From NCBI RefSeq assembly GCF_023276435.1, contig NZ_JALLPO010000032.1:1-64000 (forward strand): DNA of 64,000 nucleotides. The letters run 5' to 3'. Source of the DNA: Sphaerisporangium perillae. Lineage in GTDB: Bacteria > Actinomycetota > Actinomycetes > Streptosporangiales > Streptosporangiaceae. Every line of letters begins with the position of its first letter. The stretch's first letter is position 1. The position numbers and the translations under genes were made by a program. The notes below the pieces were generated by a model. The model worked only from the letters and a program-made list of their open reading frames with translations. It did no database searches and was not told the origin of the DNA. Below, one piece after another: positions 1 to 64,000 of the stretch.

Positions 1-865
<865 letters not shown>

Positions 866-954
866 TCAGATGCGGTGACCCCCGATAACACCAAATGGGC
901 TGTGCCTGACCGTACGCACCCCGGCACACCCTGTGTCGAAGCCTTTGAAGATCT

Positions 955-1237
955 CAAGCGGGCCTGCGCTCATCGCGGCCATGGTCACCTGGTAGTTGCG
1001 GCCCAGGCTGCCGAGGACGAAGGCGAGCGCGAGCAGCACCAGGAGCCAGGGAGTTCGCAGCACGTACCGGACGCTCCCGCGCACGCCGAGATCCGTGGAT
1101 TTCCCGGCGCGCGCCAGGACGTGCAGCTCGCTGCGGCGCATGCCGAGCACTGCGGCGATCACGGCGAAGAAGCTCAGGGTGTTGATGAGGAACAGGCCTG
1201 TCGTGCCGGTGGTAGGTGCGCAGTCTGGCGGCGTCAT
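955..1237 (-). pseudogene. MFS transporter fragment
   Basis: A short frame keeps one hydrophobic helix (TTGLFLINTLSFFAVIAAVL), a cytoplasmic loop, and a second segment (TPWLLVLLALAFVLGSLGRN) typical of the middle of MFS_3 (enterobactin-exporter-like) permeases. About 90 of the usual 400 or so residues are left. There is no start codon context, and the frame runs into unrelated residues before its stop at 866. It looks like an internal scrap of a deleted gene. Confidence 0.6.
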
Positions 1238-1272
1238 GCGGTGCCACGGATGTCACCTGGAAATCCTGAGCG

Positions 1273-1965
1273 TCACGCCGGCGGCTGGGCGAGTTTGGCG
1301 GCCACGGCGTCGAGGACCCAGTCCAGGCCGGTCGCGAAGGACGCCTCGGCGTCCACCTCCGTGCCGTCGTGCACGGCCTTGGCCAGTGCCGGGAAGCGGC
1401 CCGTGGCCAGCATCCTCCTCAGATGCGGGCCGGAGGCGCGCTGCCAGTCGCGCTTGGACAGGCCCGTGGCGCGCTCGGCCCGCAGGTTCGCGATCTCGCG
1501 CCTGATCGCGCCAGTGAAGTAGGCGCTGACAGTCTCCACGGCGCGCAGGACGGTGTCGAGGTCGGCGAGGCCGTCGAGGGCGGCCAGCGTGGCCTCAGTC
1601 ACGGCGAGGGCGTTTGGGCCCAGGGCCGGACGGCCGCCGAGCAGGTCGGCCAGCCATTCGTGACGGCGGGTGGCCTGCCTGGTGCGGTGGGCGCGGATGC
1701 GCAGCACCTCCCGCCAGTCGCCGGGCTGCTCCTCGGGGAGGATCTCGGCGTGGACCTCGTCCACCATGAGGTCGAACAGCTCCTCCTTGGTGGAGATGTA
1801 TCCGTACAGCCGCATCGGGCCGGCGTCCAGCCGGGCGGCGACCTTGCGCAACGACACCGCCTCCAGCCCGCCCTCGTCGGCCAGCGCGATGGCGGCGGCA
1901 ACGATTCGCTCCCGGTCGAGCGGCACGGGGCGAGTCGGCGGCTCCGGCCGGTCCCACACAGTCAT
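1273..1965 (-). CDS. TetR/AcrR family repressor
   Basis: DNA-binding repressor of 230 residues. The N-terminal helix-turn-helix is clear (RERIVAAAIALADEGG, then SLRKVAARLDAGPMRLYGYI, about residues 17-60). It is followed by an all-helical ligand domain of the TetR_C type. I chose the ATG at 1965. The frame is open to a TTG at 2004, but that stretch contains the direct repeats that look like the operator. It is divergent from the TetX-like monooxygenase, which it most likely represses together with itself. The inducing ligand cannot be read from sequence. Confidence 0.85.
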   Translation of the reverse strand: MTVWDRPEPPTRPVPLDRERIVAAAIALADEGGLEAVSLRKVAARLDAGPMRLYGYISTKEELFDLMVDEVHAEILPEEQPGDWREVLRIRAHRTRQATRRHEWLADLLGGRPALGPNALAVTEATLAALDGLADLDTVLRAVETVSAYFTGAIRREIANLRAERATGLSKRDWQRASGPHLRRMLATGRFPALAKAVHDGTEVDAEASFATGLDWVLDAVAAKLAQPPA

Positions 1966-2018
1966 GGTTACATCGTACTCTTGCGATACATCGTAATAGT
2001 TCAATACAGTATATCGCC
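1966..2018. promoter_or_regulatory. divergent promoter with TACATCGTA direct repeats
   Basis: TACATCGTA occurs at 1969-1977 and again at 1987-1995, an 18-bp period, between the TetR start and the monooxygenase ATG. The region is far more AT-rich than its surroundings. It is the obvious candidate for the TetR operator and both promoters. Confidence 0.5.
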
Positions 2019-3239
2019 ATGAGACATGGTATCGCCGTGATTGGGGCCGGCCCCGCCGGCCTCACCTTCGCCTGCGTCCTGCACCGCCACGGTCACCCCG
2101 TCACCATCCTCGAACGCGATCCCGCCCCCGACGCCCGTCCCCCGGGCGGCACGCTCGACCTGCACGAAGGGATGGGCCAGCTCGCGCTGGGCAAGGCGGG
2201 GCTGCTGGCGGAGTTCCAGGCGCTGTCCCGTCCCGAGGGGCAGGCCATGCGCATCCTGGACGCGGACGGGACCGTCCTCCGCGACTGGCAACCCCGTCCG
2301 GGTGACCGGGCCAATCCCGAGATCGACCGGGGGCAACTCCGTGACCTGCTGCTCGGCCCCCTCGACGTTCAGTGGGGGCGGGGCGTGACGGAGGTAGTGC
2401 CGGGGACGCGGGACGGCGTGCTGGTCCGTTTCGCGGACGGGCGACAGGAGACGTTCGACCTCGTGATCGGCGCGGACGGCGCCTGGTCCCGGGTCCGCCC
2501 GGCAATCTCGTCCGCGACGCCGCACTACACCGGCGTCACCTTGGTCGAGACCTCCCTGGACGACGTCGACACCCGCCACCCCGACCTCGCCCGGCTGATC
2601 GGCGACGGTTCCATGGCTGTGTACGGCGTGAACCGCGCCCTAGTCGCCCAGCGCAACAGCGGCGGCCACGTCAAGGTGTACGCCCAGTTCCGCGCGCCGC
2701 TGGACTGGCACACGAACCTGGACCGGCATATGGGCCTGAACCGGCGCGCGGGCCTGGACGCAGGCATGGAGGCAGGCATGGACGCAGGCATGGACGCAGG
2801 CATGGACGCGGGCCTGGACCTGGCCGACGTCGAGGCCGTGCGATCAAGCCTGCTGGCTCTGTTCGATGGCTGGGCCGCTCCCGTCCTCGACCTCCTCCGC
2901 CACGGCACCGCTTTCGTCCACCGCCCCCTCTACGTCCTGCCCGTGTCCCACACCTGGGCCCACGTCCCCGGGGTGACGCTACTGGGCGACGCCGCCCACC
3001 TGATGCCCCCATTGGGGGTGGGCGCGAACCTCGCGATGCTGGAAGGCGCCGAACTCGCCGAGTCCGTCGCCGCCGCCCCCGGCCCTGGCGATCTGGACGA
3101 GGCCGTCCGCGCCTTCGAGGAACAGATGTGGGCACGGGCCGGCAGGTGGGCGAAGATCACGACGGCCGGTCTGGAACGCCTCGTGAGCCCGGACCCCACC
3201 GAAGCCCTCGCCCTCTTCGACGAAGTTCAGCCATCCTGA
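2019..3239 (+). CDS. TetX-like FAD-dependent monooxygenase
   Basis: Single-component flavoprotein hydroxylase, 406 residues. The N-terminal dinucleotide fold has GAGPAGLTFACVL (about residues 9-21). GGTLDLHEGMGQLALGKAGL and NPEIDRGQLRDLLL follow at the positions where the tetracycline-modifying TetX family has closely similar motifs. The second FAD motif, GDAAHLMPP, is near residue 325. TetX-like proteins hydroxylate tetracyclines, but many relatives act on other aromatic substrates, so the substrate is not assigned. Residues 245-268 form an in-frame run of (G-M/L-D/E-A) repeats absent from typical relatives. It is expressed divergently from a TetR repressor, the usual layout for an inducible detoxification gene. 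Confidence 0.85.
   Translation: MRHGIAVIGAGPAGLTFACVLHRHGHPVTILERDPAPDARPPGGTLDLHEGMGQLALGKAGLLAEFQALSRPEGQAMRILDADGTVLRDWQPRPGDRANPEIDRGQLRDLLLGPLDVQWGRGVTEVVPGTRDGVLVRFADGRQETFDLVIGADGAWSRVRPAISSATPHYTGVTLVETSLDDVDTRHPDLARLIGDGSMAVYGVNRALVAQRNSGGHVKVYAQFRAPLDWHTNLDRHMGLNRRAGLDAGMEAGMDAGMDAGMDAGLDLADVEAVRSSLLALFDGWAAPVLDLLRHGTAFVHRPLYVLPVSHTWAHVPGVTLLGDAAHLMPPLGVGANLAMLEGAELAESVAAAPGPGDLDEAVRAFEEQMWARAGRWAKITTAGLERLVSPDPTEALALFDEVQPS
2751..2822 (+). repeat. 12-bp tandem repeat inside the monooxygenase gene
   Basis: Six consecutive 12-bp units of the form GGC(A/C)TGGACGCA, with the two central units identical. They encode a Gly-Met/Leu-Asp/Glu-Ala repeat. The length is a multiple of three, so copy-number changes would keep the frame. 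Confidence 0.9.
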
Positions 3240-3664
3240 CTGCCAAGCGCGAGAGCACCAGCACCAGCAGCTCGCCACGGCTTCACGGGACAGCACGGCA
3301 CCGCCGCGGTTCCTTCCAGCAGATCCACCGCCCGCCATACGCCGCCACGGGGCGGTGAGCAGCAACCGAACGGCCAGTGGCGTTAGCGAGCCAGGGTGGG
3401 CGGGGTCACCGCCACCTGGCGGTCCGATGCAGGCAGACCCTCTGGGTCGAGCCTGGGCCTAATCCGCGCCGCACGCCGGCACCGGGGTACGCGCTGAGGG
3501 ATCCTCACGACCAGGAGCAGCCTCGCTCGCTGCAATCAAGATCCTTCTCAGCGCCAACGGCTGTCCGCCGGTTCCTCGCCCCCGGACTCCAAGAGGGACA
3601 ACCGAGATAGACCGGAAAGGGGCAACGCCCTGGCTGGAACCGGGCGCCGCCCCCTGCTGCGGGC
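3240..3664. other. intergenic region with a possible terminator
   Basis: No credible gene is seen between the two convergent neighbours. The only structure noted is an imperfect inverted repeat at about 3618-3655 (AGGGGC..CGCCC against GGGCG..GCCCCT), directly downstream of the minus-strand gene ending at 3665. It could terminate either gene. Confidence 0.35.
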
Positions 3665-4558
3665 TCAGTCCGGCATGTCGTACCACTGTGGTTCGGGGTG
3701 GGGGCTGGGGGCGGGGCCCGCGTCCTTGCCGGGGGTCACGTACAGGGTGACGGTGTCGGAGCTGTGGAAGCGGGTGGACGCCACGATCCAGTCGTCCTTG
3801 ATCCGGCTCTCCGGCACGGCCTCGTCGAACCACGAGATGCCGCCGTCGCCGTCGTCCTCGTACTTCCAGAGCAGCCGGTAGCCGAGCTTCAGCCCGCGCC
3901 GGCTCAGCTCGGCCCGTACGTCCGCGACCGTCTTGCCGTGGCTGGTGTACCCGGACAGGGCCTCATCACCCTCCGGGTCGACGGGACCCTCGTCGACGTA
4001 CGGCTCGCCCGGCTTGGCGGGGCGGCCGACGCCGAACACCACCCGTCCGGGAAAGTCGGCCGGCATCCACACCTTCGCGCAGAACGCCGACGAGCACGGC
4101 GTGATCCTCTGAGTGCCGATGCTGCCGTGCCACTTGAAGCCGCCCGGGACGATGGGGCCGATCAGCTTCCCCACGTCGGACGGCGCCACCGGGACCACCT
4201 TGACCGTCACCCTCAGCCCGACCGCCCGGAACGCCTCCTCGAAGCGGTGGTGGTCGGCCGTGGGGTCGGTGATGTTCACGCTGAAGTACTCGCCCGTCTT
4301 CTTGATGGAGACGGCCGCGTTGGCGTAACTGGTTACAGGGCCGCCGACCAGGCCGGTGCCGACGGCGACCGCCGCGGCCGTCGCCATGGCCGCGAGGCCC
4401 AGCACCAGCCCCCGGCGGACCTTGCGGCCGGGCCGTGTCACGGTGAGCGGCTCCCGCTCCTCGGACATGATCGCGTGCATGAGCGCCCGCGTCTCCGGCG
4501 CGGACGCCTCTCCGGCGAGGTCCTTGTCGCGCACGCGGGCGAGATCGGCGAGGTTCAC
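3665..4558 (-). CDS. single-pass membrane protein, probable partner of the ECF sigma factor
   Basis: 297 residues, starting at a GTG that overlaps the sigma-factor stop by four bases (GTGA), so the two are translationally coupled. A cytoplasmic stretch of about 50 residues is followed by one hydrophobic segment (residues about 51-73, LVLGLAAMATAAAVAVGTGL) and a large extracytoplasmic region. That region contains CSSAFC, a possible disulfide pair, and near residue 205 a PASTA-like stretch (GYTSHGKTVADVRAELSRRG). Genes in this position usually encode the anti-sigma factor or its sensor. No zinc-binding HxxxCxxC anti-sigma motif is seen, so the role is inferred from layout and topology only. Confidence 0.6.
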   Translation of the reverse strand: MNLADLARVRDKDLAGEASAPETRALMHAIMSEEREPLTVTRPGRKVRRGLVLGLAAMATAAAVAVGTGLVGGPVTSYANAAVSIKKTGEYFSVNITDPTADHHRFEEAFRAVGLRVTVKVVPVAPSDVGKLIGPIVPGGFKWHGSIGTQRITPCSSAFCAKVWMPADFPGRVVFGVGRPAKPGEPYVDEGPVDPEGDEALSGYTSHGKTVADVRAELSRRGLKLGYRLLWKYEDDGDGGISWFDEAVPESRIKDDWIVASTRFHSSDTVTLYVTPGKDAGPAPSPHPEPQWYDMPD

Positions 4559-5097
4559 AACGAGCTCCCTTCCAGGGCGACGGCACGAGGATGGTCGATC
4601 CCGGCTTTCGCCAGGCCCCGAGCGAAACGCTTGCGGGCGCGGTAGAGCCTGATCCGCACCGCGTTGCGGGAGATGCCGAGCATGCGGGCGATCTGCCCGT
4701 GGTCGAGCTTCTCCCAGGCGACCAGGCAGAGCAGTTCCCGGTCGTCGTCCGGCAGGTCGCGGAAGACCCGCCCCATCTGCGACATCTCGTCCTCCGGCGG
4801 GCGGGCCAGCGCGGGGGAGGCGGCAAGCCGCTCGCGCAGGGCCGTCGTACGCTGCTCGTGGCGCCGCTCGCCACGCCGATGGTTGGCGAGGACCCGGCGC
4901 GCCACGCCGTACAGCCACAGCCTCGCCTCGTCGCCCTCGGGCACCTCCTCGATGCGCCGCCACGCGACGGTGAACGTCTCGGCCACCACGTCGGCGGCGT
5001 CCTCCGGGTGCGGGCAGCGGCGCAGGACGTACCCGAGTATGGGTTCGTAGGCGGATTCGTAGATCTCCACGAACCGGCTACGGGGATCGGATCCCAT
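4555..5097 (-). CDS. ECF-type RNA polymerase sigma factor
   Basis: 180 residues, the usual size for a minimal ECF sigma factor. Region 2 is at about residues 10-75 (YEPILGYVLRRCPHPEDAAD, then the VAETFTVAWRR helix that contacts the -10 element). Region 4 is at about 110-160 (DDRELLCLVAWEKLDHGQIA, then the ISRNAVRIRLYRARKR helix that reads the -35). AAGGAG precedes the ATG. It is co-transcribed with the downstream membrane protein, the likely regulator of its activity. The stimulus is unknown. Confidence 0.9.
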   Translation of the reverse strand: MGSDPRSRFVEIYESAYEPILGYVLRRCPHPEDAADVVAETFTVAWRRIEEVPEGDEARLWLYGVARRVLANHRRGERRHEQRTTALRERLAASPALARPPEDEMSQMGRVFRDLPDDDRELLCLVAWEKLDHGQIARMLGISRNAVRIRLYRARKRFARGLAKAGIDHPRAVALEGSSL

Positions 5098-5568
5098 CCG
5101 GTCTCCTTAACTGGATCATCGGTCATCTACATCCATGTCCGGAATTCTCGGGGCATTTCTATAAGGTTCTGCGGGTTTGGAACATCCCTCGGCTTCCGAA
5201 GAGCCCGGCGTGCACTTCTGCACGGCCCGCCGGTCGTGGCGTCCTCGCCCTTCGGGTTCATGTGGCGGTCGACTCATCGGCAGCGCCCACCTGGGCAGCC
5301 TCGGCTTCTACGTCAAGCTGGATGAGAAGACCTCGGCCCGCATCACCGCCGAACACGACCCGGCGACACCCCGCCCTCCCCCACTGAGCACCTCTCTGAA
5401 CAGGATGTTTCCCCTTTCCGGCTTATCTTGGCCGTCCCCCTCCAACGCCGTGATTCGACCGATGAGTTCAGCGTGCCGGCGCACGTACGCGAGGAGTTGC
5501 ACATTGGCGCTCAGCGGCTCGAAATGTGACGATTGGCGTCGTTTGCCCCTTGAGTGATAGGTGAAGGC
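5098..5568. other. intergenic region, possible unrecognised remnants
   Basis: Upstream of both the sigma gene (-) and the ThuA remnant (+). A short + frame at about 5267-5350 (RLIGSAHLGSLGFYVKLDEK) and a - frame at about 5395-5535 (LSANVQLLAYVRRHAELIGR) look coding-like. I cannot assign either to a family, and neither has a start with a ribosome binding site. They may be scraps of deleted genes. Confidence 0.3.
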
Positions 5569-5970
5569 ATGACAGGTGATCATGGCCGTAGGGCTCTGGT
5601 GATGCGGGGCGGCTGGGAAGGGCACGCGCCGGTGGCGGCCACCGACCTCTTCCTTTTCGTCCCCTACACCATCACCATGCTGCCCGAGGCGAGCACCCAT
5701 CCCATCACCGCGGGCATCGCGGACTTCGACCTGGTCACCGAGCAGTACTGGGTGCTAACCGACGATTACGTCGACGTGCTGGCCACCACGACGCAGAAGG
5801 TCCGCCCGTGGGACCCCTGGCACCGGGAGGTCACCTCGCCAGTGATCTGGACCCGCAGATGGGGCAGCGGAAAGATCTTCGTCACGACCCCGGGGCACAG
5901 CCTCGACGTCCTGCGTAACGACAGCGTGCGCACCATCATCGAGAGGGGAATGTTGTGGGCCAGCCGGTGA
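5569..5970 (+). pseudogene. ThuA-domain protein with an internal deletion
   Basis: ThuA-like proteins (class I glutamine amidotransferase-like fold) accompany sugar oxidoreductases in disaccharide use. They are normally about 210-230 residues. This frame has 133. The first strand (RRALVMRGGWEGHAPVAATD) is present and so is the C-terminal third (HPITAGIADFDLVTEQYWVL to TTPGHSLDVLRNDSVRTIIE). The two are joined directly at about 5655-5662, with the intervening 80-90 residues missing and the frame kept. The lost part includes most of the fold core, so the product is unlikely to work. The ATG at 5569 has AGGTGAAGG upstream. The 3' end overlaps the next gene, so translation here may still matter for coupling. 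Confidence 0.8.
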
Positions 5971-7046
5971 ACGTCGGCGTTGTCGGGTGTGGCGTCATTT
6001 TCGCCCAGTATCGCCAGAGCATCGAACGGCTGCCGGAGCTGCGGCTGGTGGCCGTGGCCGATCTGGATCTTGAACGGGCCAGGGAGGCGGTGCGGCCGTA
6101 TGCGGGCGTCGAGGTGCTGAGTGTGGCGGAGCTAATGGCGGATCCGCGCATTGACGTCGTACTCAACCTGACCATCCCCTCCGCGCACGCCGAAATCGCG
6201 TTGCAGGCCATCGCGGCCGGCAAGGATGTCTATTGCGAGAAGCCCCTTGCCGCGACCGCCGCCGATGCCGCGCGGGTGCTGCGCGCGGCCGCCGCCGCTG
6301 GGGTGCGGGTGGGCTGCGCGCCGGACACGGTGTTAGGCACCGGTACGCAGACGGCCCGCAAGGCGATCGATGACGGCCTGATCGGCAGGCCGGTCGCGGC
6401 GACCGCGACCATGATGACGCCCGGTCACGAACGCTGGCACCCGAATCCCGACTTCTACTATGCCCCCGGCGGCGGCCCGCTCCTGGACATGGGCCCGTAC
6501 TACATCACCAGCCTGGTCACCCTGCTCGGGCCGGTGACGACGGTCATCGGCGCCGCCAGCCGTACGCGGGCCGAGCGGGCCATCGGCTCGGGCCCCCGCC
6601 GCGGCGAGGAGATCCCGGTCGCTGTCGACACCCACGTCACCGGCGTGCTCGTACACGCGTCCAGGGCGCTGTCCACGCTGGTGATGAGCTTCGACGGGGC
6701 GGCCACCAGTGCGCCCAACATCGAAGTGCACGGCGAACGAGGCTCGCTCGTCGTCCCCGATCCGAACCACTTCGACGGCCCCGTCCTGCTGGCGAGGGTG
6801 GGCGAGGAGGGGTGGCAGACCGTTCCCGCCACAGCCGGCTACATCGAGGCCGGGCGCGGAGTGGGCCTGGCGGATCTCGCCACGACCCCAGCGGGCCAGG
6901 AGTCCCGCGCGAGCGGAGCGCTCGCGTACCACGTGCTCGACGTCATGGAATCACTGCTGTCCTCGGCGCACTCCGGGACGGCGGTGACCATCACGAGCAC
7001 ATGTGAACGGCCCCAGCCCGTGGGCTTGCTCCCGACCGAGCCATGA
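5955..7046 (+). CDS. Gfo/Idh/MocA family NAD(P)-dependent oxidoreductase
   Basis: 363-residue sugar or polyol dehydrogenase. The Rossmann fold starts at once (VGVVGCGVIFAQYRQ, residues about 6-20). The cofactor/catalytic motif YCEKPLAAT, with the conserved Lys of EKP, is near residue 95. GGGPLLDMGPYYIT near residue 173 corresponds to the substrate-side catalytic helix of the family. I start at the GTG at 5955 because GAGAGGGG lies six bases upstream. A GTG at 5967 overlapping the previous stop is possible. It is coupled to the ThuA remnant, a common pairing in actinomycete sugar-catabolic operons. The substrate is unknown. Confidence 0.88.
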   Translation: MGQPVNVGVVGCGVIFAQYRQSIERLPELRLVAVADLDLERAREAVRPYAGVEVLSVAELMADPRIDVVLNLTIPSAHAEIALQAIAAGKDVYCEKPLAATAADAARVLRAAAAAGVRVGCAPDTVLGTGTQTARKAIDDGLIGRPVAATATMMTPGHERWHPNPDFYYAPGGGPLLDMGPYYITSLVTLLGPVTTVIGAASRTRAERAIGSGPRRGEEIPVAVDTHVTGVLVHASRALSTLVMSFDGAATSAPNIEVHGERGSLVVPDPNHFDGPVLLARVGEEGWQTVPATAGYIEAGRGVGLADLATTPAGQESRASGALAYHVLDVMESLLSSAHSGTAVTITSTCERPQPVGLLPTEP

Positions 7047-7486
7047 GCCACATGCCTTGATCTAGATCTTCCCCGTTGCGGGGACCGCATGGACGACCTG
7101 GTGCTCAACCTCGCACCGCCGGAGGCCCCGTGACCCGACTGGATCTGGAACCCCGCGTGCGGTACGCCGCCCGGCGGCTCGGATGGGTCGGGCGCTGTGG
7201 GATGGCTGAGGCCGGCGGCGCAACCCGCCGATGACAACTCTTCGTCCCGGGTGATCTGCGCACCTGCACCATCGAACCCCTCCTGCCGGCTGTCCGTGCA
7301 AGTGACCCTCACGGCCTCGCCGTGATCACGGAATGATTGCCGTGACCATCCAGTGATCACGGCGCGCAGCCGCCGTGCCAGGGAATATCACCTAAATATT
7401 CGGAGTTATTGCTCTGCGTGAGCGATCGCCGGCTTCGCAGACCGGTGGATCCCTCTTTGAGACTCGCCAGACGAGGAGACGAATTC
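7047..7486 (+). promoter_or_regulatory. upstream region of the aldo/keto reductase with two GTGATCAC palindromes
   Basis: No gene is recognised here, although 7088-7240 has a coding-like composition. The eight-base palindrome GTGATCAC followed by GG occurs at 7322-7329 and 7353-7360, a 31-bp (about three-turn) spacing, with GTGACCAT between them. The region around 7385-7405 is AT-rich and could hold the promoter. The paired palindromes are a plausible operator. Confidence 0.4.
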
Positions 7487-8356
7487 ATGCCTGAGATCAC
7501 TGGTCGTCCGGCCGTGCGGAGTGGTTCCTTCGACATCGGCGGCGACCTGCCGGTCCATCGGCTGGGCTTCGGTGCGATGCGGATCACCGGTCCTGGCATC
7601 TGGGGAGAGCCGGCCGACCGCCAGGAGGCGATCGCGGTGCTCCGCCGGGCCGTCGAACTCGGTGTCACGCTGATCGACACCGCCGACTCCTATGGGCCGT
7701 ATGTCAGCGAGACCCTGATCGCCGAGGCGCTGCATCCATACCCGGAGGATCTTGTCATCGCCACCAAGGGCGGGCTGACCAGGCCCGGCCCGGACATCTG
7801 GGCGCCGGTGGGACGCCCGGAATACCTGCGGCAGTGCGTCGAGATGAGCCTGCGCCGTCTCAAGCTGGAGCGCATCGACCTCTACCAGCTCCACCGCATC
7901 GACGCGCAGGTCCCCGTCGAGGATCAGCTCGGCGTGCTGGAGGAACTGCGCTCCGAGGGCAAGATCCGCCACATCGGTCTGTCCGAGGTGAGCGTGGCCG
8001 AGATCAAGCGGGCCAGGGAGCTGACCGAGGTGGTGAGTGTGCAGAACCTCTACAACCTCACCAACCGGCAGTCGGAGGAGGTCCTGGAGTACTGCACGGC
8101 GGAGGGCCTCGGGTTCATCCCGTGGTTCCCGCTGGCCCTCGGGGAGCTGGCACGGCCCGGCAGCCTGCTGGACACGGCCGCCAAGGAGCACAGTGCCACA
8201 CCCGCGCAGCTGGCCCTGGCATGGCTGCTGCACAAGTCCCCGGTGATGCTGCCGATCCCTGGCACGTCAAAGGTCTCGCACCTGGAGGACAACCTCGCCG
8301 CCGCTTTGGTCGAGCTGTCGGACGAAGAGGTCGCCGAGCTGACCGCGCTCGCATAG
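7487..8356 (+). CDS. aldo/keto reductase
   Basis: NADPH-dependent reductase of carbonyl compounds, 289 residues, (beta/alpha)8 barrel. Family motifs include [10 protein letters not shown] near residue 24 and the active-site Asp and Tyr in [14 protein letters not shown] (about 62-75). ATKGGL carries the catalytic Lys, LYQLHRID the catalytic His, and [14 protein letters not shown] near the C terminus binds the cofactor. GAGGAG precedes the ATG. The frame extends upstream to 7409, but without a ribosome binding site or family similarity. It stands alone, so its physiological substrate cannot be inferred. Confidence 0.92.
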
Positions 8357-8657
8357 GCGGGTCGTTCCACCTTCTGGGGCGGTCGGGTACGGGGCCGAGT
8401 GGCAGGCGATCGTGAGCTGGATCCGGGCCATCGGGGTCACCGAAACCAGGTACAGCGGATGACGCCGATCACCCGGGCCGCCGGCCTCAAGCGACGGAAG
8501 CGCACGAGGCATATCCGGCGGTGCGGCGGCTACTGGTGCACGCCGATGGCAGGGTCACCCGAGCCGAAGCCAACAGCGACGGCGAAGAGACCAGGCCGAA
8601 GCAGACCTCCGCATGACGAGCCTGTGCTCGATTGCTCGGCTCCGGCAGGACCGCAGG
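8357..8657. other. intergenic stretch, apparent gene debris
   Basis: Nothing here can be assigned. The + strand reads briefly as coding (WQAIVSWIRAIGVTETRY, about 8400-8455) before losing the frame, which suggests the remains of a gene. No terminator or promoter stands out. Confidence 0.3.
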
Positions 8658-8840
8658 ATGGCTCTGCGCCTGCTGTACTTGATCGTCGTCTTACGGGTAT
8701 TCGGCTGGATCGCGCTGCTCGCCCGATCACAGGCGTCTAAAGACGCAGAGATCCCGGTACTCCGACATCAACTCGCCGTGCTCAGAAGCCAGGTCGCCGC
8801 TCCTCGACCATCATGGGCGGACGGGCGATCCCTTCCGGCC
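8658..8840 (+). pseudogene. N-terminal fragment of an integrase-core transposase
   Basis: About 55 residues match the conserved start of a common actinomycete integrase-type transposase: a hydrophobic helix (LRLLYLIVVLRVFGWIALLA), then KDAEIPVLRHQLAVLRSQVA and PRPSWAD. The frame then diverges, and the DDE catalytic core is absent. It is a 5' scrap of an insertion sequence. Confidence 0.65.
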
Positions 8841-8894
8841 CGAACCGGGATCTTGGCCTGCGATGACCACGTGGGAACGCCCCGTAGTCCGGTT

Positions 8895-8943
8895 CACGAT
8901 CACGTAGTGCTTGGCGGCTGGCTCGTGATCGTGGGTTGCGGGT
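8895..8943. repeat. 10-bp inverted repeat CACGATCACG / CGTGATCGTG
   Basis: Perfect 10-base arms at 8895-8904 and 8934-8943 with a 29-base spacer, between the transposase scrap (+) and the end of the iminopeptidase gene (-). It could be a terminator-like structure or an insertion-sequence end. There is no T-tract. Confidence 0.5.
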
Positions 8944-9047
8944 ACCAGGCCAGGGCGGCGCAGCCTCGGTGCGCACGCATACGCATGGCCAATCCTTTCT
9001 GTTCGGATGGTGACCAGAAGCTCAGCGGCCGACCTCGTCTTCGCGGG

Positions 9048-10016
9048 TCAGGAGGCGGGCCAGCTGTCCCGGTAACCGTCGGTGGCCGCGATGAGCTCGT
9101 GCAGCGTACGGGGCTCGGCGCCCGCGTGGCCGGCATCCTCGACGATCCGCAGCTCCGCCTCCGGCCAGGCCAGATGCAGGTCCCACGCCGCGTCCGGCGG
9201 CGTCTTCATGTCATAGCGACCGTTCACGATCACGCCCGGGATGTGCCTGATCGCAGCCACGTCGAGCAGCTCACCCTCTTGCAGGAAACACCCCTGGCTG
9301 AAGTAGTGCGCCTCGATGCGTGAGAAGCCCACCAGCTCCCGGTCGTCCAGAGGTGGTGGCGAGACAGGGAGCAGCGTGTTCGCCGACAACTCCCAGGCTG
9401 CCCACGCCCGCGCGGCCGGGACGTGCACCTCCGGGTCCGGGTCGAACAACCTGCGATGGTAAGCGGCGACCAAGTCGTCCCGCTCCGCCTCCGGGATGAA
9501 GTCGCGAAAGGCCGCCCACTCTCGTGGGAACAGCCGGGCCACCCCGGTGCCGGTGAACGCCCACGCGTCATCAGCCTTGCTCGCCAAGTAGATGCCGCGC
9601 AGCACCAGCTCGCTCACACGCTTCGGGTACCGCCGCGCGTAGGCCAGCGCCAGCGTCGTCCCCCATGAGCCGCCGAACACCTGCCAGCGCTCGACGCCGA
9701 GCCGCTGCCTGAGCCGCTCGATGTCCGCCACGAGGTGCCACGTCGTGTTGGCCTCCAGCGACACCCCAGGGTCCGCCGCATGCGGCCGACTGCGCCCGCA
9801 GTTGCGCTGGTCGAACAGGACGATCCGGTACGCCTCGGGATCGAAGAACCGCCGTTGCCTCGGCAGCAACCCGCCGCCGGGACCGCCGTGGAGAAAGACG
9901 ACAGGTTTGCCGCCGGGGTTGCCGCAGACCTCCCAATAGATCTCGTTCCCGTCGCCCACCTCGAGCATCCCGGTCTCGTACGGCTCAATCGGCGGATAAA
10001 ACGTCAGTTGTCCCAT
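9048..10016 (-). CDS. pip: prolyl iminopeptidase (S33 alpha/beta hydrolase)
   Basis: Cytoplasmic aminopeptidase that removes N-terminal proline from peptides, 322 residues. The oxyanion-hole motif HGGPGGG is near residue 44. DQRNCGRS follows near residue 69 (most members have DQRGCGRS). The nucleophile elbow GGSWGTTLALAYA is near residue 115, the acid Asp is in NGRYD, and the catalytic His is in EDAGHAG near residue 295. The length is normal for the family. The ATG at 10016 lies next to the decayed fabH gene on the same strand. No operon partner is evident. Confidence 0.9.
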   Translation of the reverse strand: MGQLTFYPPIEPYETGMLEVGDGNEIYWEVCGNPGGKPVVFLHGGPGGGLLPRQRRFFDPEAYRIVLFDQRNCGRSRPHAADPGVSLEANTTWHLVADIERLRQRLGVERWQVFGGSWGTTLALAYARRYPKRVSELVLRGIYLASKADDAWAFTGTGVARLFPREWAAFRDFIPEAERDDLVAAYHRRLFDPDPEVHVPAARAWAAWELSANTLLPVSPPPLDDRELVGFSRIEAHYFSQGCFLQEGELLDVAAIRHIPGVIVNGRYDMKTPPDAAWDLHLAWPEAELRIVEDAGHAGAEPRTLHELIAATDGYRDSWPAS

Positions 10017-10161
10017 AGCTATAAGACATACTCGCCGACGCCACCGGGCGCGCAGCCTGCGTCGTCAACGGATGCCCCACCCGCAGATCCCGCAGATCCC
10101 GCAGTTGCCGGCCAGGCCCCGGTAGAGCGCTTCGACCAGCTCGGCGGCGGTGAGGAGCGTG

Positions 10162-11004
10162 TAGCCCTGACTTCTTCGCGCAGTCTTCGAGAAGACGCAC
10201 ATTCGCCTGATGGGGCACAACCAGGTCGAGCTCGCCTACGGTCATCTCGCACCGATCGAGCACCCCGTCGATCGCCAACTCGAAGATGTTCTCAGCGAAC
10301 TTGCGTACCGCTCGGCCGTCCATTTTGAAGAAGTGGTCACCGGAATCCAGGGTCTCGGCGGTGGCGGGTGCACGACTGCCGCCTGCGGGAACGCTCACGT
10401 AGTCAGCCTTGGATCCGTCCGCACCAAGCTCGACATCCTTGATGCCGAACTCGGCGGGTACCCGCGACAGGATGACCGCGCCCGCTCCGTCTCCGAACAG
10501 GCTCGCGGTGCGGCGGTCGGTGTAGTCGAGGATGCGTGAGTAGATGTCAGCGCCGATGACCACCGCGTGACGAAGCCGTGGATCGGCCGACATCATCGAG
10601 CGGGCAACCTCCAACGCGTATACAAACCCCGTGCAGACGGCATCGACGTCGAACGCCGGGCAATGGCCGAGACCGAGGTTCGCCTGCACGATGCATGCGG
10701 TCGCCGGCATCGGCTTGTCCGGTGTCGAGGTCGCCACGATGATCAGATCTACTTCGTCCGCCCCGATTCCGGCGGCGCGCATGGCACGTCGTGCGGCGAC
10801 CGAGGCCAGGTCCGATGTCGCTTCGCCGGCAGCGGCGACGCGCCGTTCGTATACTCCGGTACGGTCCTCGATCCAGTCGGGGTTGATGGCCATCCGATCC
10901 GAAAGCTCGGCGTTGGTCAAAACGCTCGAGGGGAGGTAGGCGCCGGTTCCGGTGATTCCAATGGGGTCGTATCTGGCGACAGAACGTTCGAGGACGGCGG
11001 GCAT
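10162..11004 (-). pseudogene. beta-ketoacyl-ACP synthase III (FabH-like), 3' truncated
   Basis: FabH condenses acetyl-CoA with malonyl-ACP and normally has about 320-340 residues. Here about 280 are recognisable, from VARYDPIGITGTGAYLPSSV through the catalytic Cys (VDAVCTGFVYALE) to the catalytic His (DLVVPHQANVRLLEDCAKKS). The similarity then stops abruptly near 10165. The C-terminal 50-70 residues, including the catalytic Asn of the NTS/NTT motif, are missing. The frame continues as meaningless sequence to 9985, while another frame (TLLTAAELVEALYRGLAGNC, ending at 10069) looks like the end of a different gene. A deletion fusing two genes explains this. The ATG at 11004 has GGAAGAAG upstream. 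Confidence 0.75.
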
Positions 11005-11089
11005 GTCATCTTCTTCCGTTGGCATGATTCGGCATGGCGAAGTGGCGCCCTGTGTGGGTGTGCTGCTCGGTCGCCCGATGAACCGATGG

Positions 11090-12052
11090 TCAACTCGCGC
11101 CGGCAGAAGCGGCCGGGCGGTTCTGTCCCCCGAGCGAGCCGAGGTCAGGCTGGGACGGTGGAGGCGGCGCCGAGGTGCGCCCGCTCGTAGCGGCAACCCC
11201 CAGAACCGACGCGCACACGAGTGCGGCACCGAAGACCTGCAGCGACGTCAGGCGTTCCCCGAACACAAGGAACGCCAGCACGCTCGTGACCACCGGCTCG
11301 GCGCTGGAAACCGCTGCCGATGGAGCGGCGCCCAGCAGACGGAGACCGGCGAAAAAGGCCACGATAGCGATGACCGTGGAGACCACGGCGGTCGCCACCG
11401 CTGCCGACCAACCCGTGACCCCGCTTGGGAACGATGGGGTATGGGCGAGCCAGGCGCCGCCGTAGACGAACGTCGCTGCCAGGCAGACGATGGTGGTCGA
11501 CGCGAGCGGTCCGGTGCCGCCTGACAGCCGGCCGCCCGCCAGGATGTACCCGGTGTAGATGACCGCGGCGGCGACGGCAAGAACGATGCCGAGCAGATCG
11601 CCCTCCAACCTCGGTCCGGCGACAAGGGCGACGCCCAAGGTCGCCGCGCCAGAGGCGGCGAGGATGACCATGGTTGGCATGCGGCGGCCGAGAACGGCGG
11701 CGGAGATCGCCACCAGCACCGGATAGGTGTAGAAGAGCACGGCCACCAGCCCAGCGGGTATCCGGGTCAGCGCGGTGAAGTAGGTCAGGGACTGCCCGAC
11801 ATAGCCGACTGCCCCCATCGCCACCAGAAGTTGAAGATCACGCCCGCGCGGCCATGACGACGATGTGAGGGCCATCAGGGCCAGCAGGGCGACAGCGGCA
11901 ACGCCGAAACGCACCAGCAACACCCCGTGGACATCGGCGCCGCTTGCGTAGGCGACCTTCGCGAAGATCGCCATAGCGCCGAAGCAGGTGGCCGAGGCCA
12001 AGATGAGAGACACCCCGAACACCGCACGCGCCGACTGATTGGGACCAGTCAT
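11090..12052 (-). CDS. EamA/DMT-family transporter
   Basis: Integral membrane exporter of the drug/metabolite transporter superfamily, about 320 residues, with ten predicted helices in two EamA repeats. The first repeat opens with FGVSLILASATCFGAMAIFA and the second with GIVLAVAAAVIYTGYILAGG. The FGERLTSLQVFGAALVCASV ending is typical. The ATG at 12052 is chosen because similarity to the family begins just after it. The open frame reaches 12178, but those residues are basic and unlike the family. It is divergent from a CGNR regulator, a frequent arrangement. The substrate is unknown. Confidence 0.85.
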   Translation of the reverse strand: MTGPNQSARAVFGVSLILASATCFGAMAIFAKVAYASGADVHGVLLVRFGVAAVALLALMALTSSSWPRGRDLQLLVAMGAVGYVGQSLTYFTALTRIPAGLVAVLFYTYPVLVAISAAVLGRRMPTMVILAASGAATLGVALVAGPRLEGDLLGIVLAVAAAVIYTGYILAGGRLSGGTGPLASTTIVCLAATFVYGGAWLAHTPSFPSGVTGWSAAVATAVVSTVIAIVAFFAGLRLLGAAPSAAVSSAEPVVTSVLAFLVFGERLTSLQVFGAALVCASVLGVAATSGRTSAPPPPSQPDLGSLGGQNRPAASAGAS

Positions 12053-12275
12053 CCGAGGCGCTCGGTCCGACCGAGCTCGTGTGGTGGATCGGAGCGCTCT
12101 CGCGTTCAAGCCCACGCCATACCGGCGTCGCCGCACCGTGTGCTCTTCGGTTCCGTCTGCGTTGAACTTGAGCCGCATGGCCGGATCACTTCCCGTCGCC
12201 TTGAGCTTCTATCGATATGGGGTAACCTGTCAAGTAGCGAGAACGGTGACGACAGCGACCAGTTAAAAGATGTGA

Positions 12276-12875
12276 ATGGTGACGAGAGAGCAAAACGGCA
12301 AGCCCGATGTGGCCCCTGAGGGCTTGGAGGTGCTTCGCCTCTTCATGAACACCCGAGATCTTGAAGCAGAGTTCGACGAACTTGACGAAGCCACCCATCT
12401 GGCGACATGGCTCCAATCACATGAGCTTCTCCGCGCAGGCGAAACGGTCGACCAGGCCGACGTCGCGAAAGCCGTCAGGCTGCGGGAGGCGATCCGCGCC
12501 GTACTACGAGACAGGTCCGACCCAAGTCGGGCCTCGGCCGCTGCGGCGGCGTTCAACATGGCCGCCCAGTCGGCTGCCCCCTTGCAGGTCGAGATCTCAC
12601 CGGACCTGGTCATCAAGCTGGTTTCCACCCGCAGCGGAGTCCCTCGCGCACTCGCCCGCATCGTCGCTGCTGTAGCCGAGCACGCAGGGACGCCTTGCTG
12701 GGAGCGCCTCAAGGTCTGCAGCAATCCGGACTGTCAGTGGGCGTTCTACGACCACGCCCGCAACAAGACCGGACGTTGGTGCAACATGGCCACCTGCGGT
12801 AACAAGTCCAAGGCGAAAAGCTACCGGCGCCGACAGGTCGAAGCGGCAACTGCCAGCATCCCCAAGACGCCCTAA
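12276..12875 (+). CDS. CGNR zinc-finger regulator (ABATE domain)
   Basis: 199-residue putative transcription factor. The N-terminal ABATE-type helical domain covers about residues 15-135. The C-terminal CGNR zinc finger is intact: CSNPDCQWAFYDHARNKTGR, then WCNMATCGNKSKAKSYRRR, providing four Cys and the CGN signature. It is transcribed divergently from the EamA exporter across about 220 bp and probably regulates it. Upstream spacing from a ribosome binding site is poor, so a GTG at 12279 is also possible. Confidence 0.85.
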   Translation: MVTREQNGKPDVAPEGLEVLRLFMNTRDLEAEFDELDEATHLATWLQSHELLRAGETVDQADVAKAVRLREAIRAVLRDRSDPSRASAAAAAFNMAAQSAAPLQVEISPDLVIKLVSTRSGVPRALARIVAAVAEHAGTPCWERLKVCSNPDCQWAFYDHARNKTGRWCNMATCGNKSKAKSYRRRQVEAATASIPKTP

Positions 12876-12943
12876 CCTGAGTCCGGCGTTCCCCCCGCTG
12901 AGATCTTCGGAGACGGCATCGGCCTCACCGTCTCCATCCCCGG

Positions 12944-13099
12944 CGGGCGGTCCGAGACGAGACCGCTAAGGCTGGTCGTGCCGTCGCTTTCGTGGGTCAG
13001 GGTGAGGTCGTCGAACCAGGCAGACCAGTGGTGGTCGAGGTGCCCGTCGACCCGAAGCTGGTAGCAGGCCGGCGGCTGTCGTCTGGGCGACTGGGCCAT
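12944..13099 (-). pseudogene. small conserved actinomycete protein, 3' truncated
   Basis: The first 52 codons (CYQLRVDGHLDHHWSAWFDD, then LTLTHESDGTTSLSGLVSD) match the start of a small beta-rich hypothetical protein common in actinomycetes, which usually continues into a DQAALHGLL-type helix. Here that helix is replaced by unrelated residues, so the 3' half appears deleted. The function of the family is not known to me. Confidence 0.5.
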
Positions 13100-13236
13100 C
13101 AGGCCGCCACCTTCGTCCTCGCCCTGCTGGTTCGGCGGCTGCTGATCCGCCGGCGGATGACGTACTCAGCGACCGCGAGGTTGATGCCCCAGCCCACGCC
13201 CAGCGCCATCGAGACAGGTAGAACATGCCATATGAG
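13099..13236 (-). pseudogene. C-terminal scrap of a small membrane protein
   Basis: About 45 residues ending in a proper stop: one hydrophobic helix (SMALGVGWGINLAVAEYVI) followed by a very basic tail (RRRISSRRTSRARTKVAA). It has no start of its own with a ribosome binding site, and it lies between two other fragments. It looks like the tail of a lost membrane protein. Family not recognised. Confidence 0.4.
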
Positions 13237-13252
13237 TAGTCGTCCCCGGGGT

Positions 13253-13376
13253 GTTCCAGTTTCAGCGCAACGAAGAACGCCTGCTGGCCCGCCTTTCCCC
13301 CGAAGACCGGCAAGGTTTCCTACGCGCCCTGCAGACGCTCGCCACCCTGCACCCAGAAGAGATCGTGGGCCCCTGA
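13253..13376 (+). pseudogene. C-terminal fragment of a MarR-like regulator
   Basis: A + strand frame ending at 13376 reads QRNEERLLARLSPEDRQGFL followed by RALQTLATLHPEE. This is the typical last helix of MarR-family repressors, where the dimerisation helix resumes after the wing. Nothing upstream encodes the DNA-binding part. It adds to the evidence that 12.9-15.5 kb is deletion debris. Confidence 0.5.
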
Positions 13377-13411
13377 CGCCGGGGGCCGGCGTTCTTGTCA
13401 CAGTGTCCTGG

Positions 13412-14380
13412 TCATAGCAGGCTCAGCGCCTTCGCGAGAGCGGGATCCTTCCCGGCGGACAGGGCGTCGGCCGTCATCGGGACGTAGTGGTCAGGGGCGA
13501 CGCCGATCGTGTCGATGATCTCCTTGTTGGTCCCGAAGTAGTGCTTGGGAGGCAGGATCAGCAGGCTGTTGTCGTCCAGCAGCAGGGGGCCCGAGGGACC
13601 GGCGACCTCGCCCGCGGTGCGGGTGCCGACCAGTGGACCCAGTTTGAGATCCTTGACCGCGGTGCTGAAGTCCTCGCAGGCCGAGCCGCAGCCGCGGTCG
13701 GTGAGCACGACCAGGGGCAGGTTGAGCAGCGGGACGGTGTCGTCGGTGTGGCCGGTGGTGCAGTTGCCGTGCACGTCGCAGAAGTAGCTCGTGGTCTTGC
13801 CGTGGGCGAAGGCCCCCAGCAGTCTTGTGACCTGCTCCGGGTCGCCGCCTCCGTTGCCGCGCAGGTCGAGGATGACCCCGTGCAACGTCCTGCCGTCGCG
13901 CAGGCCGTTGACGGCTGTCGTGACGTGATCCGCTGCGTCACGGCCGAACTCGGGCAGCTTGTTGTAGGCGACGTCGCCGGTCAGCAGCCTTTTGGAGACG
14001 GCCCGGCGAGACTCGGGAGTCTCATTGACGCGGCCTGGCTTGATCGTTTCCGTCCGGGTGCGGCCGGTGGACGGGCGCCGTAGCTTCAGCCGCCAGGTCC
14101 GGGTCTGCGGGCGCTCCTCGTAGATCAAGGCGAGGATGTGGGAGGAGACCTTGTCGTTCACGAACGGGCCCAGTCCGTCGATCGAGACGATCTCGTCACC
14201 CGGCCGCACACCGTGCTCGGCGGCGGGGCTTCCCGCCTTCACCGAGATGACGAAAAGCGGAGGCCTCGCGACGGGGTCGGCCTCGGGTTGACCGAACCGG
14301 CCACCCGACAGCCGGTCGATGCCGAGGATTCCGTAGGAAACGCCGCTGCCGCGCTTGTCGCCGGACTTGGGCTTTGGCCT
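13412..14380 (-). pseudogene. S41-family (tail-specific) protease lacking its N terminus
   Basis: About 320 residues of a PDZ-containing S41 serine protease. The PDZ domain comes first (PPLFVISVKAGSPAAEHGVR, then PGDEIVSIDG). The protease core follows with LHGVILDLRGNGGGDPEQV, VVLTDRGCGSACEDFSTAV (the Ser of GSA is the expected nucleophile) and AGPSGPLLLDDNSL. It ends normally at 13412. At the 5' end, homology begins abruptly near 14380, fused in a different frame to the NACHT remnant, so the export signal and N-terminal helical domain are gone. The core is well preserved, but a functional exported enzyme is unlikely. Confidence 0.7.
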
Positions 14381-15255
14381 TTCCCGCCGGCTTCCAGCGG
14401 GGCCGGGCGATCGCCGGTTGCGACAGGAACGCGATGACCTGCTCAAGCGCGACCGGCTGGAGCTCGACCACGGCCGCCCGGGCCAGCTCCGCCCCGCGTG
14501 TGCTGATGGCCTGCTCGTATTCACGGCTGCGGCAGGTCACCACCAGGCCCTGCCCGGTGCCGGCGTAGGCGTTGAGCTCCCCAACCGCGCGCGCATGCAG
14601 CGGTGTGGGCAGCTCGTCCAAGCCGTCCAGGATGGGCAGGATCCGTCGGTCAGCCACCAGCGCCGCGGAGAGATCCGGCTCGCCCTCGCCGGCCTGCCGC
14701 CGCAGCCGCGGGTACTCCTGCCCCAAACGGCGGGCCAGGAACAGCTCCAAGCCTTCGGCCTGGGGGTTCCAGGAAGCCATGGGCAGCAGGACCGGCACTG
14801 GCGCCCGCTCACGCTCCTCGGGCGAGAGGATCTGGCGGTGCTGGAGCAGACCCAACGTGAGCAGCACCGCCAGCACGCTCTTGCCCGCGCCCGGCTCGCC
14901 CAGCACTACCAGCCTCCCATGCGGCAGCCGCAGGAAGGCGTCCACGATCTCGGCGGCCTCCCCGCGCAGCGGCAGCAGATCCCAGCCCGCCCCCGCCGGG
15001 CCGTCGAACCAGAGCGCGGTCAGCGGCCACCGGCCGCCGGGTTGAGCACCAGCGCACCTGCAGCGGCATCGGGTCGTGCAGGCGGCGCAACACCGCCTCG
15101 TGTTCCCACTGCTGGCGGACCTGCCCGGCCAGCCAACCGGCCGACCGGTCCGGCTCGGCAGCCTGGCCGGATTGGCTGCGCCGCTCACGCCACTCGATGA
15201 TGACTGCAGCGGCGACAAGCAGCCCGGCGTCGCTGCGAAAGGTGAAGCTAACGCC
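14381..15255 (-). pseudogene. NACHT-domain NTPase, frameshifted and 3' truncated
   Basis: STAND-type ATPase remnant. The Walker A motif LVVLGEPGAGKSVLAVLLT and Walker B motif ILPILDGLDELP are intact, followed by VTCRSREYEQAI and a few residues of the helical region. Two lesions are visible. First, the upstream part (LLVAAAVIIEWRERRSQSGQ to HDPMPLQVRW), which belongs to the same protein family, is in another frame, with the shift between about 15030 and 15065. Second, the protein is cut off near 14385 and joined to the S41 protease. Intact relatives carry a long C-terminal repeat sensor and some act in phage defence. This copy cannot. Confidence 0.7.
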
Positions 15256-15533
15256 CAGGGGCTCGGTGTGCAGGGAGGCTTGCCCCGGTGGCTGTTGAAG
15301 GATCGGCTGCCAGCGGCATCCGGCCGCGTCCAGGGCGGCGGTGCGCCGGCCTGGAGCTCGACAACAACGCCGGCCGGGCCTGCGCGCCGCTGTCGACCAG
15401 CCAGCCCCCGGCGGCGAGGACCGCGGATATGGCGACGCCGAGCACCCGCGTAGTGGGAGAAAGACCAGACGGCAAGGGCTCTTCACCTCCGGGAGACCGG
15501 GGCGCGCTTCTCGCGCCCGCTTGGATCGTGCGT

Positions 15534-15679
15534 AGGTCCTCGGCGGGGAAGCGCATCCCCAACGCCCAGCGGCAGGCCAGTTCGCGGGCACGGCCGGGAT
15601 GGCGAACGAACGCCGCGGGCAGCAGGAGCACGGCGCACAGCCGGTCACGGGGCCGAGGGATCGTGCGTGGCTCGTTCAT
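15534..15679 (-). pseudogene. 5' fragment of a second vanY copy
   Basis: The first 48 or so codons (MNEPRTIPRPRDRLCAVLLL to GMRFPAEDL) repeat the N-terminal membrane anchor of the intact VanY-like peptidase at 22566-23138, with a 21-bp and a 3-bp deletion. The catalytic domain is absent. It is divergent from the response-regulator gene, which was probably the original position of vanY. Confidence 0.75.
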
Positions 15680-15763
15680 GACGAACTACGATTGGCGCCG
15701 AATGTGCGCGCGTTGTCCGCCGCATGTCACCGTTTGTCGACGGCGGCCACCGTCGGCGCGACC
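15534..15763. repeat. duplicated segment, copy A (partner 22969-23222)
   Basis: A 230-bp segment covering the start of vanY and its upstream region. It matches 22969-23222 in the same orientation with high identity apart from 21-bp and 3-bp gaps. Beyond 15763 copy A continues into the regulator promoter box. Copy B instead joins an integrase gene. Confidence 0.85.
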
Positions 15764-15771
15764 GTCGGCAA

Positions 15772-15845
15772 GGCCGTGACACAACCATGACACGGCGAAG
15801 ACGAGGCGGGCACACGGCCGGCCGACAGTGGATGGGGTTGACCGG
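15772..15845 (+). promoter_or_regulatory. 74-bp promoter box shared (inverted) with the ddl operon
   Basis: Begins GGCCGTGACACAAC and ends GGATGGGGTTGACCGG. The reverse complement of 21866-21939 matches it without gaps, 66 of 74 bases by my count. Inside it TGACAC is repeated with an 11-base period (TGACACAACCATGACAC), the spacing expected for tandem binding of an OmpR/PhoB-type regulator. It lies just upstream of the response-regulator gene, so it is probably an autoregulated promoter. Confidence 0.7.
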
Positions 15846-15868
15846 CGGACGAGTTACGGGGGCGTGCT

Positions 15869-16558
15869 GTGAAACTCGGGGGCGTGTCGCGAGTGTTGTT
15901 GATCGAGGATGACCCGGCCGTGCGGGAGGGTCTTGAGCTGGCCCTGACCCGGCATGGGCACCGGGTGCGCGCGGTGGAGTCCGGCGAGCAGGGGCTGGAC
16001 CGGCTGCGTACGGACCTTCCCGACGTCGTCGTGCTCGATCTGATGTTGCCTGGCATGGACGGGTTCGAGGTCTGCCGCCGCATCCGGGCCGCCGGCCAGG
16101 TACCGATCATCATGCTGACCGCGCGCGGCGATGACATGGACGTGGTGGCCGGGTTGGAGGCGGGCGCCGACGACTACGTGGTCAAGCCGGTGCAGCCCAG
16201 GGTGCTCGAGGCACGCATTGGCGCCGTGCTCCGGCGGATCGGCCGGGACCAGGCGGAGCTGGAGCGGCACGGGGACCTGACCATCGATCGGGCCGGGATC
16301 GTGGTCGCCAAACGCGGCGTGCCGGTGGACCTCGCCCCGACCGAGCTGCGCCTGCTGCTCGAGCTCTCCGGCACGCCGGGCCGGGTGCACAGCCGCCAGC
16401 AGCTGCTGGAATCGGTGTGGGAGCACGGGTATTTCGGCGACTCGCGTCTGGTGGACGCGTGCGTGCAGCGGTTGCGCGCGAAGATCGAGGACGACTCGGC
16501 GGCGCCCGTCTACGTGCAGACGGTGCGTGGGTTCGGGTACCGGTTCGGGCCGGTGTGA
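15869..16558 (+). CDS. OmpR-family response regulator of the cell-wall locus
   Basis: 229 residues. Receiver domain: acidic EDD near residue 12, phospho-acceptor Asp in VVVLDLMLPGMDG near residue 55, Lys in DDYVVKPVQPRV near residue 105. C-terminal winged helix: LAPTELRLLLELSGTPGRVH to VQTVRGFGYRF. The closest types are CseB/VanR-like regulators of envelope stress and glycopeptide resistance. The GTG start follows a GGGGG stretch. It forms an operon with the histidine kinase and GerMN lipoprotein. The 74-bp box before it and its inverted twin before ddl are its likely binding sites. Confidence 0.9.
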   Translation: MKLGGVSRVLLIEDDPAVREGLELALTRHGHRVRAVESGEQGLDRLRTDLPDVVVLDLMLPGMDGFEVCRRIRAAGQVPIIMLTARGDDMDVVAGLEAGADDYVVKPVQPRVLEARIGAVLRRIGRDQAELERHGDLTIDRAGIVVAKRGVPVDLAPTELRLLLELSGTPGRVHSRQQLLESVWEHGYFGDSRLVDACVQRLRAKIEDDSAAPVYVQTVRGFGYRFGPV

Positions 16559-16565
16559 GCCGCCG

Positions 16566-18050
16566 GTGACACCTCGGCCGAGCCTGGGGCTGCGTGCCCG
16601 GCTGTTGTTCGCCTTCGCACTGCTGTGCGTGGTCACCGCGGCGGCGGTGACCGGCGGGATCTATGTCGAGGCCCGCAACGCCATCCTGCAGAGGACCCAG
16701 GATGCCGCGGTGCAGGCGATGACCAGCCGCCTGAAGGCGCTCTACCCGTTGCGGAGCGCGGCGCCGGGCCCGGACGAGCTCGGCGAGATCGCCGCGGCCG
16801 CGGCCGACCAGAATAGCTTTGCGGTTGCCGTCTACCGCGAGATGCACTCGCCGGTCCCCCCGCCCCCGCCCCCGGCGCCGGGGCGCTGGAGGCCGGACGG
16901 GAGGGCCCGGATCTTGGACCTCGGGGTGATCTCACCGGAGTTGCGGCAGGTGGTGGCCGGCGGCCGTACCGCGTGGCAACGTGTGGTGTGGCAGGGCGAG
17001 CCCAACCTGATCATCGGCACGCCGTTGCTGATCACCGAGCAGGACCGGACGACGCGGGTGTCCGGCATCGAGGTCTACACCGCGCGCAGCCTGCTTCCCG
17101 AACAGCGCAGCATCGACGCGCTCGCCGCACGCGCCTGGCCCATCGGCGGGGCGGCCCTGGCGTTCGCGGTCGTCCTGGCGTTGCTGGCCACCCGTGGCGT
17201 GCTGGGCCCGGTGCGCGAGCTCGGCCGGGCGGCACGCCTGCTGGGCCAGGGCGAGATGCGGACCAGGATCGCGGTGCGCGGCTCCGATGAGCTGGCCGAC
17301 GTGGCGCGCACGTTCAACAACACCGCTGCGGAGCTGGAACGGCTCGTCAAGCAGCTCCGCGAGATGGAGGCCGATGCCCGCCGGTTCGTGGCCGACGTGT
17401 CCCACGAGCTGCGCACCCCGCTGGCCGCGCTCGCCGCGGTCGCCGACGTCCTCGACGAGGAGGCGGCCGGGCTGCCCGAGCCCGCCGGCAGGGCCGCCAG
17501 GCTGGTCAGCCAGGAGACGCTCAACCTCACCGGGCTGGTGAACGACCTCATCGAGATCAGCAGGTTCGACTCCGGCGTCGCGGCCCTCGTGCTGAACGAG
17601 GTCGACGTGGCCGAGCTGGTGCGCTCGACCCTGCGTGCCCGGGGCTGGTCGGAGTCGGTGCACACCGAGCTTCCACCCGCGGTGACGGCACGGCTGGACC
17701 CGCGCCGAGTGGACGTCATCCTCGCGAACCTGGTCGGCAACGCCCTGCGGCACGGCGAGCCACCGATGTCGGTACGGCTTTCCGCCGACCCGCACTGGAT
17801 CGCTCTCGAGGTCCGCGACCACGGACCGGGGCTGGACGAAGCGGTGCTGCCGCACGTGTTCGACCGGTTCTACAAGGCCAGCGCGGCCAGGGCCAGGTCC
17901 GAGGGCAGCGGCCTCGGCCTCGCCATCGCGCGGGAGAACGCGCGCCTGCACCGAGGCGACCTCACCGTCACCAACGCCTCGGACGGCGGCGCCATCTTCA
18001 CGCTGCGCCTGCCACGCCGGGCACACGATCCGGACGGAGGCCCCGAGTGA
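16566..18050 (+). CDS. sensor histidine kinase of the cell-wall locus
   Basis: About 494 residues. A first membrane helix ([20 protein letters not shown]) is followed by an extracellular sensor of about 150 residues with a Pro-rich run ([11 protein letters not shown]). Then come a second helix ([20 protein letters not shown]), HAMP, and HisKA with the phospho-accepting His in [15 protein letters not shown]. The HATPase domain has [20 protein letters not shown] and GSGLGLAI. The GTG at 16566, seven bases after the regulator stop, is preferred; the frame is open to 16527. It presumably phosphorylates the adjacent regulator in response to an envelope or cell-wall signal. Confidence 0.9.
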
Positions 18051-18538
18051 GGACCGGGCTCGCCCGCCGCGTGCTCGCCGCGGGCCTCGTATCGCTCGTC
18101 ACCGTGGCCGGCTGCGGCGTGCAACCCAGCGACGTCATCGTCGCCGGCGACCCGCCGAGCGGAGCCGTCGCACCGACCACGACGATCACCCTCTACCTGG
18201 TGAAGAACGGCCGACTCAACGCGGTGACGCGACCCGGGCCCGGTGGTCGCCCACTGTTCAAGGCGGACACGCTCGCGCTGCTGGCAGCCGGACCCACCGC
18301 GAGGGAAAAGGCGCACGGACTCACCACCGACGTCCCGCCCGAAGCCGGCCCGTTCTCGGTGACCGCCAAGCCGGCCGGCCACTTGGTGGTGACCCTGTCC
18401 ACTCCGGCCGGCGAACTGTCCACACTGGCCGTCGAGCAGATCGTGTGCACGGCCGCCGCCACGGCGCCGGTAAACCCTGCCCAGGTCACCGTCGTCGGTG
18501 CTGGGCAGAGCGTCGGCCCCCAGAAGTGCCCGGAGTAA
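18047..18538 (+). CDS. GerMN-like lipoprotein
   Basis: 163 residues. Signal peptide with lipobox VTVAGCG, so the mature protein should be anchored outside the membrane by its Cys. The rest resembles a GerMN/sporulation-type beta domain ([19 protein letters not shown], then [20 protein letters not shown]). GTG overlaps the kinase stop by four bases. A lipoprotein coupled to an OmpR-type two-component system recalls CseA in the Streptomyces SigE system, where it dampens signalling. A modulatory role here is inferred from that arrangement. Confidence 0.8.
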
Positions 18539-18540
18539 CG

Positions 18541-18563
18541 GTAGAGACCCATCCTCTACTTTG
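18541..18563 (+). terminator. hairpin between converging operons
   Basis: GTAGAG (18541-18546) and CTCTAC (18554-18559) form a six-base stem with a seven-base loop, followed by TTT. It lies three bases after the GerMN stop and could end the regulator operon, and perhaps the facing racemase gene. Confidence 0.45.
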
Positions 18564-18632
18564 GGCAGATCGCCGTGGTCTTGGGGAGATTGAGTGGAAC
18601 GTGCGGCTGGCGGTAACGCGACCGAGGGTGCG

Positions 18633-19325
18633 TCAGCCGGCCAGCGCGAAGCCGGCCGCCGCCTCCGCGTGCAGCCGAGCGCTCGGCAGTAGCGGGATGG
18701 CGGTGTTCTTCTCAGTGATCAGGAGCTCGATCTCCGTGCAGCCGAGGATGACGCCTTCGGCTCCATCGGCTGCGAGATCGGCGATGATCTGGGCGTACGC
18801 GTCCCTGGAGGATCCCCGGAGCACCCCGCGCACCAGCTCGTCGAAGATCACGCGATGGACCAGTTCCCGCTGCTCGCGCCGCGGGACGACCACGTCGAAG
18901 CCGTGGGCGGCCAGCCGATCCCGGTAGAAGGGCTGCTCCATGGTGAAGCGAGTGCCCAGCAGACCGACCTTGCGCATCCCCCTGGCGCGGACCTCCGCGC
19001 CCACGGCGTCGGCGATGTGCAGCACGGGCACGCTCGCGGCCCGCGCCACGTCGTCGCTCACCCGGCTGAAAGTGTTGCTGCAGACGAGCAGGACCTCGGC
19101 GCCGAGATCCTCCAGTTTCCTGCCGGCATCGGCCAGCAGCGTACTCACCTCGTCCCAGCGGTCGGCGAAGATGAGGTCCTCGACGGTCGTGTAGTCGACC
19201 GACCAGATGAGGCTGTTGGCGGAATGGCTGCCGCCGAGTCGCTCGCGTACTCGCTGGTTGATGATCTGGTAGTAGATCACCGTCGATTCCCAGCTCAACC
19301 CGCCGATGAGACCGATAGTGCGCAT
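18633..19325 (-). CDS. aspartate/glutamate racemase family protein (YgeA-like)
   Basis: 230 residues, cofactor-independent amino-acid racemase fold. RTIGLIGGLSWESTVIYYQI at the N terminus, LLGTRFTMEQPFY in the middle, and GVILGCTEIELL with the second catalytic Cys match E. coli YgeA, a broad-specificity racemase. The first catalytic position, Cys in classic aspartate racemases and Thr in YgeA, falls in VCSNTFSRV. By my alignment it is Ser here, and the usual following His is also Ser, so activity and specificity could differ. A GGAG box precedes the ATG. It lies downstream of ddl-murF on the same strand, suggesting supply of a D-amino acid for peptidoglycan, but the substrate is not known. 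Confidence 0.8.
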   Translation of the reverse strand: MRTIGLIGGLSWESTVIYYQIINQRVRERLGGSHSANSLIWSVDYTTVEDLIFADRWDEVSTLLADAGRKLEDLGAEVLLVCSNTFSRVSDDVARAASVPVLHIADAVGAEVRARGMRKVGLLGTRFTMEQPFYRDRLAAHGFDVVVPRREQRELVHRVIFDELVRGVLRGSSRDAYAQIIADLAADGAEGVILGCTEIELLITEKNTAIPLLPSARLHAEAAAGFALAG

Positions 19326-19360
19326 GGAACTCCGTTTCGATAGCTTGTGCCGGCAGGCTG

Positions 19361-19456
19361 GTCGGTGCCAGCCACGGCGACGGTGCCGCCACTGGCCTGG
19401 TCGAGTCCGGCCAGGCAGTGCATCAGCATGGACTTGCCTGATCCGCTCGGCCCCTC
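19361..19456 (-). pseudogene. ABC transporter ATPase scrap (Walker A region)
   Basis: About 32 residues reading EGPSGSGKSMLMHCLAGLDQ then ASGGTVAVAGTD, the unmistakable start of a MacB/LolD-type ABC ATPase around its P-loop. No other part of such a gene is nearby. It sits in the 147-bp gap between murF and the racemase gene, marking a past insertion/deletion inside the locus. Confidence 0.65.
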
Positions 19457-19472
19457 GGCGATGCGCCAACGG

Positions 19473-20852
19473 TCAGGCGCCGGCCAGCGCACGGGCGCAG
19501 GCACCGAGCCCGATCTCGCTGGAGGCCTTGACGAACACCACGTCTCCCGGTTCGAGAAGCGCGGTGGCCAGCCTGAGGGCCCCGGCCACGTCCTCGGCGG
19601 TGTGGACGGCCACGCCCTGGTTCGAGGACTGCGCTGCCTCCGCCATCGCGAGCGGATCCCCTGCTCCGACCGCGATCAGCACGTCGAAGCGGAGGGCGGC
19701 GACGAGCCGGCCCATCTCCGCGTGCCGGGCGCGGGAGGCGTCCGCCTGCTGCCCCATCGCGCCGAGCACGGCGACGGTACGACGGGTGCCGGCCAGGGAC
19801 TTCACCGCCCGCAGCCCGGCCCGCATGGATTCGGGGCTGGCGTTGTAGGCGTCGTCGACGATGGTGACGCCGTCAGGTCGTTCGACGATCTCCAGCCGGC
19901 CCGCGGAGCGCCGCCGTGCGGCGTTCAGCCCATCGGCGATCTCGGCGACGCCCAGGCCGAGCGCGGTGGCGACGGCGGCGGCGGCCAAGGCGTTGCTCAC
20001 CTGGTGCTCGCCTATGAGGTCGAGCTCGACCGGGGCGCGGCCGGAGGGCGTCACCAACTCGAACGCGGGTCGAGCGCGGTCGGCCATCCGCACATCTTCG
20101 GCTCGCACCTGCGCCTCCGCCGACCCGCCGTACAACAGGATCTGGGCCCTGGTGCGGCCGGCCATGCCCATGACGTACCGGTCGTCGGCGTTGAGCAGTG
20201 CGAACCCGTCCGCCGGAAGTGCCTCGACCAGCTCGCCCTTGGCCTCGGCCACGTCGGCCGGCCCGACTCCCATACGCTCCACATGTGCGGTGCCGACATT
20301 GAGCACCAGCCCGACCTGGGGCGGTGCGAGCCCGGCCAGGTACGTCAGGTCGCCCTTCCGGCCTGCACCCATTTCCAGCACCAGGTATCGGGTGGTGGCA
20401 TCGGCACGCAGTACGGTGAGCGGCAGCCCGAGCTCGTTGTTGAACGACCTGTCGGTGGCGACCGTCGCGGCGTGCCGTTCGAGCACCTGGGCCAGCAGGT
20501 CCTTGGTCGTGGTCTTGCCCACGGAGCCGGTCAGGCCGATCACGGTCGGGCCGATGTGTTCGAGCAGGTGCCTGGCCAGCAGGCCGATCGCGAGCTGGAC
20601 GTCCTCGACCACGAGGGCGGGCACGCCGACGGGCCTTGAGGCCAGCACGGCGACGGCGCCGCCCGCGATGGCACCGGCCGCGTAGTCGTGACCGTCAACA
20701 CGGGCGCCGACCGTCGCGGCGAACAGGCCGCCAGGCACCACCTCGCGGGAGTCGACCGCCGAGGGCGCCGTCACCAGCGCCTGCGGGTCGCGCACGTCAT
20801 ACAGGCTTGCGCCGACGACCTGCGCGATCTTATTCAGCGTCATGGGGATCAT
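19473..20852 (-). CDS. murF: UDP-MurNAc-tripeptide--D-alanyl-D-alanine ligase (MurF)
   Basis: Cytoplasmic ATP-dependent ligase that adds the terminal D-Ala-D-Xaa dipeptide to UDP-MurNAc-tripeptide, 459 residues. The N-terminal substrate domain (SREVVPGGLFAATVGARVDG) is followed by the P-loop GLTGSVGKTTTKDLLAQVLE near residue 112. The central Mur motifs LVLEMGAGRKGDL, LNVGTAHVERMG and DDAYNASPESM are present, then the C-terminal domain (VFVKASSEIGLG). ATG overlaps the ddl stop by four bases. A MurF beside van-type genes is known in glycopeptide producers, where a dedicated copy handles altered precursors. Whether this is the only murF of the genome cannot be seen. Confidence 0.93.
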   Translation of the reverse strand: MIPMTLNKIAQVVGASLYDVRDPQALVTAPSAVDSREVVPGGLFAATVGARVDGHDYAAGAIAGGAVAVLASRPVGVPALVVEDVQLAIGLLARHLLEHIGPTVIGLTGSVGKTTTKDLLAQVLERHAATVATDRSFNNELGLPLTVLRADATTRYLVLEMGAGRKGDLTYLAGLAPPQVGLVLNVGTAHVERMGVGPADVAEAKGELVEALPADGFALLNADDRYVMGMAGRTRAQILLYGGSAEAQVRAEDVRMADRARPAFELVTPSGRAPVELDLIGEHQVSNALAAAAVATALGLGVAEIADGLNAARRRSAGRLEIVERPDGVTIVDDAYNASPESMRAGLRAVKSLAGTRRTVAVLGAMGQQADASRARHAEMGRLVAALRFDVLIAVGAGDPLAMAEAAQSSNQGVAVHTAEDVAGALRLATALLEPGDVVFVKASSEIGLGACARALAGA

Positions 20853-21805
20853 GAGCCGCTCCTGGCGAACGCGAGGTCGATGAGGCGGCGCAGCAGGTCC
20901 GGGTACGGGACACCGCTTTCGGCCCACGCCCTGGCGTAGACGGAACGGGAGGTGAAGCCGGGCATGGTGTTGATCTCCAGCACGTACAGGCGTCCCGTGT
21001 CCTCCTCATAGAGGAAGTCGACACGGGACAGGCCGTAGCCACCGATCGCCCGGAAGGCGCGCAGGGCCAGCTCGCGCACGTCCTCGGCCACCCGTTCTGG
21101 CAGCACGGCAGGGATGATGGCGATCTCGGCCTGGCTGAGGTACTTGGCCTCATAGTCGAGCCAGTCGCCGGGCACGATGAGCTCGCCGGGCACCGAAGCA
21201 TCCGGCGTGTCATAGCCGCCGAGCACGCCGCAGATGACCTCGCGCGCGGTCACGCCCTGCTCGACGATGACCACCCGGTCGTAGGCCAGCGCCAGATCTA
21301 CGCCCGCGCGCAGCTCCTCCATGGAGGTGACACGTGAGATGCCGATGGAGGAGCCCATGTTGGCCGGTTTGACGTACATCGGCCAGTCGAGCGACTTCAC
21401 CAGACCCCAGGAGTCGGTGGTGGTGCCCCATTCGTGCTCGGTGAACCACACATGTGGGGTGACCGGAATGTCCTCTGCCAAGAACGTGCGCCGCATCGCG
21501 ACCTTGTTCATGGCCACGGCAGAGGCCATGACGCCGCAGCCCACGTACGGGATGCCCAACGTCTCCAGGTGACCCTGGACGACGCCGTCCTCGCCGAACG
21601 GCCCGTGCAGCACGGGGAAGACCACGTCCGCCAGATCGCGTCGCAGTTCCACCGGCCACCTGCCCTGCCGGTCGATGATGACGGCGACGGGCTCGTACAG
21701 ATCCCTCGGCAGAGCATTGAGCACAGCCTGCGCCGACTGTAGCGACACCTCATGCTCTGCGGATGGCCCACCCGCCAGCACAGCCACGCGTACGCGTTCA
21801 GTCAC
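20849..21805 (-). CDS. ddl: D-alanine--D-alanine ligase family protein
   Basis: ATP-grasp ligase that makes the D-Ala-D-Ala dipeptide, about 318 residues. Motifs: GGPSAEHEVSLQSAQ (subsite-1 Glu), FPVLHGPFGEDGVVQG, VKPANMGSSIGISRV (active-site Ser) and LEINTMPGFTSRS (metal-binding Asn/Glu). The omega loop reads DYEAKYLSQAEI, with the Tyr typical of true D-Ala-D-Ala ligases. It lacks the His-containing loop of VanA-type D-Ala-D-Lac ligases, so depsipeptide synthesis is not expected. I take GTG at 21805 (AGGAAGG nine bases upstream); TTG at 21811 is an alternative. It leads the operon with murF, behind the inverted copy of the 74-bp box. Confidence 0.9.
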   Translation of the reverse strand: MTERVRVAVLAGGPSAEHEVSLQSAQAVLNALPRDLYEPVAVIIDRQGRWPVELRRDLADVVFPVLHGPFGEDGVVQGHLETLGIPYVGCGVMASAVAMNKVAMRRTFLAEDIPVTPHVWFTEHEWGTTTDSWGLVKSLDWPMYVKPANMGSSIGISRVTSMEELRAGVDLALAYDRVVIVEQGVTAREVICGVLGGYDTPDASVPGELIVPGDWLDYEAKYLSQAEIAIIPAVLPERVAEDVRELALRAFRAIGGYGLSRVDFLYEEDTGRLYVLEINTMPGFTSRSVYARAWAESGVPYPDLLRRLIDLAFARSGS

Positions 21806-21865
21806 GATCAATCAGCCTTCCTCAGTGGCACGGAGACAGCCGGACCCACCGCTAGGGAACAGGCG

Positions 21866-21939
21866 CCGGTGAACCCCATCCACTGTCCGCCGACCGTATC
21901 CCCGCCTCGTCAGCGCCGTGTCATCGTTGTGTCACGGCC
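21866..21939 (-). promoter_or_regulatory. 74-bp promoter box upstream of ddl-murF
   Basis: Inverted twin of 15772-15845, eight mismatches and no gaps by eye. On the minus strand it reads GGCCGTGACACAACGATGAC and onward, with the same 11-base-spaced TGACAC pair. Its far end lies about 60 bp from the ddl start, as the first copy lies close to the regulator gene. This implies both operons answer to the same response regulator. Confidence 0.7.
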
Positions 21940-21952
21940 GCGCCGACCGCCG

Positions 21953-22141
21953 TCATCTCAACTCGATGAGCCTGGCGACCTTCAGTCCCAGATGCAGAGC
22001 GAGCCGGTCGTCCCCGCTGGACAGCTCGACAGCGGCGATCTCCTCGATCCTGCACAGCCGGTGGTGCAGGCTCGCATGGTGGATGCGCAGGCTCGCCGCG
22101 GTGCGTTTGATGTCGCCCGTGTCATCGAGGAACGTCTCCAC
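21953..22141 (-). pseudogene. C-terminal HTH fragment of a PucR/CdaR-type regulator
   Basis: 62 codons ending in a stop: FLDDTGDIKRTAASLRIHHA then SLHHRLCRIEEIAAVELSSG and DDRLALHLGLKVARL. This is the standard C-terminal helix-turn-helix of PucR-family activators (HTH_30). The large N-terminal part is missing. It is a remnant, directly behind the ddl promoter box. Confidence 0.7.
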
Positions 22142-22565
22142 CCCGACCCGCCAGGTAGTCCACCGCCGGCACCCCGTTGCGCGACGCGCTGGCGGCGATC
22201 GTGGCGCTGGCGCGGGTGGCCTTGGGCCGTCTGGCGGCGGCGCGGCCGGGTGTCGAGCGGGATGGATCGCTCGTGGGCAGGTTGCCGATCTGGCCAGTGG
22301 ACCGCGCGGTCTCCGGCGGCTGCCTGCTGGCGCCGTCGTGGAACCCGGAATCGATCAACACGAGCCGTCCTTGGAGGCTGCCTGGTGAGTACGTCAGCCT
22401 CGACGCGGGCTCTCCATCACTCAGAAAGGATCACACTTCAAGGACCCCTTTCCCAACGCCCGGTCGATACCGCTGTCGACTACCCGGGCCCGAACCCTGG
22501 GGTGCGCTGGCCGGATTACCGGTTCAACTTCCCCGAATCGCACCCATGGGCGGACCCGGACTGGG
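22142..22565. other. region between PucR remnant and vanY; unassigned coding-like debris
   Basis: A + frame from 22177 (LRDALAAIVALARVALGRLA, then PSWNPESINTSRPWRLPGEY, to about 22390) has coding character, but no start context and no family I recognise. The rest, to 22565, holds nothing identifiable. It separates two - strand features and is probably deletion debris. Confidence 0.3.
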
Positions 22566-23138
22566 CTATAGCTGGTCCGTGTACTCGCTGACGTAGCCCA
22601 CGCCGGGGTGGGGCCGTCGTCGTGGCGGCCTGCCGCCGCTGTCTGGGCGGTACTCGAAGTGCCACCACTCGTTGTCGTAGATGCGGTACAGGTCGTAGCG
22701 GGCGCCGTGTTCCTCCAGCCAGCGCGCGCCTTCATGGGGGCGCACGTCCAACGCGATGCCCTTGACGTGGCAGGATTCCGCCGGTGGCAGCACGAGCATG
22801 CGCGCCAACGCTGGGGAGCCGGAGCGGCGCACCTCCTCGTCGAACATCCGTTGCTGGACATGGGGATCGCGGTATCCCGAGGTGAGGCCGATGAGCTGGC
22901 CGTGACGCCAGAGCGCCTGGGTGCGCGCCGCGGTGAACGCCGCCAGGGCGCCGTCGGTGAGCCCGGTGAGGTCCTCGGCGGGGAATCGCATCCGCAACGC
23001 CCAGCGGCAGGCCAGTTCGCAGGCACGGCCGGGATGCCGGACGAACGCCGCGGGCAGCAGGAGCACGGCGAGCACCAGCGTGACCGCGGCATACAGCCGG
23101 TCACGGGGCCGAGGTGGGATCGTGCGTGGCTCGTTCAT
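22566..23138 (-). CDS. VanY-type D,D-peptidase (M15 family, VanYn-like)
   Basis: 190-residue zinc metallopeptidase that removes terminal D-Ala from peptidoglycan precursors or D-Ala-D-Ala. An N-terminal membrane anchor (LYAAVTLVLAVLLLPAAFV) should place the catalytic part outside the cell. The zinc site is complete: ESCHVKGIALDV fits SxHxxGxAxD, and NEWWHFEYR supplies the catalytic Glu and third His ligand. Size and motifs resemble VanYn of Nonomuraea, which gives glycopeptide self-resistance. The ATG at 23138 heads a sequence duplicated at 15534-15763. Its upstream region is cut at 23222 by the integrase, so the regulator box found in front of the partial copy is missing. Confidence 0.85.
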   Translation of the reverse strand: MNEPRTIPPRPRDRLYAAVTLVLAVLLLPAAFVRHPGRACELACRWALRMRFPAEDLTGLTDGALAAFTAARTQALWRHGQLIGLTSGYRDPHVQQRMFDEEVRRSGSPALARMLVLPPAESCHVKGIALDVRPHEGARWLEEHGARYDLYRIYDNEWWHFEYRPDSGGRPPRRRPHPGVGYVSEYTDQL

Positions 23139-23222
23139 GACGAACCACGATTGGCGCCGAATGTGCGCGCGTTGTCCGCCGCATGTCACCGTTTCTCGAC
23201 GACGGCCACCGTCGGCGCGACC
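22969..23222. repeat. duplicated segment, copy B (partner 15534-15763)
   Basis: Holds the 5' part of intact vanY plus 84 bp upstream. Identity with copy A ends exactly where integrase sequence begins (after GTCGGCGCGACC). It retains 21-bp and 3-bp stretches absent from copy A, so B is closer to the ancestral gene. Confidence 0.85.
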
Positions 23223-23910
23223 CACCCCGATCGGGATCAACGAGCAAGAACCCTTGTGCGACATGACAGTTGCCCTTGGCCAGGCCGGCCAGCTCACCCC
23301 ACCGCATCCCGGTGAACGCGGCCGCGATCACATACGCGTTGAGTCCATGCTCACGCCGAATCCGCTCCGCGATCTGCTTGACCTGCCCCCCATCAGGCAC
23401 TGGCCGCCGACGCCGCGATCTGCCCGCCTGCGCGGTGTGGTGGGAACTGCTCAGGCGTAATCCTTGAACCGGGTTGATGGCCAGCATGCGTTCCTCGACC
23501 GCCGCGGTCAGGGTCACCGACAACAACGTGACGATCCCGCCGACGGTGGAGGGGGCGTACCGGTCGGCCAGCTGGTTGGCCCACTGCTTGACCACGATCC
23601 GCCGGATCCCGTCCAAGCCGACCTCGCCGAACGCCGGCAGGATGTGGTTGTCCAGGTATTGGTCGTACTTGGCCTTGGTCGAGGGAGCGACCCGATGAGC
23701 CTGCCTCCACTGGGCCACCCACTCAGCCAGCGTGGTCCGACCGGCAACAGGATCGATGAACAGCCCACGGCGTTGATCGGTGTCGATCTCCTCCGCGCTG
23801 GCCAGCGCCTCCTTCTTCGTACGGAACTTGTCGGGAGTGGTGTGCACCCCACCCTCGCCGTCACGCCAGCGAACCCGATACCAAGGCCCGCGTTTCTCCA
23901 CCCAAGCCAT
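23223..23910 (-). pseudogene. tyrosine recombinase (phage-type integrase), 3' truncated
   Basis: The N-terminal arm-binding domain (WVEKRGPWYRVRWRDGEGGV), the SAM-like core-binding domain (LAEWVAQWRQAHRVAPSTKA) and the first catalytic Arg box (AAFTGMRWGELAGL) are present. The rest of the catalytic domain, including the His-x-x-Arg and Tyr boxes, is missing. The frame runs into the vanY duplicate at 23222. AAGGAGAG precedes the ATG at 23910. An integrative element probably once lay here, perhaps linked to the metal genes that follow. The lost 3' end should have faced the attachment site. Confidence 0.8.
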
Positions 23911-23971
23911 GCGCGCTCTCCTTCTGCAAGCAGGAGGTCCGCCCGCGTGCGGGAGCACGCGGGTCCGGCCG

Positions 23972-24205
23972 TCACGGGACGAGGGTGTAACCGGCCTCGT
24001 CGATCGCCTGGGCGATGTCGGCACGGTCGACCGGCCGGGCGGCGGTGACGGTGACGGTGCCGCTGGGCAGATCGACGGTCACAGACTCGACGCCGTCGAT
24101 GCGGGAGATCTCCTCGGTGACCGCGCGCTGGCAGTGGGCGCAGGTCATGCCGGTCACCTGGAAGGTGGTCGAGCCGATGAAGGCGCGGGGCGTGCCGGAC
24201 AGCAT
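23972..24205 (-). CDS. heavy-metal-associated (HMA) domain protein
   Basis: 77-residue ferredoxin-like metal chaperone. The metal site is in QVTGMTCAHCQRAVTEEI (MTCxxC). The remaining strands (VESVTVDLPSGTVTVTA, then AQAIDEAGYTLVP) fit a single HMA domain, as in CopZ. A leading extension of about 12 residues (LSGTPRAFIGST) is unusual. GAGGAG precedes the ATG. It probably binds Cu(I) and hands it to the P-type ATPase encoded 8 kb away or to another acceptor. It lies between the truncated integrase and the MFS exporter on the same strand. Confidence 0.88.
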   Translation of the reverse strand: MLSGTPRAFIGSTTFQVTGMTCAHCQRAVTEEISRIDGVESVTVDLPSGTVTVTAARPVDRADIAQAIDEAGYTLVP

Positions 24206-24270
24206 GGGAACTCCTCGAAGGCTGGTGCGTCGGTCGATAGGAAGGTCGCCACGGCGGCGGGGTGTTCGGG

Positions 24271-24297
24271 CCGGCGATTTCGCCAGTTTTTCGCCGG
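24271..24297 (-). terminator. hairpin downstream of the MFS exporter
   Basis: CCGGCGA (24271-24277) and TCGCCGG (24291-24297) with a 13-base loop rich in T/A. It lies about nine bases past the exporter stop codon on the minus strand. It may separate the exporter transcript from the HMA gene downstream. Confidence 0.45.
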
Positions 24298-24305
24298 GAT
24301 CGGGG

Positions 24306-25817
24306 TCAGTGGTGGCCGCCGTGGCCGTGCCCGGCGGAGCCGGGCTGGGCTTTGCCGCCGGGGACGGCGAGCAGGGTCAGCACGAACAGGGCGGCGAGGA
24401 TGCCGGCAGTGGCGTCGAATGCGCGGGCGTAGCCGGTGATGAGGCCGGCGTGCGTGGCCAGCTCGCCAGCGACGGCGGTGAGCCCGGCGACGCCGAGCGC
24501 AGCGCCGATCTCGTGGCCGGTCATCATCAGCCCGGAGGCGAGCCCCGACCGGTCGGCGGGCACGTCACTCATCGCGGCGATGGAGATAGCGACGAACATC
24601 GGGCCGACCCCAGCGCCGACGAGCAGGAAGCCGGGCAGCACGTCGGCCACGTAGGAGGTGCCGCCTGCGTTCGCGGCCAGCAGCAGCACGCCGGCGGTCA
24701 TGACGACCAGGCCGCCGAGGATCAGCGGGCGGGCGCCGAGCCGGCCGATGAGCTTGGACGCTGCGGTGGCGGCGAGGGTGATCGCGGCGGCCAGCGGCAG
24801 GAACTCCAGCCCGGCGATGACCGGGGAGGCGCCGACGATGGCCTGCAGGTACAGCGAGGACAGGAAGATTGCGCCGACGACGACGCCGGTGACGCCGGCC
24901 ATCACCGCCGAGGCGGAGACCAGCGACCGGATCCGCCAGGTCGACGGCGGCACCAGCGGGTTGCCGCTGCGGCGCTCGAGACGGGCGAAGGTGGCCAGCA
25001 GAGCTGCGGCGGCGGCGAGCGCGATCCAGGTGCGCGGCGCCGTCCAGCCGGCCGAGTGGGTGGCTTCGATGCCGAACACCAGCGACAGTAGCCCGCTCAC
25101 CAGGGTCAGGGCGCCGGGCAGGTCGAGCCGGCGCAGCGCCCGCTGCTGCCACACGCCGCGGGTGACCGTCCGGACGGTGGCGATCAGGACCGCGGCGCCG
25201 ATCGGCACGTTGATGAAGAACACGGCGCGCCAGCCCAGGGCGCTGGTCAGCGCGCCGCCGAAGAGCACGCCGGCGGCGATGCCGGTGCTGCCGATCGCGC
25301 CCCAAATGGCGAGCGCGGTCTGCCGCTGCCGTCCGGCGTACGTGGTCATGATGATCGACAGCGCGGCGGGGGTGAGCAGCGCGGCGCCGGCCCCCTGCGC
25401 GGCGCGGGCGGCGATGAGCGTCAGCGGTGTCTGCGCGAGCCCGCTAACCAGGGAGGCGGCGATGAACAGGCCGACGCCGGCGAGGAACGCCCGCCGCCGG
25501 TCCAGCAGGTCTGCGATGCGCCCGCCGAGCAGCAGCAGGCCGCCGCTGAGCAGCACGTAGGCGCTGATCGCCCACTGGTAGTCCGCGGCGCTCAGGCGCA
25601 GTCCGCGGCTGATGCTGGGCAGCGCGACGTTCACCACGGAGACGTCGAGGATGACCATGAACTGGGCGGCGATCATCAGCGCGAAGACGGTCCACGGCCG
25701 GCGCGGCTCCTCCCCGGCCGGAGCGGGCGGCTCGTTGCCATGCGGGTGCGGCGGCTGGTGCGCGTGCCGGTGGGCCTGCGCCGCCGAGTGGACGGCGGGG
25801 ACGGGATGGGCGGACAT
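24306..25817 (-). CDS. DHA2-type MFS exporter with histidine-rich ends
   Basis: 503-residue, 14-helix proton-driven exporter of the EmrB/QacA type. The first helix carries QFMVILDVSVVNVALPSI, motif A is GGRIADLLDRRRAF and motif C is AIGSTGIAAGVLFGGAL. The N-terminal 40 residues contain a His cluster (HSAAQAHRHAHQPPHPHGNE), and the protein ends in HGHGGHH. Such tails are not usual in drug exporters and suggest metal binding, in keeping with the flanking HMA and P-type ATPase genes. GAGGAGA precedes the ATG. It is divergent from the LuxR-AAA regulator, which may control it. Confidence 0.88.
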   Translation of the reverse strand: MSAHPVPAVHSAAQAHRHAHQPPHPHGNEPPAPAGEEPRRPWTVFALMIAAQFMVILDVSVVNVALPSISRGLRLSAADYQWAISAYVLLSGGLLLLGGRIADLLDRRRAFLAGVGLFIAASLVSGLAQTPLTLIAARAAQGAGAALLTPAALSIIMTTYAGRQRQTALAIWGAIGSTGIAAGVLFGGALTSALGWRAVFFINVPIGAAVLIATVRTVTRGVWQQRALRRLDLPGALTLVSGLLSLVFGIEATHSAGWTAPRTWIALAAAAALLATFARLERRSGNPLVPPSTWRIRSLVSASAVMAGVTGVVVGAIFLSSLYLQAIVGASPVIAGLEFLPLAAAITLAATAASKLIGRLGARPLILGGLVVMTAGVLLLAANAGGTSYVADVLPGFLLVGAGVGPMFVAISIAAMSDVPADRSGLASGLMMTGHEIGAALGVAGLTAVAGELATHAGLITGYARAFDATAGILAALFVLTLLAVPGGKAQPGSAGHGHGGHH

Positions 25818-25870
25818 ATCTTCTCCTCGAGGGTCCCAGGGGTGGGTGTGACTCCCACCATTCGCCGCCG

Positions 25871-25893
25871 GGGAGATCACTCGCGCCGGTGAT
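25871..25893. promoter_or_regulatory. inverted repeat in the divergent exporter/LuxR promoter
   Basis: ATCAC (25876-25880) and GTGAT (25889-25893) flank an eight-base GC-rich centre in the 85-bp gap between the two divergent genes. A possible operator; the arms are short. Confidence 0.3.
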
Positions 25894-25902
25894 TTCACCT
25901 GG

Positions 25903-28677
25903 ATGCGATCCTCGACCTTGTCGTCGGTGGTAAGTACAGTCAGGCGCGTGCTGGCCGGACGAGACACCGAACGCGCGGCGATCGCCGCGCTGCTCGACGC
26001 GGCGCGCCATTCGAACGGGGGCGCGCTGGTGGTTCGCGGTGTGGCCGGGTCCGGCAAGTCGACCCTGCTGGCTGATGCCGTCGGCACCGCCACCGACATG
26101 CGGGTGCTGCGCACCCAGGGTGTGGAGTCGGAGTCCCCGCTGGCGTTCGCGGCGCTACAGCGGCTGCTGTGGCCGCTGCGCACCCGGTTCGAGACGCTGC
26201 CCGCCCCCCAGCGGGCCGCGCTGCGCGCCGCGCTCGGCGAGGCCGAGGGCGAGGGCGACCGGTTCCTAACCTTCCTCGGCACGCTAAGCCTGCTCGCCGA
26301 CGCCGCGGAGGACTCTCCGGTGCTGGCCGTCATCGACGATGCGCACTGGCTCGACGACGCGTCGGCGGCCGCACTGATGTTCGTGGCCCGCCGGCTACAG
26401 GCCGAACGGGTCGCGCTGCTGTTCGCCGCCCGTGACGGGAGCGAGCGCCGGTTCGACAGCGAGGACCTGCCGGTGATCGCTCTGGGCGGGGTGAGCGGCG
26501 ACGTCGCGGACGCCCTGCTGCGCGCGTACGCAGCTGGCGACGTCGATCCCGCGGTGCGGGACCGGCTGGTGGCCGGCACCGGCGGGAACCCGCTCGCGCT
26601 GGCGGAGCTGGCGGGTGTCCTGACCGGCGAGCAGCTGGCCGGCCGGGAGCCGTTGCCCGCGCAACTGCCACTCACCGGCGGTGTCGAGCGCGCGTTCCTG
26701 GACCGCTATCGGCGGCTGCACGAGCCTGCGCAGCGGTTCCTGCTGGTCACCGCAGCCGACGACACCGCCCGGCTGACCGTGGTGCGGGACGCTGCCGAGC
26801 GCCTCGACGTCGGCGACGACGCCCTCGACGAGGTGGAGCGGGCCGGTCTGCTGCACGTCGACGGCGACGTGCTCTCCCTCTACCACCCGCTGGTGCGCTC
26901 CGCGGTCTACCGGGCGGCCACCAGCGCCCAGCGGCGGGCCGTGCACCGCGCGCTGGCCGACGCGCTGGGCGCCGATGCCGACCGGCGGGCGTGGCATCTG
27001 GCCGCCGCCGCCGACCGGCCGGACGACACGGTCGTCGCGGCGCTCGACGCGGTCGCCGAGCGCGCCGCAGGCCGCGGCGGCCACGAGGCGGCGGCCGCGG
27101 CCTGGGCCCGCGCTGCGGAGCTCACCGCGGCCGGGGAGTCGCGGGCTCATCGGCTGTACTCCGCGGCGTCGTCCAGCTGGCTGGGCGCGCACCCGTCACG
27201 GGCGGCGGCGCTTGCGGCGGCCGCGACGGTAGACGCGGCCAACCCCCTGCTTCGCGCACAGCTGCTGACCCTGCAGGGACAGATCGAGTGGAACACCCGG
27301 TCGCTCAACGACGGTTACGACCTCATCCTGCAGGCCGCCCAGGTCGCCGCCAGCGTCGACGAGGCGCTAGCGCACCAGCTGGCCATGCTGGCCGCGTCGC
27401 TGTCGGCGTTCGGTGCGCACTCCACGCGCACCGTCGACCCGGCGGCGCTGATGACCGAGCCTCCTTCGGACGCGCCCGCTCGGGTGCTGGCCGCCTTCCA
27501 CCTGCTGCACGGATTCGTCGCCGTCGCCCGCCGGGACTGGGCCGACGCCGCGCAGCGCATTCGGTGCGCGTTCACCCTGACCGACGGCGACCCCCTCGCC
27601 GGCGACCCCCTCGCCGGCGACCACGTCCTGCAGCCCAACCTCGGCATCGCGGCGATGTACCTCGACGACGACGCGCGCGGGCTGCGGCTGCACGACCAGC
27701 AGCTGACCGCCGCCCGCCGCGCCGGGGCCCTGAGCATGGCCGAACACGCGCAGACCCGCGGCGTGCTCTTCCAGATCGCGACCGGTGCCTGGTCGAAGGC
27801 CGCGGGCGCCGCCGCCGAAGCGCTCCCGCTGGCCGCGAGCACCGGCCATGCCGGTCTGACCGCGCTGCCGACCGCCGAGCTCGCCGTGCTGGCGGCCCTG
27901 CGCGGGGACGACGCCGCCGACCGCCACCTCACCGAGGTCACCGCGATCCGGGAGGCGTATCCGGTCGGGATCACCGACCCCCTCGTCGTCGACCTCGCGC
28001 ACTGGGCGCGCGGGCTGCGCGCCGCCGCGCCGCCCGCGACCGCGCTGCATCATCTGGAGCAGATCAGCCAGCCGGGGCTGCGCCGCCTGGCCGCGCTCGA
28101 CCGGCTCGAGACTGCCGTCCGCGGCGGGCACCAGGATCTCGCCCGCACCTGGCTGGGCGAGCTGGAGGAGTTCGCCGCGGGAACCGGCGCGGCCTCGGCG
28201 GTCGCCGTCACCGAACACGGTCACGCCCTGCTTGCCGACGGCACCGACGCCGAGGCGCACTTCCGGCGCGCCCTCGCCGCGCACGCCGAGTCCCCGCGCC
28301 TGCCGAACCGGGCCCGCACCGAGCTGGCCTTCGGCGAGTACCTCCGCCGCGCCCGGCGACGCGTCGACTCTCGCGAGCACCTGCGCACCGCCCTGGCGCT
28401 CTTCGACGAGCTCGGCGCCGCCCGGTGGGCCGACCGCGCCGCGCAGGAGCTGCGGGCCTCCGGCGAAACCGCCCGCCGCCGCGCCCCGTCCACCGCGACC
28501 GAGCTGACGCCGCAGGAGCGGCAGGTGGCCACCCTTGTCCGGCAGGGGCTGTCCAACCGCGACGCCGCCGCCCAGCTGTTCCTGAGCCCGCGCACCGTCG
28601 ACTTCCACCTGCGGAACGTGTTCAGCAAACTCGGCGTCACCTCTCGCGCCGGGCTCGCCGCGCTGCAACTCGACTAG
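25903..28677 (+). CDS. LuxR-family regulator with N-terminal AAA ATPase (LAL type)
   Basis: 924-residue large ATP-binding regulator. The P-loop GVAGSGKSTLLADA is near residue 47 and the Walker B region VLAVIDDAHWLDDASA near residue 143. A long TPR-like helical middle follows. The last 60 residues form a LuxR HTH (TELTPQERQVATLVRQGLSN, then DAAAQLFLSPRTVDFHLRNV). A 15-bp duplication at about 27588-27617 gives GDPLAGDPLAGD. The true start could be the GTG at 25948, just before the conserved AGRDTERAAI; neither start has a good ribosome binding site. It is divergent from the His-tailed exporter and upstream of the molybdopterin operon, so it may regulate either. Confidence 0.88.
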   Translation: MRSSTLSSVVSTVRRVLAGRDTERAAIAALLDAARHSNGGALVVRGVAGSGKSTLLADAVGTATDMRVLRTQGVESESPLAFAALQRLLWPLRTRFETLPAPQRAALRAALGEAEGEGDRFLTFLGTLSLLADAAEDSPVLAVIDDAHWLDDASAAALMFVARRLQAERVALLFAARDGSERRFDSEDLPVIALGGVSGDVADALLRAYAAGDVDPAVRDRLVAGTGGNPLALAELAGVLTGEQLAGREPLPAQLPLTGGVERAFLDRYRRLHEPAQRFLLVTAADDTARLTVVRDAAERLDVGDDALDEVERAGLLHVDGDVLSLYHPLVRSAVYRAATSAQRRAVHRALADALGADADRRAWHLAAAADRPDDTVVAALDAVAERAAGRGGHEAAAAAWARAAELTAAGESRAHRLYSAASSSWLGAHPSRAAALAAAATVDAANPLLRAQLLTLQGQIEWNTRSLNDGYDLILQAAQVAASVDEALAHQLAMLAASLSAFGAHSTRTVDPAALMTEPPSDAPARVLAAFHLLHGFVAVARRDWADAAQRIRCAFTLTDGDPLAGDPLAGDHVLQPNLGIAAMYLDDDARGLRLHDQQLTAARRAGALSMAEHAQTRGVLFQIATGAWSKAAGAAAEALPLAASTGHAGLTALPTAELAVLAALRGDDAADRHLTEVTAIREAYPVGITDPLVVDLAHWARGLRAAAPPATALHHLEQISQPGLRRLAALDRLETAVRGGHQDLARTWLGELEEFAAGTGAASAVAVTEHGHALLADGTDAEAHFRRALAAHAESPRLPNRARTELAFGEYLRRARRRVDSREHLRTALALFDELGAARWADRAAQELRASGETARRRAPSTATELTPQERQVATLVRQGLSNRDAAAQLFLSPRTVDFHLRNVFSKLGVTSRAGLAALQLD

Positions 28678-28680
28678 CCA

Positions 28681-28699
28681 CCGCAGACCGCATCTGCGG
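28681..28699 (+). terminator. hairpin after the LuxR-AAA gene
   Basis: CCGCAG (28681-28686) and CTGCGG (28694-28699) with a seven-base loop, three bases past the stop. A second palindrome, CCGGCGTGACGCCGG, follows at 28720-28734 and could be part of the terminator or an operator of the next operon. Confidence 0.5.
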
Positions 28700-28789
28700 C
28701 GCAGAACCTGGCGATTTTCCCGGCGTGACGCCGGTGCCCCGCTCCTAACGTCCGGTGCAGACCAAGCCCGGCCCGATGGGAGTCCCCTC

Positions 28790-29263
28790 ATGACCAGCAC
28801 CGCCACCACCCCAGACACCACGGCCGCCACCGATCGACGTGCCGGCCTGTCCGGCGCGTTCGTCCGACGCTGGGCGACCGGGGCCGGCGTCGCCGCCACT
28901 GCCGCGAGCCTTTCGGTGCTGGCGCCGCTGCCCGAACGGGTGCAGACCTACGTCAGTGCCTGGTGCGTCCTGCTCGCCGCAGTCATCTACCTCACCTGGG
29001 GCACCGCCCGCGGCGACCTCGCCTCCCGGCGGCTGCTGAGCTTGCAGACCGCCGCCGTGCTCGGCTTCGGCGCGATCGCGATCGCCGCGGTCGCCACCGA
29101 CCCGACAGTGGCCCGCTACGTGCTGGCCGCTGGCTGGCTCGCCCACGCCGCCTGGGACATCGCCCACCACCGCGCCAACCGGGTGGTCCCCCGCTGGTAC
29201 GCCGAGACCTGCCTGGTCTCGGATCTGATCATCGCGGCCGCGCTGCTGACCGTCGGCCCGTGA
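28790..29263 (+). CDS. four-helix membrane protein of unknown function
   Basis: 157 residues. After a Thr/Ala-rich cytoplasmic start come about four hydrophobic segments: ATGAGVAATAASLSVLAPL, VQTYVSAWCVLLAAVIYLTW, TAAVLGFGAIAIAAVATD and LVSDLIIAAALLTVG. A His-containing loop lies between the last two (AHAAWDIAHHRANRV). I do not recognise a named family. It is the first gene of a three-gene set with a small membrane protein and a molybdopterin oxidoreductase, so it might supply the membrane part of a redox chain. That is inference. Confidence 0.7.
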   Translation: MTSTATTPDTTAATDRRAGLSGAFVRRWATGAGVAATAASLSVLAPLPERVQTYVSAWCVLLAAVIYLTWGTARGDLASRRLLSLQTAAVLGFGAIAIAAVATDPTVARYVLAAGWLAHAAWDIAHHRANRVVPRWYAETCLVSDLIIAAALLTVGP

Positions 29264-29321
29264 CCCCTACCGCGACGCTGCTCCGTATCCGACCGAACGT
29301 CCCCCATCCGAGGAGCACCCG

Positions 29322-29546
29322 ATGACCAGCACCACCCACCACCCGGCCGAAACCGACTGCCCCGGCAACCCTCGCCGCAGCGGCTGGCGTCCGTTCGTCC
29401 GCCACTTTCTGGAGATGGTCGTGACGATGACCGTCGGCATGGTCGCCCTTCACTCGCTCTGGCAGTGCATGCTCGGTCTGATGCTGTGGCGCCGCGACGA
29501 GTACTCGCACGCCCACCACGCCGCGGCCCACGGGAGCGCCCGATGA
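29322..29546 (+). CDS. small single-helix membrane protein
   Basis: 74 residues with one hydrophobic segment (FLEMVVTMTVGMVALHSLWQ) and a His-rich tail (HAHHAAAHG). Its FVRHFLEMVV start recalls the first helix of longer actinomycete membrane proteins of unknown role, so this may be a shortened member. Its stop overlaps the next start (ATGA), showing translational coupling to the molybdopterin oxidoreductase. Confidence 0.6.
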   Translation: MTSTTHHPAETDCPGNPRRSGWRPFVRHFLEMVVTMTVGMVALHSLWQCMLGLMLWRRDEYSHAHHAAAHGSAR

Positions 29547-31162
29547 GCGACGCCTTCGTCACGACCTCCCGGCGCACGTCCCGGCGGCACCGCTCCGCGC
29601 CGGTCGGCGGCGGCCGCCGAGCCGGCTTCCTCGCCGGGCTGCTGGCCGCGGCCGCAGGAGAGCTGACCGCGTCGGCGACCCGCCGGGGCCGGTCGCCGTC
29701 CTCGGGACTGGCCCGCGCCCTCGTCGACCACTCTCCGGCCATGCTCATCGACGGCGGGGTCGCCCTGGTCGGGCGGGCCGACAAGCCCGGGCTAGCCATC
29801 CTTGCGGCCACGGCCAGCGGTCTCGCCGCGGCCATCGGCGGCCGACTGGCCGAGCGGCGTCCGCTGCTGGGCGTCGCCGCGGCCGGCGCACCACACGCAC
29901 TGGGCGGGTACCTCGCCCTGCGGCGCCGCGACGCCTCCGCCCGCGACACCGCCGCCGCGACCCTCGCCGGGGTCCTCATCTCGACGACGGCGGTCGCTCC
30001 ACTGCCCGTGCGCGTGCGCACCCTGCTCGCCGCCGCCGCAGCCGCCACCGGCGCGGTGGTGGTGGCCGACCGGCTCGCCCGCCGGCGCGACGCCGCCCTC
30101 CGCGGCCGCGTCCAACTGCCGACGCCCGCGCGGCCGCTGCCGCCGCTCCCGGCCGAGGCCACCGCACCGCAACCGGGGCTGGCCCCGCTGCTGGCGGCCC
30201 CCGGACAGCTGTGCGTCATCGACATCACCGTGCCCGAGCCGCGCGTCGACCTCGACACCTGGCGGCTGACCGTGGACGGCGACGTGCCCACGCCGCTGTC
30301 CCTGACGCTACGAGAGCTGCTGCAGCTGCCCCTAGAGGAGCGTGACCTGATGATGATCTGCGTCCACAACACGGTCGGCGGCTCCCGGATGGGCTGCGCC
30401 CGATGGACCGGCGTCGGCGTCGGCGCCCTGCTCGACCGGGCCGGCGTCGCCGGCGACGACGCGTGGCTGGTCGCCGAGGCCGTCGACGGCTACCGCAACG
30501 TCCTGCCCATCGAGACAGCCCGCAGGCGCGGCTTCCTCGCCGTCGGCATGGCCGGGCAGCCGCTGCCCCGTGAGCACGGCAGCCCCGCCCGGCTGCTCAT
30601 CCCCGGCCGGCACGGCCAGGACGGCAACGTCAAGTGGCTGCGGCGGCTGACCGTGACCGCCATCCCGCCGCCGTCCTACTGGGGGGCACGCGGATGGCGG
30701 GACGGCACCTATCCGGTGCACCCCGCCTCCCGGATCGACGTGCCCGCGCAGCACCAGCGGGTCGATCCCGGGACGGTCACCGTCCGCGGCTACGCCTGGG
30801 CGCCGACCGTGAGCGTGGACGCCGTGCAGGTGCAGGCCGACGGCGGGCCGTGGCAAGACGCCGTCCTCGGGATCGACCTCGGTCCGGACGCGTGGCGGCC
30901 CTGGCACGCCACCTGGCACGCCACACCCGGCCGGCACGAGCTGCGCGTGCGCTGCCGCACGTCGGCCGGGCAGTGGCAGGACGAGGCGTGCGCGACGCCC
31001 TATCCACACGGGGTGCGCGGCGTGCACGCCGTCACCGTCCACGTCGGCGGCGGCCCGGCGGCCCCGGCGGCCCAGCGACTAGCCACCGAGGTGGCCACAC
31101 GCGTCACCTGGGCGGCGCGCAGCGTGGCGGCCTGGCGCCACACGGACGACCCGGTCAGGTAG
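29543..31162 (+). CDS. membrane-anchored molybdopterin-dependent oxidoreductase (sulfite-oxidase fold)
   Basis: 539 residues. The first 190 are Ala-rich with several predicted helices (FLAGLLAAAAGELTAS, TASGLAAAIGG, TLAGVLISTTAVAP, TLLAAAAAATGAVVVA). The oxidoreductase domain follows (about 210-410): LRELLQLPLEERDLMMICVH, where the Cys of ICVHNTVGG is at the molybdenum-ligand position, then RMGCARWTGVGVGALL and RLLIPGRHGQDGNVKWL. The C-terminal Mo-co dimerisation domain has VTVRGYAWAP and RHELRVRCRTSAG. The catalytic domain should face outward. Physiological substrate and electron acceptor are unknown; the two membrane proteins in the operon are candidates. Confidence 0.87.
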   Translation: MSDAFVTTSRRTSRRHRSAPVGGGRRAGFLAGLLAAAAGELTASATRRGRSPSSGLARALVDHSPAMLIDGGVALVGRADKPGLAILAATASGLAAAIGGRLAERRPLLGVAAAGAPHALGGYLALRRRDASARDTAAATLAGVLISTTAVAPLPVRVRTLLAAAAAATGAVVVADRLARRRDAALRGRVQLPTPARPLPPLPAEATAPQPGLAPLLAAPGQLCVIDITVPEPRVDLDTWRLTVDGDVPTPLSLTLRELLQLPLEERDLMMICVHNTVGGSRMGCARWTGVGVGALLDRAGVAGDDAWLVAEAVDGYRNVLPIETARRRGFLAVGMAGQPLPREHGSPARLLIPGRHGQDGNVKWLRRLTVTAIPPPSYWGARGWRDGTYPVHPASRIDVPAQHQRVDPGTVTVRGYAWAPTVSVDAVQVQADGGPWQDAVLGIDLGPDAWRPWHATWHATPGRHELRVRCRTSAGQWQDEACATPYPHGVRGVHAVTVHVGGGPAAPAAQRLATEVATRVTWAARSVAAWRHTDDPVR

Positions 31163-31248
31163 CCGCCGCTGCAGGCCGCGCGGGCCTGATCTCGCGGCGC
31201 AGTACGCCAGCGGGCTGCAGGCCGCCTCGTTGCCAACGCCGCGGCTTT

Positions 31249-34200
31249 CTATCGAGCCTCGACGGTGAAGGTTGTCGTGAGGACGTGCCCGTTCGCGTCG
31301 CGGAACTGTCCCCATAGCCGGTAGTGGCCAGGGTGGGGGAAGTCGGCGTGCAGTTCGAGTTCGGGCCCGAAGGTCTGGCCTGGCAGGGCGAAGAGGGGCC
31401 GGCCCTGGTCATCTTCGACCTCCGCGTGCTCGTGGGCGAAGCCACTCCCATCAAGCGGCATGACCACCACGTGGCCGGCGGCGGCCAGGTACGGCCTGAG
31501 GTCGTCGACGGGCCTGCCGGTCGCGGCGTCGGTGAAGCGGTAGGTGAAGCGGCTCATCGTCCCGGCCTCGGCGTCGCCGCTGAGCGTGACGCGGACACCG
31601 TCGACGACCTGTTCCCGTGGGGACAGCGCCGGCTTCTCGTGGGTCACCTGCGCCGGGTCCCCGACCACGACCTCCTGGCGTTCGATGACGTCTGTCATCT
31701 CGCCTCGCCGCCTGAACTCGGTGTGAACGACGTACCGGCCCGCGGTGGGGAACGTCAGCTGGGTGGAGAACTCACCCGGCCGGCCGTCCGGTCGCGGGTG
31801 AATGTGCGCGAAGGTACCCAGGTCGTCCCTCGTGGCGATGAAGTGCATCCAGGCCTCGTGGCTGCGCCCGATGTCGTCGACGAGACGGCCGGTTGAGGCG
31901 TGCGTCACGCGGATGCGGACGGTGGCCGGCTTCCCAGGGGTGACGTCGTGGGGAAGCTGGATGCCGACCTTCACGCCGGCGTCGTCGGCGTGCCGAGGTT
32001 GGGTGTCGGCGGTCATCATGACGCTCATGGCCGGGCGCATCGGCATTCCGGTCCCCTCCACCCAGGCGAGGACGCCGTTCATGCCGCGCTGGGCGCCCTC
32101 GGTACGGCTCAGCGCGGTGAAGCCCGCGCCGACGCACACCGCGAGAGCGGCGATGCCCGTGAGGTAGGCGGAGTCCGCGATTCTGGTGCGCAGCGGCGGG
32201 CGCAGCATCTCGGCGGTGCCGGTCCGCCGGAAGCGGCGAAGGCGCAGGGCGTTGGTGACGACGCTGACCGAGCTCATGGCCATGGCGGCAGCGGCGAGGG
32301 AGGGGTCGAGGAGGACGCCGTTGATCGGGTAGAGCAGGCCGGCGGCGACCGGGATCAGCAGCACGTTGTAGGCGAACGCCCAGACCAGGCCCTGTTTGAT
32401 CGTTGTCACGGTGCGCCGGGACAGGGCGATCGCCGAGACGATCCCGCGCAGGTCACCGCCGACAAGCGTGATGTCCGAGGCGGCGATGGCGACATCGGTT
32501 CCGGTACCGATCGCGATGCCGAGGTCGGCTGTCGCGAGCGCCGGTGCGTCGTTGATCCCGTCGCCGACCATGGCGACGACGGCGCCACTGTTCTGAAGGG
32601 CGGCGACGCGGGCGGCCTTGTCCTCAGGTCGCACGTCGGCGATGACCCTGTCGATGCCGACCTGACGGCCGACGACGTCCGCGGTGACCTGGTTGTCGCC
32701 GGTCAGCATCCACACCTCGAGGCCGAGCGCCTGGAGCTGTTCGACGGCTTCACGAGACTCGGGCTTGACGGTGTCGGCCACGCCGATCATGCCGGCGAGA
32801 AGTCCATCGAGGGCGACGTACATGGGGGTCGCCCCCTGGGCCGCCACCGTGTCAGCCGCCGCTGTCATACCGGCCGTGCCGACGTCGTGGCGTCGCATCA
32901 GCGCGGCGTTGCCGATGAGGACGGCGCGGCCGTCGACGCGCGCCTCGACACCGTGGCCGGGCACGGCGACGAAGGACTCCACGGTGCGGACGTCGAGCCC
33001 GCGGCCTCGGGCCTGCGCGACGATCGCCTCCCCGAGGGGATGCTCTGACCCTGTCTCGGCGGCAGCGGCATACGCGAGGAGGTCGTCGGCGTCCATCCCG
33101 GCGATGGTCGTGACGTGGGTGACGCCTGGGTGGCCGCGGGTGATGGTGCCGGTCTTGTCCAGCACGACGGTGGTCACCCGGCGGGCCTGCTCCAGCGCGA
33201 CGCCTCCGGAGATCAGGATCCCGAGCTCGGCGGCCTTCCCGGTGCCCACCATGATCGCCGTGGGTGTGGCCAGGCCGAGCGCGCAGGGGCACGCGATGAT
33301 CAGTACGGCTATCGCCGTGCCGATGCCGAACGTGAGCCGTCCCTGGTCGGGGCCGAAGAGGGCCCAGGCTGCGAAGGTGAGTGCGGCGATACCGATGACG
33401 GCGGGGACGAACCAGCCGGACACCGTGTCAGCCAGCCGCTGCATCGGCGCCTTCGAACCCTGCGCGTCTTCCACGAGCCGGACGATCTGGGCCAGGGTGG
33501 TGTCCTTGCCCACCGCGGTGGCCCGCATGACCACCGAGCCGGTGCGGTTGAGGGTCGACCCGATCAGCACGTCGCCGACGCCCTTGCTCACCGGCTGGCT
33601 CTCGCCGGTGAGCATGCTTTCGTCGACCGTCGAGGCGCCGTCGGCGACGACGCCGTCGACGGGGATCTTCTCGCCGGGGCGCACACGGATGGGGTCGCCG
33701 GCGGTGACGTCCTCGACCGGGATCTCGACCTCGGCGTCCCCGCGCAGGACACGGGCGGTCTTCGGCTGCAGACCCATCAGTGTCTTGATCGCCGTGGCCG
33801 TCTGCCCCTTGGCACGGGCTTCCATCCACCGGCCCGTCAGGACGAGCGCGATGACCACGACGGAGATCTCGAAGTACACGTGCAGTGGCAAACCGAACCG
33901 TTCGGCCACGGCCGGCCACAAGGTGACGAACGCGCTGTAGCCGTACGCCACGGTGGTGCCCATGGCGACGAGCGTGTTCATGTTGACCGCGCCGTGGCGC
34001 CCCGCCGCCCAGGCCGCGCGGTAGAAGGGCCGGCCCGCCCAGAATTGCACGACCGTGGCGACGACCAGCAGCAGCGGCATCAGCCAGTCCATCGCGTCGA
34101 TGGACAGCGGCAGGTACATCAGCACCATCATCGACAGCCCGATGGCGAGGGTGACCTGCCATGTCCGCTTCATGTCGGTGATCTCACGGTCGCGGCCTCC

Positions 34201-34482
34201 GCTGTCGGCATCGACGGCCGCGGGCGGCGACGGCCTCTCACCGGTGCCCGGCTCACTGTGGAGGGTGGCGGTGTATCCGGCCTTGCCGACCGCGTCCGTC
34301 AGCGTCTCGACCGAGACGCGGGCGGGGTCGTAGGTGACGGCGGCGACCTCGGTCGCGAGGTTCACCTCGGCCACCTCGACGCCCTCGACCGCGGTGAGGG
34401 CCCTCTCCACCCGCCGTACGCAGGACGCGCAGGTCATGCCGCCGATATCCAGCGTGCATGAAGCCGTCGTCGCTGTCGCCAT
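31249..34482 (-). CDS. P1B-type copper-translocating ATPase with extra C-terminal extracytoplasmic domain
   Basis: 1077 residues; ordinary CopA proteins have about 750. HMA domain at about 8-72 ([17 protein letters not shown]), actuator TGES near 293, CPC metal site at 398-400 ([11 protein letters not shown]), phosphorylation Asp 442 (DKTGT), HP motif (SEHPLG) and hinge GDGINDAP at about 640. After the last ATPase helix there is one more hydrophobic segment ([19 protein letters not shown], 773-791). An extension of about 280 residues follows, with two related His-rich units: [20 protein letters not shown] and [20 protein letters not shown], each with a later FP.(A/P)G.Y strand. This looks like a separate extracytoplasmic metal-binding protein fused to the pump. 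Likely Cu(I) efflux. GAGGAG precedes the ATG; the copZ-like gene is divergent. Confidence 0.92.
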
Positions 34483-34711
34483 CGCTCAGCTCCTCGTCGA
34501 CAGGGCCCGCGGCGCGGGCCGTTGACGCGAAACTCCCAGCCGTCACTTTCCCGCCGCTGCCTGTTCGCTGTTCGAAGCTCACGCACGCGCCGCGATCCGA
34601 TCCTCCTGCCGCGATCCGGGGACAGGCAGCGGACAGCACCACCGCGCAGGCTGCTCTCATTCCCGGCGGGCCGCATTCGGCGGCCCGCCGTCGGCGACAA
34701 GGAGCAATCCC

Positions 34712-34909
34712 GTGAACCAGCTCGTCCTGTCCGTCCCTGACATCAGCTGCGGCCACTGCGTGAACGCCATCACAGGGTCCGTCGGCGAGGTCCCCGGCGT
34801 CAGCGCCGTGGACGTCGACCTCACGACCAAGACCGTGACGGTCACCGGCGCCGCCGATCCGTCCGCGGTCCGGTCGGCCATCGCCGAGGCCGGCTACGAG
34901 GCCGCCTGA
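34712..34909 (+). CDS. CopZ-like copper chaperone
   Basis: 65-residue single HMA domain. The metal site is PDISCGHCVNAITGSVG, with Ser in place of the usual Met-Thr before the first Cys. KTVTVTGAAD and AIAEAGYEAA complete the fold. A GTG start follows AAGGAG. It is divergent from the P1B ATPase, whose own HMA domain is the probable docking partner, and just upstream of the flavoprotein. Confidence 0.9.
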   Translation: MNQLVLSVPDISCGHCVNAITGSVGEVPGVSAVDVDLTTKTVTVTGAADPSAVRSAIAEAGYEAA

Positions 34910-34935
34910 GCCCCACCGGCGTGAGGAGCCGAGCA

Positions 34936-35997
34936 ATGAACACCACACTGGACACACTGATCATCGGAGGCGGGCAGGCCGGGCTGGCGCTCGGCTACTA
35001 CCTGCGGCGCTCCGGTCACCGTTTCGCCATCGTCGACGCCCATCCCCGGGTGGGCGAGGCGTGGCGGCAGCGCTGGGACTCCCTGACGCTGTTCACGCCG
35101 CGCCGATACGACGCCCTGCCGGGCCTGCCGTTCCCGGGAGACCCGGACGGGCACCCGGGCAAGGATGAGGCCGCCGACTACCTCGAAGGGTACGCGGCGC
35201 ACTTCGACCTCCCGATGCGTCTGAACTGTCACGTGACCTCCGTACGGCCTTGCCGACCGGCGGGATTCACCGTCGAGACGTCGACCGGATCGTTCAACGC
35301 GAGCCAGGTCGTGGTCGCGGCCGGCGCGTTCCACACACCGCGGACACCGAACTTCGCACGGAAGCTGTCACCGCAGGTGGTGCAGCTGCACAGCAGCCGC
35401 TACCGCGATCCGGCCCAACTTCCCGCCGGCGACATCTTTGTCGTCGGCGCCGGCAACACCGGCGTGCAGATCGCCGAGGAACTGGCGGATCATGGACGGC
35501 GGGTCTCGTTGTCGGCCTCCGCGCTCGGCTGGGCACTGCCGCAGCGGTGGCTGGGCCGGGACATCTTCTGGTGGTTCTCCCGGCTCGGCACGATGAGCGT
35601 CAGCGGCGACAGCCGTATCGGACGCCGCCTCAAGGCGGACGGCACGATCATCGGGACCGACCTGAAACGGCTGATGCGGCGGGTGAACCGGCTGGACCGC
35701 GCGATGGACGCCGACGGGCCGGACGTCATCCTCGCCGACGGGAGCCGCCACAGCCCGGACGCCGTCGTGTGGGCGACCGGGTTCCGCCCCGACTACCCGT
35801 GGCTGCAGGTGCCTGTTCTGGACGACCTGGGCGCGCCGGTGCATCACGAGGGGGTCACGACCTGGCCGGGCCTGTACTTCCTCGGACTGCCCTGGCAACG
35901 TAATCGGGGCTCGGCGGTCCTCGGATGGGTCGGGAGAGACGCGGAAGCTCTGGCCCAACGGCTGACCGCTGCGGCCCCGGTCGCACGGGTGTCATGA
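34936..35997 (+). CDS. CzcO-like flavin-containing monooxygenase/oxidoreductase
   Basis: 353 residues. FAD-binding GGGQAGLALGYYLRRSGH near residue 11, and NADPH-binding VVGAGNTGVQIAEELADHG near residue 169. The final motif VVWATGFRPDYPWL near 282 carries the ATG signature of the group. Relatives are often encoded beside cation-efflux genes and are annotated as CzcO; their reaction is poorly established. Here it lies 26 bp after copZ. The ATG at 34936 is preferred to an upstream GTG because of GTGAGGAG in front of it. Confidence 0.85.
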   Translation: MNTTLDTLIIGGGQAGLALGYYLRRSGHRFAIVDAHPRVGEAWRQRWDSLTLFTPRRYDALPGLPFPGDPDGHPGKDEAADYLEGYAAHFDLPMRLNCHVTSVRPCRPAGFTVETSTGSFNASQVVVAAGAFHTPRTPNFARKLSPQVVQLHSSRYRDPAQLPAGDIFVVGAGNTGVQIAEELADHGRRVSLSASALGWALPQRWLGRDIFWWFSRLGTMSVSGDSRIGRRLKADGTIIGTDLKRLMRRVNRLDRAMDADGPDVILADGSRHSPDAVVWATGFRPDYPWLQVPVLDDLGAPVHHEGVTTWPGLYFLGLPWQRNRGSAVLGWVGRDAEALAQRLTAAAPVARVS

Positions 35998-36090
35998 TGT
36001 CCACGGACACCTACCATGAGGCCGTAAAGCGCGGCTCCTCGGCATCATGGAAGGCCCGAGTTTCGTAGCCGGGCACTGACGAGGAGCAAC

Positions 36091-39084
36091 ATGTCACACA
36101 GCGGTCTCGCCCACCGACCAGATGTGGCGGCCGTGACGTTCCGGGTCCTCGGGCCCGTCGAGGTGCTGGCGCCCGGCAGAGCCGCGGCCGCGCTACCGCC
36201 GTCCGTGCGGGCCCTGCTGGCCCGGCTGGTTCTCGCTTCAGGTCGCGTCGTGTCGGTCGACGGCTTGACCGACGCGCTCTGGGGCGAGCACCTGCCGTCC
36301 GACGCCACGAACGCGCTGCAGATCCGGGTGTCCAAGCTCCGCCGCGCGCTCGTGGCCGCCGGCATCGGCGGTGACGTCCTCGTCACCCGGGCCCCGGGCT
36401 ACCAGCTCGCCGTACCGGCGGAGTCCGTCGACGCCCACTGGTTCGAACATCTGGTGCGCCAGGCACGCGAAGCCGCCTCCACCGGCCGGGTAGCCCCGGC
36501 GCTGGAGCACCTAGACGAGGCGCTGCGGCTGTGGCGAGGCCCCGCGCTGGCCGACGTCGGAGGGACAGAATGGGCGCTGACCGAGAGCGCTCGCCTGGAA
36601 GAACTGCGGCTGGGTGCGGTCGAAGACCGGCTCGAACTCCTGCTGGAAGCCGGCCGGCACACCGAAGCGGTCGCCGATCTCGAGCGGTCGGTGGCGAACA
36701 ACCCGCTGCGCGAGCGGCTGCACCGCCTGCTGATGCTCGCTCTGTACCGCAGCGGACGTCAGGCGGAGGCGCTCGCCGCGTACCATGCGCTGCGTCGCCA
36801 CCTGGCTGACGAGCTCGGGATCGACCCGTCACCGGAGCTCCAGGCGCTCGCCGAGGCCATCCTCCGCCAGCAGGTGCCGCCCCGGCCATCCGACCGTCCC
36901 GTACGGGCCGCCGCCGAGCCGTCATCCGTACGGCAGGCCGATGTGCCGGCCGACGGAGCGGCGGCGACTCGACGCGGCGACAGGCTGCCCCAGCGGCTGT
37001 CGTCGGTGATCGGCCGCCACGACGACCTGGAGACGGCGCTGCAGCGGTTGCGCGAGGCGCGGGCGGTGACGTTGACCGGCCCAGGTGGAGTCGGCAAGAC
37101 CACCCTGGCTTTGGAGGTCGCGCGCCGAGCAGACGAGACACTCGCCGACCACGTTCGCCTGATCCGCCTGGCGCCGCTGGAGGCCGGTGCGGATGTCGCG
37201 GAGGCCTTCGCCGCTCAGCTCGGTCTGATGACCGGAGGGCCGGGCGCGGCTTCGGCCGAAGCCGTGGTCGAGCATCTCGCACGCAGCCGTGCCCTGCTCG
37301 TGGTCGACAACTGCGAGCACGTCATCGACGACGTCGCCGGCCTGGTGGAGCGGCTGGTTGAGTCCTGCCCCCACCTGAGGGTCCTGGCGACCAGCCGGGA
37401 GGCACTGGCCGTCCCCGGCGAGATCCAGGTGGCCGTGAGCCCTCTTGCCGTACCCGGGGAGACCGACGATGCCGCGGCGATCCCCGACACGCCGGCGGTG
37501 CGGCTATTCCTCGACCGCGCTCGCGCGGTGCGCCCCTCCTTCGTCCTGGACCCCGAGACCGCGCCGGTGGTGGCGTCCATCTGCCGCGGGCTCGACGGCA
37601 TGCCGCTGGCCATCGAGTTGGCCGCGGCGAGGGTGAAGGCACTGTCGGTGGCCGACATCGCGGCGCGGCTGCGGGACAGGTTCTCGCTGCTGACCGCGGG
37701 ACCACGCACCAGCGAGGCGCGTCACCGTACGCTGCGCGCCACGCTCGACTGGAGCCACGACCTGCTGTCTGACGCCGAGCGCCGTCTGTTGCGCCGCCTC
37801 GCCGTGTTCCGGGGTGGCTGGACGCTTATCGCCGCCGAGGAGGTGTGCAGCTTCGCCGGTATCGAGCGCGGTGAGGTGCTCGACCTGCTGTTCCGGCTGG
37901 TCGACCGCTCGCTCGTGGTGCCGGACCCGGCCACCGGGCGGTTCCGGCTGCTCGTCAGCGTGCGCGAGTACGCATGGACCCGACTCGAGGAGGCCGGCGA
38001 GGTCGCGGCGTGCCGCGACCGCTTTCTCGATCACTACGTACGGCTGGCGGAGGAGCACGGCCCCCACGTCCGCTCCGGATGCCTCTCCTGGGCGCGCCTG
38101 ACCGAGGAGCATGACAACCTGCGCGCCGCGGTGGACCACTCCCTCGATCGGGCCCATGCCGACGTCGAGACCGGGCTCCGGTTGATGGGCGCGCTCGTGT
38201 GGTTCTGGAACTACGGACTGCGCTACGAGGGAACGCGGGCGCTGACCGCCCTCCTGGAGGCCGGCGGAGGGCCGCCCGCTGCCCGAGCCCGTGCGCTGCA
38301 GGGCATTGGGCTGCTCAGCGTCTATTACCCCACTCCGCAGTCACGTGCCGCCGCCCTGGAGAGCCTCGCGCTCTTCGAGGAGATCGGCGACAGCCGCAAC
38401 GCCGCGATCTCGCGGCTAGTGGTGGCCTGGGTGGGTCAGTACGGCGGAGACGCCGGCCAGTACCGTCTCATGGTCGCGGACAGCCGCGACGAACTGGGCG
38501 ACTCCGACGGTGGATGGTGGCGGGCCATGACCCACTACCTCGATGCCCTCCTGAGCCTGCGCCTGGGCGAGTTCGACACCTCGGCCACGCAATGGCGGCA
38601 CAGCCTTGACCTGACCCGCCCCACAGGCGACCGGATCATAGGCAGCGCGATCCTTGCGCACCTCGGCGTCGCCCTGCGCGAGGCCGGCCATCATCCGGAC
38701 GCCCTCACCGTTCTGCGTGAGTCCATCGACGAGGCTCGCCACCTGGGTTCCCTGCACGGACTGGCCTTCGCCCTCGTTCACCTGGCCCACACGCGGCTCG
38801 ACATGGGTGAGGACGGAGTGACAGCCGTGCTCGCCGAGGCGGACCAGATCGCACGCCGTGCGCGCAATCCACGCTGCCAGGCATGGGCGGCGTGGGGTCG
38901 AGCGCGCATCGCCCTCACGCACGGCGACGCCACGCTCGCCGCGGACGAGTGCCGCCGGGCACTGGCACTGCTGGAGGAGCGTGAGTTCCCCTGGGCCAGA
39001 GCCCGGCTGTGGTCGCTCATGGCCGAGTGCGCCGAAACCGCGGGTCTTCCTGACGAGGCGAGCGAGCACGCCGTACAGCCATGA
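36091..39084 (+). CDS. SARP/BTAD transcription factor with NB-ARC ATPase and TPRs (AfsR-like)
   Basis: 997 residues. OmpR-like DNA-binding domain at about 12-95 (VTFRVLGPVEVL to VTRAPGYQLAVP), then a BTAD domain to about 255 (ADELGIDPSPELQALAEAIL). The NB-ARC ATPase has the P-loop VTLTGPGGVGKTTLALEVA near residue 330, ALLVVDNCEHVIDD, GLDGMPLAIELAAARV and the following helical domain. The C-terminal third is TPR-like. GAGGAG precedes the ATG. Such proteins activate secondary-metabolism or stress genes. No obvious target cluster is next to it. It closes the metal island and faces the CRRC HMA gene. Confidence 0.9.
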   Translation: MSHSGLAHRPDVAAVTFRVLGPVEVLAPGRAAAALPPSVRALLARLVLASGRVVSVDGLTDALWGEHLPSDATNALQIRVSKLRRALVAAGIGGDVLVTRAPGYQLAVPAESVDAHWFEHLVRQAREAASTGRVAPALEHLDEALRLWRGPALADVGGTEWALTESARLEELRLGAVEDRLELLLEAGRHTEAVADLERSVANNPLRERLHRLLMLALYRSGRQAEALAAYHALRRHLADELGIDPSPELQALAEAILRQQVPPRPSDRPVRAAAEPSSVRQADVPADGAAATRRGDRLPQRLSSVIGRHDDLETALQRLREARAVTLTGPGGVGKTTLALEVARRADETLADHVRLIRLAPLEAGADVAEAFAAQLGLMTGGPGAASAEAVVEHLARSRALLVVDNCEHVIDDVAGLVERLVESCPHLRVLATSREALAVPGEIQVAVSPLAVPGETDDAAAIPDTPAVRLFLDRARAVRPSFVLDPETAPVVASICRGLDGMPLAIELAAARVKALSVADIAARLRDRFSLLTAGPRTSEARHRTLRATLDWSHDLLSDAERRLLRRLAVFRGGWTLIAAEEVCSFAGIERGEVLDLLFRLVDRSLVVPDPATGRFRLLVSVREYAWTRLEEAGEVAACRDRFLDHYVRLAEEHGPHVRSGCLSWARLTEEHDNLRAAVDHSLDRAHADVETGLRLMGALVWFWNYGLRYEGTRALTALLEAGGGPPAARARALQGIGLLSVYYPTPQSRAAALESLALFEEIGDSRNAAISRLVVAWVGQYGGDAGQYRLMVADSRDELGDSDGGWWRAMTHYLDALLSLRLGEFDTSATQWRHSLDLTRPTGDRIIGSAILAHLGVALREAGHHPDALTVLRESIDEARHLGSLHGLAFALVHLAHTRLDMGEDGVTAVLAEADQIARRARNPRCQAWAAWGRARIALTHGDATLAADECRRALALLEEREFPWARARLWSLMAECAETAGLPDEASEHAVQP

Positions 39085-39099
39085 CCGTGGAATCCACGG
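39085..39099. terminator. short hairpin between converging genes
   Basis: CCGTGG (39085-39090) and CCACGG (39094-39099) around AAT, directly after the SARP stop and before the end of the facing HMA gene. Confidence 0.4.
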
Positions 39100-39156
39100 C
39101 CACTCCAGCCATTCCGTAGCCGCGCGTCACCTGGGGGCGCGCACCTGGACACGGGG

Positions 39157-39375
39157 TCAGTCGCCGACGGCCGGTGCCTCGTCCACGCCGAAGCCCGCCG
39201 ACCTCAGCGCGGCCAGGATCGCCTGCGGATCCACATTCCCCCGGACCTGCACGAGACCACGTGCCGCGTCGACTTCAAGCCACACGACGCCCGGTACATC
39301 CCTGACACGACGGCTGACGACACGAACACACCTTCGGCACAGCATGGCCGGCACGGAAACGTTCACCGTGCCCAT
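39157..39375 (-). CDS. HMA-like protein with a CRRC site
   Basis: 72 residues with the HMA pattern: VNVSVPAMLCRRCVRVVSRR, then VRDVPGVVWLEVDAARGLVQ and AALRSAGFGVDE. The metal site is C-R-R-C preceded by Met-Leu, so both Cys are kept but the surroundings are strongly basic. That would favour another partner or ligand than the usual CopZ. AGGAGG lies 14 bases before the ATG at 39375, slightly far; an upstream ATG at 39414 is also in frame. Role presumed in metal transfer. Confidence 0.65.
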   Translation of the reverse strand: MGTVNVSVPAMLCRRCVRVVSRRVRDVPGVVWLEVDAARGLVQVRGNVDPQAILAALRSAGFGVDEAPAVGD

Positions 39376-39569
39376 TGCCCCCGCGTCCGCCTCCTGACGG
39401 CCCCCCTCTGCCATATGAGCAGGTTGTCCGGCCCCACTGGCGGTCCTCTGTCCGCCCACTGTCCGGAGACCGCCAGGCGGCGCCACCACGGTCAGCGGCC
39501 GGCCAGCACACCGACAGCCCGACCGACGACGCTCCTGCTGTGACACCAATTCCAACCGAGGAGGTCGCC

Positions 39570-39734
39570 GTGCACTCCATGCTCATCCTGAAGCTGATCC
39601 AGCTGAGGCACGCCGAGCTGTTGCGCGACGCCGAGCACCACCGGCTCACCACCACCGCTGCCCGCCGGTCCCGCGCCGTTACCGGCCTGCGACACCGGAG
39701 CTCTCATCGACGCGACTGGCCGGATCCCCGTTGA
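39570..39734 (+). CDS. small basic protein upstream of an ABC transporter
   Basis: 54 residues from a GTG with GAGGAGG upstream. The conserved part is LILKLIQLRHAELLRDAEHH, an amphipathic helix; the tail is Arg/His-rich. Proteins with this helix are frequent in actinomycetes. I know no function. It may be co-transcribed with the MacB-type transporter starting 63 bp downstream. Confidence 0.6.
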   Translation: MHSMLILKLIQLRHAELLRDAEHHRLTTTAARRSRAVTGLRHRSSHRRDWPDPR

Positions 39735-39796
39735 CCTGTCCCGCCCGCGACCCCGGCACTCCCTGCCCGACACTCCCTTTCCAACAGGAGCCCCTC

Positions 39797-40585
39797 ATGA
39801 CCATCAGCATCGCGCCGACCCAACCTCCCCAGACCCGCTCCGCCGTCGCCGCGCAGGCGCGCGACGTCGTCAAGATCTACGGCCGTGGCGACACGGCCGT
39901 CCGCGCCCTGGACGGCGCCAGCCTGTCGATCCCAGCCGGACGGTTCACCGCCGTGATGGGGCCATCCGGCTCCGGAAAGTCCACCCTGATGCACGCCCTG
40001 GCCGGCCTCGACACGGTCGACGCGGGACAGGTGCTGCTCGGTGACACCGATCTGAGCCGGCTTGGCGAGCGGCAGCGTACGCTGCTGCGCCGCGAGCGCA
40101 TCGGCTTCGTCTTCCAGAGCTTCAATCTGGTGCCGACACTGTCCGCGGTGGAGAACATCGTCCTGCCGCTGACCCTCGCGGGACGACAGCCCGATCAGGC
40201 CTGGATCGACGAGCTCGTCGCCACCCTCGGACTGGCCGACCGGTTGCGCCACCGCCCCACCGAACTGTCGGGTGGGCAGCAGCAGCGGGTCGCGGTGGCC
40301 CGTGCCCTGGCTCCCCGGCCAGAGATCGTGTTCGCCGACGAGCCGACCGGCAACCTCGACTCCCGCGCCGGCGAAGCGCTGCTGGGCTTCCTGCGCCACG
40401 CCGCCCACGAGCTCGCCCAGACCATCGTGATGGTCACCCATGACCCGAACGCCGCAGCGTACGCCGACCGCGTGGTGTTCCTCGCCGACGGGCGCGTCGT
40501 CGACGACCTCCCCGAGCCGACCGTCCCGACCATCCTGTCCCGCATGGCGAGCCTCGACGCGCCCGCACTCCGGAAGAAGAAGTGA
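39797..40585 (+). CDS. MacB/LolD-type ABC transporter ATPase
   Basis: 262 residues. Walker A VMGPSGSGKSTLMHALAGLD near residue 55, Q-loop FVFQSFNLVPTLSAVENIVL, signature ELSGGQQQRVAVARAL, Walker B EIVFADEPTGNLDS and H-loop VMVTHDPNAAAYA. It couples to the FtsX-type permease that follows with a four-base overlap. This family exports or extracts lipids, peptides or antibiotics rather than importing nutrients; the substrate is not evident. AGGAG precedes the ATG. Confidence 0.92.
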   Translation: MTISIAPTQPPQTRSAVAAQARDVVKIYGRGDTAVRALDGASLSIPAGRFTAVMGPSGSGKSTLMHALAGLDTVDAGQVLLGDTDLSRLGERQRTLLRRERIGFVFQSFNLVPTLSAVENIVLPLTLAGRQPDQAWIDELVATLGLADRLRHRPTELSGGQQQRVAVARALAPRPEIVFADEPTGNLDSRAGEALLGFLRHAAHELAQTIVMVTHDPNAAAYADRVVFLADGRVVDDLPEPTVPTILSRMASLDAPALRKKK

Positions 40586-43116
40586 TCTCGATGTGGCGCC
40601 TGACCATCCGCAACACTCTCGCGCGCCGCGCCCGTCTGGCGCTGACCCTGCTCGCTGTCGTCCTCGGGGTCACCTTCGTGACCGGCAGCCTGATACTCAC
40701 CGACACCTCCCAGCGGCTGCTCGATGACCAGTTCCGTACGGCTACCGCCGGTGTCGACCTGACCGTCCGCGACGCCGCCGCCTTCGACTCGGCCATGGGC
40801 GTCGAGGTCGAGCGTGACCCGCTGCCCGCCACGATCGTCGACCGGATCCGTGCGGTGCCCGGCGTGGCGACCGCCCGCCCCCTGGTGCGTGGCCAGGGGC
40901 TGCTCAGCGTCGGCGGGAAGGCGATCGTCCCGTCGGGTGCGTCGGTGCTCGCCTCCTGGGAGCCCGCCCCCGTCGGGGCGTTCAGCCTGCGCGCAGGCCA
41001 TCCGCCGGTGACGGACGACGAGTTGGTCGTCGACGCCGAGACCGCCCTCCGGCGCCACATCGACCTGGGTGACACGGTAACCGTACGGGCGGAACAGACC
41101 ACGAGCCTGCGGATTGTCGGGCTGGCCGGATTCGGCGACGGCCCCGGGCTGCCCAACAGCACGGTCGGCCTGGTCAACCTGCCCACGGCGCAGCGCCTGC
41201 TCAAGCTGGGTGGCGACGTGTCCGAGGTCGCCGTCGTCGCCGCGGACGGCGTCGACACCCAGCAACTGCGAGGCCGTGTCTCCGCCGTGCTCGGGCCCGG
41301 ATACGAGGTGTCCGCCAGCCGGGACATCGCCGCGTCAAGCGCAGCCGCGGCGAAGACCCAGGTCGACTACCTCCAGATGATGCTGTTCGCCCTGGCGGCG
41401 GCGGCCCTGCTCGTCGGCGCGTTCCTCATCGCCAACACGTTCTCGATCGTCATCACCCAGCGCACCCGTGAACTCGCTGTCCTGCGCGCCGCCGGTGCGA
41501 CCGGCGCCCAGGTTCTCGGGTCCGTGCTCGGGGAGGCGCTGCTGGTCGGCGTCACTGCTTCGGTCGCGGGAACCGGACTCGGCGTCGCCACCGCGGCCGG
41601 GCTGCGAAACCTCGCCGGCGCCTTCGGCATCGCCCTTCCCGACGGCGGCCTGGTTGTGGCACCCCGTACCGCGATCGTCGCCTTCGCCATCGGCGTCGGT
41701 GTGACGATCGTCTCCGCGATCGGGCCGGCGCGCCGTGCCGCCGCGGTGGCACCGGTCGAGGCGATGAGGTCTGCTGCCGCACCCAGCGGGCGGATCCGAA
41801 CCGTGACCGGGTGGATCGTGACCGCGCTCGGCGTCACAGCCCTGATCGCCGTCCTCGCCGGGACCGGCTCACTGGCCCTGGTCGGCGCCGCGGCCCTGAG
41901 CGGCGTCGTGGGACTCACCCTGCTGGGACCGGCGCTCACCCCGGGCCTGGCCCGGATCATGGGGCGACCGCTGGACGCTGCCGGAGTCCCCGGCCGGCTG
42001 GCACGCGAGTCCGCCGCCCGGGCCCCGCGACGCACGGCCGCGACCGCCCTGGCCCTCGCATTCGGCCTCGCTCTCATCAGCTTCATGACAGTGCTCGCCA
42101 CCTCCATCAAGGACTCGGTCCAGCAGACCTACACCGAGGTGATCTCCGCCGACTACGTCATCGAGAGCGCCCGCAACGAGATGCTCGGCGGCCTGCCGAA
42201 CCACGTGCACCACCATGTCAGCGAACTGCCCGAGGTGGCTGTAGCGTCCCGCCTGCGCTATGGCCACTGGAAGGACGGTCAGGCCACCGATGCCCTCACA
42301 GCCGTCGACCCGGTGACCTTGCCGCGGGTCACCTCGCTGCACATGGTCGCCGGCAACCTGAACGCCATCTCCGGCGGGGGCATCATCCTGGCCGAGCGGG
42401 TCGCCCGGGAGCGTCACCTTGCCATCGGCGACAGCCTGCCGATGACGTTCTCCCGCACCGGGACACAGCGCCTTCCGGTGGTCGGCCTGCTGCGCGATCG
42501 TGACGCCCAAGCCCTGTCCACCAACTACGTGATCTCGCTGGACACCTTCTCTCGGCACTACAAAGAGAACGTCGACGCCAGCGTCTTCGTCAAGGTCGCC
42601 GATGGGGTGAGCGACGCCGCCGCCAAAAAGGCGATCAACGCAGCCCTCGCCGACGCCCCGACCGCGCAACTGCGCGACCAGGCCGCCGCCGTCGCCGGAC
42701 GGACCCTCATGATCGACCAGGTCCTCGGGCTGGTGACCGCCCTGCTGATGCTCACCATCCTGATCGCCCTGATGGGCATCACCAACACCCTCGCGCTGTC
42801 CATCATCGAGCGGACCCGCGAGATCGGGCTGCTGCGCGCCGTTGGCATGACCAGCGGCCAACTGCGCTGGATGATCCGCGGTGAAGCGGTCCTCGTCGCA
42901 GGCCTGGCGATCGCTCTCGGCGTCAGCCTGGGCATCGCCTTCGCCGCCGGCACAGTAGCCGCCCTGGGGCGCACGGCCGAGCTCGCCCTGGTAGTGCCCC
43001 CCGGTCGACTCCTGCTCGTCGTGGCCGTGGCCGCCCTCGCCGGACTACTTGCCGGGCTGCTGCCCGCCCGCCGCGCCGCGAAGCTCGACGTGCTGACCGC
43101 GATCGCCACGTCCTAA
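40582..43116 (+). CDS. FtsX-like ABC transporter permease
   Basis: 844 residues with two FtsX permease modules. The first helix (LALTLLAVVLGVTFVTGSLI) is followed by a large extracytoplasmic MacB-type domain. Three helices then come at about 265-390 (ALAAAALLVGAFLIANTFSI). Two more helices lie near 410-450, then a second extracytoplasmic domain and the final three helices (VTALLMLTILIALMGITNTL). It starts at GTG 40582 overlapping the ATPase stop; ATG 40591 is an alternative. It works with the ATPase upstream. Confidence 0.9.
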   Translation: MISMWRLTIRNTLARRARLALTLLAVVLGVTFVTGSLILTDTSQRLLDDQFRTATAGVDLTVRDAAAFDSAMGVEVERDPLPATIVDRIRAVPGVATARPLVRGQGLLSVGGKAIVPSGASVLASWEPAPVGAFSLRAGHPPVTDDELVVDAETALRRHIDLGDTVTVRAEQTTSLRIVGLAGFGDGPGLPNSTVGLVNLPTAQRLLKLGGDVSEVAVVAADGVDTQQLRGRVSAVLGPGYEVSASRDIAASSAAAAKTQVDYLQMMLFALAAAALLVGAFLIANTFSIVITQRTRELAVLRAAGATGAQVLGSVLGEALLVGVTASVAGTGLGVATAAGLRNLAGAFGIALPDGGLVVAPRTAIVAFAIGVGVTIVSAIGPARRAAAVAPVEAMRSAAAPSGRIRTVTGWIVTALGVTALIAVLAGTGSLALVGAAALSGVVGLTLLGPALTPGLARIMGRPLDAAGVPGRLARESAARAPRRTAATALALAFGLALISFMTVLATSIKDSVQQTYTEVISADYVIESARNEMLGGLPNHVHHHVSELPEVAVASRLRYGHWKDGQATDALTAVDPVTLPRVTSLHMVAGNLNAISGGGIILAERVARERHLAIGDSLPMTFSRTGTQRLPVVGLLRDRDAQALSTNYVISLDTFSRHYKENVDASVFVKVADGVSDAAAKKAINAALADAPTAQLRDQAAAVAGRTLMIDQVLGLVTALLMLTILIALMGITNTLALSIIERTREIGLLRAVGMTSGQLRWMIRGEAVLVAGLAIALGVSLGIAFAAGTVAALGRTAELALVVPPGRLLLVVAVAALAGLLAGLLPARRAAKLDVLTAIATS

Positions 43117-43140
43117 TTGAACGGCGCACCACCGGGCCTG

Positions 43141-43185
43141 TGGCAGCCGTCGATGCCGAGCACACCCCCGCACCGACGGCTGCCA
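43141..43185 (+). terminator. perfect 11-bp inverted repeat after the permease gene
   Basis: TGGCAGCCGTC (43141-43151) and GACGGCTGCCA (43175-43185), loop 23 bases, beginning 24 bases past the permease stop. Probable rho-independent-like terminator of the ABC operon, without a T-tract as is common in actinomycetes. Confidence 0.6.
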
Positions 43186-43295
43186 CCGCCCGCCCCGTTC
43201 CCCAACTGGGCGGCTACCCCGGCACGCCGCACTGGCCGCCACCCCATGACCACATCACCGGCACCGAATCACCTGTACCTATAGAGGAGCTCGCC

Positions 43296-43811
43296 ATGAC
43301 CAGACCCACGCCACCGGTTACCATCCGCCGCGTCGGCCCGGAAGACGCCACCACCGTCCTGACCCTCCTGCGGGAACTGGCCGAACATCAGGATCAGCTG
43401 CAGCACGTCGCTGTGACTGTCAACCGGTGGCGCGAACTGCTTTCCCGTGAGGACGTCATCGTGCTCCTCGCTGAATGCGACGACGGCCGGCCGGTCGGGT
43501 ACGTGTCCGTTGTGCGCCACCTCAACCTCTGGGCCTGCCGGGACATCCTCGGGCTTGATGACCTGTACGTGCGCCCACAGGCACGCAACGGCGGGGTCGG
43601 CCAGATGCTGATGACCGAAGTGGCGCGCCTTGCCGCACCGGAGCAGCTGGTCATCCGGTGGGAGGTCCACCGCGACAACGAGGCCGCCCAGCGGTTCTAC
43701 ACACGCCTCGGTGCAGGCCTGACGACCAAGGTGATCGCCGGCTGGGCGCCCCACCGCTACGCCGGCCACACCGACGAGCAGCCGTCCGGTGGTGTAACTC
43801 CAGCCTGTTGA
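43296..43811 (+). CDS. GNAT-family N-acetyltransferase
   Basis: 171 residues. VTIRRVGPEDATTVLTLLRE is the first strand and helix, and LDDLYVRPQARNGGVGQMLM carries the acetyl-CoA pyrophosphate loop (RNGGVG in place of RGxGxG). WEVHRDNEAAQRFYTRLGA is the usual C-terminal motif. GAGGAG precedes the ATG. The last few codons (after PHRYAG) run into sequence adjoining the IS256 remnant, so the native C terminus may have been altered. Substrate unknown. Confidence 0.85.
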   Translation: MTRPTPPVTIRRVGPEDATTVLTLLRELAEHQDQLQHVAVTVNRWRELLSREDVIVLLAECDDGRPVGYVSVVRHLNLWACRDILGLDDLYVRPQARNGGVGQMLMTEVARLAAPEQLVIRWEVHRDNEAAQRFYTRLGAGLTTKVIAGWAPHRYAGHTDEQPSGGVTPAC

Positions 43812-43892
43812 AGCAAGCCCCGGACATGCGGCGAGCCATCGTGTGACGGTCAGCGAGATCCGACCAAAGATTCTCGCGAAGGACACCACACG

Positions 43893-43997
43893 ATGGCTCT
43901 GGACCAGTCTGCCCTGCTCGAGTTGCTGGAGTCTTTGAAAGCCGCCGACGCCGACGACGTCATCCGCCGCGCGCTGCAAGCCGTGCTGCAGAGGTAG
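43893..43997 (+). pseudogene. IS256-family transposase, first 34 codons
   Basis: MALDQSALLELLESLKAADA is the very common start of actinomycete IS256 (mutator-type) transposases. After DDVIRRALQAVLQ the frame meets TAG inside a tandem repeat. The catalytic part is gone; a matching C-terminal scrap from this family lies at 46613-46872. Confidence 0.8.
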
Positions 43998-44032
43998 CCG
44001 AGGTAGCCGAGGTAGCCGAGGTAGCCGAGGTA
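43991..44032. repeat. GAGGTAGCC tandem repeat
   Basis: Four perfect 9-bp copies plus six bases, starting within the last codons of the IS256 fragment. Each unit carries TAG in the transposase frame. Possibly produced by slippage at a deletion junction. Confidence 0.9.
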
Positions 44033-44296
44033 TTGGTGCCGGGCTGCGATTGGTGTGGCGCGCCCCGACCGTGGGCGACATAGTGCGCGCCGAGAAGGAG
44101 CTGAGCGGCCCGAGGGCGTGTCGCCGGGTGGTAGAGCGGGCGGGGGTGTGGTGCGCCCGCCCGTGAGGCGGCTGGGGCGGGTAGCCAGTTCTTGGGGGAA
44201 GATTATGCTTCTGCTGTATTTGTCCTTTCCGGACGCTGGGCGTGGTGATCAAGGGTGGGGACGACCATCCACCGCGCCCCACCCCCAGGGATACCC

Positions 44297-44860
44297 ATGT
44301 CTTCTACGAAGTGGGCAAAGCTCCCCCCCGCCCGCCGTGCCGGCCTGGCCGGCCTGACGGTCCTGCTGACCCTTACGCCTCTGGCCGGCACCGCCGCGAG
44401 CGCCGAGACGCGCACGCAGGGGACGGTCCGCACCCAGTCCGCCGCCGGGTCGTACGCCGCCGAGTTCGGCCGTCCAACCAAGGCGAGTGTGGCCGCCCTG
44501 CTGAACACGTGGGCCGACACGCTGCTAACCCGTGACCCCGCCCGCGTGGCCGACCTGTACGCGCCCAAGGGCGTACTGCTGCCCACCCTGTCGGCCCAGG
44601 TCCGGACCGACCACGCGGGGATGATCGACTACTTCACGGGCTTCCTCGCCAAGGAGCCGCACGCCACGGTCAAGCAGTCGATCATCGAGATCCTCGGCGA
44701 CCGGAGCGCGGTCAACAGCGGCACCTACGCGTTCTCCCTTAAGAACGCCCAGGGCGTCAGGGAGACCGTGCAAGCGCGCTACACATTCGTCTACGAGCGC
44801 ATCGAGGGCAAGTGGCTGATCGTCAGCCACCACTCTTCGCTTATGCCGCCGGGTGACTGA
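44297..44860 (+). CDS. secreted SnoaL/NTF2-like protein (SgcJ/EcaC type)
   Basis: 187 residues. Signal peptide (AGLAGLTVLLTLTPLAGTAA, cleavage near ASAE), then one NTF2-like cone: VAALLNTWADTLLTRDPARV, ADLYAPKGVLLPTLS, GMIDYFTGFLAKEP and ARYTFVYERIEGKWLIVSHH. Proteins of this group are usually annotated as SgcJ/EcaC-like, but their reactions vary and many are orphan. AGGGA precedes the ATG at 44297. It is convergent with the response-regulator gene. A ligand-binding or hydrolytic role outside the cell is possible. Confidence 0.8.
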   Translation: MSSTKWAKLPPARRAGLAGLTVLLTLTPLAGTAASAETRTQGTVRTQSAAGSYAAEFGRPTKASVAALLNTWADTLLTRDPARVADLYAPKGVLLPTLSAQVRTDHAGMIDYFTGFLAKEPHATVKQSIIEILGDRSAVNSGTYAFSLKNAQGVRETVQARYTFVYERIEGKWLIVSHHSSLMPPGD

Positions 44861-44913
44861 CCGAGAGGGACAGGTACCCGGGCGAGTGTCCGCATCAGCG
44901 CCGCCCGCCCGGG

Positions 44914-45627
44914 TCATGGCGTGACGACCAGGCGGAACCCGACGCCGCGGACGGTTTCGATGCGCGCCACGTCGCCGAGCTTGCGGCGCAGCGCGCCGAC
45001 GTGCGCGTCCAGCGTCTTGGTGGGGCCGAACCAGTTGGCGTCCCACACGGCCCGCATGATGGTCTCCCTGGTCAGCAGCGCCCCGTCGTCCTCGGCGAGG
45101 AACGCCAGCAGGTCGTACTCCTTGGGCGTGACCGGGATCTCACGGTCGTCGACGTACACGCGGCGGGCGCGGCGGTCGATGCCCAGCCTGCCGCGCCGGT
45201 CGACGCCGGGCACGGCGGGGCGGCCGACGCCGTTCCCCCCTGGGCCGGTCCCGGCCGCGTGGGGCCATGCGTCGCCGGCGCGGGTGCGCCGCGCCACCGC
45301 GCGCATGCGGGCGATCACCTCGCGCAGGCCGAACGGCTTGGTGACATAGTCGTCGGCGCCCATCTCAAGCCCGACGATCCTCTCGGTCTCGTCGGTACGG
45401 CCACTGATCACAATGATCGGCACGTCGCCCCGGCGACGCAGCGCGCGGCAAACGTCGAGGCCGTCGCCGTCGGGGAGACCGAGGTCGAGGAGTACCATTT
45501 CCACCGGTGCGGCGGCCAGTGCGGCGCGTCCGGTGCCGACCCAGTCCACCCGGTAGCCGAACCGGCCCAGACCGTCCCGCAGTGCTTCTGCGAGGGGCTC
45601 ATCATCCTCTACCAGCAGAACATGCAC
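44914..45627 (-). CDS. orphan OmpR-family response regulator
   Basis: 237 residues from a GTG with GGGGGCG upstream. Receiver: VEDDEPLAEALRDGL, phospho-acceptor in MVLLDLGLPDGDGLDV, ADDYVTKPFGLREVI. A Gly/Pro/Arg-rich linker of about 40 residues comes before the winged helix (IPVTPKEYDLLAFLAEDDGA to ETVRGVGFRLVV). No histidine kinase follows or precedes; the downstream position is taken by the NTF2-like gene on the other strand. The cognate kinase is elsewhere or lost. Confidence 0.9.
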   Translation of the reverse strand: MHVLLVEDDEPLAEALRDGLGRFGYRVDWVGTGRAALAAAPVEMVLLDLGLPDGDGLDVCRALRRRGDVPIIVISGRTDETERIVGLEMGADDYVTKPFGLREVIARMRAVARRTRAGDAWPHAAGTGPGGNGVGRPAVPGVDRRGRLGIDRRARRVYVDDREIPVTPKEYDLLAFLAEDDGALLTRETIMRAVWDANWFGPTKTLDAHVGALRRKLGDVARIETVRGVGFRLVVTP

Positions 45628-45763
45628 GAGTCGCCCCCGGCGTGGTGACAAGTAGAGATCAACATAAGCCGGATACAGAATACGGTATGGGCTTTCGCGT
45701 CTTTTCATCGGCCGGGGCCTTCTTCCGGCACAGGCGGAGCACACGAAATCGGACGCCCGCAAT

Positions 45764-45865
45764 GCCAAACTGCCGCCGCAGATCCGGGATCGGCCCCCGC
45801 TCGCCCAGCGGCAGATACGGCTCGACCAAGGCCCACTCATCATCGGTGAGGTCACCACGGAGCAA
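45764..45865 (-). pseudogene. IS5-family transposase N-terminal fragment
   Basis: MLRGDLTDDEWALVEPYLPL then GERGPIPDLRRQFG is the standard start of IS5-type transposases. The frame continues as unrelated residues to 45659. It has no catalytic domain. It starts four bases from the end of the kinase gene. Confidence 0.75.
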
Positions 45866-45868
45866 TTG

Positions 45869-46573
45869 TCAAATCCTGTGTATCGATGAGTGTGGTCGGA
45901 CTTCCCAGGTCGGCCGTTGGAGCTGATCGTTGTACACGATGATGTCGGCGTGGTCGGTTGGGCGGGCTGTGGCGAAGTAGAGCTGTTGGGAGGGGATATA
46001 GCGGTTGCGCCAGGACCGTTCGATTTCGGCGGTGTCGGCGGTGGATCCGGCCAGCGCTGTGCCTCGGTCCCGGGCGCGATCTACCGTCTGCTCGAATGGG
46101 ACGGACACGAAGATGCGCAGGTCCCACCGGTCGATGAGTTCTGGGCGCAGGAGGAAGACGCCGTCGAAGAGCAGTACGGCGTCTGCGGGGGCGGTCGTGG
46201 CCGGCAGGGACGATGGGGTGTCGGTGTCTCTGTCGTAGACCGCGTGTTGGAACCTTCGGTCTCCGCCTGGGCCCAGCGGATCGAGCAGGACCCGGCACAG
46301 CGCGGCGTGGTCGTGGGCGTCGAAGTAGCAGCCTTCGGCCGAGTACTGGCCGCGTCGGTAGCGCTGTGCACGGGGGAAGAGGAAGTCGTCGATGGTCGCG
46401 CGGATGACGTCGCGGTTCTGGGCGCGCAGGACGACGGCGAGCTCGTCGGCCAGCGTGGTCTTGCCGGCGGCGGGCGGCCCGTCGATGGCGACCCGCAGCG
46501 GGTGCGCGGTCGTGACGGACCTGATCGCCTCGGCCAGCCGACTGATGAGCTCGCCGCGGGTGCCTTGGTCCAT
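45869..46573 (-). CDS. uridine kinase-like P-loop protein
   Basis: 234 residues. The P-loop IDGPPAAGKTTLADELAVVL is near residue 28, followed by VIRATIDDFLFPRAQRYRRG (the DDF substrate/metal motif of the uridine kinase and phosphoribulokinase family). Then come CYFDAHDHAALCRVLLDPLG, VLLFDGVFLLRPEL and a C-terminal helix. GAGAGGCAG precedes the ATG. Members of this actinomycete subgroup are annotated as uridine kinases, but few have been tested. Both flanks are insertion-sequence scraps, yet the gene looks complete. Confidence 0.8.
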   Translation of the reverse strand: MDQGTRGELISRLAEAIRSVTTAHPLRVAIDGPPAAGKTTLADELAVVLRAQNRDVIRATIDDFLFPRAQRYRRGQYSAEGCYFDAHDHAALCRVLLDPLGPGGDRRFQHAVYDRDTDTPSSLPATTAPADAVLLFDGVFLLRPELIDRWDLRIFVSVPFEQTVDRARDRGTALAGSTADTAEIERSWRNRYIPSQQLYFATARPTDHADIIVYNDQLQRPTWEVRPHSSIHRI

Positions 46574-46612
46574 TGCTGCCTCTCTCACGGTGTCTCTGTT
46601 TAGCACCGCACG

Positions 46613-46872
46613 TCAGGCTGCGGTCGCCGGCTCGCGTTCGACGAGGACGCCTCGTTCGAAGCGGGCTCCGGCGCGGACGATGGCGACGAGGTGGGGTGCG
46701 TTGACCGCGCGCCAGCGGGCCTGGGCGGACTCGATGAGTTTTGAAGGCCATGGCCAGGCCGGCGGCTCGGGACCCGGGCCCTTTGGTGACCTTGACGCGG
46801 TGCCGGACCGTGGCGAAGGTGGACTCGATCGGGTTAGTGGTGCGCAGATGCTGCCAGTGCTCGGCGGGTGTA
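46613..46872 (-). pseudogene. IS256-family transposase C-terminal fragment with frameshift
   Basis: HLRTTNPIESTFATVRHRVK then VTKGPGSRAAGLAMAFK, and in the next frame KLIESAQARWRAVNAPHLVA to the stop at 46613. These are the conserved last third of IS256 transposases. One extra A in a run of four near 46740 breaks the frame. The 5' end is cut near 46870 at an AT-rich junction. Confidence 0.8.
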
Positions 46873-46885
46873 AATATTCAACATG

Positions 46886-47196
46886 ATGGTTATGGCGTGT
46901 CCGAAGTACCCTCGATGCCTGTGACGGCGGTGGGGAGTTCGGCGGCGCTGGAGTAGCGCGTCGCGGAACGGGTGATGGCGTATCCGTCCTGCTCCAGCAG
47001 CGGACGTACCCACATCCTGGCGTTGCCGCTGGTGCGGCGGCTTACCTGGAACAGCTCGGCTACCACGTCCCAGCTGCAGACCTTGCGCAGGCCGAGCCTT
47101 TGGCGGCCCACTTCGGTGGCCGATCCGCTTTCTTGCCCCTGGCAGCAACGGTTCCAGCACCGCCCACTGTGACTCGGTCAGATCCCCACGCCTCAC
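46886..47196 (-). pseudogene. IS5-like transposase start fused to another transposase segment
   Basis: MRRGDLTESQWAVLEPLLPG followed by ARKRIGHR opens an IS5-type transposase. In a different frame the next part reads WDVVAELFQVSRRTSGNARM then WVRPLLEQDGYAITRSATRY, which resembles the HTH and following region of another DDE transposase family. Neither has its catalytic core. Confidence 0.55.
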
Positions 47197-47241
47197 GACC
47201 AGATCATTCCGACGTGCGATCAGAAAGGCAACAAGACGACG

Positions 47242-47380
47242 ATGAAGCGCTACATCCTCACCGGCACCCCCGGCGCCGGCAAGACCACGATCCGGCTGCC
47301 TCCTCGACCCTCGGATACGCGAAGGTCGAGGAGGCAGCCACGGCGGTTATCACGGACGAGCAGGCGGGCGGCCGCCCACG
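47242..47380 (+). pseudogene. start of an AAA/P-loop ATPase, frameshifted
   Basis: MKRYILTGTPGAGKTTI is a clear P-loop start. The continuation LGYAKVEEAATAVITDEQA is found in another frame from about 47311, so a small insertion/deletion breaks the gene. No further homology remains after 47380. Confidence 0.6.
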
Positions 47381-47410
47381 TCGGCAGCGCCGTCACCGGC
47401 GCCGGCCTGT

Positions 47411-47565
47411 GAGCAGCGCGTCCCCGCCACGGCCTGGGCGACGAACGCGCCGGCGACCATGGCGACCGAGGTCATCATGCCCACCAGGCCGGAGACCTGC
47501 GCTCGCTGTCGTTCCGGGATGTGGTCGGGGATGATCGAGGCCAGCGCGGCCAGGGTGGCGCTGTC
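47411..47565 (-). pseudogene. MFS transporter internal fragment
   Basis: One open stretch reads LAALASIIPDHIPERQRAQV then SGLVGMMTSVAMVAGAFVAQ, the loop and helix following motif A in many MFS permeases. No start, no stop in register, nothing else of the gene. Relic. Confidence 0.55.
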
Positions 47566-47624
47566 GTTTGGGCGGTGGCCGTGTTCCCTCCGGTAGTGAG
47601 GCGGTCGGACCGGCCACCGTCTTC

Positions 47625-48890
47625 TCAGCCGGCGAAGGTCTCGGCGACGGGCGAGGTGAAGGGTTCCTTGGCCACGACGAGACCGCCGGGGACCTTGGCG
47701 TCGACGCGGCTGATGTAGGAGCTGGTTGAGGGGTACTTGGAGTTGTCGGAGAGATTCATCGTCGGCATCACGCCGGTCTGCACTGAGGTGAGGGACCGCA
47801 TGGCCGACGCCAGCCCTTCCCGGGTCAGGTCGCCCTTCTTACATGCGGCGTCCAGGGCCTGCCCCATTACGCTGGCGGCGGCGTATCCGTAATTGACGAC
47901 CATCGTCGGCTTGCCGTCCGGGTAGGCGGTGGCGTAGTCCTTGGCGATGGCCTGCGCTGCGCTGCTCTTGCCCGAGAACGGCTCGTAGGATGAGCTGACG
48001 TACAAGTGCTTGGTCAGCGCGTCTCCCACCGGTGTGTCGAGCAGCGCGGGATCGAAGCCCGGCCCGTTGACGAGGATCGGGACATCGAGCCCGGAACTGG
48101 AGGCCAGCCCGGCGAGGGACGCCGTCTGACGGGGGCCGGCGCTCACCAGGATCGCGGCGAGGTCGGTGCCGCCGGAGCGCAGTTCGTTGAACTGGGCGGT
48201 CAGGTCTGTCACCGTTGGCGTGACCTGGACCGGCTTGACCGTGAGACCGAGTGCGTCGGCGGCGTGCTGGGACCCGAGGAGGGCATTGGAGCCGTAGTCG
48301 CCTTCGAAGTAGACGTGGCCGATCGTGTCGCCCTTCTTGATCAGGCCCCCGTCGAGCAGGTACTGCAGCCCGTTGATGATGTCGACAGGATAGGAACTCC
48401 CTGTCACCACCAGTCCGTCCTTCTTCAGCCAGACCGTCGACCAGGTGGTCGCCAGCGTGACCGCCTTCGTGCTGGCGATTTTGGGCGACAGCGCCGCGAC
48501 CATCGGTGACCCGAGGAGTTGAACGAAGCCCAGGACCTTGGGCTCGAGGGCGGAGAACTGCGAGACCGACGTCTGGACGTTGTAGGCGTGGTCGCGGACT
48601 TCCAGCTTCACCTGGCGTCCGCAGATGCCGCCCTTGGCGTTCTGCTGTTTGAAGTACAGCTCGTTGCCCTGCACCAGGGTCTTGCCCTGCGGACCGAAGA
48701 CGTTGGACAGGTCGCTGAGCGCGCCGAGGGTGATGGTGTCGGCCGTGACCCCCGGCCCGGTTTTCACGGTGACGGCACCACTGCCGGCTGTACTGGTCTC
48801 GGCACCGGGGGCGCGGGTGGAGCACGCGGTGGCCGCCAGCGCGAGCACTGTGGCGGCGACCAGTCTGCGCAGGACAGGTGAGATGAACAT
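47625..48890 (-). CDS. Liv-type ABC transporter substrate-binding lipoprotein (first system)
   Basis: 421 residues. Signal peptide with lipobox ALAATACS, then a type I periplasmic-binding fold: ITLGALSDLSNVFGPQGKTL, GHVYFEGDYGSNALLGSQHA and MVVNYGYAAASVMGQALDAA. Last gene of a five-gene - strand operon (livF-livG-livH-livM-this). It captures the solute outside the membrane. Proximity to benzoyl-CoA pathway genes suggests an aromatic acid rather than an amino acid, but this is inferred. A large open frame extends upstream to 49517 over livM and is an artefact. Confidence 0.88.
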   Translation of the reverse strand: MFISPVLRRLVAATVLALAATACSTRAPGAETSTAGSGAVTVKTGPGVTADTITLGALSDLSNVFGPQGKTLVQGNELYFKQQNAKGGICGRQVKLEVRDHAYNVQTSVSQFSALEPKVLGFVQLLGSPMVAALSPKIASTKAVTLATTWSTVWLKKDGLVVTGSSYPVDIINGLQYLLDGGLIKKGDTIGHVYFEGDYGSNALLGSQHAADALGLTVKPVQVTPTVTDLTAQFNELRSGGTDLAAILVSAGPRQTASLAGLASSSGLDVPILVNGPGFDPALLDTPVGDALTKHLYVSSSYEPFSGKSSAAQAIAKDYATAYPDGKPTMVVNYGYAAASVMGQALDAACKKGDLTREGLASAMRSLTSVQTGVMPTMNLSDNSKYPSTSSYISRVDAKVPGGLVVAKEPFTSPVAETFAG

Positions 48891-48967
48891 GACAGTGACC
48901 TTTCGAAGACGCCATCGGAGGCGGCTGGGGGGCGGGGCCTGGCCTGAGGAAGACCGGGCGTGAGAGA

Positions 48968-50089
48968 TCAGGAGCGGCGACGGAGGCGGCGGCTGAGCAC
49001 GGCCAGCCCGCCGGGTTCGCAGATCAGGACCAGAACGAGGAGCGCACCGAAGGCGAAGCGGGAGAGCATGGCGGCGTCGAGCCCGCCGGATCCGGGAGCG
49101 GCCAGGAAACCGAGCGACCCGGTGAAGCGCTCCAGCAGCAGGGGCAGCGCGGTGACGAACAGGCCGCCCGCGACGGCGCCGGCGACGGAGCCGAGCCCGC
49201 CGATGATGGTCATCGTCAGGTAGCTGATGGACAGCTCGAGGGTGAAGTACTGCGGCACGATGAACTCGAACGCCAGGGCGGTCAGCACGCCTGCGGTCCC
49301 GGCGAACACCGACGAGTACGTGAAGACCGCCGCCTTGTAGCGCTGCACCGGCACCCCCATGGAGCCAGCCGCGGCGGGGTTGTCCCGCATCAGCTGCAGA
49401 GCACGGCCGGGCCGGTTGCGGGCGATCCTGCTCGCCGCCACCACGGCCAGCACCAGCACGGCCAGGGCCAGGTACCAGAGCCGTTCGCGGCCACCGTACG
49501 GGACGCCCAGCACCCACAGATCAGGTGAGCCGCCGCTCAGCTCAAAGCCCCCGACGCTCAGCGGTGCCACCTCCCGGCCGTTGTATCCGCCGGTGACGGG
49601 AGTCGCGTTCTTGAGCACGTGATCGCCGATGAAGACCAGCGCGAGCGAGGCGACTCCCAGATAGACCCCCTTGAGCCGGGCCGACACCGGGCTGAACAGC
49701 AACCCGGCCAGCCCCGAGGCCACGATCGCGATCAGGGCGGCAAGAGCGCTCGGCAGGCCAAGACCTTCGACGCCGCCTCCCGCCGGATCGCCCGCCGCGT
49801 AGGCGTACGCGTACGCCCCGACCGCCACGAAGAAGGAGTGAGCCAGGGAAAGCTGACCAGCGGTGCCCACCAAGAGGGTCAGGCCGATCGCGCCGATCGC
49901 GGTGGCCATGCCCAGGATCCCGATGATGAGCCAGGACCCGTCCAGGTAGAGCGGGACGGCCGCCAAGGGCAACAAGGACAGCCAGAGCGCGATTTTCCGC
50001 AAGCGTTCGACTCGGCCAGATGTGTTCAGCACGGGCCGGCGGGCCGGTTTCGGCTCGCCGGGCAGGAGGTCGGTGGCCGTCTCAGACAC
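48968..50089 (-). CDS. Liv-type ABC permease, LivM-like (first system)
   Basis: 373 residues, about ten helices. Family motifs: GLTLLVGTAGQLSLAHSFFV near residue 70, then RIARNRPGRALQLMRDNPAA (coupling region facing the ATPases) and YLTMTIIGGLGSVAGAVAGG. GTG start, overlapping the livH stop by eight bases. It forms the membrane channel with the LivH-like partner. Confidence 0.92.
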   Translation of the reverse strand: MSETATDLLPGEPKPARRPVLNTSGRVERLRKIALWLSLLPLAAVPLYLDGSWLIIGILGMATAIGAIGLTLLVGTAGQLSLAHSFFVAVGAYAYAYAAGDPAGGGVEGLGLPSALAALIAIVASGLAGLLFSPVSARLKGVYLGVASLALVFIGDHVLKNATPVTGGYNGREVAPLSVGGFELSGGSPDLWVLGVPYGGRERLWYLALAVLVLAVVAASRIARNRPGRALQLMRDNPAAAGSMGVPVQRYKAAVFTYSSVFAGTAGVLTALAFEFIVPQYFTLELSISYLTMTIIGGLGSVAGAVAGGLFVTALPLLLERFTGSLGFLAAPGSGGLDAAMLSRFAFGALLVLVLICEPGGLAVLSRRLRRRS

Positions 50090-50966
50090 GGTTCAGCTCC
50101 TTCGAGCCCAAAAGCCCGGATGGGCGCCAGAGCAGGACCAGCAGCATCACGACGTAAGGCGCGACGGTGCCAAAGCCCTCGCCGAGGAAATGCAGGGAGG
50201 AGGCGTTGCCGTCGACGAGCGTCTGGGTCACGCCGACGATCAGGCCTCCCAGCACGGCGCCCTCGGTCGAGTCGAGGCCGCCGATGATGATGGCGGGGAT
50301 GGCGTTGAGCGCGATCAGCCCGGCGGTCTGGTCCAGCCCCGGGTTGGGGAAAGCGGCGAGGAAGATCCCTGCCACGCATGCCAGGCCACCGCCTATGGCC
50401 CACGAGGCCAGGGCGACTCGGCGCTGGTCGATGCCCATCAGCGCCGCAGTTCGCGGGTCGTCGGCCGAGGCCCGCATCCGCACGCCGAAGTTCGTCTTGT
50501 GGAAGACCAGGAAGAAGGCGGCGATGATGAGGACGCTGACCGCGGTCGCGCCGATCCGCGCCTGTGGCAGCACCGTCCCCATGATCTCGGTTTGCCGGTC
50601 CTTCCAGGGGTCGCCCATGGTGAGGACGCTGGAGCCGATACGGTGGGTGAGCTCGGTGGCCAGCAGGACGTCCACCCCGATGGTGAGGGTCGTCAGCACC
50701 AGGTGATCGGTGGTCCTGGCCGCGGAGACCAGCCGTTCGACGACGATCGCGCCGACGGCCGCCGCCACGACGCCCGCCGCCGCGGCCGCCAGGAAGCCGA
50801 CATGGGGCGAGAGCATGGCGACGACATACGCACCCGTCAGCAGGATCGAGCCGTGCGCCATGTTGATCACTTTGGTGCCCTTGTAGATCGCCACGAATCC
50901 CAGGGCGATGAGCGAGTAGATCGAGCCCAGCGACAGGCCCAGGAGCAGCAACTGCAGTGCTTTCAC
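50082..50966 (-). CDS. Liv-type ABC permease, LivH-like (first system)
   Basis: 294 residues. GLSLGSIYSLIALGFVAIYK and VINMAHGSILLTGAYVVAML at the N terminus, FGVRMRASADDPRTAALMGI as the ATPase-coupling loop, AIPAIIIGGLDSTEGAVLGG near the end. ATG overlaps the livG stop by four bases. Partner of the LivM-like permease. Confidence 0.93.
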   Translation of the reverse strand: MKALQLLLLGLSLGSIYSLIALGFVAIYKGTKVINMAHGSILLTGAYVVAMLSPHVGFLAAAAAGVVAAAVGAIVVERLVSAARTTDHLVLTTLTIGVDVLLATELTHRIGSSVLTMGDPWKDRQTEIMGTVLPQARIGATAVSVLIIAAFFLVFHKTNFGVRMRASADDPRTAALMGIDQRRVALASWAIGGGLACVAGIFLAAFPNPGLDQTAGLIALNAIPAIIIGGLDSTEGAVLGGLIVGVTQTLVDGNASSLHFLGEGFGTVAPYVVMLLVLLWRPSGLLGSKELNRV

Positions 50967-51781
50967 GACGTCTCACTCCGCGTACGCCGGGCGGCGGCGT
51001 TCTCAGGTTCTTCGGGGCCGGGGGAGGAGCCGAGGTAGGCGGCGATGACCTCCGGAGAGCGCTGCACCTCGGTCGGTGTCCCATCGGCGATGCGGCGGCC
51101 GAAATCCAGGACGGTGACTCTGTCGGCGATGGCCATCACCATGGGCATGTCATGCTCGACCAGCAGCACCGAGATGCCGAGGGCGTCGCGCACGCTGACC
51201 ACCAGGTGGGCGATCTCCCACTTCTCGTGGGTGGGCATGCCCGCGGCGGGCTCGTCGAGCAGCAGCAGTTCCGGCTCGCTGCTCAGGGCCCGGGCCAGCT
51301 CGACGCGCTTGCGGTCGCCGTAGGCCAGCGCCCCGGCGGGCCGGTCGAACTTCTCGCCGAGTCCCACGAACCGGGCGATCTCCATGACCCGCTCCCGATG
51401 CCGCCGCTCCTCGTGGCGCACACGCGGCAGGCCGAGTGAGGTGGCGACGAAGCCCGACCGGGTCAGCCGGTGACGGGCCACCATGAGGTTGTCGAGAACC
51501 GTCTCGTGGGCGGACAGGGCGATGTTCTGGAAGGCGCGGCCGACTCCTCGGCGGGCGATCTGGTGCGGGGAGAGCTGGGTGATGTCCTCGTCGCCGAAGG
51601 AGACCGATCCGTCGTCCGGGTGATAGTGCCCGCTGATGACGTTGAAGCAGGAGGACTTGCCCGCGCCATTGGGACCTATGAGCGCGTGGACGGTTCCAGG
51701 TTCCACGGTGAAGCTCAGGTCGTCGAGGGCCCGGACGCCGCCGAAGCGGAGGGAGATTCGCTGCAGTCTAAGGACGTTCAC
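50963..51781 (-). CDS. Liv-type ABC ATPase, LivG-like (first system)
   Basis: 272 residues. Walker A ALIGPNGAGKSSCFNVISGH near residue 36, Q-loop GRAFQNIALSAHETVLDNLM, signature ALAYGDRKRVELARAL, Walker B LLLLDEPAAGM and H-loop LLVEHDMPMVM. GTG overlaps the livF stop (GTGA). One of two ATPases energising the importer. Confidence 0.93.
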   Translation of the reverse strand: MNVLRLQRISLRFGGVRALDDLSFTVEPGTVHALIGPNGAGKSSCFNVISGHYHPDDGSVSFGDEDITQLSPHQIARRGVGRAFQNIALSAHETVLDNLMVARHRLTRSGFVATSLGLPRVRHEERRHRERVMEIARFVGLGEKFDRPAGALAYGDRKRVELARALSSEPELLLLDEPAAGMPTHEKWEIAHLVVSVRDALGISVLLVEHDMPMVMAIADRVTVLDFGRRIADGTPTEVQRSPEVIAAYLGSSPGPEEPENAAARRTRSETS

Positions 51782-52557
51782 GCCGACCACCGCGCGAGAG
51801 GTGCCCGGTCGGCGAACTGCAACAGTTCGTCGGCCGTTCCCGAACCGCCCAGATAGAGCTGCTGCACCTCGTCCGTCGCCCGTAACTCGCGCCCGCTGCC
51901 CGACAGCACCACCCGTCCCTGCTCCAGTACGAACCCCTGATCGGCGACCGAGAGTGCCATGGCCGCGTTCTGCTCCACCACCAGGACGGCCGTTCCACGA
52001 TCGCGGATCCGCAGGATGATCTCCGCGATCCGCTCGACGACCTTGGGGGCGAGCCCCAGCGAAGGCTCGTCCAGCAGCAGCAGGCGAGGCCCGCTCATCA
52101 GGCCTCGGGCGATGGCGAGCATCTGCTGCTCTCCACCGGACAGTAGGACCGCCCGCTGACGGCGCCGCTCGGCCAGGACGTCGAACATCTCGTACGCCTC
52201 GTCGAGGCGGTCCTGAACGCGTCCTTTGACGGTGGCCGCGCCCGCCCGCAGGTTCTCCTCCACACTCAGATCGGCGAACACCCGGCGTCCTTCGGGCACA
52301 TGGGCGATGCCGCGGCGTACGCGGGCCGTCGGGCTCAACCGCTGGATCGGCTCGTCGCAGAACCGGATCTCGCCCGCCACCACGCGGGCGGAGTCGAAGG
52401 CGAGGATCCCGGAGATCGCCTTCATGAGCGTCGACTTGCCGGCGCCGTTGCCGCCGACGACGGCCGTGACCTCGCCCGGCGCGGCCCGGAGGTCCAGTGA
52501 TCGCAGCGCGGGCGCGCTTTGCCCGTAGCGCACACTCACGCCCTGCGCTTCCAGCAT
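51778..52557 (-). CDS. Liv-type ABC ATPase, LivF-like (first system)
   Basis: 259 residues. Walker A AVVGGNGAGKSTLMKAISGI, HVPEGRRVFADLSVEENLRA, signature LLSGGEQQMLAIARGL, Walker B LLLLDEPSLGLAPKVVE, H-loop LVVEQNAAMAL. First gene of the operon. The ATG at 52557 follows CAGGTCAG. Immediately upstream lie the remains of a boxC gene on the same strand, so the operon probably once began with benzoyl-CoA pathway genes. Confidence 0.93.
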   Translation of the reverse strand: MLEAQGVSVRYGQSAPALRSLDLRAAPGEVTAVVGGNGAGKSTLMKAISGILAFDSARVVAGEIRFCDEPIQRLSPTARVRRGIAHVPEGRRVFADLSVEENLRAGAATVKGRVQDRLDEAYEMFDVLAERRRQRAVLLSGGEQQMLAIARGLMSGPRLLLLDEPSLGLAPKVVERIAEIILRIRDRGTAVLVVEQNAAMALSVADQGFVLEQGRVVLSGSGRELRATDEVQQLYLGGSGTADELLQFADRAPLARWSA

Positions 52558-52585
52558 GATCGCTGACCTGCTTTCGAAATCGCGG

Positions 52586-52759
52586 CTGTTCGCCTGACAC
52601 CTCGATGTCCACACCCGGGTCGTAGGAGCTCATCTTCAGCTCGCAGCCGGGCACGAGCCCGCCGTGCTCGTCCACGCGCAGGGTGACGGTGGCCACCGGC
52701 ACGTCCACCTGAAGGGTCCAGTGGCGGTAGCGATCTGGTGAGGTCGCGAAGCGGACCAT
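52586..52759 (-). pseudogene. boxC: BoxC (benzoyl-CoA-dihydrodiol lyase) N-terminal fragment
   Basis: 58 residues (FATSPDRYRHWTLQVDVPVA, then VDEHGGLVPGCELKMSSYDP and GVDIEV) match the start of BoxC, the crotonase-fold enzyme that opens the epoxide ring of 2,3-epoxybenzoyl-CoA. It breaks off after SGEQ and runs into the livF ribosome binding region. About 500 residues are missing. It marks the locus as a former benzoate pathway. Confidence 0.7.
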
Positions 52760-52970
52760 GGGGGGTTTCAGCGGTGACAGTCAAAGTGTGCTCCGGTGAA
52801 CATGGGACCTTGGCCCCCAATACTCAACGCCCTATGGATGTAGCGTCAAGTTTTTGTAGCATTTATGTCGGACTGTCGCAGGAGGTGCCCAAAGGTGGGT
52901 GGTGTACCGGCGAGCATGCCCGAACTGGCAAAATGTGCGTCAGGAAGATGTCGAACGGGGGGAGGGCCAG

Positions 52971-53855
52971 GTGGTCTCGCGCGAACCGCGCACGGACAGC
53001 GGCGATGAGGCGGCCCAGGTCGCGGAACGCCCCCGTGAGAGGGCATCCGCCAGTGCCCGCTCGCTGCTGCTGACGGTCCTGGGCGAGTTCGTGCTGCCGC
53101 GCGGCGGCCAGGTGTGGACGGGCACCGTGGTCGAGGCGCTGGGCGCCCTGGGCGTAGAGGAGAAGTCGGCCCGCCAGGCACTGTCGCGTGCCGCGGCCGA
53201 GGGTCTGCTGGAGCCGGTCCGGTACGGCCGCAAGGTGCGCTGGAACCTCACCTCGGCCGGGAACCGGCTGCTGCGCGAGGGTACCGAGCGCATCTACCGC
53301 TTCATGCGCGAGCCGCACGACTGGGACGGCCGCTGGCTGGTCCTCACCGCCGCGGTGCCGGAGACCCAGCGCCAGTTACGCCATCGGCTGCGCACAAGGC
53401 TCACCTGGCTCGGTCTCGGCTCGCCCTCCCCCGGCCTGTGGGTGACACCCGACGCCGCCAAGCAGGCCGCGGTGCGGCAGGTCATCCGGGAACTCGGCCT
53501 CGACGACCGCGCGTACGCCTGGACCGGTCCCTCGGCAGACATCGGCGACACCGCCAAGCTGATCGCCGACGCATGGGACCTCGGCGACATGGAGAAGCGA
53601 TACCTGGGCTTCATCGAACAGTTCGAGCGGCTGACGGTCGCCGCCGACCGTGAGGCGTTCGTCAACAAGGTGCTGCTCATCCAGGAGTGGCGGCGCTTCC
53701 CGTTCCTCGACCCCGATCTGTCGGCCGAGCTGCTCGATCACGACTGGCCGGGGCCGCGGGCGGCGGCGGTCTTCCACAACCTGCGCAACCGGTGGCACCG
53801 GCGCGCCCAGGCCGAGTGGGACCGCATGGACACCGACGCCGCCGCCCGCCACTGA
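52971..53855 (+). CDS. PaaX-family transcriptional repressor
   Basis: 294 residues from a GTG with GGGGGAGGG upstream. The N-terminal winged helix is SLLLTVLGEFVLPRGGQVWT then EKSARQALSRAAAEGLLEPV. The PaaX middle (WDGRWLVLTAAVPETQRQLR, RLTWLGLGSPSPGLWVTPD) and C-terminal segments (EWRRFPFLDPDLSAELLDHD, WPGPRAAAVFHNL) follow. PaaX proteins sense phenylacetyl-CoA, or other aryl-CoA esters in relatives, and repress the degradation genes. Here the neighbours are box-pathway genes, so benzoyl-CoA is a reasonable guess for the ligand. The open frame reaches 52899 without support. Confidence 0.9.
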   Translation: MVSREPRTDSGDEAAQVAERPRERASASARSLLLTVLGEFVLPRGGQVWTGTVVEALGALGVEEKSARQALSRAAAEGLLEPVRYGRKVRWNLTSAGNRLLREGTERIYRFMREPHDWDGRWLVLTAAVPETQRQLRHRLRTRLTWLGLGSPSPGLWVTPDAAKQAAVRQVIRELGLDDRAYAWTGPSADIGDTAKLIADAWDLGDMEKRYLGFIEQFERLTVAADREAFVNKVLLIQEWRRFPFLDPDLSAELLDHDWPGPRAAAVFHNLRNRWHRRAQAEWDRMDTDAAARH

Positions 53856-53862
53856 CACCGGG

Positions 53863-54015
53863 TCAGACCAGCCCCTCCTCGGCCAGGTGTACGTAGTCGA
53901 ATTCGACCGGCTGGTCGTTGATGCCGGTCGTGGGCGGGGCGATCCAGCCGGCGAACTTGCCGTACTCGTACTCCGGCACCAAAGGGGCCGTGCCGGTGCG
54001 GGAGTCGATGCTCAT
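53863..54015 (-). CDS. 50-residue ORF downstream of boxD; possibly a BoxB remnant
   Basis: Complete small frame from an ATG with a GGAG box to a stop eight bases from the end of paaX. The sequence opens MSIDSRTGTAPLVPEYEYG, continues KFAGWIAPPTTGINDQPVEF and ends in DYVHLAEEGLV. The opening MSID and the QPVEFDYV ending recall the two ends of actinomycete BoxB (benzoyl-CoA epoxidase) joined together, which would fit the deletion pattern seen in adjacent genes. I recall this similarity rather than having tested it. It may equally be a genuine small protein. Confidence 0.4.
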   Translation of the reverse strand: MSIDSRTGTAPLVPEYEYGKFAGWIAPPTTGINDQPVEFDYVHLAEEGLV

Positions 54016-54044
54016 CACTGCTCTCCTGGTCGTGAAGGTCTGCG

Positions 54045-55598
54045 TTACCGAATGATCGAGTCGAGGGTCGCCGGTCCGCCCTGTAATGCGGTGCGCTGCA
54101 GGTGGGCGTAGACGGCGCGCAGCCCGCCCTCCTCCTGGCCGCCGCCCGCGCGGCCGGGCCCGCCGTGGACCAGTTGCGGCATCGGGATGCCGTGACCGGT
54201 GGACTCGGCCGCGCTGTCGCGGTCGAGCACCAGGATTCGGCCGTGGTGGGCGGCCGCACCGAGCACCACCTGCCGGACGAAGTCACGGTCGTAGGAGACG
54301 ACCGAGCCGGCCAGCGACCCCGCGCCGCGGGCGACCAGGTCGAGCAGGTCTGAGACGTCGCCGTAGGGCATGAGCGTGCTCACCGGCCCGAACGCCTCCA
54401 CCTGGTGGGGCTCGGGACGGGCCACGTCATCCACGCGCACCAGCAGCGGCGACAAAAACGCCCCGCGCTCGGCGTCGGCGCCCACCACCTCGACCTTGCG
54501 TGGGTCGCCGTACACGATCGAACCCGCCGCGGCCAGCCGCCCGGCCGCGCCCCGGACCTCCGCACGCTGCGCGAGGCCGACCAGCGCCCCCATCGTCACA
54601 CCGTCGGCGCCTGGCGCGCCCACGACGACCTTCGCCAGCCTGGCCTGGACCGCCTCACACACCGCGTCGATGAGACCCGCCGGCACGAACGCCCGGCGGA
54701 TCGCGGTGCACTTCTGCCCCGCCTTGACCGTCATCTCGGTGACCAGGGCGTCGGCGAACAACTCGAACTCCGGCCGGCCCGGCACCGCGTCCGGGCCGAG
54801 CACCGAGCAGTTCAGCGAGTCGGCCTCGGCGTTGAACCGCGCCGAACGCCGCGTCACCGCCGGGTCGGAGCGCAGCCGGTCCGCCGTGGCCGCCGACCCG
54901 GTGAACCCGATGTGGTCCTGCCCGCCCAGCAGATCCAGCAGGCCGGGGACACTCCCGCTGACGAGCTGGACAGCCCCAGGCGGCAATGCCCCCGACTCGA
55001 CGATGAGGCGCACGGCATGTGCCGCGATGTACGCGGTCGGCGTCGCGGGCTTGACGATGGTGGGCAGCCCGGCGAGCAGCGCGGGCGCCAGCTTCTCCAG
55101 CATGCCCCAGACCGGGAAGTTGAACGCGTTGATCTGCAGGCAGATCCCGTGCGGGGTGGTGAGGATGTGCCGGCCCGCGAACGTGCCGCCCTTGCCCAGT
55201 GCCACCGGGTCGTCCTCGACGATCAGCGTGTGCTCGGGCAGGCCCTTGCGGCCCAGGCTGGCGTACACCAGCGCGGTGCCGATGCCGCCGTCCACGTCGA
55301 CCACGGCGTCGCGCTGCGTCGCGCCCGCCCGCGCCGACAGCTCGTACAGCTCCTGCCTGCGCTCCTGCAACGCCAGGGCTGCGGCTTTGATCGCGGCGGC
55401 CCGCTGCGGGAAGGTCAGCTCACCAAGCCCGGCCAGACCGGTACGGCGCGCGTACGCCACGGCTGCGGCCAGATCGAGCCCCTCGCTGGTGACCCGGGTG
55501 ACGGTTTCCCCGGTCACCGCGTCGGCGACCGGGGTCCCCTCGCCGGAACCGGTACGCCACACGCCTTCCAGATAGCTCGGCAGCCTCGCGATGTTCAT
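54045..55598 (-). CDS. boxD: BoxD-like aldehyde dehydrogenase (3,4-dehydroadipyl-CoA semialdehyde dehydrogenase)
   Basis: 517 residues, an aldehyde dehydrogenase without the C-terminal hydratase domain that PaaZ has; this fits BoxD of the aerobic benzoyl-CoA pathway. QINAFNFPVWGMLEKLAPAL and LPTIVKPATPTAYIAAHAVR lie in the cofactor domain, followed by IGFTGSAATADRLR. FNAEADSLNCSVLGPDA carries the general base Glu, and TVKAGQKCTAIRRAFVPA the nucleophilic Cys. It oxidises the semialdehyde formed after ring cleavage. ATG overlaps the stop of the broken 3-hydroxyacyl-CoA dehydrogenase by four bases, so the two were one operon. BoxA, B and C are not intact in the window, so the pathway would need genes elsewhere. 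Confidence 0.85.
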   Translation of the reverse strand: MNIARLPSYLEGVWRTGSGEGTPVADAVTGETVTRVTSEGLDLAAAVAYARRTGLAGLGELTFPQRAAAIKAAALALQERRQELYELSARAGATQRDAVVDVDGGIGTALVYASLGRKGLPEHTLIVEDDPVALGKGGTFAGRHILTTPHGICLQINAFNFPVWGMLEKLAPALLAGLPTIVKPATPTAYIAAHAVRLIVESGALPPGAVQLVSGSVPGLLDLLGGQDHIGFTGSAATADRLRSDPAVTRRSARFNAEADSLNCSVLGPDAVPGRPEFELFADALVTEMTVKAGQKCTAIRRAFVPAGLIDAVCEAVQARLAKVVVGAPGADGVTMGALVGLAQRAEVRGAAGRLAAAGSIVYGDPRKVEVVGADAERGAFLSPLLVRVDDVARPEPHQVEAFGPVSTLMPYGDVSDLLDLVARGAGSLAGSVVSYDRDFVRQVVLGAAAHHGRILVLDRDSAAESTGHGIPMPQLVHGGPGRAGGGQEEGGLRAVYAHLQRTALQGGPATLDSIIR

Positions 55599-55965
55599 GT
55601 CTGACTCCAGTCGTAGAAGCCCTTGCCTGTCTTGCGCCCCAGATGGCCCTGCTGGACGAGCCGTACCAGCAGATCCGGTGGTGCGAACCGGCTGCCCAGC
55701 TCGCGTTCGAGGTACCGCGCGATGCTCAGCCGCACGTCCAGGCCCACCAGGTCGGTCAGCCGCAGCGGACCGGTCGGGTGGCCGCAGCCCAGCGTCATCG
55801 CCGCATCGATGTCCTCAGCCGAGGCGACGCCCGACTCGACCATGCGGATCGCCTAGAGCCCGAGCAGGACACCGAGCCGGCCCCCATCCGCCCGCCACCC
55901 ACCACCCCGCAGTGGTCCGGCAGGACAGCAGGCTCGCTGCCGGACTCGACACTGGTCCGGGTCAT
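55595..55965 (-). pseudogene. 3-hydroxyacyl-CoA dehydrogenase with a large internal deletion
   Basis: The first part (LPDHCGVVGGGRMGAGSV) is the Rossmann start of a PaaH/FadB-type dehydrogenase. Then there is a TAG at about 55854. The last part (IRMVESGVASAEDIDAAMTL, GCGHPTGPLRLTDLVGLDVR and LGRKTGKGFYDW) is the C-terminal dimerisation domain. About 180 residues between them are gone. Both ends, including the coupling to boxD, are preserved. The normal enzyme oxidises 3-hydroxyadipyl-CoA in the lower benzoyl-CoA/phenylacetate pathway. Confidence 0.75.
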
Positions 55966-56346
55966 CGCACCCTCCCGCAGCGTCCGCGACCCCTCTGGTG
56001 ACCCACCCGGACTCCTCGGCACTCCTCATCTCGATGCACACGCACCCCTTAAACATGCCACACATCCATCGTGTATCGGAAGATAAAAGTAGTATATTGA
56101 GGAAGGGTCCGACTCATCGAGGATGATGCGCCTGCTCCAAGTCGCCCCCTCAAGGCGTACGTGCGGCGCCTCGCTGCCCGACATGCCAAGGCCGCCGAAG
56201 ACGCGACCGGGTCCTGCCGTCCCGTTGTACAGTATTCACGACGATTACCCATCGATGCGTAGGTTGATTGTCGGCCTTCTGTGGCCCGCATCCCCTGGTT
56301 GTCGTCTTTCGTCCCTGTTCAGGGCATGGTCAATGTCTTGACCTGT

Positions 56347-56436
56347 TACAGACACTTGACGCCTCACATGAGTTATGTAGATTCTGTGCAGACCTCGTCG
56401 GGCATAGCACTGGTGTCGATCTCTTGAGGAGTCGTC
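56347..56436 (+). promoter_or_regulatory. promoter/leader copy 1 (upstream of a 12-codon ORF)
   Basis: TTGACG at 56356-56361 and TAGATT at 56378-56383 with a 16-base spacer fit a sigma70-type promoter. TTACAG precedes it. The leader (GACCTCGTCGGGC to TTGAGGAGTCGTC) closely parallels that of copy 2 at 56768-56835. Confidence 0.6.
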
Positions 56437-56475
56437 ATGGGCGTCGTCCCGTTGTCCTCCAGCCCCATCACCTGA
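56437..56475 (+). CDS. 12-codon ORF between promoter copy 1 and a terminator
   Basis: ATG at 56437 with TTGAGGAG upstream encodes MGVVPLSSSPIT and a stop, four bases before a strong hairpin. It could be a leader peptide in an attenuator, or what is left of a solute-binding protein gene whose body was deleted, since the preceding promoter and leader match those of the intact gene at 56836. Neither is proven. Confidence 0.35.
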   Translation: MGVVPLSSSPIT

Positions 56476-56478
56476 CCA

Positions 56479-56513
56479 GGAGGGCGCCGGCCCGCGACCG
56501 GACGGCGCCCTCC
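56479..56513 (+). terminator. strong hairpin after the mini-ORF
   Basis: GGAGGGCGCC (56479-56488) pairs perfectly with GGCGCCCTCC (56504-56513), extendable by one pair; loop 13 bases. Very stable. No T-tract. Confidence 0.7.
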
Positions 56514-56571
56514 GATCCACGCCTGTCGCGGGCGCCTAAGGGAGCCCCGCGCCGCCTGCGGAACTCCGCCT

Positions 56572-56655
56572 CGTCATCCACGCGGCCGGGGCGATCGCGT
56601 CATCCACGCGGCCGGGGCGATCGCGTCATCCACGCGGCCGGGGCGATCGCGTCAT
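56572..56655. repeat. 26-bp tandem repeat, three perfect copies
   Basis: Unit begins CGTCATCCACGCGGCC and ends GGGGCGATCG; copies at 56572-56597, 56598-56623 and 56624-56649, then six more bases. It includes CGATCG. The units abut with no spacers, so this is not a CRISPR array. It lies between the hairpin and promoter copy 2. Confidence 0.92.
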
Positions 56656-56767
56656 TTATCCACGATTGCCTTTCGACGCACACGAGCGTTGTCGCTCTTG
56701 ATATGACCGTAATGCCGGGTTGCTGCTGACATTAACGACGTAAACCGTCGCAAAAGGTTTTAATTCA

Positions 56768-56835
56768 TTACAGTCTATTGACGCTACGACATGTGAATGT
56801 AGATCCTATGCCCACCTCGTCTTCAAGGAGTCGCC
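56768..56835 (+). promoter_or_regulatory. promoter/leader copy 2 for the second Liv system
   Basis: TTGACG at 56778-56783 and TAGATC at 56800-56805, 16-base spacer, then CACCTCGTC and CAAGGAG before the ATG at 56836. It shares TTACAG, TTGACGC, ATGTAGAT and CACCTCGTC-type blocks with copy 1 at 56347. Confidence 0.65.
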
Positions 56836-58026
56836 ATGAGTGTTCGCGCCTTCCGTTCCATGCGACCGGCCGCCGCCGTCGCCGCGCTCGTGACGGGCAT
56901 CCTGGCGCTGTCGGGCTGTGGTGGTTCCAGCCTGAGCCAGTCCGGGGACACCCAGTCCAGCGGCCCGGTCAAGATCGGCCTACTGGTGCCGCTATCGGGC
57001 GTCTACGCGCAGCTCGGCCAGGACATGCGCGACGGCTTCAAGCTCTACCTCGACCAGCACGGCGGCAAGCTCGGCGGGCATACGGTCGACGTCGTCACGG
57101 CCGACGAGGGCGAAGGCCCGCAGACCGGCGTGCCCGCCGCGCAGAAGCTGGTGAACCAGGACCACGTCTCCGCGGTTGCCGGTGTGGTCAACTCCGCCAC
57201 CGCTCTGGGCTTACGCGACTTCTTCGACGAGTCCAAGGTCCCGTTACTGGTGGCCAACGCCGGCGCCGATGACATCACCGGCGCGCGCAAGTCCCTCTAC
57301 GTCTGGCGTACCAGCTTTGCCAACGGCAAGGTCGCGGGCGCGCTCGGGCCCACCGTCGTCAAAGAGGCCAGTGGGCCGGTCTATCTCATCGCCGCCGATT
57401 ATGCCGCCGGGCGGGAGATGGTCGCCGGGTTCCGCAAGACCTTCGTGGCGGCGGGCGGCAAGGTCGCCGGGGAGGAGTACTCCCCGTTCGGCAAGACCCA
57501 GGACTACCAGCCCTTCCTGTCGAAGATCCGTACCTCCGGCGCCAAGGCCGTGTTCGCCTTCTACGCCGGCGCCGAGGCGGTCAGCTTCGTCAAGCAGTAC
57601 CAGCAGTTCGGGCTGGCCGACCGCATCCCACTGTACGGCACCGGCTTTCTGACCGAGGGCGGCGCGCTGGCCGCCCAAGGCAAGGCCGCCGTCGGCGTGA
57701 AGACCTCCCTGCACTACTCCACCGAACTGAACACCCCACGCAATACCGAGTTCGTGGCCGCCTACAGCAAGGCGTACAGCAAGTCGCCGACGGTGTACGC
57801 CGTGCAGGCCTACGACACTGCGGCCGTGCTGGACAAGGCACTCGCCAAGGCGTCAGGCGGCGAAAAACTGGCCACGGCGCTGACCGGCGTCGGCCCCATC
57901 GACAGCCCCCGCGGCCGGTGGAGCTTCGACGCCGACCACGACGCCCAGCAGCAGTACTACCTGCGTGAAGTCCGTGCCGGCAGTGGCGACACCTTCGTCA
58001 ACGCCGTCGTCGGCGACCTGAGCTGA
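56836..58026 (+). CDS. Liv-type ABC transporter substrate-binding lipoprotein (second system)
   Basis: 396 residues. Signal peptide with lipobox ILALSGCG, then VKIGLLVPLSGVYAQLGQDM, VDVVTADEGEGPQTGVPAAQ, VYLIAADYAAGREMVAGFRK and VYAVQAYDTAAVLDKALAKA, typical of LivJ/aromatic-compound-binding proteins. First gene of a five-gene + operon. The fold is shared with receptors for benzoate-type and phenylpropanoid ligands as well as amino acids. The position next to box-pathway remains favours an aromatic acid. Confidence 0.9.
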   Translation: MSVRAFRSMRPAAAVAALVTGILALSGCGGSSLSQSGDTQSSGPVKIGLLVPLSGVYAQLGQDMRDGFKLYLDQHGGKLGGHTVDVVTADEGEGPQTGVPAAQKLVNQDHVSAVAGVVNSATALGLRDFFDESKVPLLVANAGADDITGARKSLYVWRTSFANGKVAGALGPTVVKEASGPVYLIAADYAAGREMVAGFRKTFVAAGGKVAGEEYSPFGKTQDYQPFLSKIRTSGAKAVFAFYAGAEAVSFVKQYQQFGLADRIPLYGTGFLTEGGALAAQGKAAVGVKTSLHYSTELNTPRNTEFVAAYSKAYSKSPTVYAVQAYDTAAVLDKALAKASGGEKLATALTGVGPIDSPRGRWSFDADHDAQQQYYLREVRAGSGDTFVNAVVGDLS

Positions 58027-58038
58027 GCGAATCCGCAC

Positions 58039-58914
58039 ATGGCCGCCTATCTGGTGAGCGTGCTCAACGGGCTGGCGATGGGCTCGCTGCTGTTCGCGAT
58101 CGCGCTGGGCCTGTCTTTGGTGTTCGGCATGATGGACGTGCTAAATCTCGCGCACGGCGCGATCTACCTGGCCGGCGCGTATCTCGCGGTCGCCCTGCTC
58201 CCCGGAGACGACGTGGGCATGGGGACGTTCGTCCTGGCGGTGCTGGCCGCGGCGGCTGTCGGGGCGATTCTCGGCGGCGTACTGGCCGGGCTGACGCGGG
58301 CCACCCCCGGCCACCTCGACCAGGCCCTGCTCACGCTCGGCGTCTCCCTGGTGGTCGCCGAATTGCTGTCGGTGGCATTCGGCGAGGAAGTGCATGCCAT
58401 CGCCGCGCCCGCGCCGTTCGACGGCGGTGTCCCGGTGCTCGGCGAGACCTACCCGGCCTACCGGCTGCTGGTGATCGGATTCGGGGCCGTGCTGGCAGTG
58501 GCGGTCTACCTGCTGATCGAACGCAGCAGGTTCGGCTCGCTGATCCGCGCAACGGTCGCCGACCGCGCCATGGTGTCAGCACTCGGCATCAACACCGGCC
58601 TGGTCCTGACCGGGGTCTTCGCCGCGGGCGCCGCGCTGGCCGCAGCGGGCGGGGTCCTGGCCGGCCCCATCCTGGGCGCCCAGCCCGGTCTCGACGAGAA
58701 GGTGCTACTGCTCGCGCTGGTCGTGGTCGTGATCGGCGGCCTGGGCTCGGTCCGCGGCGCGCTGCTCGGCGCCGTACTGATCGGGCAGGTACAGGCTCTG
58801 GGCACCTCGCTCCTGCCGGAATACGCCTCATTTCTGATCTTCGTGGCGATGGCCCTGGTGCTCCTGCTGCGCCCGGCCGGTCTACTTCCACCCCGGACGG
58901 CGGTGCGTACTTGA
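58039..58914 (+). CDS. Liv-type ABC permease, LivH-like (second system)
   Basis: 291 residues. AYLVSVLNGLAMGSLLFAIA and DVLNLAHGAIYLAGAYLAVA at the N terminus, FGSLIRATVADRAMVSALGI as the coupling loop, VVVVIGGLGSVRGALLGAVL near the end. Its TGA stop falls inside the terminal TTGA of an IS605-type right end, so the native C terminus may have been replaced by the last few codons (RTAVRT). Confidence 0.9.
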   Translation: MAAYLVSVLNGLAMGSLLFAIALGLSLVFGMMDVLNLAHGAIYLAGAYLAVALLPGDDVGMGTFVLAVLAAAAVGAILGGVLAGLTRATPGHLDQALLTLGVSLVVAELLSVAFGEEVHAIAAPAPFDGGVPVLGETYPAYRLLVIGFGAVLAVAVYLLIERSRFGSLIRATVADRAMVSALGINTGLVLTGVFAAGAALAAAGGVLAGPILGAQPGLDEKVLLLALVVVVIGGLGSVRGALLGAVLIGQVQALGTSLLPEYASFLIFVAMALVLLLRPAGLLPPRTAVRT

Positions 58915-59106
58915 CCTCCTCCCCCTCGTGAACGAGGGGGATTGCGACCCTCACGGGTCAGGTTTCCTGCTTCGCCGCCGGTCGCCCGCCAGAGAGGACT
59001 CTTCTTTGAGGTCTACACCAGCTCCACAGGCGTTTCACCTCTCTGCCGGCCCGGCAGCGAGAATGTCGGTGGCCGCGTTGACATCCCGATCATGAACCGC
59101 GCCGCA
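58911..59106 (-). mobile_element. IS200/IS605-type remnant: TnpB 3' end plus right end
   Basis: On the minus strand the segment reads CGAVHDRDVNAATDILAAGP then AER and a stop. This is the RuvC-III region and C terminus of TnpB (consensus HDRDVNAAxNIL). It continues into hairpins GACCC/GGGTC (58946-58959) and CCCCCTCGT/ACGAGGGGG (58921-58940), and ends in TCAA at 58914-58911. That layout is the 3' end of tnpB with the structured right end, which in intact elements also forms the scaffold of the omega RNA. The left end and the rest of tnpB are missing. The plus-strand livM ATG at 59092 is the complement of the HDR codons. Confidence 0.7.
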
Positions 59107-60039
59107 GCTACCCGCCGCACCACCCTGATCGCCGTCGCGGTCATCACGCTGCTGGTGGCGGCCCCGCTGGCGCTCGGGCCGTACGCGGTGACGACGATGA
59201 CCCGGATGCTCGCCTTCGCGGTGCTGGTGCTTGGCGTCGACCTGCTGACCGGCATCACGGGTCTGCCCACACTGGGCCAGGCGGCGTACTTCGGTGCCGG
59301 TGCCTACACGGCCGTGCTCGTCGGTCTGCACATCACGTCGGACGCGATGGCGCAGGCCCTGGCCGGGACGGCGGTGGGCCTGATAGCCGCCGCGGCCACC
59401 GGGTGGGTCGCAGTCCGCGCCCGCGGCATCGTCTTCCTCATGCTCACCCTGGCGATCGGCGAATCGCTGCATCAGGTGGCCGCCACCTGGCCCGCCGTCG
59501 GCGCCAGCAACGGCCTGGCCGGCATGCCGCCGATCACTTTGTTCGGCGGCCCGCCACTGCTCCCCGCCGGGTTCGTCTACTGGTGGGTCCTGGCGGCGGC
59601 GATCACCGTGTTCGCCGCCGTAACGCTCATCACCCGGTCCCCGTACGGGCGGACACTGCGCGGCGTCCGCGACAACGAGTCCCGGATGCGGGCACTGGGC
59701 TACCGTCCAGCGCTCGCCAGATACAGCGTCTTCTGTCTGGCCGGGGCCATCGCCGGAGCCGGCGGGGCGCTGTGGGCGGCACAGGGCCGCTTCGTCTCAC
59801 CCGGGGACCTGGGTTTCGAGGTCGCCGCGCTCGCCCTCCTCAGTGTGGTCATCGGTGGAGCGGGAAGTCTGTGGGGCCCCTGCCTTGGCGCGGCGCTGGT
59901 GCTGCTCGTACGTGACAACCTGTCGGCCTCCATCGGCGGGCACGGTCCGCTGGTGCTGGGTCTGGTCTTCGTGGCCGTCGTCTTCCTGCTTCCGCGCGGC
60001 GTGGCCGGGATCCGCCATCGGAGGGAAAGCCGCTCATGA
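59092..60039 (+). CDS. Liv-type ABC permease, LivM-like (second system)
   Basis: 315 residues. LGVDLLTGITGLPTLGQAAY near residue 55, ARGIVFLMLTLAIGESLHQV, YGRTLRGVRDNESRMRALGY as the coupling loop, LALLSVVIGGAGSLWGPCLG. The ATG at 59092 lies inside the TnpB remnant, and no clear ribosome binding site precedes it, so the first residues (MNRAAAT) may be derived from the insertion. An alternative start further in is possible. The helices themselves are complete. Confidence 0.85.
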   Translation: MNRAAATRRTTLIAVAVITLLVAAPLALGPYAVTTMTRMLAFAVLVLGVDLLTGITGLPTLGQAAYFGAGAYTAVLVGLHITSDAMAQALAGTAVGLIAAAATGWVAVRARGIVFLMLTLAIGESLHQVAATWPAVGASNGLAGMPPITLFGGPPLLPAGFVYWWVLAAAITVFAAVTLITRSPYGRTLRGVRDNESRMRALGYRPALARYSVFCLAGAIAGAGGALWAAQGRFVSPGDLGFEVAALALLSVVIGGAGSLWGPCLGAALVLLVRDNLSASIGGHGPLVLGLVFVAVVFLLPRGVAGIRHRRESRS

Positions 60040-60812
60040 CGCCTGTATTGGAACTGCGCGGCCTCACTCACGCCTATGGTTCTCTGCGGGCCGTCGACGG
60101 TGTGGATTTGTCGGTGCTGCCCGGTGAGCGGCACGCCCTCATCGGGCCGAACGGTGCCGGCAAGTCGACGCTGTTTGCGACCGTGGCCGGGACACTGCCG
60201 GCCACCGGCGGGAGCGTGCTGTTCGATGGTCAGGACATCACGGCCCTGTCGGAATCCGAACGGGCTCGGCGTGGCCTGCTGCGCACGTATCAGCACTCCA
60301 GCCTTTTCCTGAACTGTTCAGTGCTGGACAACGTCGCACTCGCCGTCCAGCGCGTCGACCGCGTGGCGTACCGGTTCGATAGAGCAGCGCGACGCTTCGG
60401 CCGTACCGAGACCAGGGCTCGCCGGCATCTTGAATCGGTCGGGCTGATCGGACGAGCGGCAGACGACGCAGCCGCACTGTCCCATGGCGAGCGCAGGCAA
60501 CTCGAGGTCGCGATGGTGCTGGCCTCGCAGCCGAGCCTCGTGATGTTCGATGAGCCCACCGCAGGCATGTCCGCCGCCGAGACCGAACGCTTCGCGGACC
60601 TCGTCGAACGGCTGCCGGACGACTTGACCCTGCTGATCGTCGAGCACGACCTGGACGTGGTGTTCCGCCTGGCTGACCGCGTGACCGTCCTGCACCTGGG
60701 ACGAGTCCTGGCATCCGGAGCGCCCGAACAGGTCAGGGCCGACAACGCGGTGCGGAGCGCTTACTTGGGCTCGGCCCGAACCGACGACCTCTTCAACGGA
60801 GGCCCCCGATGA
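60036..60812 (+). CDS. Liv-type ABC ATPase, LivG-like (second system)
   Basis: 258 residues. Walker A ALIGPNGAGKSTLFATVAGT, Q-loop LRTYQHSSLFLNCSVLDNVA, signature ALSHGERRQLEVAMVL (SHGER in place of the usual SYGEQ), Walker B LVMFDEPTAGMSAAET, H-loop LIVEHDLDVVF. ATG overlaps the livM stop. Confidence 0.92.
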   Translation: MTPVLELRGLTHAYGSLRAVDGVDLSVLPGERHALIGPNGAGKSTLFATVAGTLPATGGSVLFDGQDITALSESERARRGLLRTYQHSSLFLNCSVLDNVALAVQRVDRVAYRFDRAARRFGRTETRARRHLESVGLIGRAADDAAALSHGERRQLEVAMVLASQPSLVMFDEPTAGMSAAETERFADLVERLPDDLTLLIVEHDLDVVFRLADRVTVLHLGRVLASGAPEQVRADNAVRSAYLGSARTDDLFNGGPR

Positions 60813-61513
60813 CGGACGTGCTCACCGTGCGCGAGCTGCGCGCGGGCTACGCCGGCACCACCGTGCTCGACGGCGTCGACCTGACCGTACCGGCCAACGG
60901 AGTCGTGGCGCTGCTCGGCCGTAATGGCGCCGGCAAGACCACGCTCATTCACACCATCATGGGCCTGCTCAGGCCCTACTCCGGCAGTGTCCGTCTCGGC
61001 GACCGCGAAATAGCCGGCGCCGCCGCGCACACCGTCGCGCGTAGCGGCGTCGCCATCGTCCCGCAGGGCCGTCGCGTCTTCGCACCCCTCACGGTGGAAG
61101 AGAACCTGCGTATCGCGGCCGGTCGCGGGCACCAGGCATGGACGGTGGAGCGGATCTACCAGCTGATGCCCCACCTCGCCGAGCGCCGCGCCAACCGCGG
61201 CGACCAACTGTCCGGCGGCGAACAGCAGATGCTCGCGATCGGCCGGGCGCTGCTGCGCGCTCCACGCCTGCTCCTGCTGGACGAGCCGTCCGACGGCCTT
61301 GCGCCTGCTGTCGTGGATCATGTCGCCGACCTGCTTGAGGGCCTGCGCGGCGAGGGCATCGCGGCCTTGCTCGTAGAGCAGGATCTCCACCTGGCCTTCC
61401 GCCTCGCCGACGAGGTGGCGGTCATGCAGAAGGGACAGATCGTGCACCGGAGTTCGACCTCCGAGTTCCGCGCCGATCGCGCGCGGGCACACGCGCTTCT
61501 CGGCGTCGGCTGA
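60809..61513 (+). CDS. Liv-type ABC ATPase, LivF-like (second system)
   Basis: 234 residues. Walker A ALLGRNGAGKTTLIHTIMGL, VPQGRRVFAPLTVEENLRIA, signature QLSGGEQQMLAIGRAL, Walker B LLLLDEPSDGLAPAVVD, H-loop LLVEQDLHLAF. ATG overlaps the previous stop; last gene of the operon. Confidence 0.93.
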   Translation: MTDVLTVRELRAGYAGTTVLDGVDLTVPANGVVALLGRNGAGKTTLIHTIMGLLRPYSGSVRLGDREIAGAAAHTVARSGVAIVPQGRRVFAPLTVEENLRIAAGRGHQAWTVERIYQLMPHLAERRANRGDQLSGGEQQMLAIGRALLRAPRLLLLDEPSDGLAPAVVDHVADLLEGLRGEGIAALLVEQDLHLAFRLADEVAVMQKGQIVHRSSTSEFRADRARAHALLGVG

Positions 61514-61832
61514 TCGCGAGCGTACTGGGCGTAGAGCAAGACGTGCGCGTGGCGGGCGTTGCGGAATGCGGCCGGTGACGGAGGTTTCGGGGACGCGTTG
61601 GACGGCTTCGATCAGCGCCCAGCGCAGAATCGGCGAGCCCTGCTTGGTGATGTGGCCGCGGGCGACTTTGAGGTACCTCGGCGCCGGCCGCCTGCAGGGT
61701 GCCGGTGGCCCAGTACCACCCGTACGTCGCCTCCAGTACTACCTTCGGGTCGGTGCCCGCCCGGCGGATCGCGGCGCGTAACGCCTCGGGGCTGTTCTCG
61801 CCACGGTCGGCCCCGGCCCTCGGGCCGGCTCC
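61514..61832. other. region occupied by an IS110 remnant
   Basis: No other feature is seen between the end of the second Liv operon and the XylR-type gene. An inverted repeat (GGCCCTCGGGCCGG, about 61817-61830) adjoins the end of the xylR-like gene and may be its terminator. Confidence 0.4.
61545..61815 (-). pseudogene. IS110-family transposase with internal deletion
   Basis: The minus strand reads RGENSPEALRAAIRRAGTDP then KVVLEATYGWYWATGTLQAA, the N-terminal DEDD-domain region of IS110 transposases. After a frame change it continues YLKVARGHITKQGSPILRWA then LIEAVQRVPE, from the C-terminal Ser-containing domain. The middle, about 200 residues, is missing. Both ends of the gene are kept in order. 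Confidence 0.7.
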
Positions 61833-62999
61833 TCAGTAGGTTCGAATGCCTCCGCGGACAGTGCGTCGGTACTCACCTGGTGACTTGCCGGTGAAGCGCT
61901 TGAACGCGACGCTCATGTACTCCGAGTGGCTGAAGTTGAGCCGTCCCGCGATCTGCGGCAGGGTCCAGTCGGTCACGGACAGCAATTCGGCGACGCGCGC
62001 CATCCGCACGCGCATGATCTCGCCGTGGACGGTCCGGCCGACGACTCGGTCGAAGCGCAGGTCCAACGCTCGGCGGGACAGGCCGACGCACTGGAGCACG
62101 GCGCCGACGTCCAGATTCTGGTCTGAATGATCGCGGATGAACCGTAGTGCTTCCGCGACAAGCGGATCGTCCACCGCGAAGATGTCCGACGACTGGCGCG
62201 CCACGACGCGCAGTGGCTTGATGAGATGCATCGCGGGCTCGACGCTGATGCCGGTCATCAGCTGATCGAGCAGCTGGGCGGCGAAATATCCCGTGCGGAT
62301 CGTGTCGGGCTGAATACTCGACAGCGGCGGTGCGGTCAGGCTGCCGATGATCTCGTCGTTGTCGACGCCGATGACGGCCACGGCGTCGGGCACGGGCAGG
62401 TTGGCGATCTTGCACGCCTCAAGCACCTCTCGGCCGGCGATGTCGTAGCACGCGAAGACACCGACGGGCTTGGGAAGCGCGCGCAGCCATTCGGCGAGAC
62501 GATCGCGGTCACGCACGCGCGTCCCCGATTGCTCGATCCCGAGGGTGTGCGGTTCGCTCCCGTGCGCGCTCACCTGCTCGGCGAAGGCGGCCGCACGGTT
62601 CAGGGACCACGCGAAGCGCGCGTCGCCGCAGTAGGCGAAGTTCGTCAGGCCGCGCTCCGCGAAGTGCCCGAACGCCCAGCGGGCGATTGTCACGTCATCG
62701 GTTTCGACGCCCGGAATCTCCGGTACGAAACGCCAGGCACTGAGATCGACCGCCGGCAGCCCGAGGTGGCGGATGAACTCCGCGGCCTCGATGTTCTCGA
62801 TGCGGGCGAGCACTCCGTCGCCGCGCCACCCTTCGAGCCACGTGAAGTCGGTCTCGTCACGGCTGTGTTCGGCGAGGTAGATCGACCATCCCGGATGCGC
62901 GAGGACATACTCCCTGACGCCCGCCAGCAGGCCGCGCGCGTAGGCGTTCGACGTCTCCACGAGAAGGGCGACGGCGCGTCCGCCGGGGATGACACTCAT
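61833..62999 (-). CDS. XylR-type AraC-family regulator
   Basis: 388 residues, close to the 392 of E. coli XylR. The N-terminal two-thirds is a LacI-like sugar-binding fold (VALLVETSNAYARGLLAGVR, FACYDIAGREVLEACK, VIGVDNDEIIGSLTAPPLSS). The last 100 residues form an AraC HTH pair (VGAVLQCVGLSRRALDLRFD, then IAGRLNFSHSEYMSVAFKRF and TGKSPGEYRR). It is divergent from a Gfo/Idh/MocA dehydrogenase which it probably controls. The sugar is not known; xylose itself cannot be assumed. Confidence 0.92.
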   Translation of the reverse strand: MSVIPGGRAVALLVETSNAYARGLLAGVREYVLAHPGWSIYLAEHSRDETDFTWLEGWRGDGVLARIENIEAAEFIRHLGLPAVDLSAWRFVPEIPGVETDDVTIARWAFGHFAERGLTNFAYCGDARFAWSLNRAAAFAEQVSAHGSEPHTLGIEQSGTRVRDRDRLAEWLRALPKPVGVFACYDIAGREVLEACKIANLPVPDAVAVIGVDNDEIIGSLTAPPLSSIQPDTIRTGYFAAQLLDQLMTGISVEPAMHLIKPLRVVARQSSDIFAVDDPLVAEALRFIRDHSDQNLDVGAVLQCVGLSRRALDLRFDRVVGRTVHGEIMRVRMARVAELLSVTDWTLPQIAGRLNFSHSEYMSVAFKRFTGKSPGEYRRTVRGGIRTY

Positions 63000-63084
63000 G
63001 AAAGAAATCTAATGAAAGATGCGAGATATCTCATTGAGGGGCCGCCACGGCGCTCATAGCCTCCGAGTCCAGGAGGATCAACGA
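63000..63084. promoter_or_regulatory. divergent promoter of the XylR-like gene and the oxidoreductase
   Basis: Short AT-rich gap containing the 10-base palindrome GAGATATCTC (63023-63032) and a wider pair AATGA (63011-63015) / TCATT (63031-63035). Likely operator of the XylR-type protein. Confidence 0.5.
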
Positions 63085-64000
63085 TGCCGCAGAAGGTACG
63101 GATCGCCATCGCCGGGCTCGGCTTCGGGAGCGAGTTCATCCCCATCTACCAGGCCCACCCCGACACCGAACTTGTCGCCGTGTGCCAACGCACCGAGGAC
63201 AAACTTCACGAGGTCGCCGACGCGTTCGGTGTTCCCGGCCGCTATACCAGCTTCGACGCGATGCTCGCCGACCGAAGCATCGACGCCGTTCACATCAACA
63301 CGCCGATCCCCGACCACGCCGAACAAACGATCAAGGCGTTGGCCGCCGGGAAGCACGTCGCGTGCACCGTTCCCATGGCAACCTCGCTGGACGAGTGCCG
63401 TTCCATCGTCCGCGCCGTCCGCAGGACCGGTCTGACCTACATGATGATGGAGACCGTCGTCTACTCGCGGGAGTTCCTGTACGTGCGTTCCCTCGTCGAC
63501 GACGGGACCATCGGCCGCATCCAATTCCTGCGCGGCGCCCACTACCAAGAGATGGCCGGCTGGCCGGGGTACTGGGAGGGTCTGCCGCCCATGCACTACG
63601 CCACCCATGCCGTGAGCCCCCTCCTCGCGCTGGCGGGCACCCTGGCGGAGAGCGTGGTGTGCCTGGGATCGGGCCGCATCTCGGGGGAACTGACCAGGCA
63701 CTACGGCTCACCGTTCGCGGTGGAGAGCGCGTTGCTGACACTCCGCGACTCCCCGGTCGCGGCGGAGGTCTCGCGGTCGCTCTTCGAGACGGCCCACGAG
63801 TACGTCGAGAACTTCACCGTGTTCGGAGACCGCGCGACCTTCGAATGGGAGCAGACTCAGGGCTCAGGCCACATACTCCACATCGGCGAGGAACCTCGCG
63901 AGGTCGCAATCCCCGACTTCGCGCACCTGCTGCCCGCGGAGATCGCGCCGTTTACGACGCGCGGCGTGTACAGCGCCGAGAACGAGCACCTCTCGTTCGT
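63085..64000 (+). CDS. Gfo/Idh/MocA family oxidoreductase, 5' part (runs off window)
   Basis: 305 codons visible. Rossmann start VRIAIAGLGFGSEFIPIYQA, then INTPIPDHAEQTIKALAAGK. The site usually reading EKP is CTVPMATSLDECRS, so the conserved Lys is absent; this variant is known from a subgroup of these dehydrogenases. HYATHAVSPLLALAG carries the His of the substrate helix. AGGAGG lies seven bases before the ATG. Divergent from the XylR-type gene, so probably an inducible sugar or sugar-acid dehydrogenase. Confidence 0.88.

Follow-up and report, generated by a model that had tools for sequence, protein, structure and literature searches.

A decayed TnpB transposon end at a livH/livM junction and a family of elements often found at start codons

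Introduction

How selfish elements insert into dense bacterial genomes without killing their host is a long-standing question. It is posed again by an operon of Sphaerisporangium perillae that lies in the window analyzed here, which is the whole 64,000 nucleotide stretch at positions 1 to 64,000 of contig NZ_JALLPO010000032.1. According to open reading frames and Pfam matches, the operon encodes an ABC transporter of the branched-chain amino acid/urea type, with a binding protein gene (56836-58026), a livH-like permease gene (58039-58914, plus strand; BPD_transp_2, PF02653, E=7e-29), a livM-like permease gene (59092-60039, plus strand) and an ATPase gene starting at 60036. By NCBIfam the two permeases fall close to UrtB/UrtC and LivH/LivM, though their scores do not reach the curated cut-offs. 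The livM and livG genes overlap in an ATGA (60036-60039, plus strand), and 177 nt separate the livH stop codon from the livM ATG. An earlier note, made from the sequence alone, read this spacer as the right end of an IS605/TnpB element that supplies a stop codon to livH and a start codon to livM. What kind of element left this end between two permease genes, and how could the genes on either side of such an insertion still be read?

Results

The spacer is the right end of a TnpB element

The remnant of a tnpB-only, IS605-type element extends over 201 bases (58911-59111, minus strand), as delimited by genome matches and alignment, and consists of a TnpB C terminus, a stop codon, a structured region and a terminal TCAA. 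On the minus strand the last tnpB codons (59035-59111) encode CGAVHDRDVNAATDILAAGPAER and end in a stop codon at 59035-59037; similar C termini occur in the reading frames of loci L023 and L025. Next comes the region that is conserved best among the right ends (58911-59038, minus strand), the putative guide-RNA (omega) scaffold region, judged from 11 aligned copies and their shared predicted fold. It contains two hairpins on the minus strand that lead to the TCAA, as the earlier note had it: a second hairpin GACCCGTGAGGGTC (58946-58959), paired in the predicted fold and showing two-sided changes at 3 of its pairs, and the terminal hairpin TCCCCCTCGTTCACGAGGGGGA (58920-58941), which is also paired in the fold. 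The terminal TCAA (58911-58914, minus strand) reads TTGA on the plus strand, and the livH TGA (58912-58914) lies inside it. At the other side of the spacer, the predicted livM ATG (59092-59094) is the complement of the His codon CAT of the TnpB HDR codons, and about the first six livM codons are antisense tnpB. These coordinates and letters were all reproduced on recheck. If an omega RNA were made, its guide would be antisense to the livH 3' end (58891-58910, minus strand), a position that we presume by analogy with TnpB elements.

When positions 58800-59250 were compared with the own genome, there were 25 matches including the self match, and 22 of the 24 others fell within the right-end part. 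The six best span nearly all of 58911-59111 at 91-94% identity, and the best of all has 94% identity with E=8e-81. With so many further copies the TnpB likeness is not due to chance, and chance similarity was rejected. Several of the matches adjoin tnpB sequences above the Pfam cut-off for PF07282, a model with 10 matches in the genome. The reading HDRDVNAAT, on whose TnpB matches the earlier interpretation was staked, does match TnpB C termini of the same genome. Alignment with intact right ends shows homology up to about 59108-59111, after which the conserved part of livM begins. A left end of the window copy was not found.

The livH/livM junction in relatives

Among 30 distinct relatives, the livH stop overlaps ATGA in 21, GTGA in 8 and TTGA in 1, and the codon is open in the livM frame in 28 (20 ATGA and 8 GTGA; one ATGA is out of frame). 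The earlier interpretation would have suffered if relatives shared the 177-bp spacer without TnpB similarity; the right end was matched in none of 43 relative livH-livM loci. The junction aligns exactly, with a relative reading, for example, GTGCGCGC/ATGA and the window GTGCGTAC/TTGA, and the end of the livH-like protein, GLLPPRTAVR, aligns with relatives' ends in AVRA or AVHA. The element thus sits immediately before the native ATGA, and livH still stops in frame, at the TGA within the element's TTGA. That the remnant supplies the livH stop is supported, as had been claimed. The claim that it also supplies the livM start most likely stands for the start codon itself, but the element did not simply add one: because ATGA or GTGA is open in the livM frame of 28 of the 30 relatives, the native livM start and a variable N-terminal tail were most likely lost from the window. 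The ATG at 59092 is a predicted start. No Shine-Dalgarno sequence was found within the 20 nt upstream of it, and livM is perhaps weakly translated from this ATG in antisense tnpB codons.

Other copies in the same genome

Intact tnpB genes, whose presence elsewhere the earlier note had proposed to check, exist in two copies with a full reading frame (C29 and C28), and their scaffolds are nearly identical to that of the remnant; the C28 protein was confirmed as TnpB. The protein of locus L025 is TnpB in both Pfam (PF01385, PF07282 and PF12323) and NCBIfam (NF040570, guided_TnpB, 335.6 bits with a cut-off of 100), with HTH_OrfB, OrfB_IS605 and Cas12f1-like domains. The family has a subterminal hairpin near each end, that of the right end being seen also in the predicted fold; in the window copy only the right end is present. 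Many other copies keep the left end, where the strand opposite tnpB reads a hairpin, then TCTCCACGCTTAAGGAGATTCG, then ATGA, an arrangement that puts a Shine-Dalgarno sequence ahead of the target's own ATG. At no more than 2 mismatches, the genome contains 22 occurrences of TTAAGGAGATTCGATG, versus 0 of the reversed control.

The genes behind these ATG codons include aspS, rmlA, an isochorismatase, an aminotransferase IV, a TPP enzyme, a LacI-type regulator and others. In NCBIfam, the aspS model starts at residue 1 and the rmlA model at residue 2 of the protein read from the left-end ATG. Sixteen downstream proteins of the genome were called coding, 14 were run against Pfam and 12 matched a family; ten hand-picked downstream proteins from other genomes all did so. 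The sample of 25 left ends from the own genome is partly biased, since only 12 were reached through the right end (10 with a Shine-Dalgarno sequence, 9 coding), the other 13 having been found by a pattern that includes the Shine-Dalgarno sequence. The left-end ATG at L095 opens only 8 codons.

Transposase-free copies with both ends span 32-278 bp. In the own genome, L027, L028, L030-L033, L035 and L036 have both ends and no transposase gene in 140-278 bp. In tiny remnants of 32, 37 and 53 bp (near L101 1482-1513, L105 1504-1540 and L095 1504-1556), all that is left is TTGACC from the outermost right end and, before ATGA, AAGGAGATTCG from the left end; the 37 bp left at L105 read TTGACC...AAGGAGATTCG. 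Elements of the tnpB-only type lack tnpA by definition. We also considered whether the own genome encodes a transposase of this family and rejected the idea: the draft assembly yielded only two partial Y1 matches, both at contig ends, and the 1.6 kb examined around them held no ends of the window-type family. Other TnpB sequences and Y1 transposase fragments were seen at L014, L015, L016, L019 and L020, several of them at contig ends, and are perhaps collapsed repeats of the draft assembly.

Empty sites and the right end as a stop codon

For five sites of the own genome, we joined the flanks and looked for the resulting sequence in the 11 genomes of the genus, of which the own genome is one. 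The hisS-aspS junction is uninterrupted in 8 of the 10 other genomes, where relatives read AAGGAGAAACTGACCAC/ATGATCC, the slash marking the place at which 278 bp stand in the own genome. Empty sites were also found for L105 in 8 genomes, for L031 in 6 (with length differences upstream), for L033 in 4 (one with GTGA) and for L023, a full tnpB copy, in 2, where relatives read CCAAGGAGGAGTCC/ATGAGAG. At all five junctions the empty flank joins directly to ATGA with no visible duplication or loss, so that insertion is 3' of a fixed tetranucleotide and without target duplication. A native AAGGAG, GGAGG or GGAGA precedes the ATG of relatives at four of the five junctions; relatives of L033 have only AAAGG or GAGAGG. 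In the own genome the native flank holds an AGGA/GGAG-type tetramer or longer in 9 of 17 copies with both ends. The comparison indicates that the element entered immediately 5' of the ATG, downstream of the native Shine-Dalgarno sequence where there is one, and brought a replacement. The alternative that the left-end Shine-Dalgarno sequence belongs to the target was rejected: a native one, at those empty sites that have it, precedes the insertion point, and that of the element is found again at sites that are not related.

By a strict codon-position test, the right-end TGA closes a coding upstream frame at 7 of 28 right ends from other genomes and 8 of 26 from the own genome, the window included; livH misses on a tie in this test but is certain by homology. 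One of the eight closing right ends of the own genome, L033, has CTGA in place of TTGA.

The left end in other genomes

In other genomes we anchored the analysis on TnpB in order to avoid selection by the Shine-Dalgarno sequence. A TnpB protein search of 342 Streptosporangiales genomes gave a match at E<=1e-110 in at least 145. Our sample comprised 89 loci from other genomes: the search itself gave 29, and we picked the other 60 manually from its list, going down the ranks and skipping two entries. The left end was scorable in 83, after L147 and L160 were dropped from the 29 and L237, L238, L242 and L243 from the 60; by eye, L238 and L242 have a Shine-Dalgarno sequence and ATGA, and L243 ends in ATAA. 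An outward Shine-Dalgarno sequence is present at 71 of the 83 tnpB-anchored sites, compared with 4 of 202 background ATGA in the flanks, and a coding pattern in frame with the left-end ATG at 56 of the 83, compared with 51 of the 202, 7 of these 51 looking like starts.

After pooling with the own genome, 91 distances from Shine-Dalgarno sequence to ATG could be measured, 90 of them being 5 or 6 nt. Core and spacer vary among copies (AAGGAG-ATTCG, GGAGG-TTTCTG, GGAGG-ATCTTG), while the presence of a Shine-Dalgarno sequence and the 5-6 nt spacing persist. A classifier that uses only G+C by codon position called 36 of the 108 pooled sites not coding or gene starts. Sites with a Shine-Dalgarno sequence were coding in 68 of 93 cases and sites lacking it in 4 of 15 (Fisher P=0.0008 over 108 pooled sites, a test that ignores relatedness when several loci come from one genome and are not fully independent); by subset P was 0.18 for 56 sites, 0.047 for 27 and 0.037 for the 25 own sites. 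Sites free of the Shine-Dalgarno sequence thus appear to be mostly not gene starts. TCAT was found at 107 of the 108 sites, a figure partly built in, since scoring sought ATGA or GTGA near the left-end tail. The predicted accessibility of the Shine-Dalgarno core was no higher than in shuffled flanks (P=0.17), and it was set aside as added support because the difference is not significant.

The left-end pattern stripped of its Shine-Dalgarno part occurs in 104 of 345 genomes, compared with four for the reversed control; some matches, such as L112, L116 and L117, have no ATGA behind them. By eye, ten related left ends lack a Shine-Dalgarno sequence (L108-L110, L119, L127-L131 and L135), nine of which belong to genera g3, g5 and g35. 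Those at L108-L110, L127, L129, L131 and L135, from other genera, stand before ATGA, and five (L110, L127, L129, L131 and L135) stand before coding starts, so the feature is not universal.

One genome outside the order, in the same class, has two copies of the Shine-Dalgarno type, one before hisH and one between purK and purE. The latter is a TnpB element (L274, about 1373-2752) that reads AAGGAG-ATCGGG-ATGA, and its right end supplies the purK stop. In the remaining genomes of the search outside the order (at most 59% identity), a left end of this type was not seen by eye; two of the matches, L270 and L277, stop at a contig edge.

Discussion

The window remnant itself is a decayed transposon end, as the earlier note had read it; the finding is the family behind it, whose frequent location at ATGA start codons and outward Shine-Dalgarno sequence that note had missed. 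We present a model, based on sequence comparison, that as a whole we hold with good confidence. As the comparison with relatives shows, a tnpB-only IS605-type element inserted opposite to the operon strand, 3' of the TCAT that is the complement of the livH-stop/livM-start ATGA. In their sequence, intact members fit such sites: the left end has its outward Shine-Dalgarno sequence 5-6 nt before the target ATG, and the right-end TTGA closes an upstream gene that formerly ended in the ATGA overlap. Both flanking genes would thereby still be translated, which may be why copies survive. At livH/livM a later deletion would have run from inside tnpB into livM. The simplest account of the missing parts is that this deletion removed most of tnpB, the left end together with its Shine-Dalgarno sequence, and the native start and first codons of livM. 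With these gone, livM would probably be read from the ATG in antisense tnpB codons, and the leftover minus-strand scaffold could make an omega RNA against the uninserted livH/livM allele.

Our best reading of the family is that of an IS605-type TnpB element often located at start codons and carrying a substitute for the ribosome-binding site that it displaces, so that the gene on which it lands can probably still be read. It seems somewhat probable, in a stronger form of this reading, that a TnpB lineage of the Streptosporangiales and at least one outside genome has evolved a translation adaptor and homes to ATGA starts, often at operon junctions. With its own Shine-Dalgarno sequence downstream and an in-frame stop upstream, it would insert almost silently even beside housekeeping genes such as hisS-aspS and purK-purE, and remnants of 30-50 bp could stay as working ribosome-binding sites. 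If true, start-codon landing together with replacement of the ribosome-binding site would answer the question of host survival for one group of elements, and the family would readily supply new translation signals. On this reading, the guides of TnpB in this group should also span the native ribosome-binding region of host genes.

The tnpB-only (IS1341-type) members of IS200/IS605 have the same domains, subterminal hairpins, absence of target duplication and insertion 3' of a tetranucleotide, the last being given as a general rule for IS200/IS605 in the passages of PMC7290912. The present family differs from that account in its outward Shine-Dalgarno sequence before a target ATGA, which is absent from those passages, just as the term start codon is absent from the main text. 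An IS605 element with an outward Shine-Dalgarno sequence was not found described among the open-licence titles and abstracts surveyed, which is weak evidence of absence. The pneumococcal BOX repeat, which we take to be unrelated to the present element, resembles it as a small repeat that supplies a stop codon. In the passages of PMC3049150, BOX encodes the stop codon of a gene in 36 cases, and three BOX-encoded reading frames lacked good Shine-Dalgarno candidates. The palindrome-associated transposable elements (PATEs) of Haloquadratum, as described in passages of PMC3119063, are transposase-free, some being derived from IS605-type elements by deletion of the core and one being 52 bp long. In this they are like the 32-278 bp copies with both ends. 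They differ in that Shine-Dalgarno or start-codon targeting is not described in those passages, and several of their deletions lie between direct repeats (PMC3119063); the window copy, by contrast, is missing one end, and the loss reaches into a host gene. PATEs have both IS605-type ends; the window remnant, with no left end found, falls outside that definition.

Landing at start codons may be a matter of survivorship rather than preference. The transposase would need TCAT, with insertions inside genes purged and those at ATGA starts surviving because the coding sequence stays intact; the AAGGAG or GGAGG resembling a Shine-Dalgarno sequence would then be a transposase recognition sequence. The target tetranucleotide by itself yields ATGA, the classifier placed 36 of the 108 scored sites outside gene starts, and left ends that lack the Shine-Dalgarno sequence also precede coding starts. 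We nevertheless think survivorship alone rather unlikely. Spacer and core change between copies while the Shine-Dalgarno sequence and its spacing persist, the existence of tails lacking it suggests that transposition does not require it, and its loss falls mostly at non-gene sites. For the window copy, another account is that of inert debris, a partial deletion scar without function whose stop and start codons are coincidental. The missing left end, the want of a Shine-Dalgarno sequence before livM and the several decaying copies in the own genome all agree with this, and we give it a modest chance, slightly better than that of survivorship alone. The stop codon, however, is no coincidence: when an element goes in right in front of an ATGA in which stop and start overlap, the upstream frame comes to read NNT TGA, and under the strict test a coding frame is closed by 15 of 53 other right ends.

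The idea that the remnant is an active orphan omega RNA, guiding TnpB in trans against insertion-free chromosomes, for example, or regulating livH, we regard as improbable. Its scaffold is conserved and shares the predicted fold, and the full-length tnpB genes of C29 and C28, with their nearly identical scaffolds, make use of the remnant RNA in trans possible. Against it, the remnant's own site has TCAA where TCAT is expected, and the copy would hardly be mobilizable with its left end gone. Over 18 nt, no TCAT-preceded match to the guide in the own genome has fewer than 3 mismatches, so self-targeting was set aside; weak guide matches number 26 in all, versus 11 for the reversed pattern. Landing on start codons with replacement of translation signals, followed at livH/livM by deletion, is the reading that we retain.

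The right-end region is strongly conserved in the 11 aligned copies, and the predicted common fold includes a long-range stem; with both-side changes at only 4 of 51 pairs, covariation is weak. A known RNA regulator in the spacer was considered and set aside, as Rfam yields only HgcC (RF00062), with a match below gathering at 58899-59001 (minus strand, E=4e-4). Two of eight other loci also have weak HgcC matches, L023 at 2219-2367 (plus strand) and L139 at 1360-1464 (minus strand), and the scores in the three matching sources of the nine searched are 26.0-27.7, compared with a gathering threshold of 50 bits. The model is matched from its first to its last position, including GGGAGGAGGUCA in L023. 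HgcC is, we presume, an RNA of unknown function whose known members are archaeal. Its 3' consensus GGGAGGAGGUCA followed by a variable tail looks like a TnpB scaffold followed by a guide, and HgcC may be an archaeal omega RNA.
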